Positions 1 through 34,506 of a stretch of 34,506 nucleotides of DNA are shown here, piece after piece. Under the pieces are notes generated by a model. That model worked only from the letters and a program-made list of their open reading frames with translations, made no database searches and was not told where the DNA came from. The stretch comes from a virus. How positions within the stretch are numbered: the first letter of the stretch is position 1; each line of letters begins with the position of its first letter. The stretch covers positions 1 through 34,506 of the IMG/VR virus record IMGVR_UViG_3300046535_001139; one strand, 5' to 3'. A program made the translations under genes and the position numbers.

Positions 1-203
1 ACCGGGCCGCGACCGTTGCGGTTCCAGTTCCGCGCCCGCCACCGGAAGAAGTGCTGATCGCGGAGCTCGGCCACATAGGCGCGCTGTCGATCCTTGTACT
101 TGCCCCGGCGCGAGGCATTGGCCCGCTCGCGGCGCACGGGGTCCTGACGCATGGCCGCGCTGTACTTCCGCGCAGCGATCAGATGTCGCTCAGTCGAAAC
201 CAC
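1..203 (-). CDS. Partial basic protein, possible HNH-type N-terminus (runs off left edge)
   Basis: This open frame starts at a GTG at 203 and leaves the window on the left, so only about 66 N-terminal residues are visible. A good Shine-Dalgarno (GGAGAAGG, 9 nt upstream) supports the start, which lies 25 nt inside the end of the cytosine methyltransferase gene. The peptide is very rich in Arg, with a helix-like stretch (RRERANASRRGKYKDRQRAY) of the kind found at the N-terminus of small phage HNH endonucleases. The nuclease motif itself would lie outside the window, so the function is a guess from composition and context. It would be the last visible gene of the leftward early operon. Confidence 0.5.
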   Translation of the reverse strand, partial: MVSTERHLIAARKYSAAMRQDPVRRERANASRRGKYKDRQRAYVAELRDQHFFRWRARNWNRNGRGP

Positions 204-1033
204 GGATCAGCGCCTTCTCCGATGACCTGGACGACTTGCGGGACGACCGCGTTGCCGAGGGCCCTGAGTCGGTCCACCCGAGCGGGAACCCCATGAGCCA
301 CTCGACCCACGTCGGGTTCAACGCTCCATTCTCCAGCGAAACGACCATCGAGAGCATCAATTGCTTGCCCAAGCGCGCGCGTCGTCGGATGGACGGAAGC
401 GAAAGGTTCCCCCGATCCCTGTCGTCGCCCGCTTGTGGTGTCGGCCACATTCCGGGCGCTGCTCGCACCGCTATCGGAAGGCGATCCAACCGAAGGTGCC
501 CCTTCTGGCCCCAGAGCGCCGCGCCACTGGAGTCCTTGTGATCTCGTGCTGTCGGGGTAGGCCACGATCCAGACTCGTCGTCTGAGGTGAGGCGCTCCGA
601 CATCGGCAGCTGATATGACACACCACTCCGCGTCATACCCGAGGTCGGCCAGATCGCCAAGGACGTTCCCCATTCCACCGTGGCCAGCCAAGAGCCCTGG
701 GACGTTCTCCACGAGGACGAAGTGCGGCTGTAGTACGCGAATGGCGGCGGCAAACTCGGGCCAAAGCCAACGATCGTCGGCAAGCCCCTTTTTGCGCCCA
801 GCGACACTGAACGGCTGGCAAGGGAAGCCTCCGGCCAAAAGGTCAACCCGTTCGACCCCTGACCAGTCAACGGTCGTGATGTCTCCAAATCGGGGAACAT
901 CGGGCCAATGCTTGGCGAGGACTCGCTGGCAGAAGGGGTCCCACTCGACCTGGAAGCGGCAGTTCCATCCGGCTCGCTCGAGGCCGAGATCGATCCCGCC
1001 GATACCGGCGAAGAGGCTGCCGAAGGTCGGCAC
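179..1033 (-). CDS. C5-cytosine DNA methyltransferase (Dcm family)
   Basis: The 284-residue protein has the ordered motifs of C5-cytosine methyltransferases: motif I FAGIGG (about residues 8-13, SAM binding), motif IV PCQ (71-73, catalytic Cys72), motif VI ENV (109-111), motif VIII RRRVW (151-155) and a C-terminal motif X ALGNAVVPQ. It is therefore probably an active enzyme that methylates cytosine C5 in phage DNA. The target-recognition region between motifs VIII and X is short, so the recognised site cannot be read. The start is a GTG just after the stop of the upstream HTH gene. With the second methyltransferase in this operon it most likely protects phage DNA from host restriction. No cognate restriction enzyme is seen. 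Confidence 0.93.
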   Translation of the reverse strand: MPTFGSLFAGIGGIDLGLERAGWNCRFQVEWDPFCQRVLAKHWPDVPRFGDITTVDWSGVERVDLLAGGFPCQPFSVAGRKKGLADDRWLWPEFAAAIRVLQPHFVLVENVPGLLAGHGGMGNVLGDLADLGYDAEWCVISAADVGAPHLRRRVWIVAYPDSTRSQGLQWRGALGPEGAPSVGSPSDSGASSARNVADTTSGRRQGSGEPFASVHPTTRALGQAIDALDGRFAGEWSVEPDVGRVAHGVPARVDRLRALGNAVVPQVVQVIGEGADPWFRLSDI

Positions 1034-1097
1034 GTCACGCCACCCGTCCCCGCGTCCGCTCCACGAGGTAGCGTTCGACCTCGGCCGCGGTGACGAA
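1033..1097. repeat. 65-bp direct repeat, copy 1 (3' end of first HTH gene)
   Basis: These 65 bases recur at 3097-3161 in the same orientation with a single mismatch (C at 1086, T at 3150). The repeat covers the last codons and stop of the HTH gene and runs to within one base of the following methyltransferase start codon. It makes the final 20 residues of the two HTH proteins identical. Confidence 0.95.
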
Positions 1098-1217
1098 GGA
1101 CGAGCCGCGCACCTTCACCTTGCGGAGTGAGCCGTCCGCGCAGAGCCGGTCCACCGTGCGCTGACTGATCCCGCCCAGCCTCCGGCCGGCTTCGTCGAGG
1201 GTGATGAGGTCGGTCAC
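1035..1217 (-). CDS. Small helix-turn-helix (MerR/excisionase-like) protein 1
   Basis: This 60-residue protein has the pattern of excisionase/MerR-like winged HTH domains: a helix-turn-helix (ITLDEAGRRLGGISQRTVDR), a wing with KVKVRGSSFV, and a closing helix AAEVERYL. It probably binds DNA, as a regulator or a recombination directionality factor. The start is GTG at 1217, overlapping the upstream resolvase-like gene by 4 bases. Its last 20 residues equal those of the second HTH protein (3099-3281), and each of the two lies immediately before a DNA methyltransferase gene. This suggests that an HTH-plus-methyltransferase unit was duplicated, or that the junction recombined. Confidence 0.8.
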   Translation of the reverse strand: MTDLITLDEAGRRLGGISQRTVDRLCADGSLRKVKVRGSSFVTAAEVERYLVERTRGRVA

Positions 1218-1732
1218 TTGAGCCCCTCGAGGTAGGGATCCGGCTCGAGCGCCATCTCGGCGTCGCGGCCGTGCAAAGCCTCCCAGTCGTCGATGTCGAC
1301 GATGACCACGCCCCGGCGGCGGCGGCCCGGTCCGGGCGCGTCGGCCACCACCAGGAGCGCGGTCTGTCCGGCCTTCACCGGGACCTGCTTGAGCCAGCCC
1401 CAGAGGCGCTCGGAGAAGGCGCCGCCGCTCTTGACCTGTGCCGCGAAGAGGTCGTTCATGAGGTCCTCCGGTCCACCGAACTGGCCGACCCGGCGCAGGC
1501 CGAGCCGCTTGCCGATCTCTCGCTCGATGGAGTTGCCCCGGCTGCGGTTGTTCCGGCCCCGGCGGGTGGCATCCTCATTCCGCTCGCGGCCACACCGCTG
1601 ACAACTCGTCTTGACGATGCAGCCATCGGCGGCCACGAGGTTGATCCAGAGATGGGCCCGGCACTTGGGCTTGGGCGCTGCCGGGTTGGCCTCGCTCGGG
1701 TAGTCGAACGGGAGATCGTCGAGGTCGGTCAT
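1214..1732 (-). CDS. Zinc-ribbon plus PD-(D/E)XK Holliday-junction-resolvase-like nuclease
   Basis: The 172-residue protein begins with a putative zinc site (C24, H27, C44, C47, the last pair as CQRCG) and continues with a fold resembling Hjc-type resolvases: GNSIEREIGKRLGLRRVGQF (E70), then D90/D94, QVKSG (Q99, K101) and the usual KQVP.KAGQTALLVV strand-helix region. In this family the Glu, Asp and (E/Q)xK residues hold metal for DNA cleavage, and Gln in place of Glu is tolerated in some members. It probably resolves recombination or replication branches before packaging. It lies between the two methyltransferase modules and overlaps both neighbours by 4 bases. The assignment rests on motif pattern only. 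Confidence 0.65.
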   Translation of the reverse strand: MTDLDDLPFDYPSEANPAAPKPKCRAHLWINLVAADGCIVKTSCQRCGRERNEDATRRGRNNRSRGNSIEREIGKRLGLRRVGQFGGPEDLMNDLFAAQVKSGGAFSERLWGWLKQVPVKAGQTALLVVADAPGPGRRRRGVVIVDIDDWEALHGRDAEMALEPDPYLEGLK

Positions 1733-3102
1733 CCGACGAGCCCCAGCGGCGTCTGCGCGTTGCGGGCCATCGCCTGGACGAGGTACTCGCCGTTCAGGTC
1801 GATGAGGACGGTCCGCCGGCCGAGGGCCTGCGCGACCATGCCAGTCGTGCCGGAGCCTGCGAAGGGATCGAGGACGGTGGCGGCGACGGCGGGCGCGGGC
1901 GTCGTCCAGTCCGTCTCAGGATCTAAGTGGTCGCACGATTGCCGCCACCCGGTCGTGATGTTCTTCGGCGGGACGTTCGTCGGGTGCGTCTTCGGCTGGC
2001 GAGCAGTGTCCGGGTAGCGGACGGCTGGGGGTGTCGTCCATGCCTTCCCGCTGTCGAGCAAGGCGGCGTATTCCGGCGTCAGTTCCACCTCCCTCACCCA
2101 CGGTGCCCCACACTCCCCGCAGACGCCACGCTCCGACGTGCCCGCCTTCACGCACGGCTCGACGAGCTTCGGCGGGAACGTGGCGAAGTGAGCGCCGGGG
2201 TAGGGCGCGGTGGCGATGGTCCAGACGGAGCGGAGGTTACGGCCGGCGGGGTTCATTCCGCCTTCGACTCCACCGCTTTTGCCGTTATCGCCCCACTTCC
2301 CCGTCTCGGCATAGCGGCTGTTGGGATATCTCAGGTGATGGTCGAGCGACTCATGCGGCTCTCTCACCGCGTCGGCGTCGTAGTAGTAGCGGGCCGACTT
2401 CGTGAGCAGGAAGACGTACTCATGGGCCTTCGTCGGGCGGTCGGTGACGGACTCCGGCATGGGGTTCGGCTTCGACCAAATGATGTCGGAGCGGAGGTAC
2501 CAGCCGTCGGCTTGGAGGGCGAAGGCAACCCGCCACGGGATGCCGACGAGGTCCTTGGGCTTGAGGCCGTGCGAGACACGGGGCAAGCGGAGGCCAGCGG
2601 CCTTATTGAGCGTGCCCATCGTCGTCGCCCCGGTCCCGTTGTTGTTGCTCCGCTCGCCCGAGGCCGCGTACGAGTCCCCGAGGTTCAGCCAGAGCGTCCC
2701 GTCCTTCCGCAGCACGCGCCGGACCTCGCGGAAGACGTCGACCATGTTGGCGACGAAGGCTTCGGGCGTGGGTTCGAGGCCGAGCTGCGAGTCCTGACGG
2801 ACGGCACCGCAGCCCTTCGGGCAGTTGCCGCCCTTCGCGGTGCCGTCGCGGGTCGTCCACGACGTGTTGTTCCGCCCGAGCTTGCCGTCGCTGCCGACCA
2901 TGAGCCGGTCGTTGGCGCGAGAAAACAAGTGGTCGCAACCCTCATCCCCGCCGACCCACGTCGCCGTCCCGTAGTCCCGCAGGCCCCAGTAGGGCGGGCT
3001 CGTCACGACGCAATGGACGGACTCCGGTTCCATCGCGGCCATGACCTCACGGCAGTCGCCCTGGTAGACGGTGAGATGGTCGTCGCGGAAGAACGGCGTC
3101 AC
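1729..3102 (-). CDS. Site-specific DNA methyltransferase, beta class (N6-adenine or N4-cytosine)
   Basis: This 457-residue protein carries the amino-methyltransferase motifs in beta-class order: catalytic motif IV SPPYWGLRDYG (35-45) near the N-terminus and SAM-binding motif I DPFAGSGTTG (412-421) near the C-terminus. SPPY fits either N4-cytosine or N6-adenine enzymes, so the base modified is left open. The middle holds several Cys pairs (such as CGECGAPW) that could form a zinc-binding insert and target-recognition region. The start is GTG at 3102, overlapping the upstream HTH stop as GTGA. Its likely job is self-methylation against host restriction, together with the C5 enzyme downstream. 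Confidence 0.93.
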   Translation of the reverse strand: MTPFFRDDHLTVYQGDCREVMAAMEPESVHCVVTSPPYWGLRDYGTATWVGGDEGCDHLFSRANDRLMVGSDGKLGRNNTSWTTRDGTAKGGNCPKGCGAVRQDSQLGLEPTPEAFVANMVDVFREVRRVLRKDGTLWLNLGDSYAASGERSNNNGTGATTMGTLNKAAGLRLPRVSHGLKPKDLVGIPWRVAFALQADGWYLRSDIIWSKPNPMPESVTDRPTKAHEYVFLLTKSARYYYDADAVREPHESLDHHLRYPNSRYAETGKWGDNGKSGGVEGGMNPAGRNLRSVWTIATAPYPGAHFATFPPKLVEPCVKAGTSERGVCGECGAPWVREVELTPEYAALLDSGKAWTTPPAVRYPDTARQPKTHPTNVPPKNITTGWRQSCDHLDPETDWTTPAPAVAATVLDPFAGSGTTGMVAQALGRRTVLIDLNGEYLVQAMARNAQTPLGLVG

Positions 3103-3161
3103 GCCACCCGTCCCCGCGTCCGCTCCACGAGGTAGCGTTCGACCTCGGCTGCGGTGACGAA
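3097..3161. repeat. 65-bp direct repeat, copy 2 (3' end of second HTH gene)
   Basis: Second copy of the repeat at 1033-1097, with 64 of 65 bases identical. It again spans the end of an HTH gene and the junction with a methyltransferase gene; here the methyltransferase start codon lies within the repeat. Confidence 0.95.
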
Positions 3162-3281
3162 CTTGCCCCGACCGCGGACCACCGTCACGGCGAGCATCCG
3201 ATCATGGACCAGCCGCCGGACCGTTCGGGCGCTGACGCGCATCCGCTCGCCGGCCTCGGCGTAGGTGAGGAGCTCGGTCAC
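3099..3281 (-). CDS. Small helix-turn-helix (MerR/excisionase-like) protein 2
   Basis: This 60-residue protein contains a helix-turn-helix (TYAEAGERMRVSARTVRRLV), a wing (VVRGRGKFV) and a C-terminal helix. The GTG at 3281 is chosen because it overlaps the stop of the DPBB gene as GTGA, as elsewhere in the operon. A longer reading of the same frame exists but lies over the DPBB gene. The N-terminal two-thirds differ clearly from HTH protein 1, while the last 20 residues are identical. That is best explained by recombination or gene conversion at the 3' end. It probably acts as a DNA-binding regulator or excisionase-type protein. Confidence 0.75.
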   Translation of the reverse strand: MTELLTYAEAGERMRVSARTVRRLVHDRMLAVTVVRGRGKFVTAAEVERYLVERTRGRVA

Positions 3282-3808
3282 CAATTCACCGTGACCTTGA
3301 CGAGTCCGCGATTGAGGGGTGCCAGCCGTGAGAAGGCGGCTGGGTAGAGGTCGATGACCCGTCCGTGTCCGCAGAGGCACCAGTCGATGAGGGTAACTGG
3401 CACCGATCTACCGTCCAATGCCACCCATACCGTGCGACCCCGCCAGTGCCCGACCCTGAGCGCAGGTCCGGCGGCGGCGTAGAGGCCGGAGGGGTAGCCT
3501 CGGGTGCAGCAGTACCACGACGCAACGCCTCGTCGAGATAGCCCGGAAGCTGGTTGTACGGACCCTCCGGCAGATCGGGATATGTGCGCGATCTGCCGGA
3601 GAACTGGGGCGTGAACTCGGCGACCTGGCCGCACCGGGCGCACGTCTGAAGGTATGACTGCCACGTCTCGGACCAGCGCAGCCCGAGCGTCCGGTGCCCC
3701 GTAATCCGGCACCGCAGAGAACGCCAGCGGCTCATCAGCATGCCGCCCCCCGGCGAGAACCGGACCCGTGATGAGCAGGACCGCCAGCAGGGCGCCGAGC
3801 GTACGCAT
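3278..3808 (-). CDS. Secreted double-psi beta-barrel (RlpA-like) protein
   Basis: The 176-residue frame opens with a signal peptide (MRTLGALLAVLLITGPVLAG) and ends with a domain of about 85 residues resembling RlpA/expansin double-psi beta-barrels: GVASWYCC, a GLYAAAGPALRVGHWRG strand region, VTLIDWCLCG and a final VIDLYPAAFSRLAPL. Such domains bind or cleave peptidoglycan strands, so a cell-wall role is inferred. The stop overlaps the next gene's GTG as GTGA, which supports this reading frame at the 3' end. The middle (about 3745-3525) has poor codon bias in this frame, whereas another minus-strand frame there encodes a zinc-ribbon peptide. The gene may therefore be overprinted or carry compensating frameshifts. 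Confidence 0.65.
   Translation of the reverse strand: MRTLGALLAVLLITGPVLAGGRHADEPLAFSAVPDYGAPDARAALVRDVAVIPSDVRPVRPGRRVHAPVLRQIAHISRSAGGSVQPASGLSRRGVASWYCCTRGYPSGLYAAAGPALRVGHWRGRTVWVALDGRSVPVTLIDWCLCGHGRVIDLYPAAFSRLAPLNRGLVKVTVNW
3286..3741 (-). CDS. Overlapping-frame zinc-ribbon ORF inside the DPBB gene
   Basis: Within the DPBB gene a second minus-strand frame starts at ATG 3741 (or 3735) after a G-rich stretch. Its first 70 or so codons look coding: nearly all third positions are G or C until about 3520, and the peptide resembles small phage zinc-ribbon proteins (SLRCRITGH, then a Trp-rich segment and CARCGQVAEF). After about 3520 the coding look moves back to the DPBB frame and the remainder here is probably meaningless, although no stop occurs before 3286. 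It could be an overprinted gene, or the middle of one protein joined by two frameshifts. Confidence 0.4.
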   Translation of the reverse strand: MLMSRWRSLRCRITGHRTLGLRWSETWQSYLQTCARCGQVAEFTPQFSGRSRTYPDLPEGPYNQLPGYLDEALRRGTAAPEATPPASTPPPDLRSGSGTGGVARYGWHWTVDRCQLPSSTGASADTDGSSTSTQPPSHGWHPSIADSSRSR

Positions 3809-3814
3809 CGAGCG

Positions 3815-4279
3815 TCATGCCGGCACCTTCGTCTCGGTGAGCGGCCACTGCCGTCGTTTTGCGATCCGACTAGGCAGGAAGGGTGTACAGGCCGCGCAGA
3901 TGCGGTTCCCGCGGCTGCTAACTCGAGTGTTCTTCTCGTCGAACGGGTGGCCGCGCTTGCAATGAGTCTGCCGTGCATGGACGGCGGCGGGATTGATGCC
4001 GCGGAGCGTGTTCTCGCGGCCCGTGACCGGTTCGAGATGGGCCGGGTTCACGCACGATGGGTTACGGCAGAGGTGATCGAGTTGGAGCCCATCCGCGATC
4101 GGCCCGACCATCAGCTCATAAGCGACCCGGTGAGCCTTCTGGAGACCGCGCCCAGAAACATGGATGCTCCCGTATCCGAGCGAGTTCTTCGAGCCGAGCC
4201 AAGTCCAGCACCCATCTGACTTCGCGACCTTCGGCCAGAAGCGATCCGCCACAGGGACTCGAATGTAGACCCTAGCCAT
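3815..4279 (-). CDS. HNH endonuclease with second zinc site
   Basis: The 154-residue protein has a typical HNH_3 layout: CWTWLGSKNSLGYGSIHV (residues 24-41), an AHRVAYEL helix, then the nuclease core LDHLCRNPSCVNPAHLE (D68, H69, C71, C76, N78, H81). A further zinc-knuckle follows (C107, H111, C128, C131). Such enzymes nick or cut DNA, and in phages are often free-standing homing-type nucleases. ATG 4279 is preferred because the protein from there matches the family and the overlap with the upstream gene is 8 bases; an upstream extension adds only low-complexity residues. Confidence 0.9.
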   Translation of the reverse strand: MARVYIRVPVADRFWPKVAKSDGCWTWLGSKNSLGYGSIHVSGRGLQKAHRVAYELMVGPIADGLQLDHLCRNPSCVNPAHLEPVTGRENTLRGINPAAVHARQTHCKRGHPFDEKNTRVSSRGNRICAACTPFLPSRIAKRRQWPLTETKVPA

Positions 4280-4472
4280 TGGCTCGCCTCGTCTCTGGGG
4301 TCTCGCGCAACGGCCACTGTTCCTGACGCTGCTCGACTCGCTCACGGCACTCCCGGACATCGGTGCAGGCCGGCCGGGCGTGGTACTTCTTCGGATCGTC
4401 GGCCCACTCGACGACGCGGACGCGCACCTGGGGGCCGGAGATGCCGCAGAGGATGCACTCGAGGTAGTTCAT
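4272..4472 (-). CDS. Small Cys-containing protein, unknown
   Basis: This 66-residue protein begins with a CxxC pair (MNYLECILCGISG) and has a third Cys in RPACTDVRECRERV plus a fourth four residues later, so a small zinc-binding fold is possible. The C-terminal half is rich in Arg, Glu and Gln. I do not recognise a family. It overlaps the replication-like gene upstream by 4 bases and the HNH gene downstream by 8, so it is translated as part of the early operon. Confidence 0.65.
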   Translation of the reverse strand: MNYLECILCGISGPQVRVRVVEWADDPKKYHARPACTDVRECRERVEQRQEQWPLRETPETRRANG

Positions 4473-4957
4473 GACAGATCCACCGGGAGGCCCTGTCGAC
4501 GGTAGGCTGCGGCGAGTTCGTCCGCTTCTTCTTTCGTCGTGCGCTCGCGCGCTTTAACTACCTCACTACCGTTACTACCTACCGGGGGACTAGTCCGGGA
4601 ATGTATGGACTTGTCTGGACTCCGGTGTCGTTCGTGCCTCTCACGGGACGTGAAGCTCTTGTTGCCACCGATCTTCTGGTGATCCGCCAGACGTGGAATA
4701 AAGGCGCAGCCGCAGTCGAAAGCCTGGACTCGACCAGCACCCACGAGGCTCTCGGCGGCCTTGAGAACGCGACGGTCCCGGACACGTACAGACTCGTATG
4801 GACAGAGCATCGTGGCGATGCTGCTGAGGTCCCATTCGAGCCAGCCGGCGTCATCCGCGATGCACCAGAGCCCGATGTAGGTCAGGCGGGCATCGGGCGT
4901 CAGCGATCCGAGGACCGGGTCGGAGAAGAACTCGGGACGAACCTGGCGGATCCTCAC
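4469..4957 (-). CDS. Phage replication-initiator-like (winged-helix) protein
   Basis: The 162-residue protein resembles the N-terminal domain of phage replication organiser proteins: RIRQVRPEFFSDPVLGSL, then TYIGLWCIADDAGWLEWD and a helix-turn-helix region ending in FIPRLADHQKIGG. A disordered Ser/Thr/Arg tail follows, as in proteins that recruit a host helicase. It is therefore the best candidate for replication initiation here; no helicase or polymerase gene is visible. GTG 4957 overlaps the upstream stop as GTGA and removes a poor low-complexity extension. Family-level confidence is moderate. Confidence 0.72.
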   Translation of the reverse strand: MRIRQVRPEFFSDPVLGSLTPDARLTYIGLWCIADDAGWLEWDLSSIATMLCPYESVRVRDRRVLKAAESLVGAGRVQAFDCGCAFIPRLADHQKIGGNKSFTSRERHERHRSPDKSIHSRTSPPVGSNGSEVVKARERTTKEEADELAAAYRRQGLPVDLS

Positions 4958-5187
4958 CGGACGAACAGCCCGTTCCGCAGCTGCCATGCCTGGTGCAGCG
5001 GCGTCTCTCGGTGACTCATCACGGCCGAGGCGATCGCCAGCCAGTCGCCGTACGGGGCGCTGAGGTGGCCGCCACAGGCACACGGCACGACGCGGATGAC
5101 CGGTGCAGGGCCGGTGGAATAACCGTGGACAAGCTCGGCCTCGGACATCGCGGAGGTGGGGCGGCGGGCGAGGACGTCGAGGGTCAT
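4954..5187 (-). CDS. Small hypothetical protein
   Basis: A 77-residue protein of unknown function. It contains a CACGG segment that might bind metal and a helical stretch (DWLAIASAVMSHRETP). ATG 5187 is chosen because it overlaps the preceding stop as ATGA, and the end overlaps the next gene as GTGA. Those couplings are the main support for calling it real. Confidence 0.6.
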   Translation of the reverse strand: MTLDVLARRPTSAMSEAELVHGYSTGPAPVIRVVPCACGGHLSAPYGDWLAIASAVMSHRETPLHQAWQLRNGLFVR

Positions 5188-5399
5188 CCCGTCAGCCCGA
5201 GTTCCTGCTGCGCCTGCTCGCGCAACCAGTACGCCTGCCGGCCGTCGACCCGACGGCGGCACTCGATGATGTAGCCCTCAACTCGGGCGTCGGAGACGCG
5301 GCCAGTGACGTTGACGATGGCGCAGGCCATCGTGATCTCGAGGCTGGTGCTACCAGGGTTCGCTCGCAGCCAGCGGATGAGGCGCTCGGTCTGAGTCAC
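5184..5399 (-). CDS. Winged-helix DNA-binding protein, unknown
   Basis: This 71-residue protein has the pattern of a small winged helix: TQTERLIRWLRANPGSTSLE (helix 1 and turn), a second helix ending in ACAIVNVTGRVSDAR (recognition helix region), and a wing with RRRVDGRQAYW. It may bind DNA as an early regulator or replication accessory factor. The GTG start at 5399 overlaps the stop of the HNH-like gene as GTGA, and a 10-residue upstream extension is rejected on that basis. Confidence 0.65.
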   Translation of the reverse strand: MTQTERLIRWLRANPGSTSLEITMACAIVNVTGRVSDARVEGYIIECRRRVDGRQAYWLREQAQQELGLTG

Positions 5400-5674
5400 G
5401 CGGTGACCGTCCGGAGATACGCGCGGCATGCCTCACGATTGGCCGTGGCCCAGACATAGCCCGCCCGCATTCCCGGTTCGGTATGCCCCTCGCACAAGGC
5501 CATGAGGTGCTCGGGATCCGACTCGGCTCGGAGACCCATGCGCGGCTCGGACTTGACGTGCTCGATGCGGAGGCGGCCCCAGCAATCCATCGCGGAGCCG
5601 CCGAGACGCGGCGCCATGCAGCCGCCATCACGCTCGAAGATAGACAGGGCGAGGGCGGCGGAGACGCGGGTCAC
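5396..5674 (-). CDS. HNH-like endonuclease
   Basis: The 92-residue protein shows a compact HNH layout: SIFERDGGC opening (C19), a second Cys near residue 31, LRIEHVKSEPRMG (E38, H39), and EHLMALCEGHTEPGMRAGYV (H56, C61, H64). The ExxH/HLxxLC..H arrangement matches small HNH proteins found beside phage recombination genes. The first catalytic position is EH rather than DH, so activity is uncertain. It overlaps the ERF gene upstream by 4 bases and could act with it in recombination. Confidence 0.75.
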   Translation of the reverse strand: MTRVSAALALSIFERDGGCMAPRLGGSAMDCWGRLRIEHVKSEPRMGLRAESDPEHLMALCEGHTEPGMRAGYVWATANREACRAYLRTVTA

Positions 5675-6447
5675 GAGACGAGTCCCAACGGCTCGCTCTC
5701 GGCTTCTCCGATGAGCTGCACGTCGGCAGGGGGTTCCATCGGCAGGAGTCCGTCAGGCGTCTGGATCCGCTCGAGGTGCAGCAATCGCCACTTGACGTCG
5801 GGCCGGGTGCCCTTGCCAGGCGTGAACTCGTCCGTCCAATGGCCCCAGACGGTCACCCGCTGGTCGATCACGGTCGACTTGATGGCGTCGAGGGCGTAGG
5901 CCAGGTCGCCTTCCGCGACGACACCGAAGGACGTCGAGCCGGCCTTGATCTTGAAGGGCAGGACCCACTCGGAGTCGGGACTCTGGCGGAGGTTGGCGTC
6001 GTAGCGGTCCTTGACGGTGAAGACGCCGATGAGGCCGCCGTCGGGCGTCTTGCTCACGTCGACCGGCGTGTTGCCGACGGTCACAACACGCGGCTCGGCA
6101 GCTCGCTTGGGCGGGATCTCGCCGTCCTGCTTGTTCTCGATCTCGTCGCGTGAGGCGATGCCCCGCTTCACCTCGAAGCCGAGGGCGGCGATGGCGCGAC
6201 CCCAGGCCGACGTCTCGCACGTCTCGATCTCGCTGTTGCGGGTCACGCCGTTGCCGGGGATGCCAAGCTGGCTATAGCCGATACCCGGTCGCTCATCGCC
6301 CGGCGTCCGATAGGCGTAGGCCCGCATGACCACGCGGCTCTCGTTGAGCTCGACGATCTCGCTCTGGAGCGAGCCCTCGGGATACTTGCCGTAGAAGGCC
6401 GTCACGCGCTCGGCGACGGTGATGTAGTCCTTGAGGTCAAACGGCAT
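5671..6447 (-). CDS. ERF-family single-strand annealing protein
   Basis: The 258-residue protein has the ERF signature: VAERVTAFYGKYPEGSLQSE, a strand region with RVVMRAYAYR, and the conserved block ending in RNSEIETCETSAWGRAIAAL (about residues 90-109). ERF proteins anneal complementary single strands in phage homologous recombination, often helping to circularise or repair phage DNA. The C-terminal half (VTVWGHWTDEF and neighbours) resembles a beta-rich single-strand-binding region but is not clearly assigned. Its neighbours, a resolvase-like nuclease and HNH proteins, fit a recombination module. The end overlaps the next gene as GTGA. Confidence 0.85.
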   Translation of the reverse strand: MPFDLKDYITVAERVTAFYGKYPEGSLQSEIVELNESRVVMRAYAYRTPGDERPGIGYSQLGIPGNGVTRNSEIETCETSAWGRAIAALGFEVKRGIASRDEIENKQDGEIPPKRAAEPRVVTVGNTPVDVSKTPDGGLIGVFTVKDRYDANLRQSPDSEWVLPFKIKAGSTSFGVVAEGDLAYALDAIKSTVIDQRVTVWGHWTDEFTPGKGTRPDVKWRLLHLERIQTPDGLLPMEPPADVQLIGEAESEPLGLVS

Positions 6448-7057
6448 CGACTGTCACCCTCTTGGCTGCCCAGATCGCGGCGAACAGCGCGCTTGTCACC
6501 GTCGGATGGGCGTCGTCGGTCCGCGCCACGAGCCCGGCCCGGTTCCACATCGCAGCCCGCCACGGCCCCGGCCTGCCCGTCGCCAGGAGGACGAGCCAGC
6601 AGCCGTCGGGGATGGCCTCCTCGATGGTGCGGAGGACGTCCGGGTGCGACTCCTGGAGGTCGTACAGCGCCCGTCGTGTCCACGGCGTGGCTCCGTGGAT
6701 GTGTCCGCTCATGGTTTCCCGCGGAGCCGCCGGCGTCAGGGGGGTAACGCCGGGGCTCCGCTGACCGGAGGGATCCGAGGTCCGGTCAAGCGACAGCGCC
6801 ACCCGCCTCGTCGGTGCTCGGTCGCTGTCGGGGGGACGCTCAGGCGTCCCGGTCGGCCGCGCACCCTGCCCTTGAACCGTCGCGAGCTCCCCGGAGCGGA
6901 CGAGTTCGGGTTGCGCGGCCGACCGCGAGGCCGGAGCCAGCTGGACGCGATGGTGATCGGGGCCGGGGTTGCGGAGGTGGCCCAGCGTCAGGATCGAGCG
7001 GTTCAGGCGAACGATCCGCACCGGCCGGCCACAGACGCAATACAGCGTCTCCGTCAC
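6437..7057 (-). CDS. Hypothetical early protein, Cys-containing N-terminus
   Basis: The 206-residue protein starts at GTG 7057, which overlaps the stop of the 32-residue membrane protein as GTGA; a longer upstream reading runs over two other genes. It opens with a CVCGRPVRIVRL segment that could bind zinc, continues with a long Pro/Arg/Ser-rich and probably disordered middle, and ends in a compact domain of about 90 residues (LYDLQESHPDVLRTIEE, WLVLLATGRPGPWRAAMW). I do not recognise the C-terminal domain. An internal ATG near 6713 could start that domain alone. Confidence 0.6.
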   Translation of the reverse strand: MTETLYCVCGRPVRIVRLNRSILTLGHLRNPGPDHHRVQLAPASRSAAQPELVRSGELATVQGQGARPTGTPERPPDSDRAPTRRVALSLDRTSDPSGQRSPGVTPLTPAAPRETMSGHIHGATPWTRRALYDLQESHPDVLRTIEEAIPDGCWLVLLATGRPGPWRAAMWNRAGLVARTDDAHPTVTSALFAAIWAAKRVTVDAV

Positions 7058-7152
7058 TGGAGCACGCGCTCCGCGAGGGCCATCGTCACCGCGACGATCA
7101 CCAGTCCCAGCGAGATGACCGAGAGGGCGAAGGCGAACCGCGCGGCGCTCAC
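7054..7152 (-). CDS. 32-residue membrane microprotein
   Basis: This very short gene (GTG 7152, TGA at 7054) encodes 32 residues that are nearly all one hydrophobic helix (FALSVISLGLVIVAVTMAL) ending in a charged ERVLQ tail. It overlaps the 40-residue gene upstream (GTGA) and the 206-residue gene downstream (GTGA). Exact stop/start coupling on both sides, with a transmembrane-like product, makes it credible in spite of its size. Function unknown; an early membrane protein that affects host physiology or superinfection is possible. Confidence 0.6.
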   Translation of the reverse strand: MSAARFAFALSVISLGLVIVAVTMALAERVLQ

Positions 7153-7271
7153 CCGAAGATCCTCTCGGCCAGCCGCTCCAACGCCTCGTCATCGACGAGA
7201 GCGCGGAGCAGCCAGTCGAGCGCCCCGGCGGTGATGATGAAGACCATGAGGACGGCGACGACGTAGATCAC
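7149..7271 (-). CDS. 40-residue membrane microprotein
   Basis: A 40-residue gene beginning at GTG 7271 inside the stop of the Cro-like gene (GTGA) and ending inside the start of the next microprotein gene. The product has an N-terminal transmembrane helix (MIYVVAVLMVFIITAGALDW) and a short amphipathic, acidic-then-basic tail. It is the second gene of the early operon. Function unknown. Confidence 0.6.
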   Translation of the reverse strand: MIYVVAVLMVFIITAGALDWLLRALVDDEALERLAERIFG

Positions 7272-7489
7272 GCGGCCGACTCCTGGTCGATCGCGTCGCG
7301 GATGCGGCGCTCCATCACGTCGTCGAGAGGCCGCTGGCCGATGAGGATGGCCGATAGCAGGTTCGCGGAGATGCCCGCGCGCTGCGCGACCTTGTACTGC
7401 CGCAACCCGGCAACCTGGATGGCAACGCGAAGGGCGACGTGCCGGGGAAGAGACGAGAGGTCGAGGTACTGGCTATTTCTTGCCGTCAC
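7268..7489 (-). CDS. Cro-like XRE-family regulator
   Basis: The 73-residue protein contains a lambda-type helix-turn-helix: RVAIQVAGLRQYKVAQRAGI followed by SANLLSAILIGQRPLDD. It is the first gene of the leftward early operon and is divergent from the larger XRE gene, the usual Cro/CI arrangement. It probably represses the repressor promoter to favour lytic growth. The GTG start has no good Shine-Dalgarno, and the best promoter places the transcription start at or near this codon, so translation may be leaderless. Confidence 0.8.
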   Translation of the reverse strand: MTARNSQYLDLSSLPRHVALRVAIQVAGLRQYKVAQRAGISANLLSAILIGQRPLDDVMERRIRDAIDQESAA

Positions 7490-7552
7490 ATGTACAACGT
7501 ACCGACCGTCGTGCTAAGTTGTCAAGGGGGGAAGTTGTACACGAGCACAGTG
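7490..7552. promoter_or_regulatory. Divergent immunity promoter/operator region
   Basis: Between the Cro-like and repressor genes lies a perfect 8-bp inverted pair, TGTACAAC (7491-7498) and GTTGTACA (7534-7541), with a related GTTGTCAA near the centre (7518-7525). On the minus strand a consensus -35 TTGACA (7525-7520) is followed after 18 bp by a weak -10 TACGTT (7501-7496), which would start transcription near 7489. The repeats overlap both elements, as expected for operators bound by Cro and the repressor. The rightward promoter is not clear. Confidence 0.6.
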
Positions 7553-7900
7553 ATGTCACCGCGACCACGCTTGGCCGTGATGACGATCACCGACGAGGCG
7601 CAGCAACGAACACGTCGCGGCTACTGGCTGCGATTGGCTCGGCGCCGCGCCGGGCTGACGCTCAAGGAGGTCGCGCAGGCGATGGGCTACTCGCTCCGCT
7701 CCCAGACGACGATCAAGCTCTGGGAGGACGGCCGGCGCGATCCGAGCGACGTGCAGCTCGTGAAGCTCGCGGGCGTCTATGGCGCGCCGCCGGAGCTGTT
7801 CTTCAGCCCGGCGCAGACCGACGAGGAACGATTCGATCAGTGGGTGCGCGAAGCGCTCGCGTCATCCAACCGGTCAAAGCGGGACAGCCGCGCCGGGTAA
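7553..7900 (+). CDS. XRE-family repressor (CI-like)
   Basis: This 115-residue plus-strand protein has an XRE helix-turn-helix: YWLRLARRRAGLTLKEVAQA, then GYSLRSQTTIKLWEDGRRDP and a closing helix VQLVKLAGVYGAPPELFF. A short polar tail follows, with no peptidase (LexA-like) domain, so it resembles simple repressors without an SOS-cleavable half. Divergent placement against the Cro-like gene makes it the likely lysogeny repressor. ATG 7553 is used; ATG 7580 is an alternative, and neither has a strong ribosome site. Confidence 0.8.
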   Translation: MSPRPRLAVMTITDEAQQRTRRGYWLRLARRRAGLTLKEVAQAMGYSLRSQTTIKLWEDGRRDPSDVQLVKLAGVYGAPPELFFSPAQTDEERFDQWVREALASSNRSKRDSRAG

Positions 7901-7909
7901 ATGAAAGAA

Positions 7910-7929
7910 GCCCCGCCCGAAGGCGGGGC
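7910..7929 (+). terminator. GC-rich hairpin between repressor and SHOCT genes
   Basis: A perfect 8-bp stem (GCCCCGCC / GGCGGGGC) with a CGAA loop sits just after the repressor stop. No T-run follows; instead the G-rich ribosome site of the next gene (GGGGAGG) comes directly after. It may be an attenuator or transcript-stabilising hairpin that lowers expression of the downstream gene, rather than a full terminator. Confidence 0.55.
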
Positions 7930-7940
7930 GGGGAGGCGAT

Positions 7941-8237
7941 ATGCCAATCATCGTCATCTGGCTCGTGCTGGCGGTCATCGCCGGCGCGGTCGCGAGCTCC
8001 AAGGGCCGATCGTTCATCGGCTGGTTCCTGTTCGCCGTGTTCCTTTCGCCGCTGATCGGGCTGATCGCGGTGGCTCTGCTGGCGAGCAAAAACCCGGTGC
8101 CAGTGCAGGTCATTGGCGGGACCTATCCGACCGATGCCGCATCCTCGCTCAAGTCGCTGGGCGTCCTCCGCGACGGCGGCGTTATCACGCCCGAGGAGTA
8201 CGAGGCGAAGCGGGCGGAGGTCATTGCTCGGGTGTAG
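7941..8237 (+). CDS. Two-helix membrane protein with C-terminal SHOCT domain
   Basis: The 98-residue protein has two transmembrane helices (IIVIWLVLAVIAGAVA and FIGWFLFAVFLSPLIGLIAV) and ends with a SHOCT motif (LKSLGVLRDGGVITPEEYEA). SHOCT domains are short oligomerisation modules at protein ends. The strong ribosome site GGGGAGG lies 4 nt before the ATG. Because it is expressed with the repressor from the lysogenic strand, a role in superinfection exclusion or lysogenic conversion is a reasonable inference. Its 3' end overlaps the convergent late-operon end by 17 bases. Confidence 0.8.
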   Translation: MPIIVIWLVLAVIAGAVASSKGRSFIGWFLFAVFLSPLIGLIAVALLASKNPVPVQVIGGTYPTDAASSLKSLGVLRDGGVITPEEYEAKRAEVIARV

Positions 8238-8427
8238 GCGGATCCTGGAGCAGCAGCTCGCCGGTCGTATCGTCGAAGCCTGTCACGTCCCCGAGGGTGA
8301 GCCCCTTCGCTAGGACGACGCCCGCGAGGAAGTCGACAAGCTGTTGCTCGGCTCGCTCGCGGGCCTTGTAGCGGGCAGCAAGCTCGCTGACCGCGGCCTT
8401 GGGCAGCCGGACGCGCCTCTCGCTCAT
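8221..8427 (-). CDS. Small helical hypothetical protein, end of late operon
   Basis: A 68-residue protein with a basic start (SERRVRLPKAAVSELAARY), a helical middle and an acidic end with DDTTGELLLQDPP. Its ATG directly follows the stop of the upstream tail gene. It is the last leftward gene of the late operon and converges with the SHOCT gene. The pattern resembles small phage tail-end proteins of unknown role. Confidence 0.6.
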   Translation of the reverse strand: MSERRVRLPKAAVSELAARYKARERAEQQLVDFLAGVVLAKGLTLGDVTGFDDTTGELLLQDPPTPEQ

Positions 8428-9300
8428 CTATGCCCCGATGAGTCCGTGCGTGATGAGGTCCTGCTCGAGCGCCATGACGACGCCGGCGAGCGTCGCAAGC
8501 GTCACGCCCGAGGTCGTGAAGGTCGCGCGCGATGGCGTGCCGGTGGCGACCGTCCAGCCCGTTTGCCGGGTGGTGACGACCTGCGTCCCGGCAACCGCAT
8601 AGGAGTCGCCAGCGGCGAGGGAGAGGATGTTGGCAGCCGTCCGCGACAGGACAACGTCGACAGCACCGCTGCCCGCCCCCCAGCTCATCGCTCCGTCGGC
8701 GCCCATCGTCCAGCGCTGCACGGCGTCGCCGGTGACGAGGCTGTCGTAGGTCAACGAGCCAGCAACCGCAGCCGAAGCGCGGACGCGCGTCTCGGTGAAG
8801 CGCATGATCGCGGTCGCGGCCCGTTCAAGGACGCTGTCGACGGCGCCGGCTCCGGAGCCCCAACTCATCTTGCCGTCGGCGCCCATCGTCCAGCGTTGGA
8901 CAGCGTCGCCTGTGACGAGCGTGTCATAGGTCAGGGTCGCCGCTGATGCCCCGGTCGCGCGAAGGCGGGTTTCGAGGGCACCCCAGATGCCGACTCCGAT
9001 CCGCTGGACGGTGACATCGGCGACGCTGGCGCCGTTGCCCAGCAGGATCCGGCCATCGGCGCCGACGATGATCCGCTGCTGGGTATCACCCGTCACGGCT
9101 CCGCGGAGGACATGGTCGCCTGCGGTCGGGCGGATGATCGAGAGGTAGGTCGCCGTTCCCGTATCCGCTGTCGTCGAGCCCGTGATCAGGTCCAGCGACC
9201 CCTTGAGGAAGAGGGCGTGATCGCGGACCTCCGCGTTCATCTGGGCGGCCGTCAGGACCGAGGCGGCCGTGAAGGTGATCGGGGCGGTCCACGTGCTCAT
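8428..9300 (-). CDS. Tail/fibre-type structural protein with internal repeats
   Basis: The 290-residue protein starts with a segment common at the N-terminus of phage tail appendage proteins (TAPITFTAASVLTAAQMN, then a helix with RDHALFLKGSLDLI). The rest is beta-type and repetitive: two close repeats of about 62 residues share LVTGDAVQRWTMGADG and MSWG, and a weaker third copy precedes them (VTGDTQQRIIVGADG). The end (ALEQDLITHGLIGA) may be an oligomerisation tip. It follows the tail spike gene, so it is probably a distal virion fibre or baseplate-attached protein. Confidence 0.7.
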   Translation of the reverse strand: MSTWTAPITFTAASVLTAAQMNAEVRDHALFLKGSLDLITGSTTADTGTATYLSIIRPTAGDHVLRGAVTGDTQQRIIVGADGRILLGNGASVADVTVQRIGVGIWGALETRLRATGASAATLTYDTLVTGDAVQRWTMGADGKMSWGSGAGAVDSVLERAATAIMRFTETRVRASAAVAGSLTYDSLVTGDAVQRWTMGADGAMSWGAGSGAVDVVLSRTAANILSLAAGDSYAVAGTQVVTTRQTGWTVATGTPSRATFTTSGVTLATLAGVVMALEQDLITHGLIGA

Positions 9301-9304
9301 CGCA

Positions 9305-10399
9305 TCACTTGTCGAATGAACAGGAGTTGTAGACGACCGTACCGCCGTCCGTCACGGCTGTGCTCGTCGTGCTCGTCGCGGTGACGCTGGTCATCGTGAT
9401 CTGCGGCCCCGGCGTCTGGTGGAAGCTGCGGTTGCGGAAGGAGTTGGTGACCGTCCCGCCGTTGATGACGTAGTCGGTCCCGTTGCCCCAGATCAGGTAG
9501 GCGACATTGAAGGCGCCGGTGCTGCCCATGACCCAGCCGCTGACTGAGACGTGATCCGGACCAGGGGCGGGCGACGGGTCGCCCTGGTAGGACTGGAAGC
9601 CGCCGACATTGCTGGCGCCGGGGCTGAAGTTCCAGTCGTCGAAGGTCAGGTACTGGTTGCGAACGCCGCGAGCATTGCTGACGTAGACGCCCCACTCCGA
9701 GAAGGTGCCGGGGCCGGTGATCGAGCGGACGTCGACATGGCTGAAGCCGAAGTGGTGGGCCTCGTAGGGATGGACGAGGCCGGTCTGGCTGATCGACCAG
9801 TTCTGGAACTTGAACCGGCCGGCCGAGCCGTCGAAGTTGATGTAGCGGCACGTCGAGACGAAGCCGATGAGGAAGATCTCGTTGATGTTCGTCCCGAGCC
9901 CCGTGCCGTCGAAGATCACCGTGGCACCAGCCGCGGGCTTGACCGTCAGCGGTCGGGCCGTGCGGTCCTTGTCGAGACGAATGCCCTTCCAGGCGTACGT
10001 GCCGGCCGCGAGCTCGATGACGTCAATCGTCATGTCGTTGACCGCCGCGACGAAGTCGGCCGCGGTGTTCGCGTTCGTGAGGTGCGTTGTGACCCCCGCC
10101 GGCGGCGGGTTCACGGGGATGATCGGGTTCGGCTGCGGCACCTCGGTCAGGTTGATCGATCGCGTGCCCCAGCCGAGCAACGGCGTGCCGTCGATGCTGA
10201 TGCGCCCGAGAACGCGCTCCAGCTCCGCCACCCGATCAACGGTCAGGTTGATCGGGTCCGTGTCCGGGCCGAGCAGCGGCGTGCCGTCGACATTGACGCG
10301 CCCCAGCGTCCGCTCGAGCTCGGTGATCCGGTTCTCATCGACGGTTGTCGTCGTGCTGGTCGCGCCCGACTTGGGCCGCTGCTCGAAGTTGAGCGTCAC
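9305..10399 (-). CDS. Right-handed beta-helix tail spike (pectate-lyase-like)
   Basis: The 364-residue protein has two short N-terminal repeats (ENRITELERTLGRVNVDGTP, then RVAELERVLGRISIDGTP) that could form a coiled trimer stalk. They are followed by a parallel beta-helix domain: VIELAAGTYAWKGIRLDK, KPAAGATVIFDG, YINFDGSAGRFKF, YLTFDDWNF, YVINGGTVTN. This is the layout of tail spikes that bind or degrade surface polysaccharide. GTG 10399 with GGGAGA upstream is the start; the same frame remains open far upstream inside the next gene, but that part is a shadow. No catalytic residues can be assigned. Confidence 0.8.
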   Translation of the reverse strand: MTLNFEQRPKSGATSTTTTVDENRITELERTLGRVNVDGTPLLGPDTDPINLTVDRVAELERVLGRISIDGTPLLGWGTRSINLTEVPQPNPIIPVNPPPAGVTTHLTNANTAADFVAAVNDMTIDVIELAAGTYAWKGIRLDKDRTARPLTVKPAAGATVIFDGTGLGTNINEIFLIGFVSTCRYINFDGSAGRFKFQNWSISQTGLVHPYEAHHFGFSHVDVRSITGPGTFSEWGVYVSNARGVRNQYLTFDDWNFSPGASNVGGFQSYQGDPSPAPGPDHVSVSGWVMGSTGAFNVAYLIWGNGTDYVINGGTVTNSFRNRSFHQTPGPQITMTSVTATSTTSTAVTDGGTVVYNSCSFDK

Positions 10400-10410
10400 C
10401 GTTTGTCTCC

Positions 10411-12219
10411 CTATGTCCCGAGGAGGGCGGCGCCGTTGAGGGCGCTGGTGTCGAGGATGAACAGGCCCGTCACGACGGTCGAGCGCGGCTCGATCCCAAA
10501 CGTCGTGTCCCACTGCGCGGCGGCCGTGCTGACGTGGTAGTCGATGCGGTTGACGATGCCGGTGATTGCTGCGGCCTGGACGCGCCGGACGTTGACCGAG
10601 ATCGAATCGCCGAGGGACCGAGCCACCGCAGTCGGGAAGATGTTGGTGACCGTGGGGCTGGTCCGCGGGATCGTCCCCGGATAGCGCTCGACCAGTCGTT
10701 GGGCGAGGCTGCCCGCGATCGGCGTGGACGAGATGAAGTCGGCGCTGACCGTATTGCCGACGAACGTCCCGAGGGTGCTCGTCGTCGTATAGGTCGCCGA
10801 AGCCGGGACGGCGGTCTGGACGGTGCCGAAGACGCTGAGCTCCGTGACAAGGGCGTCGGATCCGCCCGCGGTGATGACGATCTTGGCCGAGTGGTTGAAG
10901 GCCGTCATGACCACGCTCGGCGAGCCGGTGGCGGTATAGCCGACGACGGCTCCCGTGGTCCCATCGGCGAAGCTCGCCCAATAGGTCGCGCTGGTTCCCG
11001 CCGGGAGGCTGATCGGGACCTCGGTCGACTCCCAGATCGTGCCCGGCACGTCCGGTTGGCGGAGCGAGTAGTCGACGCGCTGCACCGTCCGGATGTCGTC
11101 GGGCAGCCAATCCAGCTGCGCCCCGGTGATGGTGTCGTCGATCGTATCGGCGAGCGCCTGGGTGAGCATCTGGTAGTCGGTCTTGGTGACGTACTGGAAC
11201 AGGACCGACGGGCTAGGGTCGTAGTCGACGTAGCCGAGCGACTCGGTCGATTGGTCAACCGAGGCAAGGAGCGAGACGGCGTCGGCCTCGTCGGCGCCCG
11301 TCAGCGGCTTGTTGGCCTCGTAGTCCATGACCGAGAGCGACCGCCGCCCGGCAGGCTCGCCGATGGCATCGAGGATGGCGCCGCGGAACTCGGAGATGGA
11401 GCGCGTCAGAGAGGAGGCGATACTGATCGAGTTGAACGTCGCCCAGCCCGCCACCGGATCCTCGCAGAAGAGCGAGACGAACTTGTCAACGACGTTCGGG
11501 CTGACACGCTTGACCGTGCCATAGAAGAGGCCGTAGGGGATGCCCGCGTAGGAGGCGCGGGCGTAGACGACCCGCCCGATCTGGAGCTCGAACGGCAGCA
11601 CGCCGTCGGTGTAGATGAGGTCGTCGTTCTTGACGTTGAGGGTCATCGTGCCCCGCGCCGGGCCGCCCTCGAAGTTCGCGCCGAGGCTGGCGTTGAGGTC
11701 GTCGATGCGCGAGGTCAGGTCGTCGGCGACGGCATAGACCTCGGCGTCATCAATGTCGACGGTCATGATGGCCGCCGAGTTCGTGTAGACGTTGACCTGG
11801 ATGTCAGTCCGGTTGCCGGTCGGCGTGAAGTCGACGGAGTAGGCGGCCCACGACGCTGTGACCGTGAAGGTGCTCACCGCCCGGTCGCCGACGGTCCCGA
11901 GCGAACCGATGCGGATGCCACAGGTCGTCGCGCCCGAGATCGACTTCAGGTAGACGCGGAAGCGGTAGGCGACACCCGACGAGAAGCTCGAGGACATGAC
12001 GAACTTGACGCCGGAGCCATTGGTGGCGGTCGTGACCAGCCGGCCAACTGCGGCGCCCATATACGGCGCGGACACCGTCCGGGTGATGGATGTCGCGGCT
12101 GCCTGGATGCCAGCCGCCACCGACCAGCCCGAGGTGTCCGTCTCGAAGCCGTCATTGGCGAGGCGGGTGAGGCCGAGCTGGTCGAAGTTGACCCGGACGT
12201 CGAGGAGCGGGACGGCCAT
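10411..12219 (-). CDS. Tail hub/baseplate protein with N-terminal carbohydrate-binding module
   Basis: The 602-residue protein begins with a short strand (VPLLDVRVNFDQLG), then a carbohydrate-binding-module-like jelly roll (NDGFETDTSGWSVAAG to about residue 160). It continues with a segment typical of siphophage hub proteins (FEGGPARGTMTLNVKNDDLI, ELQIGRVVYARASYAG, VSLFCEDPVAGW). Later beta-rich domains run to the C-terminus. It sits directly after the tape measure gene (1-base overlap), where distal tail and hub proteins are expected. The CBM insertion suggests contact with host glycans. Confidence 0.75.
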   Translation of the reverse strand: MAVPLLDVRVNFDQLGLTRLANDGFETDTSGWSVAAGIQAAATSITRTVSAPYMGAAVGRLVTTATNGSGVKFVMSSSFSSGVAYRFRVYLKSISGATTCGIRIGSLGTVGDRAVSTFTVTASWAAYSVDFTPTGNRTDIQVNVYTNSAAIMTVDIDDAEVYAVADDLTSRIDDLNASLGANFEGGPARGTMTLNVKNDDLIYTDGVLPFELQIGRVVYARASYAGIPYGLFYGTVKRVSPNVVDKFVSLFCEDPVAGWATFNSISIASSLTRSISEFRGAILDAIGEPAGRRSLSVMDYEANKPLTGADEADAVSLLASVDQSTESLGYVDYDPSPSVLFQYVTKTDYQMLTQALADTIDDTITGAQLDWLPDDIRTVQRVDYSLRQPDVPGTIWESTEVPISLPAGTSATYWASFADGTTGAVVGYTATGSPSVVMTAFNHSAKIVITAGGSDALVTELSVFGTVQTAVPASATYTTTSTLGTFVGNTVSADFISSTPIAGSLAQRLVERYPGTIPRTSPTVTNIFPTAVARSLGDSISVNVRRVQAAAITGIVNRIDYHVSTAAAQWDTTFGIEPRSTVVTGLFILDTSALNGAALLGT

Positions 12220-13937
12220 CAGGAAAGGATCGACTGGCGCCGCAGCTCGCGGACTAGCTCGGGTACGACGGTCTGCGAGAACCGCTGCTGGTCGGCGGTT
12301 GAGCTGACGAGCGGCGCATAGGTCATGTTGACGACGACGCTACCGCCCGAGCCGCCTGAACTACCACCGCCGGTGCCCGGCAGGACGAAGCCGCCGCTGC
12401 TGCCCATGACGAGCGTCTCCCGGCCATGTTCGCCGACGGTGTAGGTGTTGCCCGCGGTGACAGGTCCGCCCGTGGCTCGTGGGATCGGCTGGCCTGGATG
12501 GGCGATGGCGTATTGCAGGGCAATCGCCGCGTCCTTGATCCGGCTTTCCGCGGTCGTGGCCCGGTCGCGCAACTTGATGAGGAGGGCGATCTCATCAAGG
12601 ATCACGGCGCGCTCGGCTCCGTGCGCCTTCCCTAGTCGCGTGAACAGGCTGCTCATCGCCTTCGCGACGCCCGACGCTCCCTTCGCGCCAGCCGCCGCGA
12701 GGTCGAGGAGATAGCTCTCCTGGTCCTTCCCGAGCTGGTGGAGGGCCTCCCGCGCGTCCTTCTTCTGGGCCGCAGTCGCAGTCTTCGAGGCGAGGATGCG
12801 CTCGTTCTTGGCGATGTCGGCGTTGGTCGCGAGGAGCTTGTCGTTGGTGATAATCGGGTCGTAGTAGCCATCGATCAGCGCCTGCGCGTCAGCCTTGAGG
12901 CCCCTGACCATGTCCTCGGATGATTGCTTGACCCCATCGAGAGCGCCGGCCGTGGTGTCCGCCGCATCGCCGACATCGCCGAGCGCTTTGGCGTTACTGG
13001 CAGCGGCCTCGCTGCCGGTGTCGAAGGACTTCGCTGCATCGTACTGGGCCTTCGTATAGCCCGTCAGCGGATCAATGCCCTGCTGGATCTCGTAGTTGAT
13101 CTCGGTGACGGACTTGCCCGTCAGCTGCACGGCTTCGGCGAGATTGATCTGCTTCTTCGTCCAGTCGCCCGTCATGGCCGTCGCATCTCGGAACGGCTTG
13201 CCGAGTGCGTCCATGACGACCATGAGGCCGTTGAGTGCATCCACGACGAGCGGCAGGATGACCCCGCCGAACTGCTCCATCGCCTCGCCGATGCGGACCT
13301 GGGCGGCGAGGAGCTTGCCACCGGCCGTGTTGGCATATGCCTCGGCCTGTCCCGATGCCACCTTCTCGACAGCGGCCAGTGCCTCGGTTGCCGTAGCGTT
13401 CTTCGGCAGCTGGATGCCGAGCGCCTTCAGCGCTCGGTACTGGCCGCCCTCGACCTTGATCAGCGCGTTCGACGCATCCTGCAGCGAGATGCCCTTGAAC
13501 CGCGCGAGGTCCATCGCGACGTTCTGGATCTCCTGGGCCTTGGCGACGTCGTGGGTCGCACCGACCAGCAGCGCGAGGCTGTTGCGGAGATCGTCGTCCA
13601 TGAAGCCCAAGCGCTGGGCCGACAGGATGTTCTTCTCGATGGCGTCGGTGTTGCCGGCGAAGCCCGGGATATTCGCCTTGAGCGAGGCGCCGAGCCTCTT
13701 CTGGCTCTCCTCGTCCTGCATCGCCGCCTTGATGGCGTCGCCGAGGAAGCCGACTGCCCCGGCCGCGGCGTCCTCGATAAGACCGAACCCGACCGCGACG
13801 GCCTTGGCGCCGACGTTGCCGAAGAGGCTGGCCGCACTGCCCTTGCCGCCGAGCCGGTCGAAGTTGTCTGCGATCTTGGCCAGGGAGCCGCTGACCTTGT
13901 CGTCGAGCGTCGCCTTGAACTTGATCTCGTTGCTCAC
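12219..13937 (-). CDS. Tape measure protein
   Basis: The 572-residue protein is helical and Ala-rich with tape-measure hallmarks: an N-terminal KATLDDKVSGSLAKIADNFD, hydrophobic helices (VAVGFGLIEDAAAGAVGFLG, FGGVILPLVVDALNGLMVVM), a region of TMP type (FKGISLQDASNALIKVEGGQ) and a Gly-rich C-terminus. Tape measure proteins set tail length at about 0.15 nm per residue, which would give a tail of roughly 85 nm. It is placed after the tail assembly genes and before the hub, and its start overlaps the preceding stop by 4 bases. Confidence 0.9.
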   Translation of the reverse strand: MSNEIKFKATLDDKVSGSLAKIADNFDRLGGKGSAASLFGNVGAKAVAVGFGLIEDAAAGAVGFLGDAIKAAMQDEESQKRLGASLKANIPGFAGNTDAIEKNILSAQRLGFMDDDLRNSLALLVGATHDVAKAQEIQNVAMDLARFKGISLQDASNALIKVEGGQYRALKALGIQLPKNATATEALAAVEKVASGQAEAYANTAGGKLLAAQVRIGEAMEQFGGVILPLVVDALNGLMVVMDALGKPFRDATAMTGDWTKKQINLAEAVQLTGKSVTEINYEIQQGIDPLTGYTKAQYDAAKSFDTGSEAAASNAKALGDVGDAADTTAGALDGVKQSSEDMVRGLKADAQALIDGYYDPIITNDKLLATNADIAKNERILASKTATAAQKKDAREALHQLGKDQESYLLDLAAAGAKGASGVAKAMSSLFTRLGKAHGAERAVILDEIALLIKLRDRATTAESRIKDAAIALQYAIAHPGQPIPRATGGPVTAGNTYTVGEHGRETLVMGSSGGFVLPGTGGGSSGGSGGSVVVNMTYAPLVSSTADQQRFSQTVVPELVRELRRQSILS

Positions 13938-14347
13938 TGGAGGCCCTTCAGCAGCTCGGCCTGGTTGACGGCCCGCGAGGAGCGCAAGCGTGCCGTCGTC
14001 CGCCGCATGGCATGGGTCTGCGCCTCAACGCGCGAGGCGGCGGCCATGAGGCTGATGCCCTGCGCCCCGCTGAATTCGCGGTTGCTGACCGACACGGTCG
14101 CGGTGACCTGCCAGCGCTTGGCTGACAGGCTTGAGGTCCGGCCCTTGACGTGATCGGAGACCCGATCGCCGAGGGCGCGGATCGGCTCCCGCCGGTTCTC
14201 GCCGACTCGCATCCTGGCCCTTGCGTCGGCCTCACCCTCGCGGGCAAGCGCGTCCATCATCACCCGGACGTTCTGGCGAAACGTCTTCTTCGGGTCCTTG
14301 GTGAAGAACGGCCCCTTCAGGCTGATCTCCGACTTGAACACTGCCAT
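13934..14347 (-). CDS. Small basic tail-region protein
   Basis: The 137-residue protein (ATG 14347, start overlapping the previous stop by one base, TGATG) is basic and helical, with a KGPFFTKDPKKTFRQNVRVM start. It lies between the tail chaperone and the tape measure, the slot where a second tail-assembly protein is often made by frameshifting. Here the gene has its own ATG, and I see no slippery heptamer in the overlap. It resembles minor tail or HK97 gp10-like proteins only loosely. Confidence 0.6.
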   Translation of the reverse strand: MAVFKSEISLKGPFFTKDPKKTFRQNVRVMMDALAREGEADARARMRVGENRREPIRALGDRVSDHVKGRTSSLSAKRWQVTATVSVSNREFSGAQGISLMAAASRVEAQTHAMRRTTARLRSSRAVNQAELLKGLQ

Positions 14348-14853
14348 CAGGACTCCGTCATCGGCTTCGCGTTGCGGATCTGCTGGACCAGCGCCAGGAG
14401 CAGGGCATCGGTCGCATCGAGCTCGGCCGGCGACCAGCGGCCATCGGTCGCGAGGAGCAGGGCGTCCTTGAATGTCTCGGGGTCGGGCAGGCTCCTTACC
14501 TCGGTCTCCCCGACTCGCTGGCCCATGACCAGCCGCCCGATGAGCTTCGCGTAGGCCTGGTTGGGGACGGTCGCCCCGAGCCATGCATCGCTGCTCTTCT
14601 CGAAGAGCTCGTCGATGATGTCATCGGGCGCCCGCTCGATGGCGTCTGGGTCAGCGATGGGGATCGCCACACCATCGGGGTCGAGGACGTGCCACTCACG
14701 GACGAAGGCCCGGACGATCGTCGTCTGCCAGTCGAAGGCGAGGCCGGGATCGGATCGCGAGCGGGCTGCCGCGACCTTGATCTCCTTGTCGGTGCCGTGG
14801 TTGATCCGTTCGCGGAGATCGGCCCACTGGCCGTCGCGCAGCTCGACGCGCAT
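14347..14853 (-). CDS. Tail assembly chaperone-like protein
   Basis: The 168-residue protein (ATG 14853, preceded by GGGAG) has RVELRDGQWADLRERINHGT near the start and a C-terminal helical part with LLLATDGRWSPAELDATDAL. Length, acidic helical character and placement between the major tail protein and the tape measure fit the tail assembly chaperone. Its ribosome site lies just downstream of a strong hairpin whose loop could pair with it. The neighbouring frame is open across the junction, so a frameshift product cannot be excluded. Confidence 0.68.
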   Translation of the reverse strand: MRVELRDGQWADLRERINHGTDKEIKVAAARSRSDPGLAFDWQTTIVRAFVREWHVLDPDGVAIPIADPDAIERAPDDIIDELFEKSSDAWLGATVPNQAYAKLIGRLVMGQRVGETEVRSLPDPETFKDALLLATDGRWSPAELDATDALLLALVQQIRNAKPMTES

Positions 14854-14860
14854 GGTCGCT

Positions 14861-14903
14861 CCCAAGGTGAGGGGGCCGGGCGGCCTTGGGTCCGCCCGGC
14901 CCC
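14861..14903 (-). terminator. Strong hairpin after major tail gene, possible pseudoknot
   Basis: A perfect 12-bp GC stem (14872-14883 with 14892-14903) encloses an 8-nt loop reading ACCCAAGG on the transcribed strand. It begins 8 bases after the major tail gene stop codon. No T-run follows, so it is more likely a partial terminator or transcript 3' stabiliser. The loop is perfectly complementary over 7 bases to CCTTGGG at 14867-14861, which overlaps the ribosome site of the chaperone gene, so an H-type pseudoknot is possible. Confidence 0.7.
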
Positions 14904-14910
14904 ATGAGGG

Positions 14911-15903
14911 TTAGGTGATCGCGGCCGTGGCGTTGGTGATGGTGATGGAGGTCGAGCTCGTGCTCGTGGTGTCATAGACGGGCTCGAGCGTCAGGACCTC
15001 GGTCACGATGTCGTTGACCTGGTTCCAGTCGCGCGCGGTGTAGACGCCGTACATGTCCTGCTGGACGATGTAGTTCGTGCTGCCGAGGGCCGCGCCGGTC
15101 GTCAGGACGCGGACCTTGCGGATCGTCTTCGCCTGGTAGGCCGAGAACTCGGTCGCGACGTTGTACTGGCGGGTGATCTGCGCCGTCCAGGTTCGGTGCT
15201 GGGGCCGGTAGACGGCCTGCGCCGCAAGCGTGCCGTCGAGGGCGTAGAACGGGACCGGGTTGAGGTTGAGCGTGAAGTCGACCGCGGTGACGGCGCTGTC
15301 GGCCGTGGTCCCGATCGTCGTCGTGTCGATCTTGACGACGGTGTTGTTGCAGGACACCGGCACCGTCGTCCGGTCCGAGAGGGCGCCGGTGAACGCCGTG
15401 ATCTGGGTCAGCGCCTTGGCATAGAGATAGGTCGCGTCGAAGGTCAGCGCCCCATCGGCGTTCTTCTCGTAGTGGAGGTTGAGCGTCTGGCCCATGCCGT
15501 AGGCGAGCGAGATGCCGGGCGAGGTGGCGATGGCCGCCGAGTCGCCGAGCTGGAGGCAGTGCGTCTTCACGTCATCTGACGTGTTCGTCGGGACGAACGC
15601 CCAGAGCTTGTCTGCGCCGGCGCCCGTCCCCGACGCGACCGCCTTGTAGAACCCGTTGCAATGCCAGATGAGGTCGTCGTAGGACGCTCGACCCGTCATC
15701 TGGACAGTCGTCGTCTCGGGACCGGCCGCCGCCTGGAAGAAACCCTCGTAGCTGGCACGAAGCTCCTCGGGCCGGATCGTCTGGACGTTGTAGGTCGGGT
15801 TGAACGCCTCCGCGTAGATGATCCGGGTCGGCGTGATCGCCGTTCCTCGCGTCACCTCGAGCGCCGCGCGCGCCGAAGTGAAGACCGTCATCGGCACGCC
15901 CAT
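14911..15903 (-). CDS. Major tail (tube) protein
   Basis: The 330-residue protein has the look of siphophage tail tube proteins: ARAALEVTRGTAITPTRIIY, then EELRASYEGFFQAAAGPETT, repeated beta strands and a Thr/Ser-rich C-terminus that may form an Ig-like or exposed end. Location between the tail terminator and the tail chaperone fits. AGGAGG 9 nt upstream of ATG 15903 gives strong initiation. The gene is bracketed by a conserved leader hairpin upstream and a 12-bp hairpin downstream, the same layout as the capsid gene, consistent with high expression. Confidence 0.85.
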   Translation of the reverse strand: MGVPMTVFTSARAALEVTRGTAITPTRIIYAEAFNPTYNVQTIRPEELRASYEGFFQAAAGPETTTVQMTGRASYDDLIWHCNGFYKAVASGTGAGADKLWAFVPTNTSDDVKTHCLQLGDSAAIATSPGISLAYGMGQTLNLHYEKNADGALTFDATYLYAKALTQITAFTGALSDRTTVPVSCNNTVVKIDTTTIGTTADSAVTAVDFTLNLNPVPFYALDGTLAAQAVYRPQHRTWTAQITRQYNVATEFSAYQAKTIRKVRVLTTGAALGSTNYIVQQDMYGVYTARDWNQVNDIVTEVLTLEPVYDTTSTSSTSITITNATAAIT

Positions 15904-15906
15904 CGG

Positions 15907-16110
15907 TTATGCCTCCTGTGAATCAGAAGAGCCGACCTGTTCGGTCGGCTCTGGGGTGGTCTTGGGCGTCCGCGCCCTTGGCGATGGTTTGGGCTTCGCT
16001 TTCACCGTGAACGCGCCCGACTCGACGCAACGCGGGTCGGTGCACTCGTGCTCGACCGCCGGAACGTCGTTGAGCCAGCGGCCCTCGACGGGGACGACGG
16101 TTCGACTCAT
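15907..16110 (-). CDS. 67-residue hypothetical protein before major tail gene
   Basis: This small protein (ATG 16110, ATGA overlap with the tail terminator gene) contains HECTDPRCVESGAF, a possible small metal or disulfide site, followed by a Lys/Pro/Thr-rich tail. Its last codons contain the stem-loop that precedes the major tail gene, so the C-terminal residues (QVGSSDSQEA) may be dictated by the RNA structure. The role is unknown. Confidence 0.6.
   Translation of the reverse strand: MSRTVVPVEGRWLNDVPAVEHECTDPRCVESGAFTVKAKPKPSPRARTPKTTPEPTEQVGSSDSQEA
15915..15952 (-). promoter_or_regulatory. Leader hairpin element of major tail gene (copy 1)
   Basis: On the transcribed strand a 10-bp stem (15952-15943 with 15937-15928, loop GAACA) is followed by TCTGATTCAC and then AGGAGG. 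The 13 bases 15930-15918, TCTTCTGATTCAC, are identical to 24674-24662 in front of the capsid start, and in both cases exactly 14 bases separate this sequence from the start codon. The stem sequences differ but both are 10 bp, which suggests a conserved RNA structure that controls translation or transcript ends. Confidence 0.7.
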
Positions 16111-16571
16111 GGCGCGACTCCTGTGGCAAGTTCCCAGATCTGGACGTGGACCATGAGCTCGACAACGTCGAACGGATCGCCGCCGGGCGTGTTGAGCGGG
16201 CTGGCGTAGTTCTGGCCGTCCGGCTCGATCCGCATCTCGGTCGGCAGGGCCTGGGTCACGCCGGCGATGCCGAGGGTGAAGCCCTGCTCCATGATCGGGC
16301 GGAGGGCCGTGGCCCATGCGTACAGCCATTGGGTCCGCTCGGGCATGTTGATCGGGTCTCGCAGCAGCCGCACCGGGAAGTCGAGGTCGTCATTGTGGTG
16401 AGCGATGTTCAGCGACAGGGGTCCGGTCGGCGGATAGACCAGCAGCGCCAGCCCGGCCACCTGGTTCGGCAGGTCGGCCGTGGCCGTGGCCGACTCGGTC
16501 GCGCTGCCGTTGGTCGCGGTGACGGTGCCGAAGCGCGCGGCGATTCCGTCGGCGATCGTCTTATAGTTCAT
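16107..16571 (-). CDS. Tail terminator / head-tail completion protein
   Basis: The 154-residue protein starts with MNYKTIADGIAARFGTV, like siphophage tail completion proteins. It continues with beta strands including QVAGLALLVYPPTG and DFPVRLLRDPINMPERT, and a C-terminal strand (DVVELMVHVQIWEL) typical of the tail terminator fold. Placement right before the major tail protein region and after the connector supports this. It overlaps both neighbours by 4 bases. Confidence 0.7.
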   Translation of the reverse strand: MNYKTIADGIAARFGTVTATNGSATESATATADLPNQVAGLALLVYPPTGPLSLNIAHHNDDLDFPVRLLRDPINMPERTQWLYAWATALRPIMEQGFTLGIAGVTQALPTEMRIEPDGQNYASPLNTPGGDPFDVVELMVHVQIWELATGVAP

Positions 16572-17512
16572 CCGACGAGCGGGATGCGATACATGTCGAG
16601 CGTCACCCGATCGGCCCCACTCATGTCAGGCAGCAGGATCTCGGTGCCGTTGGGGCCGATCGCCACGGCCGCGCCGCCGCCGCCCTTGCCGAGGTAGCGC
16701 CGCGAGACGGCCCGGACGGCGACGCCCTGGATGTCGGCCGGGACCGATGCGAAGCCGAAGCCGCCCGTGACCTGGACGGTGTTGTAGCCGGGGTAGAAGA
16801 AGCTCGCGCCACCGGTCGGGTAGGGCGTGACCTCCAGCCGCGTCGCCGGTCCGTCGGCGTTGGGCTTGGGCCGCAGCAGGAAGTCGGCCACGGTGCCCGA
16901 GGCGTAGGTGCCGCTGACCTCAGGCTGGCTGACCGTCGCGATGCCGATGCTGGTGAGCCGCCGGATGCCGGTCAGGCGACCGCCCTGCTCCAGCGTCAGC
17001 TGGCGCCGCGCCCAATAGCCATACGGTTGCCACGGGACGTCGAAGAGGAGCGTCGTGTCGCTCGCGGGGTTCGTCGGGCGAGGCGCGATCCACTGCCCGA
17101 GGAGATGCTCGATCGCGACCGACACCTGCTTGATCTTCTCGAGGATCAGCTCGTCGTCGGTGGTCGAGGTGAGGCCAAGCTCCTGCTTGACGTCATAGAT
17201 CGAGCAGAGCTGGCCCGACGTCTCGTCGCCGACCTGGAACGGATCCGACCAGTCCGAGAGCCGGGTGGCGCCGGCATTCTCGAACCTTGACCGATACCAG
17301 GTCGAGACGATGCCGTTGGGGTCGTAGCCGGTGTACGCCCGGACGGCCGTCACGACGGGGATGGTCGGCGTCCCGCCAGTGCCCGAGACATCGGCGAACG
17401 AGCCCGTCGCCGTGGCGGCCCACTGGACGCGGATCAGCGCGCCCGCCGCATAGGCGCCGGCGTTCAGGATCTCGTCCGGGTTCTCGACCGTGACCTTGAG
17501 GACGTTCGGCAC
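16568..17512 (-). CDS. Head-tail connector with extra N-terminal Ig/FN3-like domain
   Basis: The 314-residue protein appears to be a fusion. Residues 1-90 look like a fibronectin-III-type domain (LIRVQWAATATGSFADVSGT, YDPNGIVSTWYRSRFENAGA, RLSDWSDPFQVG). From about residue 100 it matches gp6-like head-tail connectors (IYDVKQELGLTSTTDDELIL, KQVSVAIEHLLGQWI) with a C-terminal beta domain. The connector part would join the portal ring to the tail. The Ig-like addition would be exposed at the neck. It starts at GTG 17512, shortly after the repeat-protein stop. Confidence 0.72.
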   Translation of the reverse strand: MPNVLKVTVENPDEILNAGAYAAGALIRVQWAATATGSFADVSGTGGTPTIPVVTAVRAYTGYDPNGIVSTWYRSRFENAGATRLSDWSDPFQVGDETSGQLCSIYDVKQELGLTSTTDDELILEKIKQVSVAIEHLLGQWIAPRPTNPASDTTLLFDVPWQPYGYWARRQLTLEQGGRLTGIRRLTSIGIATVSQPEVSGTYASGTVADFLLRPKPNADGPATRLEVTPYPTGGASFFYPGYNTVQVTGGFGFASVPADIQGVAVRAVSRRYLGKGGGGAAVAIGPNGTEILLPDMSGADRVTLDMYRIPLVG

Positions 17513-17517
17513 CGACG

Positions 17518-19098
17518 CTACCTCTGTGGCTTAGGATTGCTGCCCGAGCCGCCCGGTGACGAGGAGGAGGCGCCGCCGGGCGGCGGGCCAAGGATGTTGG
17601 CGATGGCGTTGGCGACCGCGCTGACTGCCGAGGCGATGGCCGGCGGCAGGCCGCCAACGATCGTGGCCGTGAAGTTGAGATCTCGGACCAGGGTGCCGAC
17701 GAACGATAGGGTCGCCACCAATGCGCGGAAGGTCTGGCGGCCAACCGTCCCGATGAACGAGAGCGTCGAGGCGAGCACCGCCGCGATCCGGCGGACCACC
17801 GTCCCCGAGAAGGAGAGCGTCGCGGCGAGCGCCTTGCCGGTCCGCTTGCTGAATGCACCAGCGAAGGACAGAGTTGCCGTCAGTGCCTTGATGATGAGAT
17901 GGATGCCCTGGAGATTCCCGACGAATGACAGGGTCGCGGTGAAGGCGCGTCGGACGTTCCGGTTGACGTCTCCGACGAAGGAGAGCGTCGCCGTCAGGAC
18001 GTAACTCGTCCGGCGGCTGAGGGCCCCCACGAAGGCGAGCGTGCCCGCGAGCGCCTGCTGGTAGGTCTGCGGACCGCCGACCTTGGCAGCTGCGAACCCT
18101 CCGACGAAGCTCAGGACGCCAGCCAGCGTCTTGCCGGTCCGCTTGGTGAGGCTCCCCACGAAGGACAGCGTCGCCGTGAGAACGTGGGCGACAGCCCGCG
18201 TCAATGCCCCGACGAACGACAGGGTGGCGGTGAAGCCGCGCGCCGTCTGCCTGGCGAGGGCCCCGATGAAGGACAGCGTCGCCGTGAACGCCCGTGCGGT
18301 TCGCTTGGCAAGCGCTCCCGTGAACGAGAGGGTGCCCGTCAGGACGTGGGCGATAGCCCGGTTGAGGTTGCCGACGAATGACAGCGTCCCGGCGAGGACG
18401 TGACTCGTCAGCCTCGTCTGCGAACCGACGAATGAGAGCGTGCCCGTCAGCGCCCGCGTGAACGACTTGACGGTGCCGAACCCGCCGACGAAGGAGAGCG
18501 TCGCGGTCAGGCCGCGGCTGGTCTGCTTGACGAGGCTACCGGCGAAACTGAGCGTGCCGGTCAGACCGCGGCTGACCCGACGATTGAGCGATCCGACGAA
18601 CGAGAGCGTCGCGGCCCATGGCCGGAGCGTCTGCTTGACGAGGTTGCCCGCGAAGGACAGCGTCCCGGTCAGGGCCTTGATGACGAGGTGCGTCGCCTGA
18701 AACGCACCGACGAACGAGAGCGTGGCGGCCAAAGCCCGCGCCGTCAGCTTGGTCAGGAGCCCGACGAAGCTCAGGGTCGCCGTGAGGACATGCGCGATGC
18801 GCCGGCTCTGCGCTCCGATGAACGAGAGGGTGCCCGTCAGGACGTGGGCGATGAACCTGACCAGGAGCCCGACGAAGGCGAGCGTCGCCGACAGGCCGCG
18901 CCGCGTCTGCTTGGCAGCCGCACCGACGAAGGAGAGCGTCGCTGCCGCCAGGGGATAGGTCGTGAGCTTGGTCTGCGTGCCCGCAAAGGACAACGTCCCG
19001 GCGAGGTTCGACTGATACGTCTGCGGCCCGGTCGCGGCGACCGGGATCGGCCTCCGGTTGGCGCTGCCGAAGATCCGCCGCCGGGAGAAGGTCGCCAT
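17518..19098 (-). CDS. Large 18-residue-repeat basic protein, virion region, unknown
   Basis: The 526-residue protein is made almost entirely of 24 tandem units of about 18 residues with the core TLSFVG (variants TLAFVG, TLSFAG, VLSFVG) followed by a polar, Arg/Lys-rich turn such as ALTKRTAR. I count 52 Lys/Arg, two Asp, no Glu and no Cys. Four units are longer (20-25 residues), and some blocks recur (GPQTYQ twice; THLVIKAL and IHLIIKAL). An Ala-rich hydrophobic helix (PAIASAVSAVANAIANIL) and a Gly/Ser/Pro tail end it. Period and strand pattern suggest a beta-solenoid. Strong initiation (AGGAGG before ATG) and its place in the head-neck block suggest a virion part. No known family is recognised. 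Confidence 0.85.
   Translation of the reverse strand: MATFSRRRIFGSANRRPIPVAATGPQTYQSNLAGTLSFAGTQTKLTTYPLAAATLSFVGAAAKQTRRGLSATLAFVGLLVRFIAHVLTGTLSFIGAQSRRIAHVLTATLSFVGLLTKLTARALAATLSFVGAFQATHLVIKALTGTLSFAGNLVKQTLRPWAATLSFVGSLNRRVSRGLTGTLSFAGSLVKQTSRGLTATLSFVGGFGTVKSFTRALTGTLSFVGSQTRLTSHVLAGTLSFVGNLNRAIAHVLTGTLSFTGALAKRTARAFTATLSFIGALARQTARGFTATLSFVGALTRAVAHVLTATLSFVGSLTKRTGKTLAGVLSFVGGFAAAKVGGPQTYQQALAGTLAFVGALSRRTSYVLTATLSFVGDVNRNVRRAFTATLSFVGNLQGIHLIIKALTATLSFAGAFSKRTGKALAATLSFSGTVVRRIAAVLASTLSFIGTVGRQTFRALVATLSFVGTLVRDLNFTATIVGGLPPAIASAVSAVANAIANILGPPPGGASSSSPGGSGSNPKPQR
17674..18996 (-). repeat. 24 tandem repeats, about 54 bp each, within a coding gene
   Basis: The repeats encode the TLSFVG units of the protein above. 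Unit length is mostly 54 bp, with four longer units. Bases differ a good deal between units while the peptide core is kept, which points to selection on the protein and not to recent slippage. Confidence 0.85.
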
Positions 19099-19115
19099 TG
19101 GACCCTCCTAGCGGA

Positions 19116-19766
19116 TCAGGCTTCGGACCAGATGGCGTAGATGTAGGCGTTGACCGTGGCCGCGAAGGTCACCCGGACGCGGGTGAGCTTCACCGGCGGG
19201 ACGACGAACTCGCGCCCGAGGGGCCACTGCTTGACATAGCCGGTCGTCGGGCTGATGTGCTGGAGGTCACCGAGGCGGTAGGCGGCCACGGTGCCTTCGG
19301 TCACGGCGGCGGTGGCGAAGCCCGTGTGCGTGGTACCGCCGAAGACGATCGCCGAGACCGCGGTCGTGTCGAGCGGCTGGCTCCAGTTGGTCACGTCCGT
19401 CGAGGCCGAGGCGGTGCTCATCGTGGCGGCACCCGTGCAGCCGAAGAACTCGATCTCGCCAGGGACCGCGGTGGCCGAGGTGCCGTCGAAGCTGATCCCC
19501 CATTCGACGTAGTTCATCGCGTCCGTTGCCGGGGCCTCGATCTGGAGCATCGTCCGGATCGCCGCGCCAGTCGGCTGGTGAACCGGGGCAGCGGTCGTCG
19601 CGACGGTGCTGTTGGCGATCGCGTAGAGGTGCTCGGCCGCCCCGAGGACGCTCCGGATCGGCCGGCCCTTGCGGTCATAGCCGACGATGTGACCCATGCC
19701 CATCTCGCGCCAGCGCCGGTGCTGTGCCCGCTCGAGGCGATCCTCGAGGAAGTCTGCTGATCCCAC
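19116..19766 (-). CDS. Virion-region structural protein, unknown
   Basis: The 216-residue protein starts with a helical, charged segment (ADFLEDRLERAQHRRWREMG) and continues as a beta-rich domain with many Thr, Ala and Gly and a C-terminal strand (LTRVRVTFAATVNAYIYAIW). It lies between a lectin-like protein and the repeat protein in a block of probable virion decorations. I do not recognise a family. Confidence 0.6.
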   Translation of the reverse strand: MGSADFLEDRLERAQHRRWREMGMGHIVGYDRKGRPIRSVLGAAEHLYAIANSTVATTAAPVHQPTGAAIRTMLQIEAPATDAMNYVEWGISFDGTSATAVPGEIEFFGCTGAATMSTASASTDVTNWSQPLDTTAVSAIVFGGTTHTGFATAAVTEGTVAAYRLGDLQHISPTTGYVKQWPLGREFVVPPVKLTRVRVTFAATVNAYIYAIWSEA

Positions 19767-19775
19767 GAGGCTCTC

Positions 19776-20915
19776 CTAGAGGGTCGAACGGTTGACGGCC
19801 TGTCGGGCTTGCAGTGCCGGGCGCGGGTTGCCGGCAACGACCGCGGCGGGTGTCCAGGCTACGTACATTCCCATGAAGTCCACGCACGCCAGTCGTGTCT
19901 CACTGATACGGGAGGTCCGGATCGTGGGGCTCGTGCCGAGCGTGACCGACGGGCTCGTCGTCAGCGTCCCGACCGTCATGGCCCAAAGCCCCACCTCGGC
20001 ACCGTGGGCCCCGAGATCAGCGCCCGCCGTCACCGACACGCCCGCGACGGTGGGATTGGTGAGAGCCCCCACATTCTGGAGGTTCTTGGTGCCCGTCACG
20101 ATGTCCTCACCTGTCGAAACGAAGGACTGAACGGCGAGGACGGTGTCAGATGCCCCGACACCAAGGGTCGTATACGTCGAAAGGTTCGCCAGATAGTTGT
20201 CGGTGACGCTGGCGGTGAAGTGCATCCCCTTCTTGGGGTTCGCCGCCTCGTTGGCCGAGGCGACACCGGCCGGAGGTGTGTTGCTGACGCATTGCCAGAT
20301 GTTCGTCGTGACGCCGTTGTTGTCCGTGACCCCGGTCACGGTGTTGTCGCTGATCGGCAACGCGAGATTGACGTTGGACGCGGCGAGGAACCCGGCTCCG
20401 TCGATGATGATGTCATCGAAGTACGCATCGGCAGCCGATGCTTCCGCTCCGCTGAAGCCAAGTTGCGTGTTGCCGGCAGCCACGGTCGCCGTGATGCCCT
20501 GGTCCACCCCGTCGATCTGGAGCAGTGGAGTCGTCGTTCCGACACTGCTGCGATAGCCGATCCAGTACCACTGGCCGGTGACGAGCGTGGTCGTAGAGAC
20601 GCCCCGCGAGGTGGTGGTATCGAAGACCTCGATCGTGCCGGTCGAGTTCAGTTTCAGGGTGGAACCGGAACTGTTGCCTGCGATGACTCGCGCGACGGAG
20701 GGCATCGTCGCGACAAACAGACCGAAGTGGCTGAAACCCGTCCCCCCACCACCGATAAGGCTGAATGATGCCGAACCGCCTGAAGCAGGATTGCAGCGGA
20801 TGGACGCTGCCCCGGTTCGATGTTGCGTGGTGCTGCTCACCGCACCACTGACCGTGACGTTGTCAGCAGCAGCAGCATCCCTGCCCTCGCAGCCGGTCAT
20901 GAACGTCACGGCCAT
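19776..20915 (-). CDS. Concanavalin/LamG-like lectin-domain virion protein
   Basis: The 379-residue protein shows the strands of a laminin-G/concanavalin-like jelly roll: AASIRCNPASGGSASFSLIG, FGLFVATMP, TGQWYWIGYRSS, LLQIDGVDQG, and AYFDDIIIDGAGFL near residue 175. The second half is another beta domain. Such proteins decorate phage heads or tails and bind sugars. It follows a secreted Ig-like protein gene and belongs to the accessory block between capsid and connector. Confidence 0.7.
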   Translation of the reverse strand: MAVTFMTGCEGRDAAAADNVTVSGAVSSTTQHRTGAASIRCNPASGGSASFSLIGGGGTGFSHFGLFVATMPSVARVIAGNSSGSTLKLNSTGTIEVFDTTTSRGVSTTTLVTGQWYWIGYRSSVGTTTPLLQIDGVDQGITATVAAGNTQLGFSGAEASAADAYFDDIIIDGAGFLAASNVNLALPISDNTVTGVTDNNGVTTNIWQCVSNTPPAGVASANEAANPKKGMHFTASVTDNYLANLSTYTTLGVGASDTVLAVQSFVSTGEDIVTGTKNLQNVGALTNPTVAGVSVTAGADLGAHGAEVGLWAMTVGTLTTSPSVTLGTSPTIRTSRISETRLACVDFMGMYVAWTPAAVVAGNPRPALQARQAVNRSTL

Positions 20916-20918
20916 CGG

Positions 20919-21260
20919 CTAGACCACGGACGCCCAGCAGGCAGAGGCCGCGGACGCCTTGTACGGGATCGGGTAGACCTCGGACATGAGCATTCGGGAC
21001 CCGGTCGCGGCGTCGGCAGGCAGGGTGAAGGTCACCGTGGCCGAGCCGTCCGCGTCCGTCGTGACAGTCGTGTCACGCGATCCGTAGTAGTCCATGAACC
21101 CGATCTCGGAGTTGGGCTTGTAGCCCGACGCCGTGACGGTGTAGGTCGATCCAGTCGCGACCGGATCGGGACTGATCGAGCAGGATTTCGCTTGAGCCAT
21201 TGCGGCCTCCGGGAAGAGCAGGAGCGCGGTCAGGACGAGGATCGAGGCGAGGGTCTTCAT
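20919..21260 (-). CDS. Secreted Ig-like protein with signal peptide
   Basis: The 113-residue protein has a clear signal peptide (MKTLASILVLTALLLFPEAA, likely cut after AMAQA) and a single Ig-like beta domain (GSTYTVTASGYKPNSEIGF, GSATVTFTLPADAATGSRML). Cysteines near both ends of the mature part could form a disulfide. An exported protein in the middle of the head genes is unusual. It could act at the host envelope, for example in superinfection exclusion, or be a moron gene. Confidence 0.7.
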   Translation of the reverse strand: MKTLASILVLTALLLFPEAAMAQAKSCSISPDPVATGSTYTVTASGYKPNSEIGFMDYYGSRDTTVTTDADGSATVTFTLPADAATGSRMLMSEVYPIPYKASAASACWASVV

Positions 21261-21261
21261 G

Positions 21262-22128
21262 TCAGCCGTTCGAGGCGATCGTGAGCGTGTACGTGAACTG
21301 GATCGAGTCGAGGTTCACGACGTTGATCGCCGAAAAGACCTTGTGGTCCCACATGACCGGCCGGAGCGTGTACGCCTCGGTCGCGCCGGGGGTCGAGCCG
21401 ACGACGCCGGTCGAGGTGACCATCCAGCCGATCGCCGCCGAGAAGGACAGCGTCAGGACGGAGGTGCTGTTCGAGGTGATCAGCCCGTAGCGCGGAGTCG
21501 TCGTCGTCAGGACGACGTGCTGGCTCTCACCCTGGACCGACGTGCTCGAGGCCGTCAGCGGCGTGGCCGTGACGGTCGCGGTGTTGGCCGATGTGCCGGT
21601 GAACGGCGTGCCGGTCGTCCGTGACAGGGTCGTGTCGTTGAAGATGCCCCACTCGGTCACGGCCTCGCCGCCGGTGTAGGCGATCGTCGCCACGCTTACC
21701 CACTTCTGGGTCGTGGCCGCCTGGTCGTGGGTGAAGACCTGCGTGCCCGCGACCGGCGTCTGGCCGCCGAAGCCCGAGGGCGTCTGGAGGATGACGTCGG
21801 TGAACGCGGCAGCCGTGACACCCGTCCCCGAGGCGTGGTACTTCAGGAGCTTGAACAGGTTGGTGACGATTGACGTCTGCGGCCACTGGCTGTCGCCGGC
21901 GAGGGCGAGGACGCCGATGTTCGTCGTCAGGCCCGAGCCGAGGTCGTAGCCGTCGGGCGTCATCTCGGCGAGCTTGTCGTCGATGACGTGGCCGTGACGG
22001 TCGAGGTGCTTGGCGAAGAGGCGGGTGCCGAAGAGCTGGCGGGCGCTGATGCCCGCGTCCTCGCCCTTCGGCAGGTAGGCAAGGCGGCCCCCGACGATCG
22101 GGATCTTGACCGCGCGGAGACCACTCAT
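21262..22128 (-). CDS. Virion structural protein, unknown
   Basis: The 288-residue protein starts at ATG 22128, overlapping the 40-residue gene as ATGA. It has LRAVKIPIVGGRLAYLPKGE near the N-terminus, a helix (LVTNLFKLLKYHASG-like) and then beta-rich Thr/Ser/Gly sequence with TEWGIFNDTTLSR, a strand pattern seen in phage decoration and fibre proteins. A longer reading of the frame extends over upstream genes and is rejected. Confidence 0.62.
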   Translation of the reverse strand: MSGLRAVKIPIVGGRLAYLPKGEDAGISARQLFGTRLFAKHLDRHGHVIDDKLAEMTPDGYDLGSGLTTNIGVLALAGDSQWPQTSIVTNLFKLLKYHASGTGVTAAAFTDVILQTPSGFGGQTPVAGTQVFTHDQAATTQKWVSVATIAYTGGEAVTEWGIFNDTTLSRTTGTPFTGTSANTATVTATPLTASSTSVQGESQHVVLTTTTPRYGLITSNSTSVLTLSFSAAIGWMVTSTGVVGSTPGATEAYTLRPVMWDHKVFSAINVVNLDSIQFTYTLTIASNG

Positions 22129-22247
22129 GAACGGATCCTCCGAAGGACGGCTGCAATGGCGTCGGCGAACCGTTGCCGGCGGGTGGGATGCGCGCGGATG
22201 ACCCGCGCGGCCAAGGTGCCGCGCATCCCCAGCCGGCCCGGTGTCAT
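22125..22247 (-). CDS. 40-residue basic microprotein
   Basis: This short gene fits exactly between two structural genes, with a 4-base ATGA overlap at each end. The product is very basic and helical (TLAARVIRAHPTRRQRFADA, then AIAAVLRRIRS). Its end includes the ribosome site (GGAGG) for the next gene. It may exist mainly for translational coupling, or bind nucleic acid. Confidence 0.5.
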   Translation of the reverse strand: MTPGRLGMRGTLAARVIRAHPTRRQRFADAIAAVLRRIRS

Positions 22248-22837
22248 ACGGCGTAACTCGAGGGGCCGGTGCCGGTGTGGATGACGGTGACGTCATTGGT
22301 GCTGGTGGTCAGAACCTTGAGGTGGCCGCCGAAGTCCACGTTGAGGAGGTAGAAGGTGCCGGCCGCCTGTGAGGCAGGGACGGTGATGATGGTCCGGCTC
22401 GCGTCGGCCACGCTGAACGCCGTGGCGACGAGGTTGTTGACGAGGACGCCCGCAAGCGTCCCCTGGCCGGCGGCGGCGACGTTGCCCGCGGCGCAGCCGC
22501 AGATGATCGTGTCGGCGGTGCTGACCGCGACCCAGCCGATCGAGGTCAGGCTGGTGACCGTCCGGTAGACCTTGGTGCTGGTGACCGTCGAGTCGGCGAC
22601 CGGCGTGATCGTCTCGGACTGGGCGGCACCCCGGATGTCCGTCCCCACGAGGGTCATCGTGCCGAGGGTGTCGGTCCCGGCGACGGTGGTGTGAGCGACG
22701 GTCACGAGACAGCCGCCCGACCAGACCGGCGAGGCATTGGCGATGGTGTACGGCGTCAGGCTCATGTTCGTGCTGACGACGAAGCGGTTGGTCACGGCCG
22801 CCGTGCTGGCGGCGGTGTTGGTGAAGGTGTTGCCCAT
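22244..22837 (-). CDS. Beta-rich virion protein (decoration-like), unknown
   Basis: The 197-residue protein (ATG 22837, start overlapping the previous stop by one base) is nearly all beta, rich in Thr, Val and Ala (TPYTIANASPVWSGGCLVTV, RTVTSLTSIGWVAVSTADT). The C-terminus includes FYLLNVDFGGHLKVLTTS. Size and position two genes after the capsid gene fit a head decoration protein, but no family is recognised. Confidence 0.62.
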   Translation of the reverse strand: MGNTFTNTAASTAAVTNRFVVSTNMSLTPYTIANASPVWSGGCLVTVAHTTVAGTDTLGTMTLVGTDIRGAAQSETITPVADSTVTSTKVYRTVTSLTSIGWVAVSTADTIICGCAAGNVAAAGQGTLAGVLVNNLVATAFSVADASRTIITVPASQAAGTFYLLNVDFGGHLKVLTTSTNDVTVIHTGTGPSSYAV

Positions 22838-23076
22838 CAGCGCTTCTCCCCGGGCGCCGCCGTGGCCTGCTCGACCTTGGCCGCCTCGGGCTTCGACGCC
22901 TTCTCGGGCTTCGGCGCCGCACGGTGCTTGAACTCGACCTCGCCGAAGTGCTCGGGCGCTCGCTTGTAGGCAGGGTCGTCGCCATCCACGAGCTCGCCGG
23001 CGTGGTATTCGTGGTCGCTGTCCCCGATGGTGATGACGAAGCTCGTCTTCACCATGTAGATGTCGTCCTTCGCCAT
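22837..23076 (-). CDS. Small protein after capsid gene, unknown
   Basis: The 79-residue protein has a compact N-terminal half (MAKDDIYMVKTSFVITIGDS, EYHAGELVDGDDPAYKRAPE) resembling small phage head proteins that follow the capsid gene, and a Lys/Glu/Ala/Pro-rich tail. GAGGAG before ATG 23076 gives strong initiation just beyond the capsid 3' hairpin. Confidence 0.65.
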   Translation of the reverse strand: MAKDDIYMVKTSFVITIGDSDHEYHAGELVDGDDPAYKRAPEHFGEVEFKHRAAPKPEKASKPEAAKVEQATAAPGEKR

Positions 23077-23096
23077 GCGATCTCCTCGGGGTGAGT

Positions 23097-23126
23097 GAGG
23101 GGCGGCGGGCTTGGGCGCCGCCCCTC
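23097..23126 (-). terminator. Strong hairpin after capsid gene
   Basis: A perfect 11-bp stem (23097-23107 with 23116-23126) with loop CCCAAGCC on the transcribed strand begins 7 bases after the capsid stop. There is no T-run. The loop shares CCCAAG with the hairpin after the major tail gene, and CTCAC follows the stem region in both. It is probably a partial terminator or RNA stabiliser. Confidence 0.7.
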
Positions 23127-23132
23127 TGGTGA

Positions 23133-24647
23133 CTACAGGAAGCGAAGGGTCCGGCCGGCATCCACGTTGAGTGGCTTGGCCGTGTTGCGGTACAGGAAGT
23201 AGAGCGCCTGCTGGCCGGTCACGAGGTTGCCCTGGCCGGAGCCGAAGATGAACGGGATGAACTGGACGGAGAGGCCGACGCGATCGACGATCACGTACTG
23301 GTTCGGGTTGAGGAGCGTCCCGGCGGTGATGGTGGTCGTGGTTGCCGTCGGCAGCGACGGCGACTCGTTGACCGGGTAGCCCAAGAGGCTCAGGCCGGTG
23401 TTGCCCTGGGTCGAGATGTCGATCTTGCCGACGGACGGGAAGTAGATCGACCCGCCGAAGAGCTGGCCGCCCGTGGTCTCCAACGCCTGGAACTTGCGGA
23501 TGTTGGTGCGGTTCATGAACCACTGGGCGTTGAACCGATGACGGACCGGGAGGGCCGCCTCGGTCGCGATGGCATCGGCCGCCGCGAGGACGCCGGAACC
23601 GGCGCCCGCGACCGCGGTGTAGGCGCCCGAGGTGCCGGACGCCGGGCCGACGCCGATCGGTGCGGTGGCCGGGCCGATGGCCCCGCCGACGCCCGTGGCG
23701 AAGGCAGTCTCTTCCTCGTTGTCCTTGGCCTCCTGGATGAGGCCGCCGAGCTCGCCGCCGAGGTCCGGCCGGTCCTGGAACTCCTCGAAGGAGGCCGTGA
23801 TCTGGCCCTGGACGCGGGTCACGATGTACTGGGGCTGGGCGAACGTCGGACCCTGCTCGATGGCCGCTGCGGCCTCGGTCGTCCGGGTCGCGACGACCGC
23901 GGTGGCGGTCACGGCGTTCCAGGTGTCGGTGCCGACGATGTCGACGACCCGGCAGGTGGCCCGGTACGGGTTCACCGCGCCGCCATGGACGCCGATGGCG
24001 ATGATCGTCGGGTCGAAGGCGAACGGGACGGTGAAACCGCCGGTGGCATCCACGCCAACGGCGAGGGCCGTACCGCGCTGCTCCTCGGGCGTGAAGCCCC
24101 AGGTCTCGCCGCGGCTGGTGATGAACTTGTGGAAGGCCCGCTCGTAGGCCGGCGCACTGGTGAACTTGATCCGGCGGGCGAGCTCCTTGTCGGGCGAATC
24201 ATGGTGGTCGAGGAGGTCGGCGATCCGGTCCCGGCTCCGCTGCGAGTCGGCAAGCTTCGTCGGGAAGGTGATCTTCTCGATGATCCGCATGGCGTCGTCG
24301 CGGTACTCGGCCATCCGGCCCTCGAACGAGGCGGACCTCGTCTCGGGGCTGTGGAGCTCGGCCTCGGACTTGCGGTTGACCTGGTTGCGGTCGACGGGCG
24401 GCTCGTAGGTCCGCTCGACGCCCCCGGGCTGCCGCTCGGGCACGGCGATGAGCCGCTTCTGGCGCGACTCCCACGCCTCGAGGTCCTTGCCCAGCCGGTC
24501 GCGCTCCTCGGCGTCGGTGTCCCAGCGGACCTGCTCGTCGTCGGGCATGACGCCGGGGTACTTCTCGGCGACGGACCGGAGGCTGTCGTTGAGGTCAGTC
24601 CATCGCTCCCGCTTCTCGTCGATGGTGGTCAGTTCTTGGCTCTCCAC
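23133..24647 (-). CDS. Nested major capsid protein (internal GTG start)
   Basis: A GTG at 24647 in the same frame would give a 504-residue capsid protein, close to the usual length for HK97-type capsids with a scaffold-like delta domain (ELTTIDEKRERWTDLNDSLR and following coiled coil). GAGGAG lies 7 nt upstream. The 13-base sequence and 10-bp hairpin found before the major tail start recur here at the same distance (14 bases) from the start codon. This gives a way to make hundreds of capsid subunits per few protease copies. It is an inference from sequence; no protein data are available. Confidence 0.6.
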   Translation of the reverse strand: MESQELTTIDEKRERWTDLNDSLRSVAEKYPGVMPDDEQVRWDTDAEERDRLGKDLEAWESRQKRLIAVPERQPGGVERTYEPPVDRNQVNRKSEAELHSPETRSASFEGRMAEYRDDAMRIIEKITFPTKLADSQRSRDRIADLLDHHDSPDKELARRIKFTSAPAYERAFHKFITSRGETWGFTPEEQRGTALAVGVDATGGFTVPFAFDPTIIAIGVHGGAVNPYRATCRVVDIVGTDTWNAVTATAVVATRTTEAAAAIEQGPTFAQPQYIVTRVQGQITASFEEFQDRPDLGGELGGLIQEAKDNEEETAFATGVGGAIGPATAPIGVGPASGTSGAYTAVAGAGSGVLAAADAIATEAALPVRHRFNAQWFMNRTNIRKFQALETTGGQLFGGSIYFPSVGKIDISTQGNTGLSLLGYPVNESPSLPTATTTTITAGTLLNPNQYVIVDRVGLSVQFIPFIFGSGQGNLVTGQQALYFLYRNTAKPLNVDAGRTLRFL

Positions 24648-25652
24648 GGGTGCGCTCCTCGGTGAATCAGAAGACCCGCCTTCCGGCGGGCCTTGGGGCT
24701 TGGCCGCTGCCACCGTTCCGGGTGGTTCGGCTGCGTTCATGGACATGTCGTCCTCGTCGTTGTCGGGCGGCTCGAGGTGCTCAATGGCAGCCTCGAGGAG
24801 CTCGGCTTCCTGCGCGAGCAGGGGTTCGCCGTTGGCCAGCTTGTCGATCGCCACGCTGAGGGCGGCCTTGTCGGCGAGCAGGAAGGCGGCGAGGTCGTCG
24901 AGGCTGCGCCTCAACTGGACGATCCGGGCAGTGTCCATGCGGAGCGGCTCGGGAGGAGTGCTCGATGGCGGCTGACTGGACGGGGTCGCGGCTCCGGACT
25001 TCGGAGTGCGGGCGATGGCGGCGGAGCGCAGCAGTTCCTCGAATGCCTCGGGGTCGCGGCTGCGCTGGTAGAAGGTGTCGGTCGTCGAGCGGGCGCCGAC
25101 GGTGGCCTTGGGGTTGGCCGGGAACGTCACCGGGCCGAACTCGTAGACGCGGGCCTCGGTGATCGTCCGCTCGGGGATGCCTTCGGGGTTGTGGTCGGAG
25201 CGGGCCGGGCTGTAGTCCCAGACGTCCTTCTCGACGCTGAAACGGAAGGACGCGCCGTAGACGCCGGCCTTGAGGCCGGGAGCGAGGTCCCGGTTGTAGG
25301 ACGTGTCGAAGAGCGGCACCGTGAACTTCGGGCCGCGACTGTCCGTCCGGAGCTCCTCGATGGGGCCGAGGATCTTGTTGCCGATCTGGGGATCCGCGCC
25401 GTGGTCGAAGAGGACCTTCATCGAGGAACGGCTCTCGGCGATCGTCTTGTCGAACGCGCGCTTGCCGATCGTCTCGAGGAAGTGGCCCTCGATCATGCTC
25501 TCGACGACATAGGGGTCGCCGAAGGTCGAGAAGTGGCCGACCATCGTCGGCATCGCGCCGCTGCCGGTGGTCTCCACGGGCTCGGCGACGGCGCGGGTCA
25601 CGGGAAACGGCAGGCGCGCGGGCGGGATCGCGGCCAGGTCTTCGGGGTTCAT
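23133..25652 (-). CDS. Joined prohead protease - linker - HK97 major capsid protein
   Basis: One open frame from ATG 25652 encodes 839 residues. Residues about 35-190 are a U35-type prohead protease (VGHFSTFGDPYVVESMIEGH, catalytic His84 in LFDHGADP, Ser135 in YGASFRF, acidic residues in ITEARVYEFGPVTFPANP). Residues about 200-335 are a helical, disordered linker that may serve as scaffold. From Val336 an HK97 capsid protein follows (delta-like coil, then GVDATGGFTVPFAFDP, MNRTNIRKFQALET and C-terminal RTLRFL). Fused protease-capsid genes are known in some phages. An internal start at 24647 with its own leader suggests that capsid protein is also made alone. Confidence 0.88.
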   Translation of the reverse strand: MNPEDLAAIPPARLPFPVTRAVAEPVETTGSGAMPTMVGHFSTFGDPYVVESMIEGHFLETIGKRAFDKTIAESRSSMKVLFDHGADPQIGNKILGPIEELRTDSRGPKFTVPLFDTSYNRDLAPGLKAGVYGASFRFSVEKDVWDYSPARSDHNPEGIPERTITEARVYEFGPVTFPANPKATVGARSTTDTFYQRSRDPEAFEELLRSAAIARTPKSGAATPSSQPPSSTPPEPLRMDTARIVQLRRSLDDLAAFLLADKAALSVAIDKLANGEPLLAQEAELLEAAIEHLEPPDNDEDDMSMNAAEPPGTVAAAKPQGPPEGGSSDSPRSAPVESQELTTIDEKRERWTDLNDSLRSVAEKYPGVMPDDEQVRWDTDAEERDRLGKDLEAWESRQKRLIAVPERQPGGVERTYEPPVDRNQVNRKSEAELHSPETRSASFEGRMAEYRDDAMRIIEKITFPTKLADSQRSRDRIADLLDHHDSPDKELARRIKFTSAPAYERAFHKFITSRGETWGFTPEEQRGTALAVGVDATGGFTVPFAFDPTIIAIGVHGGAVNPYRATCRVVDIVGTDTWNAVTATAVVATRTTEAAAAIEQGPTFAQPQYIVTRVQGQITASFEEFQDRPDLGGELGGLIQEAKDNEEETAFATGVGGAIGPATAPIGVGPASGTSGAYTAVAGAGSGVLAAADAIATEAALPVRHRFNAQWFMNRTNIRKFQALETTGGQLFGGSIYFPSVGKIDISTQGNTGLSLLGYPVNESPSLPTATTTTITAGTLLNPNQYVIVDRVGLSVQFIPFIFGSGQGNLVTGQQALYFLYRNTAKPLNVDAGRTLRFL
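24662..24694 (-). promoter_or_regulatory. Leader hairpin element of capsid start (copy 2)
   Basis: On the transcribed strand, 24694-24685 pairs with 24680-24671 as a 10-bp stem (one G-U pair) with a GGAA loop, running into TCTTCTGATTCAC (24674-24662), then GAGGAG and GTG 24647. The layout equals that at 15915-15952 before the major tail gene although the stems differ in sequence. The element lies inside the protease-capsid open frame, where it encodes a Gly/Ser/Asp/Pro linker. Confidence 0.68.
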
Positions 25653-25659
25653 GGTCGCC

Positions 25660-27135
25660 TCACTTGGCGGGGGTCTTGCCGTTGCTCGGCTTGGTCGCGC
25701 CGACGGTGCTGACTGGCTTGGTGGAGACGTCGCCGGCGGGGATGGTCTCGGGGCCGGTCCCACTGCCAACCGGCGACTCGCCGGGGACTTCGCCGGCGGG
25801 CATCTTGGTCGAGCCGGGCGCCTGGAGCTGGACCGAGAAGAGGCCCGTATGAACGAGCAGCGTCTCGTCCTCGGCCGCTGCAGCGGCAATGGATGAGGCA
25901 GCGGTGAAGCCCGAGTCGATGTAGGTCCGGATCGTCGTTGCCTTGATCTGCTGGATCTCCGCGGCGTCCTTGCGGTCCTCGCGGAGGAAGGCGATGCCCG
26001 TGGCGTCGACCCAGAGGCGGGACCCGGTGGGTGGCGGGACGAGCGTCTCCATCGAGCCGCAGAAGTTGCCCCACAGCCACCACAGCGTCTTATCGGCAGT
26101 CAGCCGCCGAGCGGTGGCGAAGTTGCCGGCGTTGAGCGAGCTGCCCTGCATCCCCTCGGAGAGGCCAGCGACGACGGGGTGGATCCCCGAGGCCGCGGCG
26201 ATGCGCGTCTCGCCGGCGCCCTGCGTCACCTTGAGGTCGGCCTCGACGAGGTTGGCACCGACGGTCGAGACGTCGGCCCCCGAGTCGAGGAAGTAGGCGC
26301 GGTAGGCGTTCGCGGTGCCCTGGTGACCCTGCTTGATGAGCCCGACCCAGGTGTCGAAGTTCTCCTTGGTCAGGCTGTCGTTGCGCTTGAAGGCGAGGGC
26401 CGGGGTCGCACCGGACTCGAGGAACCGGAGTTTATGCTCGGTCGCCGCCTTGTCGCCCATGATCTCGCGGATGACCGGCGTCAGCCACGACATGCCCCGC
26501 GACCGGGCGGACGGGTCGGGGACGGGGGCGAAGTGGCAGATCTCGCCGCGCTGGTAGTACTCGGGCTTGCCCGTCGGGTGGTTCTCGCCGCCGGGGAAGT
26601 AGGCGATGCCGAGGAACTCCGCGTCGCTGGCGTTGGGATCGCCCGAGGGCGAGCCGTGGAGGAGCGTCACCCAGTCCGGCCGGAACCAGATGATCCGGCC
26701 GTTCTTGCGCGTGGCGTAGAAGTTGCCCGCGATGTCGGCGTGGTTGAGCGCCCGCGACAGGAGGTCACCGGTCGTGCCGTTGGGCCACGGGTGCTCGAGG
26801 ATGTCGAGGGAGGGCTTGCCGAACAGCGACTCGTTGGCGAGGCTCTGGAACTTGAAGCGGGCCTGGCTGAACAGCGCCATCCGGTCGCGCATGACCGAGA
26901 AGACGACCGAGTCGGACATGTACGCCTGCCGGACGTACGAGCCGAAGTCGTTGGCGATCTGCTCCTGCGGCGAGTTGGGCAGGGTGAGGTTGAGGTTGAT
27001 CGGGTAGGTCAGCCCGCCGTTGAGCGTGGCGTAGGGCAGGAAGTTGTCCTGGCCCGGCAGCCACGGCGGGATGACCGCCACACGCTGCTCGCCGATGGGG
27101 TCGAAGGCTTGGCGGAGGCGGTCGATCAGGCCCAT
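25660..27135 (-). CDS. Portal protein
   Basis: The 491-residue protein fits HK97-type portals: a helical N-terminus (GLIDRLRQAFDPIGEQ), SDSVVFSVMRDRMALFSQAR, the wing/stem region with ALNHADIAGNFYATRKNGRI, ICHFAPVPDPSARSRGMSWL and AASGIHPVVAGLSEG, and a Pro/Gly/Lys-rich tail. It forms the dodecameric ring through which DNA is packed. Place between TerL and the protease is canonical. The ATG lies 10 bases inside the TerL 3' end. Confidence 0.93.
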   Translation of the reverse strand: MGLIDRLRQAFDPIGEQRVAVIPPWLPGQDNFLPYATLNGGLTYPINLNLTLPNSPQEQIANDFGSYVRQAYMSDSVVFSVMRDRMALFSQARFKFQSLANESLFGKPSLDILEHPWPNGTTGDLLSRALNHADIAGNFYATRKNGRIIWFRPDWVTLLHGSPSGDPNASDAEFLGIAYFPGGENHPTGKPEYYQRGEICHFAPVPDPSARSRGMSWLTPVIREIMGDKAATEHKLRFLESGATPALAFKRNDSLTKENFDTWVGLIKQGHQGTANAYRAYFLDSGADVSTVGANLVEADLKVTQGAGETRIAAASGIHPVVAGLSEGMQGSSLNAGNFATARRLTADKTLWWLWGNFCGSMETLVPPPTGSRLWVDATGIAFLREDRKDAAEIQQIKATTIRTYIDSGFTAASSIAAAAAEDETLLVHTGLFSVQLQAPGSTKMPAGEVPGESPVGSGTGPETIPAGDVSTKPVSTVGATKPSNGKTPAK

Positions 27136-28460
27136 GCAAAGTTCGGTTCGTGCTGCACGACGATCTCCTGTCGGGCCGCCCGATCAGCCGCCAGGGCGAG
27201 GGCGATGCAGCCGTCGATCCGCCCGCGGGACTTGCTCTTCTGGAGGGTGAAGCCGTGCTCGTTGAAGCGGGGCACGGCGTTGAGGACGTGGTTGGTCAGC
27301 GTCTCGTCGCCATCGTGGCGGACGGTGCCCGTCCGGATGAGGGCGAGGAGATCGCCACAGATCGTGGTCATCCGCTCGACCGACTGGGGGATCTCGACCA
27401 TGGGGACCCCTTCATCGAGCAGCATCTTGGCCGGGACGTCGAAGAACCTTGGGTCATAGCTGACGGCCGCGACCGCGTGCGCGGCGGCCAGCTGCCGGAT
27501 GTGGTGCATGACGTCGGTGATGTCGACCGAGCGCTCGTCGGTCGGGATCCAGAAGCGCGCCTTCGCGTGGAGCACCCGCGCCTCGTCGTACTGGACCGCG
27601 ACCACGGCCGTCGAGTCGCGCTTCAGCCCGACGTCCACGCCGAGATAGAGCGGGCTCTCGTCGAAGTCGTATGGCTCGGCGAGGTCCGTCCAGAGGCTGT
27701 CGCCCTCGGAGCCGAGCCACGACTCGATCTCGCGCGTCGGCCGGTTGCAGACGAAGCGCGACCAGCGCGAGAGCGTCATGGTCGGGCTCTCGAACTTCTC
27801 CGTCAGCATCGGGACGGTGATGCCCGAGAACGGGTTGGCCGCCTTCACCGCGACCATGTCGTCGACCTCGGCGCCGGGCGCCAAGGCCCACTCGTGGAGG
27901 GCGACCCGCGGCGTTCGGGCGTGGACGAAGGCCCCGAGGCGAACGCTCGTGGCCGACTCGGCGATCTTCGCCCGGGTCAGCTCGAAGTCGGAGCCCGGCT
28001 CGCCCGCCGTCGAGATGCCGATGAGCTGTCCACCGCGCTTGGCGAGCTTGCCCGACCAGGTCCGGTAGAGGCGGAGATCGTTGTGGCGGTGCATCTCGTC
28101 GATGATCGCGAGGGTCGGAATGACCCCGTCGCCCGTCCGGTCATCGGCGGCGAAGACCTGGATGCGCCCGCCGGCGTGATGGTTGATCCGCCGATAGCCC
28201 TCGAGGCAGAGGAACCGCGGCACGTCGGTCTTGCGCTTGCCCTTGGCCGCCGCGATGGCGCTGTGGACGGGGCTGTAGAGCCGCTCGGAGCGGAGGACGA
28301 AGCCCTCGGCCTGGCGATAGACGTTCTCGGCCTGCTCCCGCGAGCTCGCGGCCACCGGAACCGACGCGAAGGGCTTGTGCTCGATGTGGTAGAGGGCCAA
28401 ACCGGCGATCAGAGTGGTCTTGCCGTTGCCTTCGGGCACCACGAGCCAGCATTCGGGCAC
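27126..28460 (-). CDS. terL: Terminase large subunit
   Basis: Read from GTG 28460 the protein has 444 residues: Walker A VPEGNGKTT (8-16), Walker B LAIIDE (117-122), a coupling ISTAGEP motif (149-155) and a C-terminal nuclease with acidic residues D276 (LGVDVGLKRDSTA), D336 (SYDPRFFD) and D416 (RIDGCIALALA). It is the packaging ATPase and genome-cutting nuclease. Coding clearly continues upstream of this GTG (PHFRAWAADLVLDTDEP, FQEAFAEDLFAGVPECW) to about 28589, as in the family, yet no ATG, GTG or TTG is found there before a stop near 28794. Translation may enter by frameshift from the preceding gene. Confidence 0.93.
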   Translation of the reverse strand: MPECWLVVPEGNGKTTLIAGLALYHIEHKPFASVPVAASSREQAENVYRQAEGFVLRSERLYSPVHSAIAAAKGKRKTDVPRFLCLEGYRRINHHAGGRIQVFAADDRTGDGVIPTLAIIDEMHRHNDLRLYRTWSGKLAKRGGQLIGISTAGEPGSDFELTRAKIAESATSVRLGAFVHARTPRVALHEWALAPGAEVDDMVAVKAANPFSGITVPMLTEKFESPTMTLSRWSRFVCNRPTREIESWLGSEGDSLWTDLAEPYDFDESPLYLGVDVGLKRDSTAVVAVQYDEARVLHAKARFWIPTDERSVDITDVMHHIRQLAAAHAVAAVSYDPRFFDVPAKMLLDEGVPMVEIPQSVERMTTICGDLLALIRTGTVRHDGDETLTNHVLNAVPRFNEHGFTLQKSKSRGRIDGCIALALAADRAARQEIVVQHEPNFAWA

Positions 28461-28576
28461 GCCGGCGAAGAGATCCTCGGCAAACGCCTCTTGGAAGTCC
28501 TCCGGATGCCACGGTTCGTCGGTATCGAGGACCAGATCAGCCGCCCAGGCCCGAAAGTGGGGCAGCGTGAAGGGCT

Positions 28577-28807
28577 TCAGCGGCTTTTTGGCACCGGCGT
28601 GAACGGTCGGGAGTTGAACGACGGTCCCGGTCGGGGCTCGACGCGGCTTCGGCTTGCCAGCTCGGCCTTGAGGTGCCGCACTTCCTCCTCGAGGGCGAGG
28701 ATGCGGGCTCTCGACCGAGCTTCCGGAGGGTTTTCGGGCTTCTGGGCGACCTCCGACCGCTTGCGAGCACGGTAGGCAGCCTGGCGTTCGGCGTTACTGA
28801 GGCCCAC
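28577..28807 (-). CDS. Small coiled-coil protein in small-terminase position
   Basis: From GTG 28807 (GGGAG 5 nt upstream) this 76-residue protein has a basic segment (SNAERQAAYRARKRSE), a coiled-coil helix (ARILALEEEVRHLKAELASR) and a Pro/Arg-rich end. Basic-plus-coil layout and position before TerL fit a DNA-recognising small terminase or a related accessory, but the length is short for TerS. A start at GTG 28837 is also possible. Its last codons overlap TerL coding in another frame and contain the A5 run discussed separately. Confidence 0.6.
   Translation of the reverse strand: MGLSNAERQAAYRARKRSEVAQKPENPPEARSRARILALEEEVRHLKAELASRSRVEPRPGPSFNSRPFTPVPKSR
28584..28590 (-). other. Candidate -1 frameshift site between small gene and TerL
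   Basis: Near the end of the 76-residue gene the transcribed strand reads CCA AAA AGC CGC TGA. A -1 slip on the A5 run just before this stop would move ribosomes into the TerL frame (AAA AAG CCG CTG AAG), giving VPKKPLKPFTLPHFRAW. P-site Lys-tRNA could re-pair fully. The alternative is a one-base sequencing error in the homopolymer or a non-canonical start such as CTG. Confidence 0.45.
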
Positions 28808-28816
28808 CGTTACTCC

Positions 28817-28865
28817 CGTTACGTAACGTAACGTCACTGGACGGGCCTGACCCTACGGCCCGTAG
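28817..28865. promoter_or_regulatory. Palindromes upstream of the terminase genes
   Basis: A perfect 12-bp palindrome CGTTACGTAACG (28817-28828) lies just before the small terminase-position gene, and an inverted repeat CTACGG/CCGTAG with a 1-base spacer lies at 28853-28865. The gap between HNH and the terminase genes is the usual place for cos or for a late-gene operator. Neither role can be proved here. Confidence 0.45.
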
Positions 28866-28911
28866 TATTTCTCGCGAACGGCTAGGACGGGGTACACAGC
28901 CCACGCTGTGA

Positions 28912-29262
28912 TTACGTGTGGACCCCGCCCCCCTCGTGTCTGTTCGTTCGCTCTCTGTTGCGCTTCGCTGTGTTGTACGAGCGACAGACGACGCGAGTCA
29001 GCGACCGATCACCGTTGACGACGTGGTCCAGTACGAGGTCCGTACTGCTGTGGGGGGGGTGTTCCAGCCCACCGCTACACCACCAGCCGACGGTGGCCAC
29101 CTGTTCAGCGAGGGCGGCCTGGCTCTGGCGATACCACGCCCTGTCGTAGCCACGGAGGGAGGGGGACGGGCGACGGGTGCGCTCACGTTGACGGGTGCAC
29201 CCTTGACAGCGAGAGCTACGGCCTTGGAACAGGGCGCCGCAGTCGAGGCAGGGACGCGTCAC
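28912..29262 (-). CDS. HNH endonuclease beside terminase
   Basis: The 116-residue protein opens with zinc pairs (CLDCGALFQGRSSRCQGC), a basic helix region (GYDRAWYRQSQAALAEQV) and a core with GWWCSG, DLVLDHVVNGDRSL and VVCRSYNTAKRNRE. This is the type of HNH protein encoded next to terminase genes in many long-tailed phages, where it is known to assist cleavage of DNA at cos during packaging. Its presence favours a cos-type phage. The start is GTG 29262. Confidence 0.85.
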   Translation of the reverse strand: MTRPCLDCGALFQGRSSRCQGCTRQRERTRRPSPSLRGYDRAWYRQSQAALAEQVATVGWWCSGGLEHPPHSSTDLVLDHVVNGDRSLTRVVCRSYNTAKRNRERTNRHEGGGVHT

Positions 29263-29358
29263 GGGATCGACGAACCAGCGGTGGGTCGGTGACGGGCGTT
29301 GACCTCGCCCGCTGGCATCACGGTCGCCAGCACGGGGTTCGTTTGTCGCATCCTATAC

Positions 29359-29952
29359 CTACACCGCGACGGCAACACCTGTCACTCGGACTGAATAGGC
29401 GGGCGGCTCGTCGGAGTAGCGGTCCCAGAGCCGCTCGAGAGCGCCCGTGACATAGAACCAGCGGACGGGCTCGACGATGCCGAGCGTACGGCAAGCGGCG
29501 TTCCAGTTGCCGTCCATGCACGCTGTTCGGAAGAGCATCCGGGCCATGAACGGGAATGGATCCTCATTGCGACCATGTCCGGCGAGGCGGCTCAATGCGG
29601 CGCGCATCGGGAAGCGGTACGCCTGGTCGCTCACCGTCACGCCTGCTTCGGTGAGGCGGGCGAGCTCGGTCTCCCAGAGGGGATCCGACTCGAGATAGGC
29701 GCGGAACGGGTCGCTGTTGGCTGGCGTACCCAACAGCGACCCGCCGACGCTCTGGTATTCCTTCGCGTCGCTCCTCCGCTTGGCGTCGTGCCACAGGCCG
29801 GCGGCATGGATGCGCTCGGGGATCTCGGCCCGGAAACCGCGGAGATACCAGCCGAGGAGGTCGCGCGGCTTGGTCGCCTTCCGCTGGAGGCTGGCGCCGT
29901 GATCGGCGGCATAGGGCCGGGCCAGCAGATCACGGCGGAGGGCAACGCTCAT
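29359..29952 (-). CDS. Hypothetical protein, late region
   Basis: The 197-residue protein (ATG 29952, immediately after the preceding stop) is globular and mixed helical: LLGWYLRGFRAEIPERIHAA, a central loop SVGGSLLGTPANSDPF, and FMARMLFRTACMDGNWNAAC near the C-terminus. I recognise no family. It sits between the small membrane proteins of the lysis block and the HNH/terminase genes. Confidence 0.65.
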   Translation of the reverse strand: MSVALRRDLLARPYAADHGASLQRKATKPRDLLGWYLRGFRAEIPERIHAAGLWHDAKRRSDAKEYQSVGGSLLGTPANSDPFRAYLESDPLWETELARLTEAGVTVSDQAYRFPMRAALSRLAGHGRNEDPFPFMARMLFRTACMDGNWNAACRTLGIVEPVRWFYVTGALERLWDRYSDEPPAYSVRVTGVAVAV

Positions 29953-30123
29953 CTACACGGCGCCAGAGAGGGCCCAGAAGCCGAAGCCGAGGAGCGCGAG
30001 GCCGACGTAGGACGGGCCGTCCTTGACAACACCGAAGGACAGAAGGCTCGCGATCAGCAGCAGGACGAAGGCGATGATGAGGCAGATGCGACCGGCGTTC
30101 ATGTTGGCCTCCACTTCGTTCAT
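29953..30123 (-). CDS. Small two-helix membrane protein
   Basis: The 56-residue protein has two transmembrane segments (ICLIIAFVLLLIASLLSFGV and YVGLALLGFGFWALSGAV) separated by a short polar turn. ATG 30123 overlaps the microprotein stop as ATGA; ATG 30102 is an alternative. In a lysis block this could be a second holin or antiholin. Confidence 0.65.
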   Translation of the reverse strand: MNEVEANMNAGRICLIIAFVLLLIASLLSFGVVKDGPSYVGLALLGFGFWALSGAV

Positions 30124-30200
30124 GACAGCAGCCCGATGACGGCGACAAGCACGAGCAGGATCAGCAGCGCGACCACGAACAGGAGCACCCACTCGGTCAT
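30120..30200 (-). CDS. 26-residue membrane microprotein
   Basis: A 27-codon gene with ATGA overlaps at both ends encodes one hydrophobic helix (VLLFVVALLILLVLVAVIGL) after a short MTEW start. Single-helix microproteins in lysis blocks can be pinholin-like or regulate holins. Exact coupling supports its reality; its function is inferred from place only. Confidence 0.55.
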   Translation of the reverse strand: MTEWVLLFVVALLILLVLVAVIGLLS

Positions 30201-30433
30201 GCGGGCTCCAACTCGACGTGAGCCGCGGCCAGCGCGCGCAGCGCCACGATGAGGTCCATCCGGGCTTCGTACTCTTCATAACCGTTGTCGAACTGCGTGC
30301 ACCCGCGATTGCCGTTGCCGTAATCTTCGACCTCGTCGTAGTTGGGCAGCCAGTTCGAGGCGGCCTCGAGGACGGCCTTCCACTGGTCGACATCAGCGAC
30401 CCGCAGCGTCACGGTCAACTGCGATTGCGCCAT
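30197..30433 (-). CDS. Small hypothetical protein
   Basis: The 78-residue protein starts MAQSQLTVTLRVADVDQWKA and continues with an acidic middle (NYDEVEDYGNGNRG) and helical end (DLIVALRALAAAHVELEPA). ATG 30433 is used; ATG 30442 adds three residues. Not recognised. Placed between the holin-like gene and microprotein genes. Confidence 0.55.
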   Translation of the reverse strand: MAQSQLTVTLRVADVDQWKAVLEAASNWLPNYDEVEDYGNGNRGCTQFDNGYEEYEARMDLIVALRALAAAHVELEPA

Positions 30434-30434
30434 A

Positions 30435-30707
30435 TCAGGCATTGGTCGGCGGGTTCGGTGGCGGTGGCGTGGAGCCACTCGTGATGGCCGCACCACTGGC
30501 GCTCGAGGACTGCGCGGCCCGAGTGGCTGCTTTCGCGAACTCCTGGCCAAAGACGAACGTCATCGCCGCGGTCATCATCCCGACGATCGCGAGGGTGGTG
30601 TTGCTCGTGTCGTTGGAGCCGTTGACCCAGAGGTAGGCGAAGCCAGCGACCACGACGAACGCCGCGATCCCGTACGAGAACACGAGCTTCAGGAGGTCCG
30701 TCTGCAT
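30435..30707 (-). CDS. Holin-like membrane protein
   Basis: The 90-residue protein has two transmembrane helices (VFSYGIAAFVVVAGFAYLWV and TLAIVGMMTAAMTFVFG) with a short loop and a polar Ser/Pro-rich C-terminal tail. Size, topology and position immediately after the endolysin gene (start overlapping its stop) fit a class II holin. It would release the endolysin at lysis. Confidence 0.72.
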   Translation of the reverse strand: MQTDLLKLVFSYGIAAFVVVAGFAYLWVNGSNDTSNTTLAIVGMMTAAMTFVFGQEFAKAATRAAQSSSASGAAITSGSTPPPPNPPTNA

Positions 30708-31495
30708 CACGGCTTGCTCTCGGTGAAGGTGACATCCGTCGCTCGGACCCAGTAGGTCGTCCCACTCGTGCCGGTGAAGATGTAGCCCGCCGTGCCGCCC
30801 GGCACGTCATGGACGGCCGAGGTGGCGGAGAGGCCGACGAGGGCCGGGTGCTGGTCGTTGATCGTGCCGTCCGTCAACCGGAAGAGCTCGACATCCGCCT
30901 TGGCGTCGATGGTCCCGGCCTTCGCTGGCGTCGGAACGCTGATCGGGAACATCTCGTCATCTCCTGGCGGGGGCTTGGGCAACGGCTTGCCCCAGAGGTG
31001 CACCAGCTCGGCAGTCGTGCCGTCGAACCTGTCGCGGTCGAGCGGGTGGCCCTGGTATTGCCAGACATCGGCGCGCTTGCCGTTGAACGTCGGCCACTTG
31101 GTCGTCCCGTAGTGGGCGATCCAGTTCCAGTCCTGACCAGCGTCGAAGTAGACCGCGTCCGAGGCATAGAAGCCGCAATGCTTGCCGGCGGCCTTGACGA
31201 GCCTCACGGCCTCACGGGTGGCGGCCTTGCTCGGCGGGTTGGCCTCCCAGTCGAGCGCGAAGCCATCGGCGCTGCTGGCGACCGAGAGGAATGCCGTCAT
31301 CTGATCGACGATCGGCACGCCCCGGACGAGGAAGTGGTAGGCGGCGAGGGGCTTGCCCATCTTGCGAACGTTGGCCGAATGCTGGTCCCAGCGGGGATCC
31401 TTCGCCGTCCCTTGGGTCGCCTTGACGATGTAGAACTGGGCGAAGGTGTTGGTGACGGCGTTGGAGTAGCTGAGGTCGACGCCCTCGAGGCTCAT
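30707..31495 (-). CDS. GH25 lysozyme-type endolysin with C-terminal beta domain
   Basis: The 262-residue protein has the GH25 muramidase pattern: EGVDLSYSNAV (Asp7), FYIVKATQGT, AAYHFLVRG and the catalytic FALDWEANPP (Asp82, Glu84), followed by WPTFNGKRADVWQYQGHPL. A linker leads to a C-terminal SH3-like beta domain (DVELFRLTDGT, GYIFTGTSGTTYWVRATDV). It cleaves the glycan chain of peptidoglycan. ATG 31495 overlaps the previous stop as ATGA. Confidence 0.9.
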   Translation of the reverse strand: MSLEGVDLSYSNAVTNTFAQFYIVKATQGTAKDPRWDQHSANVRKMGKPLAAYHFLVRGVPIVDQMTAFLSVASSADGFALDWEANPPSKAATREAVRLVKAAGKHCGFYASDAVYFDAGQDWNWIAHYGTTKWPTFNGKRADVWQYQGHPLDRDRFDGTTAELVHLWGKPLPKPPPGDDEMFPISVPTPAKAGTIDAKADVELFRLTDGTINDQHPALVGLSATSAVHDVPGGTAGYIFTGTSGTTYWVRATDVTFTESKP

Positions 31496-31707
31496 TCGGG
31501 CCTCACGCGGCGGACGATCTCGCCGCCGTCGATGATGATCGGCTTGGGATCCTCGAGCTCGGAGCGATAGGCACGCATGAGCAGCTTCGCGAACTCGCGG
31601 GCGCCCTCGGCCTCGACGACGCGGCCCTCGGCGCGCTTCAGCGCCTCCTCGGTCGTCCAGTGGTCCCAGGCCGTGGCGTAGAAGCGGAGGACGGCGGCGC
31701 GGCTCAT
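31492..31707 (-). CDS. Small hypothetical protein upstream of endolysin
   Basis: The 71-residue protein is helical (SRAAVLRFYATAWDHWTTEE, KLLMRAYRSELEDPK) with a short beta-like end (PIIIDGGEIVRRVRPE). It overlaps both neighbours by 4 bases, within the lysis block. Not recognised. Confidence 0.6.
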   Translation of the reverse strand: MSRAAVLRFYATAWDHWTTEEALKRAEGRVVEAEGAREFAKLLMRAYRSELEDPKPIIIDGGEIVRRVRPE

Positions 31708-32243
31708 GGACGAAGCCGATCGATGATGAGCAAGCCTGTCGCGACGGCTCCAAGGACGATGCCGAGCACGGTCAGGACGCTCCGGGTGTCGGTGAAGACG
31801 GAGCGCCGGCCAAGCGACTCGACGCGGGCGTCCTTGATGTCGCTGGTATTGGAGTCGATGCGGATGTCCAGCGCGTTGACGATGCTCGCCAGCTTCTCGA
31901 TCTCGCCGTGGAGGATGCTCGACAGGCTATCGGTCTCGCCGTGGAGCTTGGCCTCGAGGGCACGGTGCTCGGCCTGGTACTCGGCTTTGGGGATGAACGT
32001 CGAGCGGAGGTCGGCGAGCGTCTGCCGCCATTCGTTGGCATCCCGCTTGTACTCGCGGAGCGACTCGGCGACGACCTCGTGGACATCCCGATGCGCGGTC
32101 CATCGTTCGGTCGCGAGGATGATGTGGTCGTCGTAGCGCGTGTTGACCGTGTCGAGGCGGTCATCGAGGTTGCCCTTGGTGACGACGTCCGAGAGCGGCG
32201 GGTGATCTGTCGCACGCCTTGCAGACGGGTGCTCGGAGTCCAC
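31704..32243 (-). CDS. Coiled-coil protein with C-terminal membrane anchor
   Basis: The 179-residue protein is mainly a long coiled coil (REYKRDANEWRQTLADLRST, EHRALEAKLHGETDSL, EKLASIVNALDIRIDS) ending in one transmembrane helix (VLTVLGIVLGAVATGLLIID) and a short RLRP tail. This resembles XhlA-type or spanin-like lysis accessories. It is the first gene of the lysis/late operon, next to attP. Start GTG 32243. Confidence 0.68.
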   Translation of the reverse strand: MDSEHPSARRATDHPPLSDVVTKGNLDDRLDTVNTRYDDHIILATERWTAHRDVHEVVAESLREYKRDANEWRQTLADLRSTFIPKAEYQAEHRALEAKLHGETDSLSSILHGEIEKLASIVNALDIRIDSNTSDIKDARVESLGRRSVFTDTRSVLTVLGIVLGAVATGLLIIDRLRP

Positions 32244-32331
32244 TCACGGACACGCGCAATCGAGGCGGTGACGGGGCGACACGGCCCACGGTGACACGTT
32301 GAGAGCCGCGTGCCTACCGATTCGCCTATCG

Positions 32332-32381
32332 TGGCCGCGACTGGCCGCATATGGCCGGGATTGGCCGCAGTTGGCCGGGGC
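32332..32381. repeat. Five 10-bp phased TGGCCG repeats beside attP core
   Basis: TGGCCG occurs at 32332, 32342, 32352, 32362 and 32372, exactly 10 bp apart, so all copies face nearly the same side of the helix. They lie between one arm-site pair and the core. They may bind an excisionase or another DNA-bending protein. Confidence 0.85.
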
Positions 32382-32396
32382 TTCCGTTCGGGGAGT

Positions 32397-32450
32397 TGGG
32401 GTGGCCTACGGGGCTCGAACCCGTGACCTCTGGAGCCACAATCCAGTGCT
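32397..32450 (-). pseudogene. 3' part of tRNA-His (anticodon GTG), att core
   Basis: On the minus strand this holds the anticodon arm (CTGGA stem 32446-32442, loop TTGTGGC, TCCAG 32434-32430), the T arm with TTCGAGC loop and an acceptor strand AGGCCAC followed by discriminator C (typical of tRNA-His) and CCA ending at 32397. No D arm or 5' acceptor strand is found upstream, so it is not a working tRNA. On integration it would rebuild the 3' end of a host tRNA-His. Confidence 0.85.
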
Positions 32451-32501
32451 TATCGTGCTTGTGGAACGTGAAATCGGGGCTGAATGTGCCTATCTGCGTG
32501 C

Positions 32502-32774
32502 CTATCGTTCCTCGAACAGCACGGAACCGGGCGGCAAGGCGTCGTCCACGATCACCGTCCAGCCCGCGATCTGCTGCTCGATCGAGGCGTCAACCGCCGG
32601 GTCGGCGGCCACGAGCCGATCCCACTCGTCTCGCGAGATGCGCCATTGCATCGGCAGCCGCTCGCCGAGGACGCGAGGCTCCACGCGCTTCGTCCGGGGG
32701 TTGACCCATGGGATGCGCTGGAAGGGCACGATGCCCCGCTCGTCCAGGATCGCGGCGTAACGGGTGAGGCTCAT
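32502..32774 (-). CDS. Hypothetical protein beside attP
   Basis: The 90-residue protein (ATG 32774, ATGA overlap upstream) has TRYAAILDERGIVPFQRIPW, RISRDEWDRLVAADP and an end TVIVDDALPPGSVLFEER. Its ribosome site (AAGGAGA) lies inside the last codons of the preceding cassette gene. Its 3' end runs into the nearest arm-type site. Not recognised. Confidence 0.6.
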   Translation of the reverse strand: MSLTRYAAILDERGIVPFQRIPWVNPRTKRVEPRVLGERLPMQWRISRDEWDRLVAADPAVDASIEQQIAGWTVIVDDALPPGSVLFEER

Positions 32775-33049
32775 GCCGTCTCCTTCTCCGCCTGCCGGGA
32801 CAGGGCGGCCCCGAGTGCCTCGATGTCGTCCTGCATGAACTCACCACCGGCAGCGCGTGATAGGCGGTCATACACCCGCTGCGCCGCCTCTCGCAGCCCC
32901 GCGTCCGTGACGGGGGCGGCGGCGAGGGCGAGTCGCTCACGGATGTCCTCTTCGGCCCCGCACTCGACGTGGGACAACCCGCGGGCGTCATAGTCCCGAC
33001 GATGTTCCAGCATCGCCGCGAGGTCCGGTCGCTCTGGTGCGGGGGTCAT
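32771..33049 (-). CDS. Cassette paralogue 1 (MTPAPERPDL...EKETA)
   Basis: The 92-residue protein starts MTPAPERPDLAAMLEHRRDY, has the shared APVTDAGLREAAQ segment in the middle and ends ALSRQAEKETA. The same start, middle and end recur in the next two genes upstream. The final codons (GAG AAG GAG ACG GCA TGA) hold the ribosome site and the overlapping start of the following gene. The unique middle is helical. Function unknown. Confidence 0.65.
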   Translation of the reverse strand: MTPAPERPDLAAMLEHRRDYDARGLSHVECGAEEDIRERLALAAAPVTDAGLREAAQRVYDRLSRAAGGEFMQDDIEALGAALSRQAEKETA

Positions 33050-33769
33050 GCCGTCTCCTTCTGCCGGGACAGGGCGGCGTACTCGGCGACGATCTCCTCG
33101 GTGCGGTCCTCGCGGTCGGTCGTGTGTTCCCAGTCGTATCGGACGCTGATCGCGTAGATGGCCTGCCGAAGCCGCTCCACGTCCAGCCCCGCGTCCGTGA
33201 CGGGGGCGAGGTACTGGTTGCCGAAGTCATCGACGGCGGGCTGGTGCGTCCCGGCCGCGATGGCAGCGAGGTCCGGTCGCTCTGGTGCGGGGGCGCTCGG
33301 GACGTAGGGAACGCCATCCCACGGGCGGGCGTCGCGGTGGCGGGTCTGGAGGTCCGGTCGCTCTGGTGCGGGGGTCACGCCGTCTCCTTCTCCGCCTGCC
33401 GGGACAGGATGTCGCGGACGTAGTTGACCGCCGCGACGATCAGTGCGGCGTCGGCGTGGCCGTTCCGGTAGCGCATGTCCGCGATGTTCCTGCCGTTGGC
33501 CGTCAGGTGGCCCGTGACGAAACCCGGAGTCGTGGTAGCCGCCCACGGCCCCGGTGTTGCCTCATCGGAGAGTTGCTGCCACGGTCCATCTCGCAGCCCC
33601 GCGTCCGTGACGGGGGCGGCGGCACCGTTGCTGTCCCAATGCGAGCCACCGACTGGGCCGATCTCATCGAGCATGTCGAGCACGGCGGCCACACAGACGC
33701 ACGGCTGCCCGTCGGGATGCAGCGCCTCGATCCGCGCCCGGAGGTCCGGTCGCTCTGGTGCGGGGGTCA
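33021..33769. repeat. Four copies of a 26-28 bp repeat across the cassette genes
   Basis: A sequence beginning AGGTCCGGTCGCTCTGGTGC occurs at 33021-33048, 33269-33294, 33350-33377 and 33742-33769. Three copies form the 5' ends of the cassette genes (coding for TPAPERPDL) and one lies inside cassette 2. Two further shared blocks encode the PVTDAGL segment and the AEKETA ends. Confidence 0.9.
33046..33378 (-). CDS. Cassette paralogue 2
   Basis: The 110-residue protein starts at GTG 33378 (TPAPERPDLQTRHRDARP), has a second internal APAPERPDLAAIAAG, the APVTDAGLDVERL middle and ends ALSRQKETA. Internal repetition shows that the N-terminal segment was duplicated. Overlaps on both sides are 4 bases. 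A strong AAGGAGA ribosome site lies before the start inside the previous gene. Unknown function. Confidence 0.62.
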   Translation of the reverse strand: MTPAPERPDLQTRHRDARPWDGVPYVPSAPAPERPDLAAIAAGTHQPAVDDFGNQYLAPVTDAGLDVERLRQAIYAISVRYDWEHTTDREDRTEEIVAEYAALSRQKETA

Positions 33770-33770
33770 T
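33375..33770 (-). CDS. Cassette paralogue 3
   Basis: The 131-residue protein starts MTPAPERPDLRARIEALHPD with AAGGAGAA upstream; ATG 33809, which overlaps the previous stop as ATGA, would add 13 residues. It contains CVCVAAVLDMLDEIG, the AAPVTDAGLRD segment, and then a common phage motif SDEATPGPWAATTT with NGHADAALIVAAVNYV, ending ILSRQAEKETA. The ATPGPW-type family is widespread in phages but has no known function. Confidence 0.65.
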   Translation of the reverse strand: MTPAPERPDLRARIEALHPDGQPCVCVAAVLDMLDEIGPVGGSHWDSNGAAAPVTDAGLRDGPWQQLSDEATPGPWAATTTPGFVTGHLTANGRNIADMRYRNGHADAALIVAAVNYVRDILSRQAEKETA

Positions 33771-33805
33771 CCGTTCTCCTTCACTCGGTTCAGCAGCCTG
33801 ACGAG

Positions 33806-33976
33806 TCATCGCGCCCAACCGCGCGGCCAACCGCGTCGTCGGGCATGGCAACCGCCCCCACCCACGCAGACCGGGCGGCGCTGGCACTCGCGTCCGCCCA
33901 CGCAGCAGCAGTCTCGCTCGACCGACGCATCGAACAGGCGGCAATCACACCGCCAGTCGTGTTCATGCTGCTTCAT
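33806..33976 (-). CDS. Cys-rich small protein after integrase
   Basis: The 56-residue protein (ATG 33976, start overlapping the integrase stop as TGATG) has eight Cys (WRCDCRLFD, RDCCCVGGREC, RPVCVGGGGC) and a basic end (HARRRGWPRGWAR), so it may bind zinc and DNA. Coupling to the integrase makes a recombination accessory (excisionase-like) role possible but unproved. Confidence 0.55.
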   Translation of the reverse strand: MKQHEHDWRCDCRLFDASVERDCCCVGGRECQRRPVCVGGGGCHARRRGWPRGWAR

Positions 33977-34506
33977 CACATCTCCTTCGCTGGTCGGTTC
34001 AGCAGCCTGACGGCGGCTCGCTGCTGCTCGGGGATCACGTGGGCGTACCTCGAAGTCATGCGCGGCGAGGTATGGCCGAGCTGCTCCTGGACCGCCCGCA
34101 GGGACGCGCCACCCGACAGCATCAGCGTCGCGGCCCCATGCCGCAGTCCGTGCGGTGCCATCCGGGGCAGGCCCGCGTCCTCGAGGAGCCTCGGCAGGGC
34201 GTGGGTGACGGTCGCGCCGGCCAGCCGCTCGCCCGTCTTGGGGCCGAAGAACACCGGCTCCTTCGCCCCTCGCCTCGGAGCCGCAGCCAGCGCCAGCCGC
34301 GCGGCCTCCACGGCATCGTCGGAGATCGGGACGGCTCGGATGGTCGTCTTGGACACGCGGAGAGAGACGAAGCCCGCGTCGAGGTGGAGGTCGCCCTGGT
34401 TCAGCCCGAGCGCCTCGCCTCTTCGGAGTCCCGACCCCAGCAGGAAGGCCACGAACGGACCGAGCCATGTCTGCGCGGTGGCGTCGAGGATCGCCGCCGC
34501 CTGCTC
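33976..34506 (-). CDS. int: Tyrosine integrase, C-terminal part (runs off right edge)
   Basis: About 176 C-terminal residues are present; the frame is open to the window edge. The catalytic domain is clear: the first catalytic Arg in FLLGSGLRRGEALGLNQGDL, then APHGLRHGAATLMLSGG (His and Arg), VQEQLGHTSPRMTSRYAHV with LGH and the nucleophile Tyr, and a short tail ending KEM. It would recombine the attP core about 1.5 kb away with the host tRNA-His. The N-terminal arm-binding and core-binding domains lie outside the window. Confidence 0.93.
   Translation of the reverse strand, partial: EQAAAILDATAQTWLGPFVAFLLGSGLRRGEALGLNQGDLHLDAGFVSLRVSKTTIRAVPISDDAVEAARLALAAAPRRGAKEPVFFGPKTGERLAGATVTHALPRLLEDAGLPRMAPHGLRHGAATLMLSGGASLRAVQEQLGHTSPRMTSRYAHVIPEQQRAAVRLLNRPAKEM

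What the first reader, a model, noticed from the sequence alone, without database searches (positions are those of the whole stretch)
24647..24694. Nested capsid start inside a protease-capsid gene, marked by a leader shared with the major tail gene
A 10-bp stem-loop followed by an identical 13-base sequence (TCTTCTGATTCAC) and a start codon exactly 14 bases later occurs twice: before the major tail ATG (15903) and in front of an in-frame GTG (24647) within the 839-codon protease-capsid frame. Both have a strong ribosome site. The stems differ in sequence but not in length. This suggests that capsid protein is made both as a rare protease fusion and as an abundant stand-alone 504-residue protein.
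Basis: partly seen in the sequence, partly recalled or inferred. Interest (0 to 1): 0.8.

Follow-up and report, generated by a model that had tools for sequence, protein, structure and literature searches.

The report
Capsid gene nested inside protease gene
In these soil phages the coat protein seems to have its own start signal inside the longer protease-coat gene, marked by a small RNA hairpin that recurs before the tail gene and before unrelated coat genes, so many phage genes annotated as one 'protease-capsid fusion' may in fact make two proteins.

Summary

An in-frame ATG/GTG with a Shine-Dalgarno lies at the homologous capsid start in 60 of 62 fused relatives, including cultivated Rhodococcus phages, and relatives with separate genes start the capsid there. 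A second, distant fusion family (RRH1, GMA5, Rahul, McGonagall) also has a nested ATG at one shared column.

The leader is a nucleic-acid element. Its stem keeps pairing through sequence change, it uses rare codons, and it stays while protease or capsid is swapped. In two phages it is intergenic, before separate, sequence-unrelated capsids. Across 1.1 Mb, strong matches occur only at capsid or tail starts, once at a protease-capsid start. Many fused relatives lack it, so it is an optional add-on.

Most likely: it boosts a separate capsid (and tail) cistron, while the fusion supplies protease tethered to capsid. Strong hairpins also follow the capsid stop in 85% of loci. Expression ratios and mechanism are untested. 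Fusions, nested genes and start-associated repeats are each known; the nested start and this leader appear undescribed.

The parts
23133..25652 (-). Fused ORF, 839 aa: S78 prohead protease (res 31-189), linker, HK97-type capsid (Pfam hit res 538-800)
   Evidence: Pfam PF04586 E 4e-20 and PF05065 E 9e-18, PHROG 80 and 10; fusion seen in 62 of 86 distinct capsid relatives
23133..24647 (-). Nested in-frame capsid ORF, 504 aa, from GTG 24647
   Evidence: homologous start conserved with Shine-Dalgarno; AF2 model pLDDT 76, N-terminal helices, PDB match to capsids
24671..24694 (-). Leader hairpin at the capsid start, 10 bp, loop GGAA
   Evidence: pair changes across relatives
24662..24674 (-). Shared 13-mer TCTTCTGATTCAC
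   Evidence: CTGAT in 23 of 23 distinct capsid leaders
24655..24660 (-). Shine-Dalgarno GAGGAG of the nested capsid start
   Evidence: -7.9 kcal/mol, best of 28 in-frame start codons in the fused ORF
23097..23126 (-). Hairpin just after the capsid stop, 11 bp, loop 8, no T-run
   Evidence: a strong hairpin here in 67 of 79 relatives against 1.9% of control windows
15928..15952 (-). Leader hairpin before the tail gene, 10 bp, loop GAACA, different stem sequence
   Evidence: (z -4.7)
15918..15930 (-). Second exact copy of TCTTCTGATTCAC
14911..15903 (-). Putative major tail protein gene, 330 aa
   Evidence: Position between head-tail adaptor (16568-17512, phrog_442) and tape measure (12219-13937, phrog_1538); 40%-identical homologue in L028 matches tail family phrog_290 E 2e-7. 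AF2 model too poor to test
14872..14903 (-). Hairpin just after the tail stop, 12 bp, loop 8
15907..16110 (-). Small upstream gene whose last codons contain the tail leader hairpin (ends GSSDSQEA)
   Evidence: start at 16110 is my choice within the 140-aa ORF

Best explanation
The protease-capsid ORF holds two cistrons in one frame. Ribosomes starting at 25652 make the 839-aa fusion; others start at GTG 24647 and make the 504-aa capsid protein (scaffold-like helical N terminus plus HK97 fold). The capsid half of the fusion would let it co-assemble and carry the protease into the procapsid. The GTG is served by a leader module: tight hairpin, short pyrimidine-rich unpaired spacer, Shine-Dalgarno. 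The same module stands before the putative major tail gene. It probably raises initiation on, or preserves mRNA for, the two most abundant virion proteins. Shown by comparison: conserved nested start, the leader as a nucleic-acid element, its placement, its exchange between genomes. Inferred: that both proteins are made, their ratio, co-assembly, and how the hairpin acts.
For: Nested start: in-frame ATG/GTG within 9 codons of the homologous position and SD of -5 kcal/mol or better in 60 of 62 fused loci. Best-in-window SD mean is -7.8 against -4.6 in 1158 control windows. Relatives with separate genes start the capsid at the same place. Rhodococcus REQ1 and Jflix2, annotated as fusion or protease, have AAGGAG(T/C)ATCCCCATG there, and Madraxi a weaker form. 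RRH1, GMA5, Rahul and McGonagall share a nested SD+ATG at one alignment column. Leader: stem pairing kept through change (90% of cells paired; score 0.201 against 0.125 shuffled, 0 of 500; slid versions 33-55%). TCT is 1.7% of Ser codons but is used twice in a row. A model built without it found the leader before a 40%-identical tail homologue in L028. In L207 and L208 the leader is intergenic after the protease gene's stop, before a separate capsid; L208's has no BLASTP similarity to the window's. The leader stays while flanks are swapped: L110 and L080 have identical hairpins, 65% protease-side and 39% capsid identity; L005/L103 79/41; L003/L004 41/76.
Against: No expression or proteomic data. 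The fusion start also has a good SD (-7.4), so a rare fusion is not implied by sequence. Predicted SD accessibility is the same with and without the hairpin (0.46 and 0.49, p 0.73), which does not support simple insulation. Many fused relatives lack the hairpin, and the tail genes of L110 and L064 lack it.
Confidence: 0.72

Rival explanations
1. Segmental mRNA processing and stability: a long late transcript is cut near the leader, and the 5' and 3' hairpins protect the capsid and tail pieces from decay. The nested start is still used; the hairpin acts on RNA lifetime, not on initiation.
For: Strong hairpins without a T-run follow the capsid stop in 67 of 79 loci against 1.9% of controls. In the window only the capsid and tail genes have both a leader hairpin and a strong 3' hairpin. 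L028's tail has both too.
Against: Tails of L111 and L113 have the leader but no 3' hairpin. No cleavage data. The conserved TGATTC and tight spacing to the SD point to initiation. The 3' hairpins occur widely without the leader and may simply be terminators.
Confidence: 0.3
2. The hairpin is an intrinsic transcription terminator or attenuator.
For: GC-rich stem followed by a T-containing run; a similar stem without TGATTC or SD lies between convergent ORFs in L096 (5476-5502).
Against: The terminator scan does not call either site. There is no room for a promoter in the 14-20 nt before the start. In most loci the hairpin is inside translated sequence. CTGAT is 23 of 23 and spacing to the SD is nearly fixed, neither needed for termination.
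Confidence: 0.12
3. The conserved stretch is a peptide feature, such as a protease-capsid linker or cleavage site (PPxGGSSDS).
For: In fused loci it is read in the same frame as GG(S)SDS, and the tail upstream gene also ends GSSDSQEA.
Against: Intergenic in L207 and L208. Residues vary while base pairing holds. Rare Ser codons are kept.
Confidence: 0.03
4. The element is kept only as a recombination boundary between protease and capsid modules.
For: Clear mosaicism across it.
Against: Compensatory stem changes, tight SD spacing and use before tail genes with other flanks are not needed for homology-driven exchange.
Confidence: 0.05

Closest known systems
Start-Associated Sequences (SAS/ESAS) of cluster K mycobacteriophages and cluster EF Microbacterium phages (PMC3203893, PMC7302621)
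   Same: A short conserved sequence right before start codons, with an inverted repeat upstream in about half of the cluster K sites; function unknown.
   Different: SAS is 13 bp GGGATAGGAGCCC containing the SD, 11-19 copies, in the non-structural half. Here there are 1-2 copies per record, before structural genes, unrelated sequence, hairpin 10 bp, SD outside the conserved 13-mer.
Phage lambda C/Nu3 in-frame nested genes (lambda scaffold-protease fusion cited in PMC5513430; nested start from general knowledge)
   Same: Protease fused in frame to an assembly protein that is also made from an internal start.
   Different: In lambda the nested product is the scaffold; here it is the capsid protein itself.
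Protease-capsid fusion genes of actinobacteriophages (PMC5513430, PMC7302621, PMC13313380)
   Same: Same domain order, S78 protease then HK97-type capsid, in one ORF.
   Different: In the passages I read they are described as single fused genes; no internal start is mentioned.
T7 gene 10 leader and T-phi terminator (general knowledge)
   Same: Leader with hairpin, U-rich stretch and strong SD before the major capsid gene, and a hairpin after it.
   Different: No sequence relation; T7 gene 10 is not nested in a protease gene.

Membership tests
HK97-type major capsid protein | Match to capsid family models and HK97 fold | tested here: met
   PF05065 E 9e-18, phrog_10 E 6e-34; model matches Mycofy1, GTA and HK97 capsids, best E 1e-15
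S78 prohead protease | Match to Peptidase_S78 | tested here: met
   PF04586 E 4e-20
In-frame nested gene (lambda C/Nu3 kind) | Conserved internal start with SD at the domain boundary | tested here: met
   60 of 62 fused loci, control
In-frame nested gene (lambda C/Nu3 kind) | Both proteins made | not testable with these tools
   needs proteomics or ribosome profiling
Cluster K SAS/ESAS | 13-bp consensus GGGATAGGAGCCC | tested here: not met
   Shared 13-mer is TCTTCTGATTCAC, read directly against the published consensus
Cluster K SAS/ESAS | Many copies among non-structural genes | tested here: not met
   One or two sites per record, all at structural genes
Intrinsic terminator | GC stem followed by at least 5 T in 8 bases | tested here: not met
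   not called by the scan
Any Rfam family | Score above gathering threshold | tested here: not met
   no match in the window
Major tail protein | Fold or family match of the 330-aa protein | tested here: inconclusive
   no PHROG match itself, homologue matches phrog_290, AF2 pLDDT 38, no PDB profile hit

The most novel reading that the evidence does not exclude
A mobile, structural-gene-specific RNA leader, possibly read by a phage-coded factor, that coordinates capsid and tail-tube synthesis and is exchanged between unrelated capsid genes; and nested capsid starts as the general mode of expression of 'protease-capsid fusion' genes.
Probability: 0.25. Interest if true: 0.8.

Novelty: new variant of a known kind. 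Interest (0 to 1): 0.62.

Why it matters
How a phage with protease and capsid in one gene gets hundreds of capsid subunits but few proteases is an open stoichiometry question. A conserved nested start answers it simply, changes the annotation of many cultivated phages, and can be tested directly in REQ1, Jflix2 or GMA5. The leader is a small portable element tied to major virion genes.

Tried and rejected
Rfam: no match. Leader in cultivated phages and plasmids: none; the weak hit in Streptomyces phage JustBecause is an intergenic stretch between two minus-strand genes. Tail protein structure: model too poor for a fold search, no PDB profile hit, no relatives in cultivated phages. Insulation of the SD by the hairpin: no accessibility difference. 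Host: genome scan gave only a distant Streptomyces prophage (36%), so the host is probably actinobacterial but not settled. A taxon-wide search of host genomes with the leader model could not be set up. SallySpecial shows no clear nested start at the shared column; BlueFeather and Maggie have candidates at other columns. L096's second model hit lacks TGATTC and SD and is not counted as a leader. The nested start was picked as the best SD within 73 codons, so it was compared with best-of-window controls.

Full report
OBSERVATION. All features are on the minus strand and at the stated places. The 13-mer TCTTCTGATTCAC occurs exactly twice in 34.5 kb, each time partly inside the 3' arm of a 10-bp hairpin and followed by GAGGAG or AGGAGG and a start codon 14 bases later. 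The loops are 4 and 5 nt. RNA folding gives these hairpins as the local structure at both sites. The window is a 34,506-base viral record.

THE PROTEINS. The 839-aa ORF is an S78 protease followed by an HK97-type capsid. The 504-aa nested product holds the whole capsid domain plus about 200 N-terminal residues predicted as helices (9-29, 36-72), as expected for an internal scaffold (delta) domain. The AF2 model (pLDDT 76) matches capsids of Mycofy1, GTA and HK97. The gene at 15903 is a putative major tail gene, by synteny and by a tail-family match of its homologue; its own model failed.

NESTED START IN RELATIVES. Two relative searches gave 87 distinct capsid loci. In 62 fused loci, 60 have an ATG or GTG within 9 codons of the homologous position with SD energy of -5 kcal/mol or better. 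The best SD at this place averages -7.8 against -4.6 for best-of-window controls elsewhere in the same ORFs. Relatives with separate genes begin the capsid at the same place. On the capsid tree fused and separate states change at least 8 times. The start codon is mostly GTG in fused loci (45 of 62) and ATG in separate or undetermined ones (22 of 24). The cultivated Rhodococcus phages REQ1 and Jflix2, annotated as head maturation protease or as protease-capsid fusion, carry AAGGAG(T/C)ATCCCCATG there; Madraxi has AAGGAAGATTCCTATG. A distant fusion family gave the same picture: RRH1, GMA5, Rahul and McGonagall each have an SD+ATG at alignment column 348.

LEADER. Among relatives the hairpin plus TYCTGATTC plus AGGAG stands at the nested start in 23 distinct forms. 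Stem pairs change on both sides in several loci while pairing holds. The loop varies, and CTGAT is invariant in those 23. The embedded codons TCT TCT are rare in this genome: TCT is 1.7% of Ser codons. A covariance model searched over about 1.1 Mb found strong matches only at capsid starts and tail starts and, in L215, at the start of a protease-capsid ORF. One hit was a prediction: the model was built without L028's tail site and found it directly before a 40%-identical tail homologue. Not every tail gene has it: L110 and L064 lack it.

NOT A PEPTIDE SIGNAL. In L207 and L208 the protease gene ends with a stop, then comes the leader in untranslated sequence, then GTG of a separate capsid gene. 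L208's capsid is a Phage_capsid member with no BLASTP similarity to the window's. So the same leader serves an ordinary intergenic capsid start there and is embedded in a fused frame here. This is the strongest argument that GTG 24647 is a true start. (That the gene before the leader is the protease rests on its position between portal and capsid; neither Pfam nor PHROGs matched it.)

MOSAICISM. The leader sits at a module boundary. Pairs of loci share near-identical hairpins but differ strongly on one side: L110/L080, hairpin identical, protease side 65%, capsid 39%; L003/L004, 41% and 76%.

DOWNSTREAM HAIRPINS. A strong GC-rich hairpin lies just after the capsid stop in 67 of 79 loci against 1.9% of control windows. 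It has no T-run in the window. In the window only the capsid and tail genes have both a leader and a strong 3' hairpin. These may be terminators of the kind without a T-run or 3' stabilisers. They open the rival that both hairpins set mRNA lifetime.

HOW IT WORKS. I favour a discrete high-expression cistron: hairpin, unpaired pyrimidine-rich spacer, SD. The simple idea that the hairpin frees the SD found no support, so RNA processing or factor binding remain open. The fusion would act as a capsid-tethered protease (inference). The relative amounts of the two products are unknown.

KNOWN OR NEW. Protease-capsid fusions are documented, as are start-associated repeats with inverted repeats.

Noticed in passing
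window 17518-19098 (-): A 526-aa protein between the capsid and head-tail adaptor genes made of about 18-residue repeats (LTATLSFVGALxRxT), from a 54-nt DNA repeat with 17 copies; function unknown.
   Followed up: no
window 32768-33793 (-): Four to five copies of a repeat spanning ribosome site, ATG and first codons (GGAGACGGCATGACCCCCGCACCAGAGCGACCGGACCTC), so several small genes share one start region (families D7, D8, D15).
   Followed up: no
window 1033-1097 and 3097-3161: Two 65-nt copies at 98% identity, 2064 bp apart (D16).
   Followed up: no
window 23097-23126 and 14872-14903; 67 of 79 relatives: Strong hairpin with no T-run just after the capsid stop, and in window and L028 also after the tail stop.
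   Followed up: yes
L215:2365-2415: Same leader placed before the ATG of the whole protease-capsid ORF; the nested GTG downstream there has AAGGAG but no hairpin.
   Followed up: partly
L096:5476-5502: Same stem without TGATTC or SD between convergent ORFs, terminator-like.
   Followed up: partly
62 fused and 24 other capsid loci: Nested capsid starts are mostly GTG (45 of 62), starts of the other (separate or undetermined) loci mostly ATG (22 of 24).
   Followed up: no
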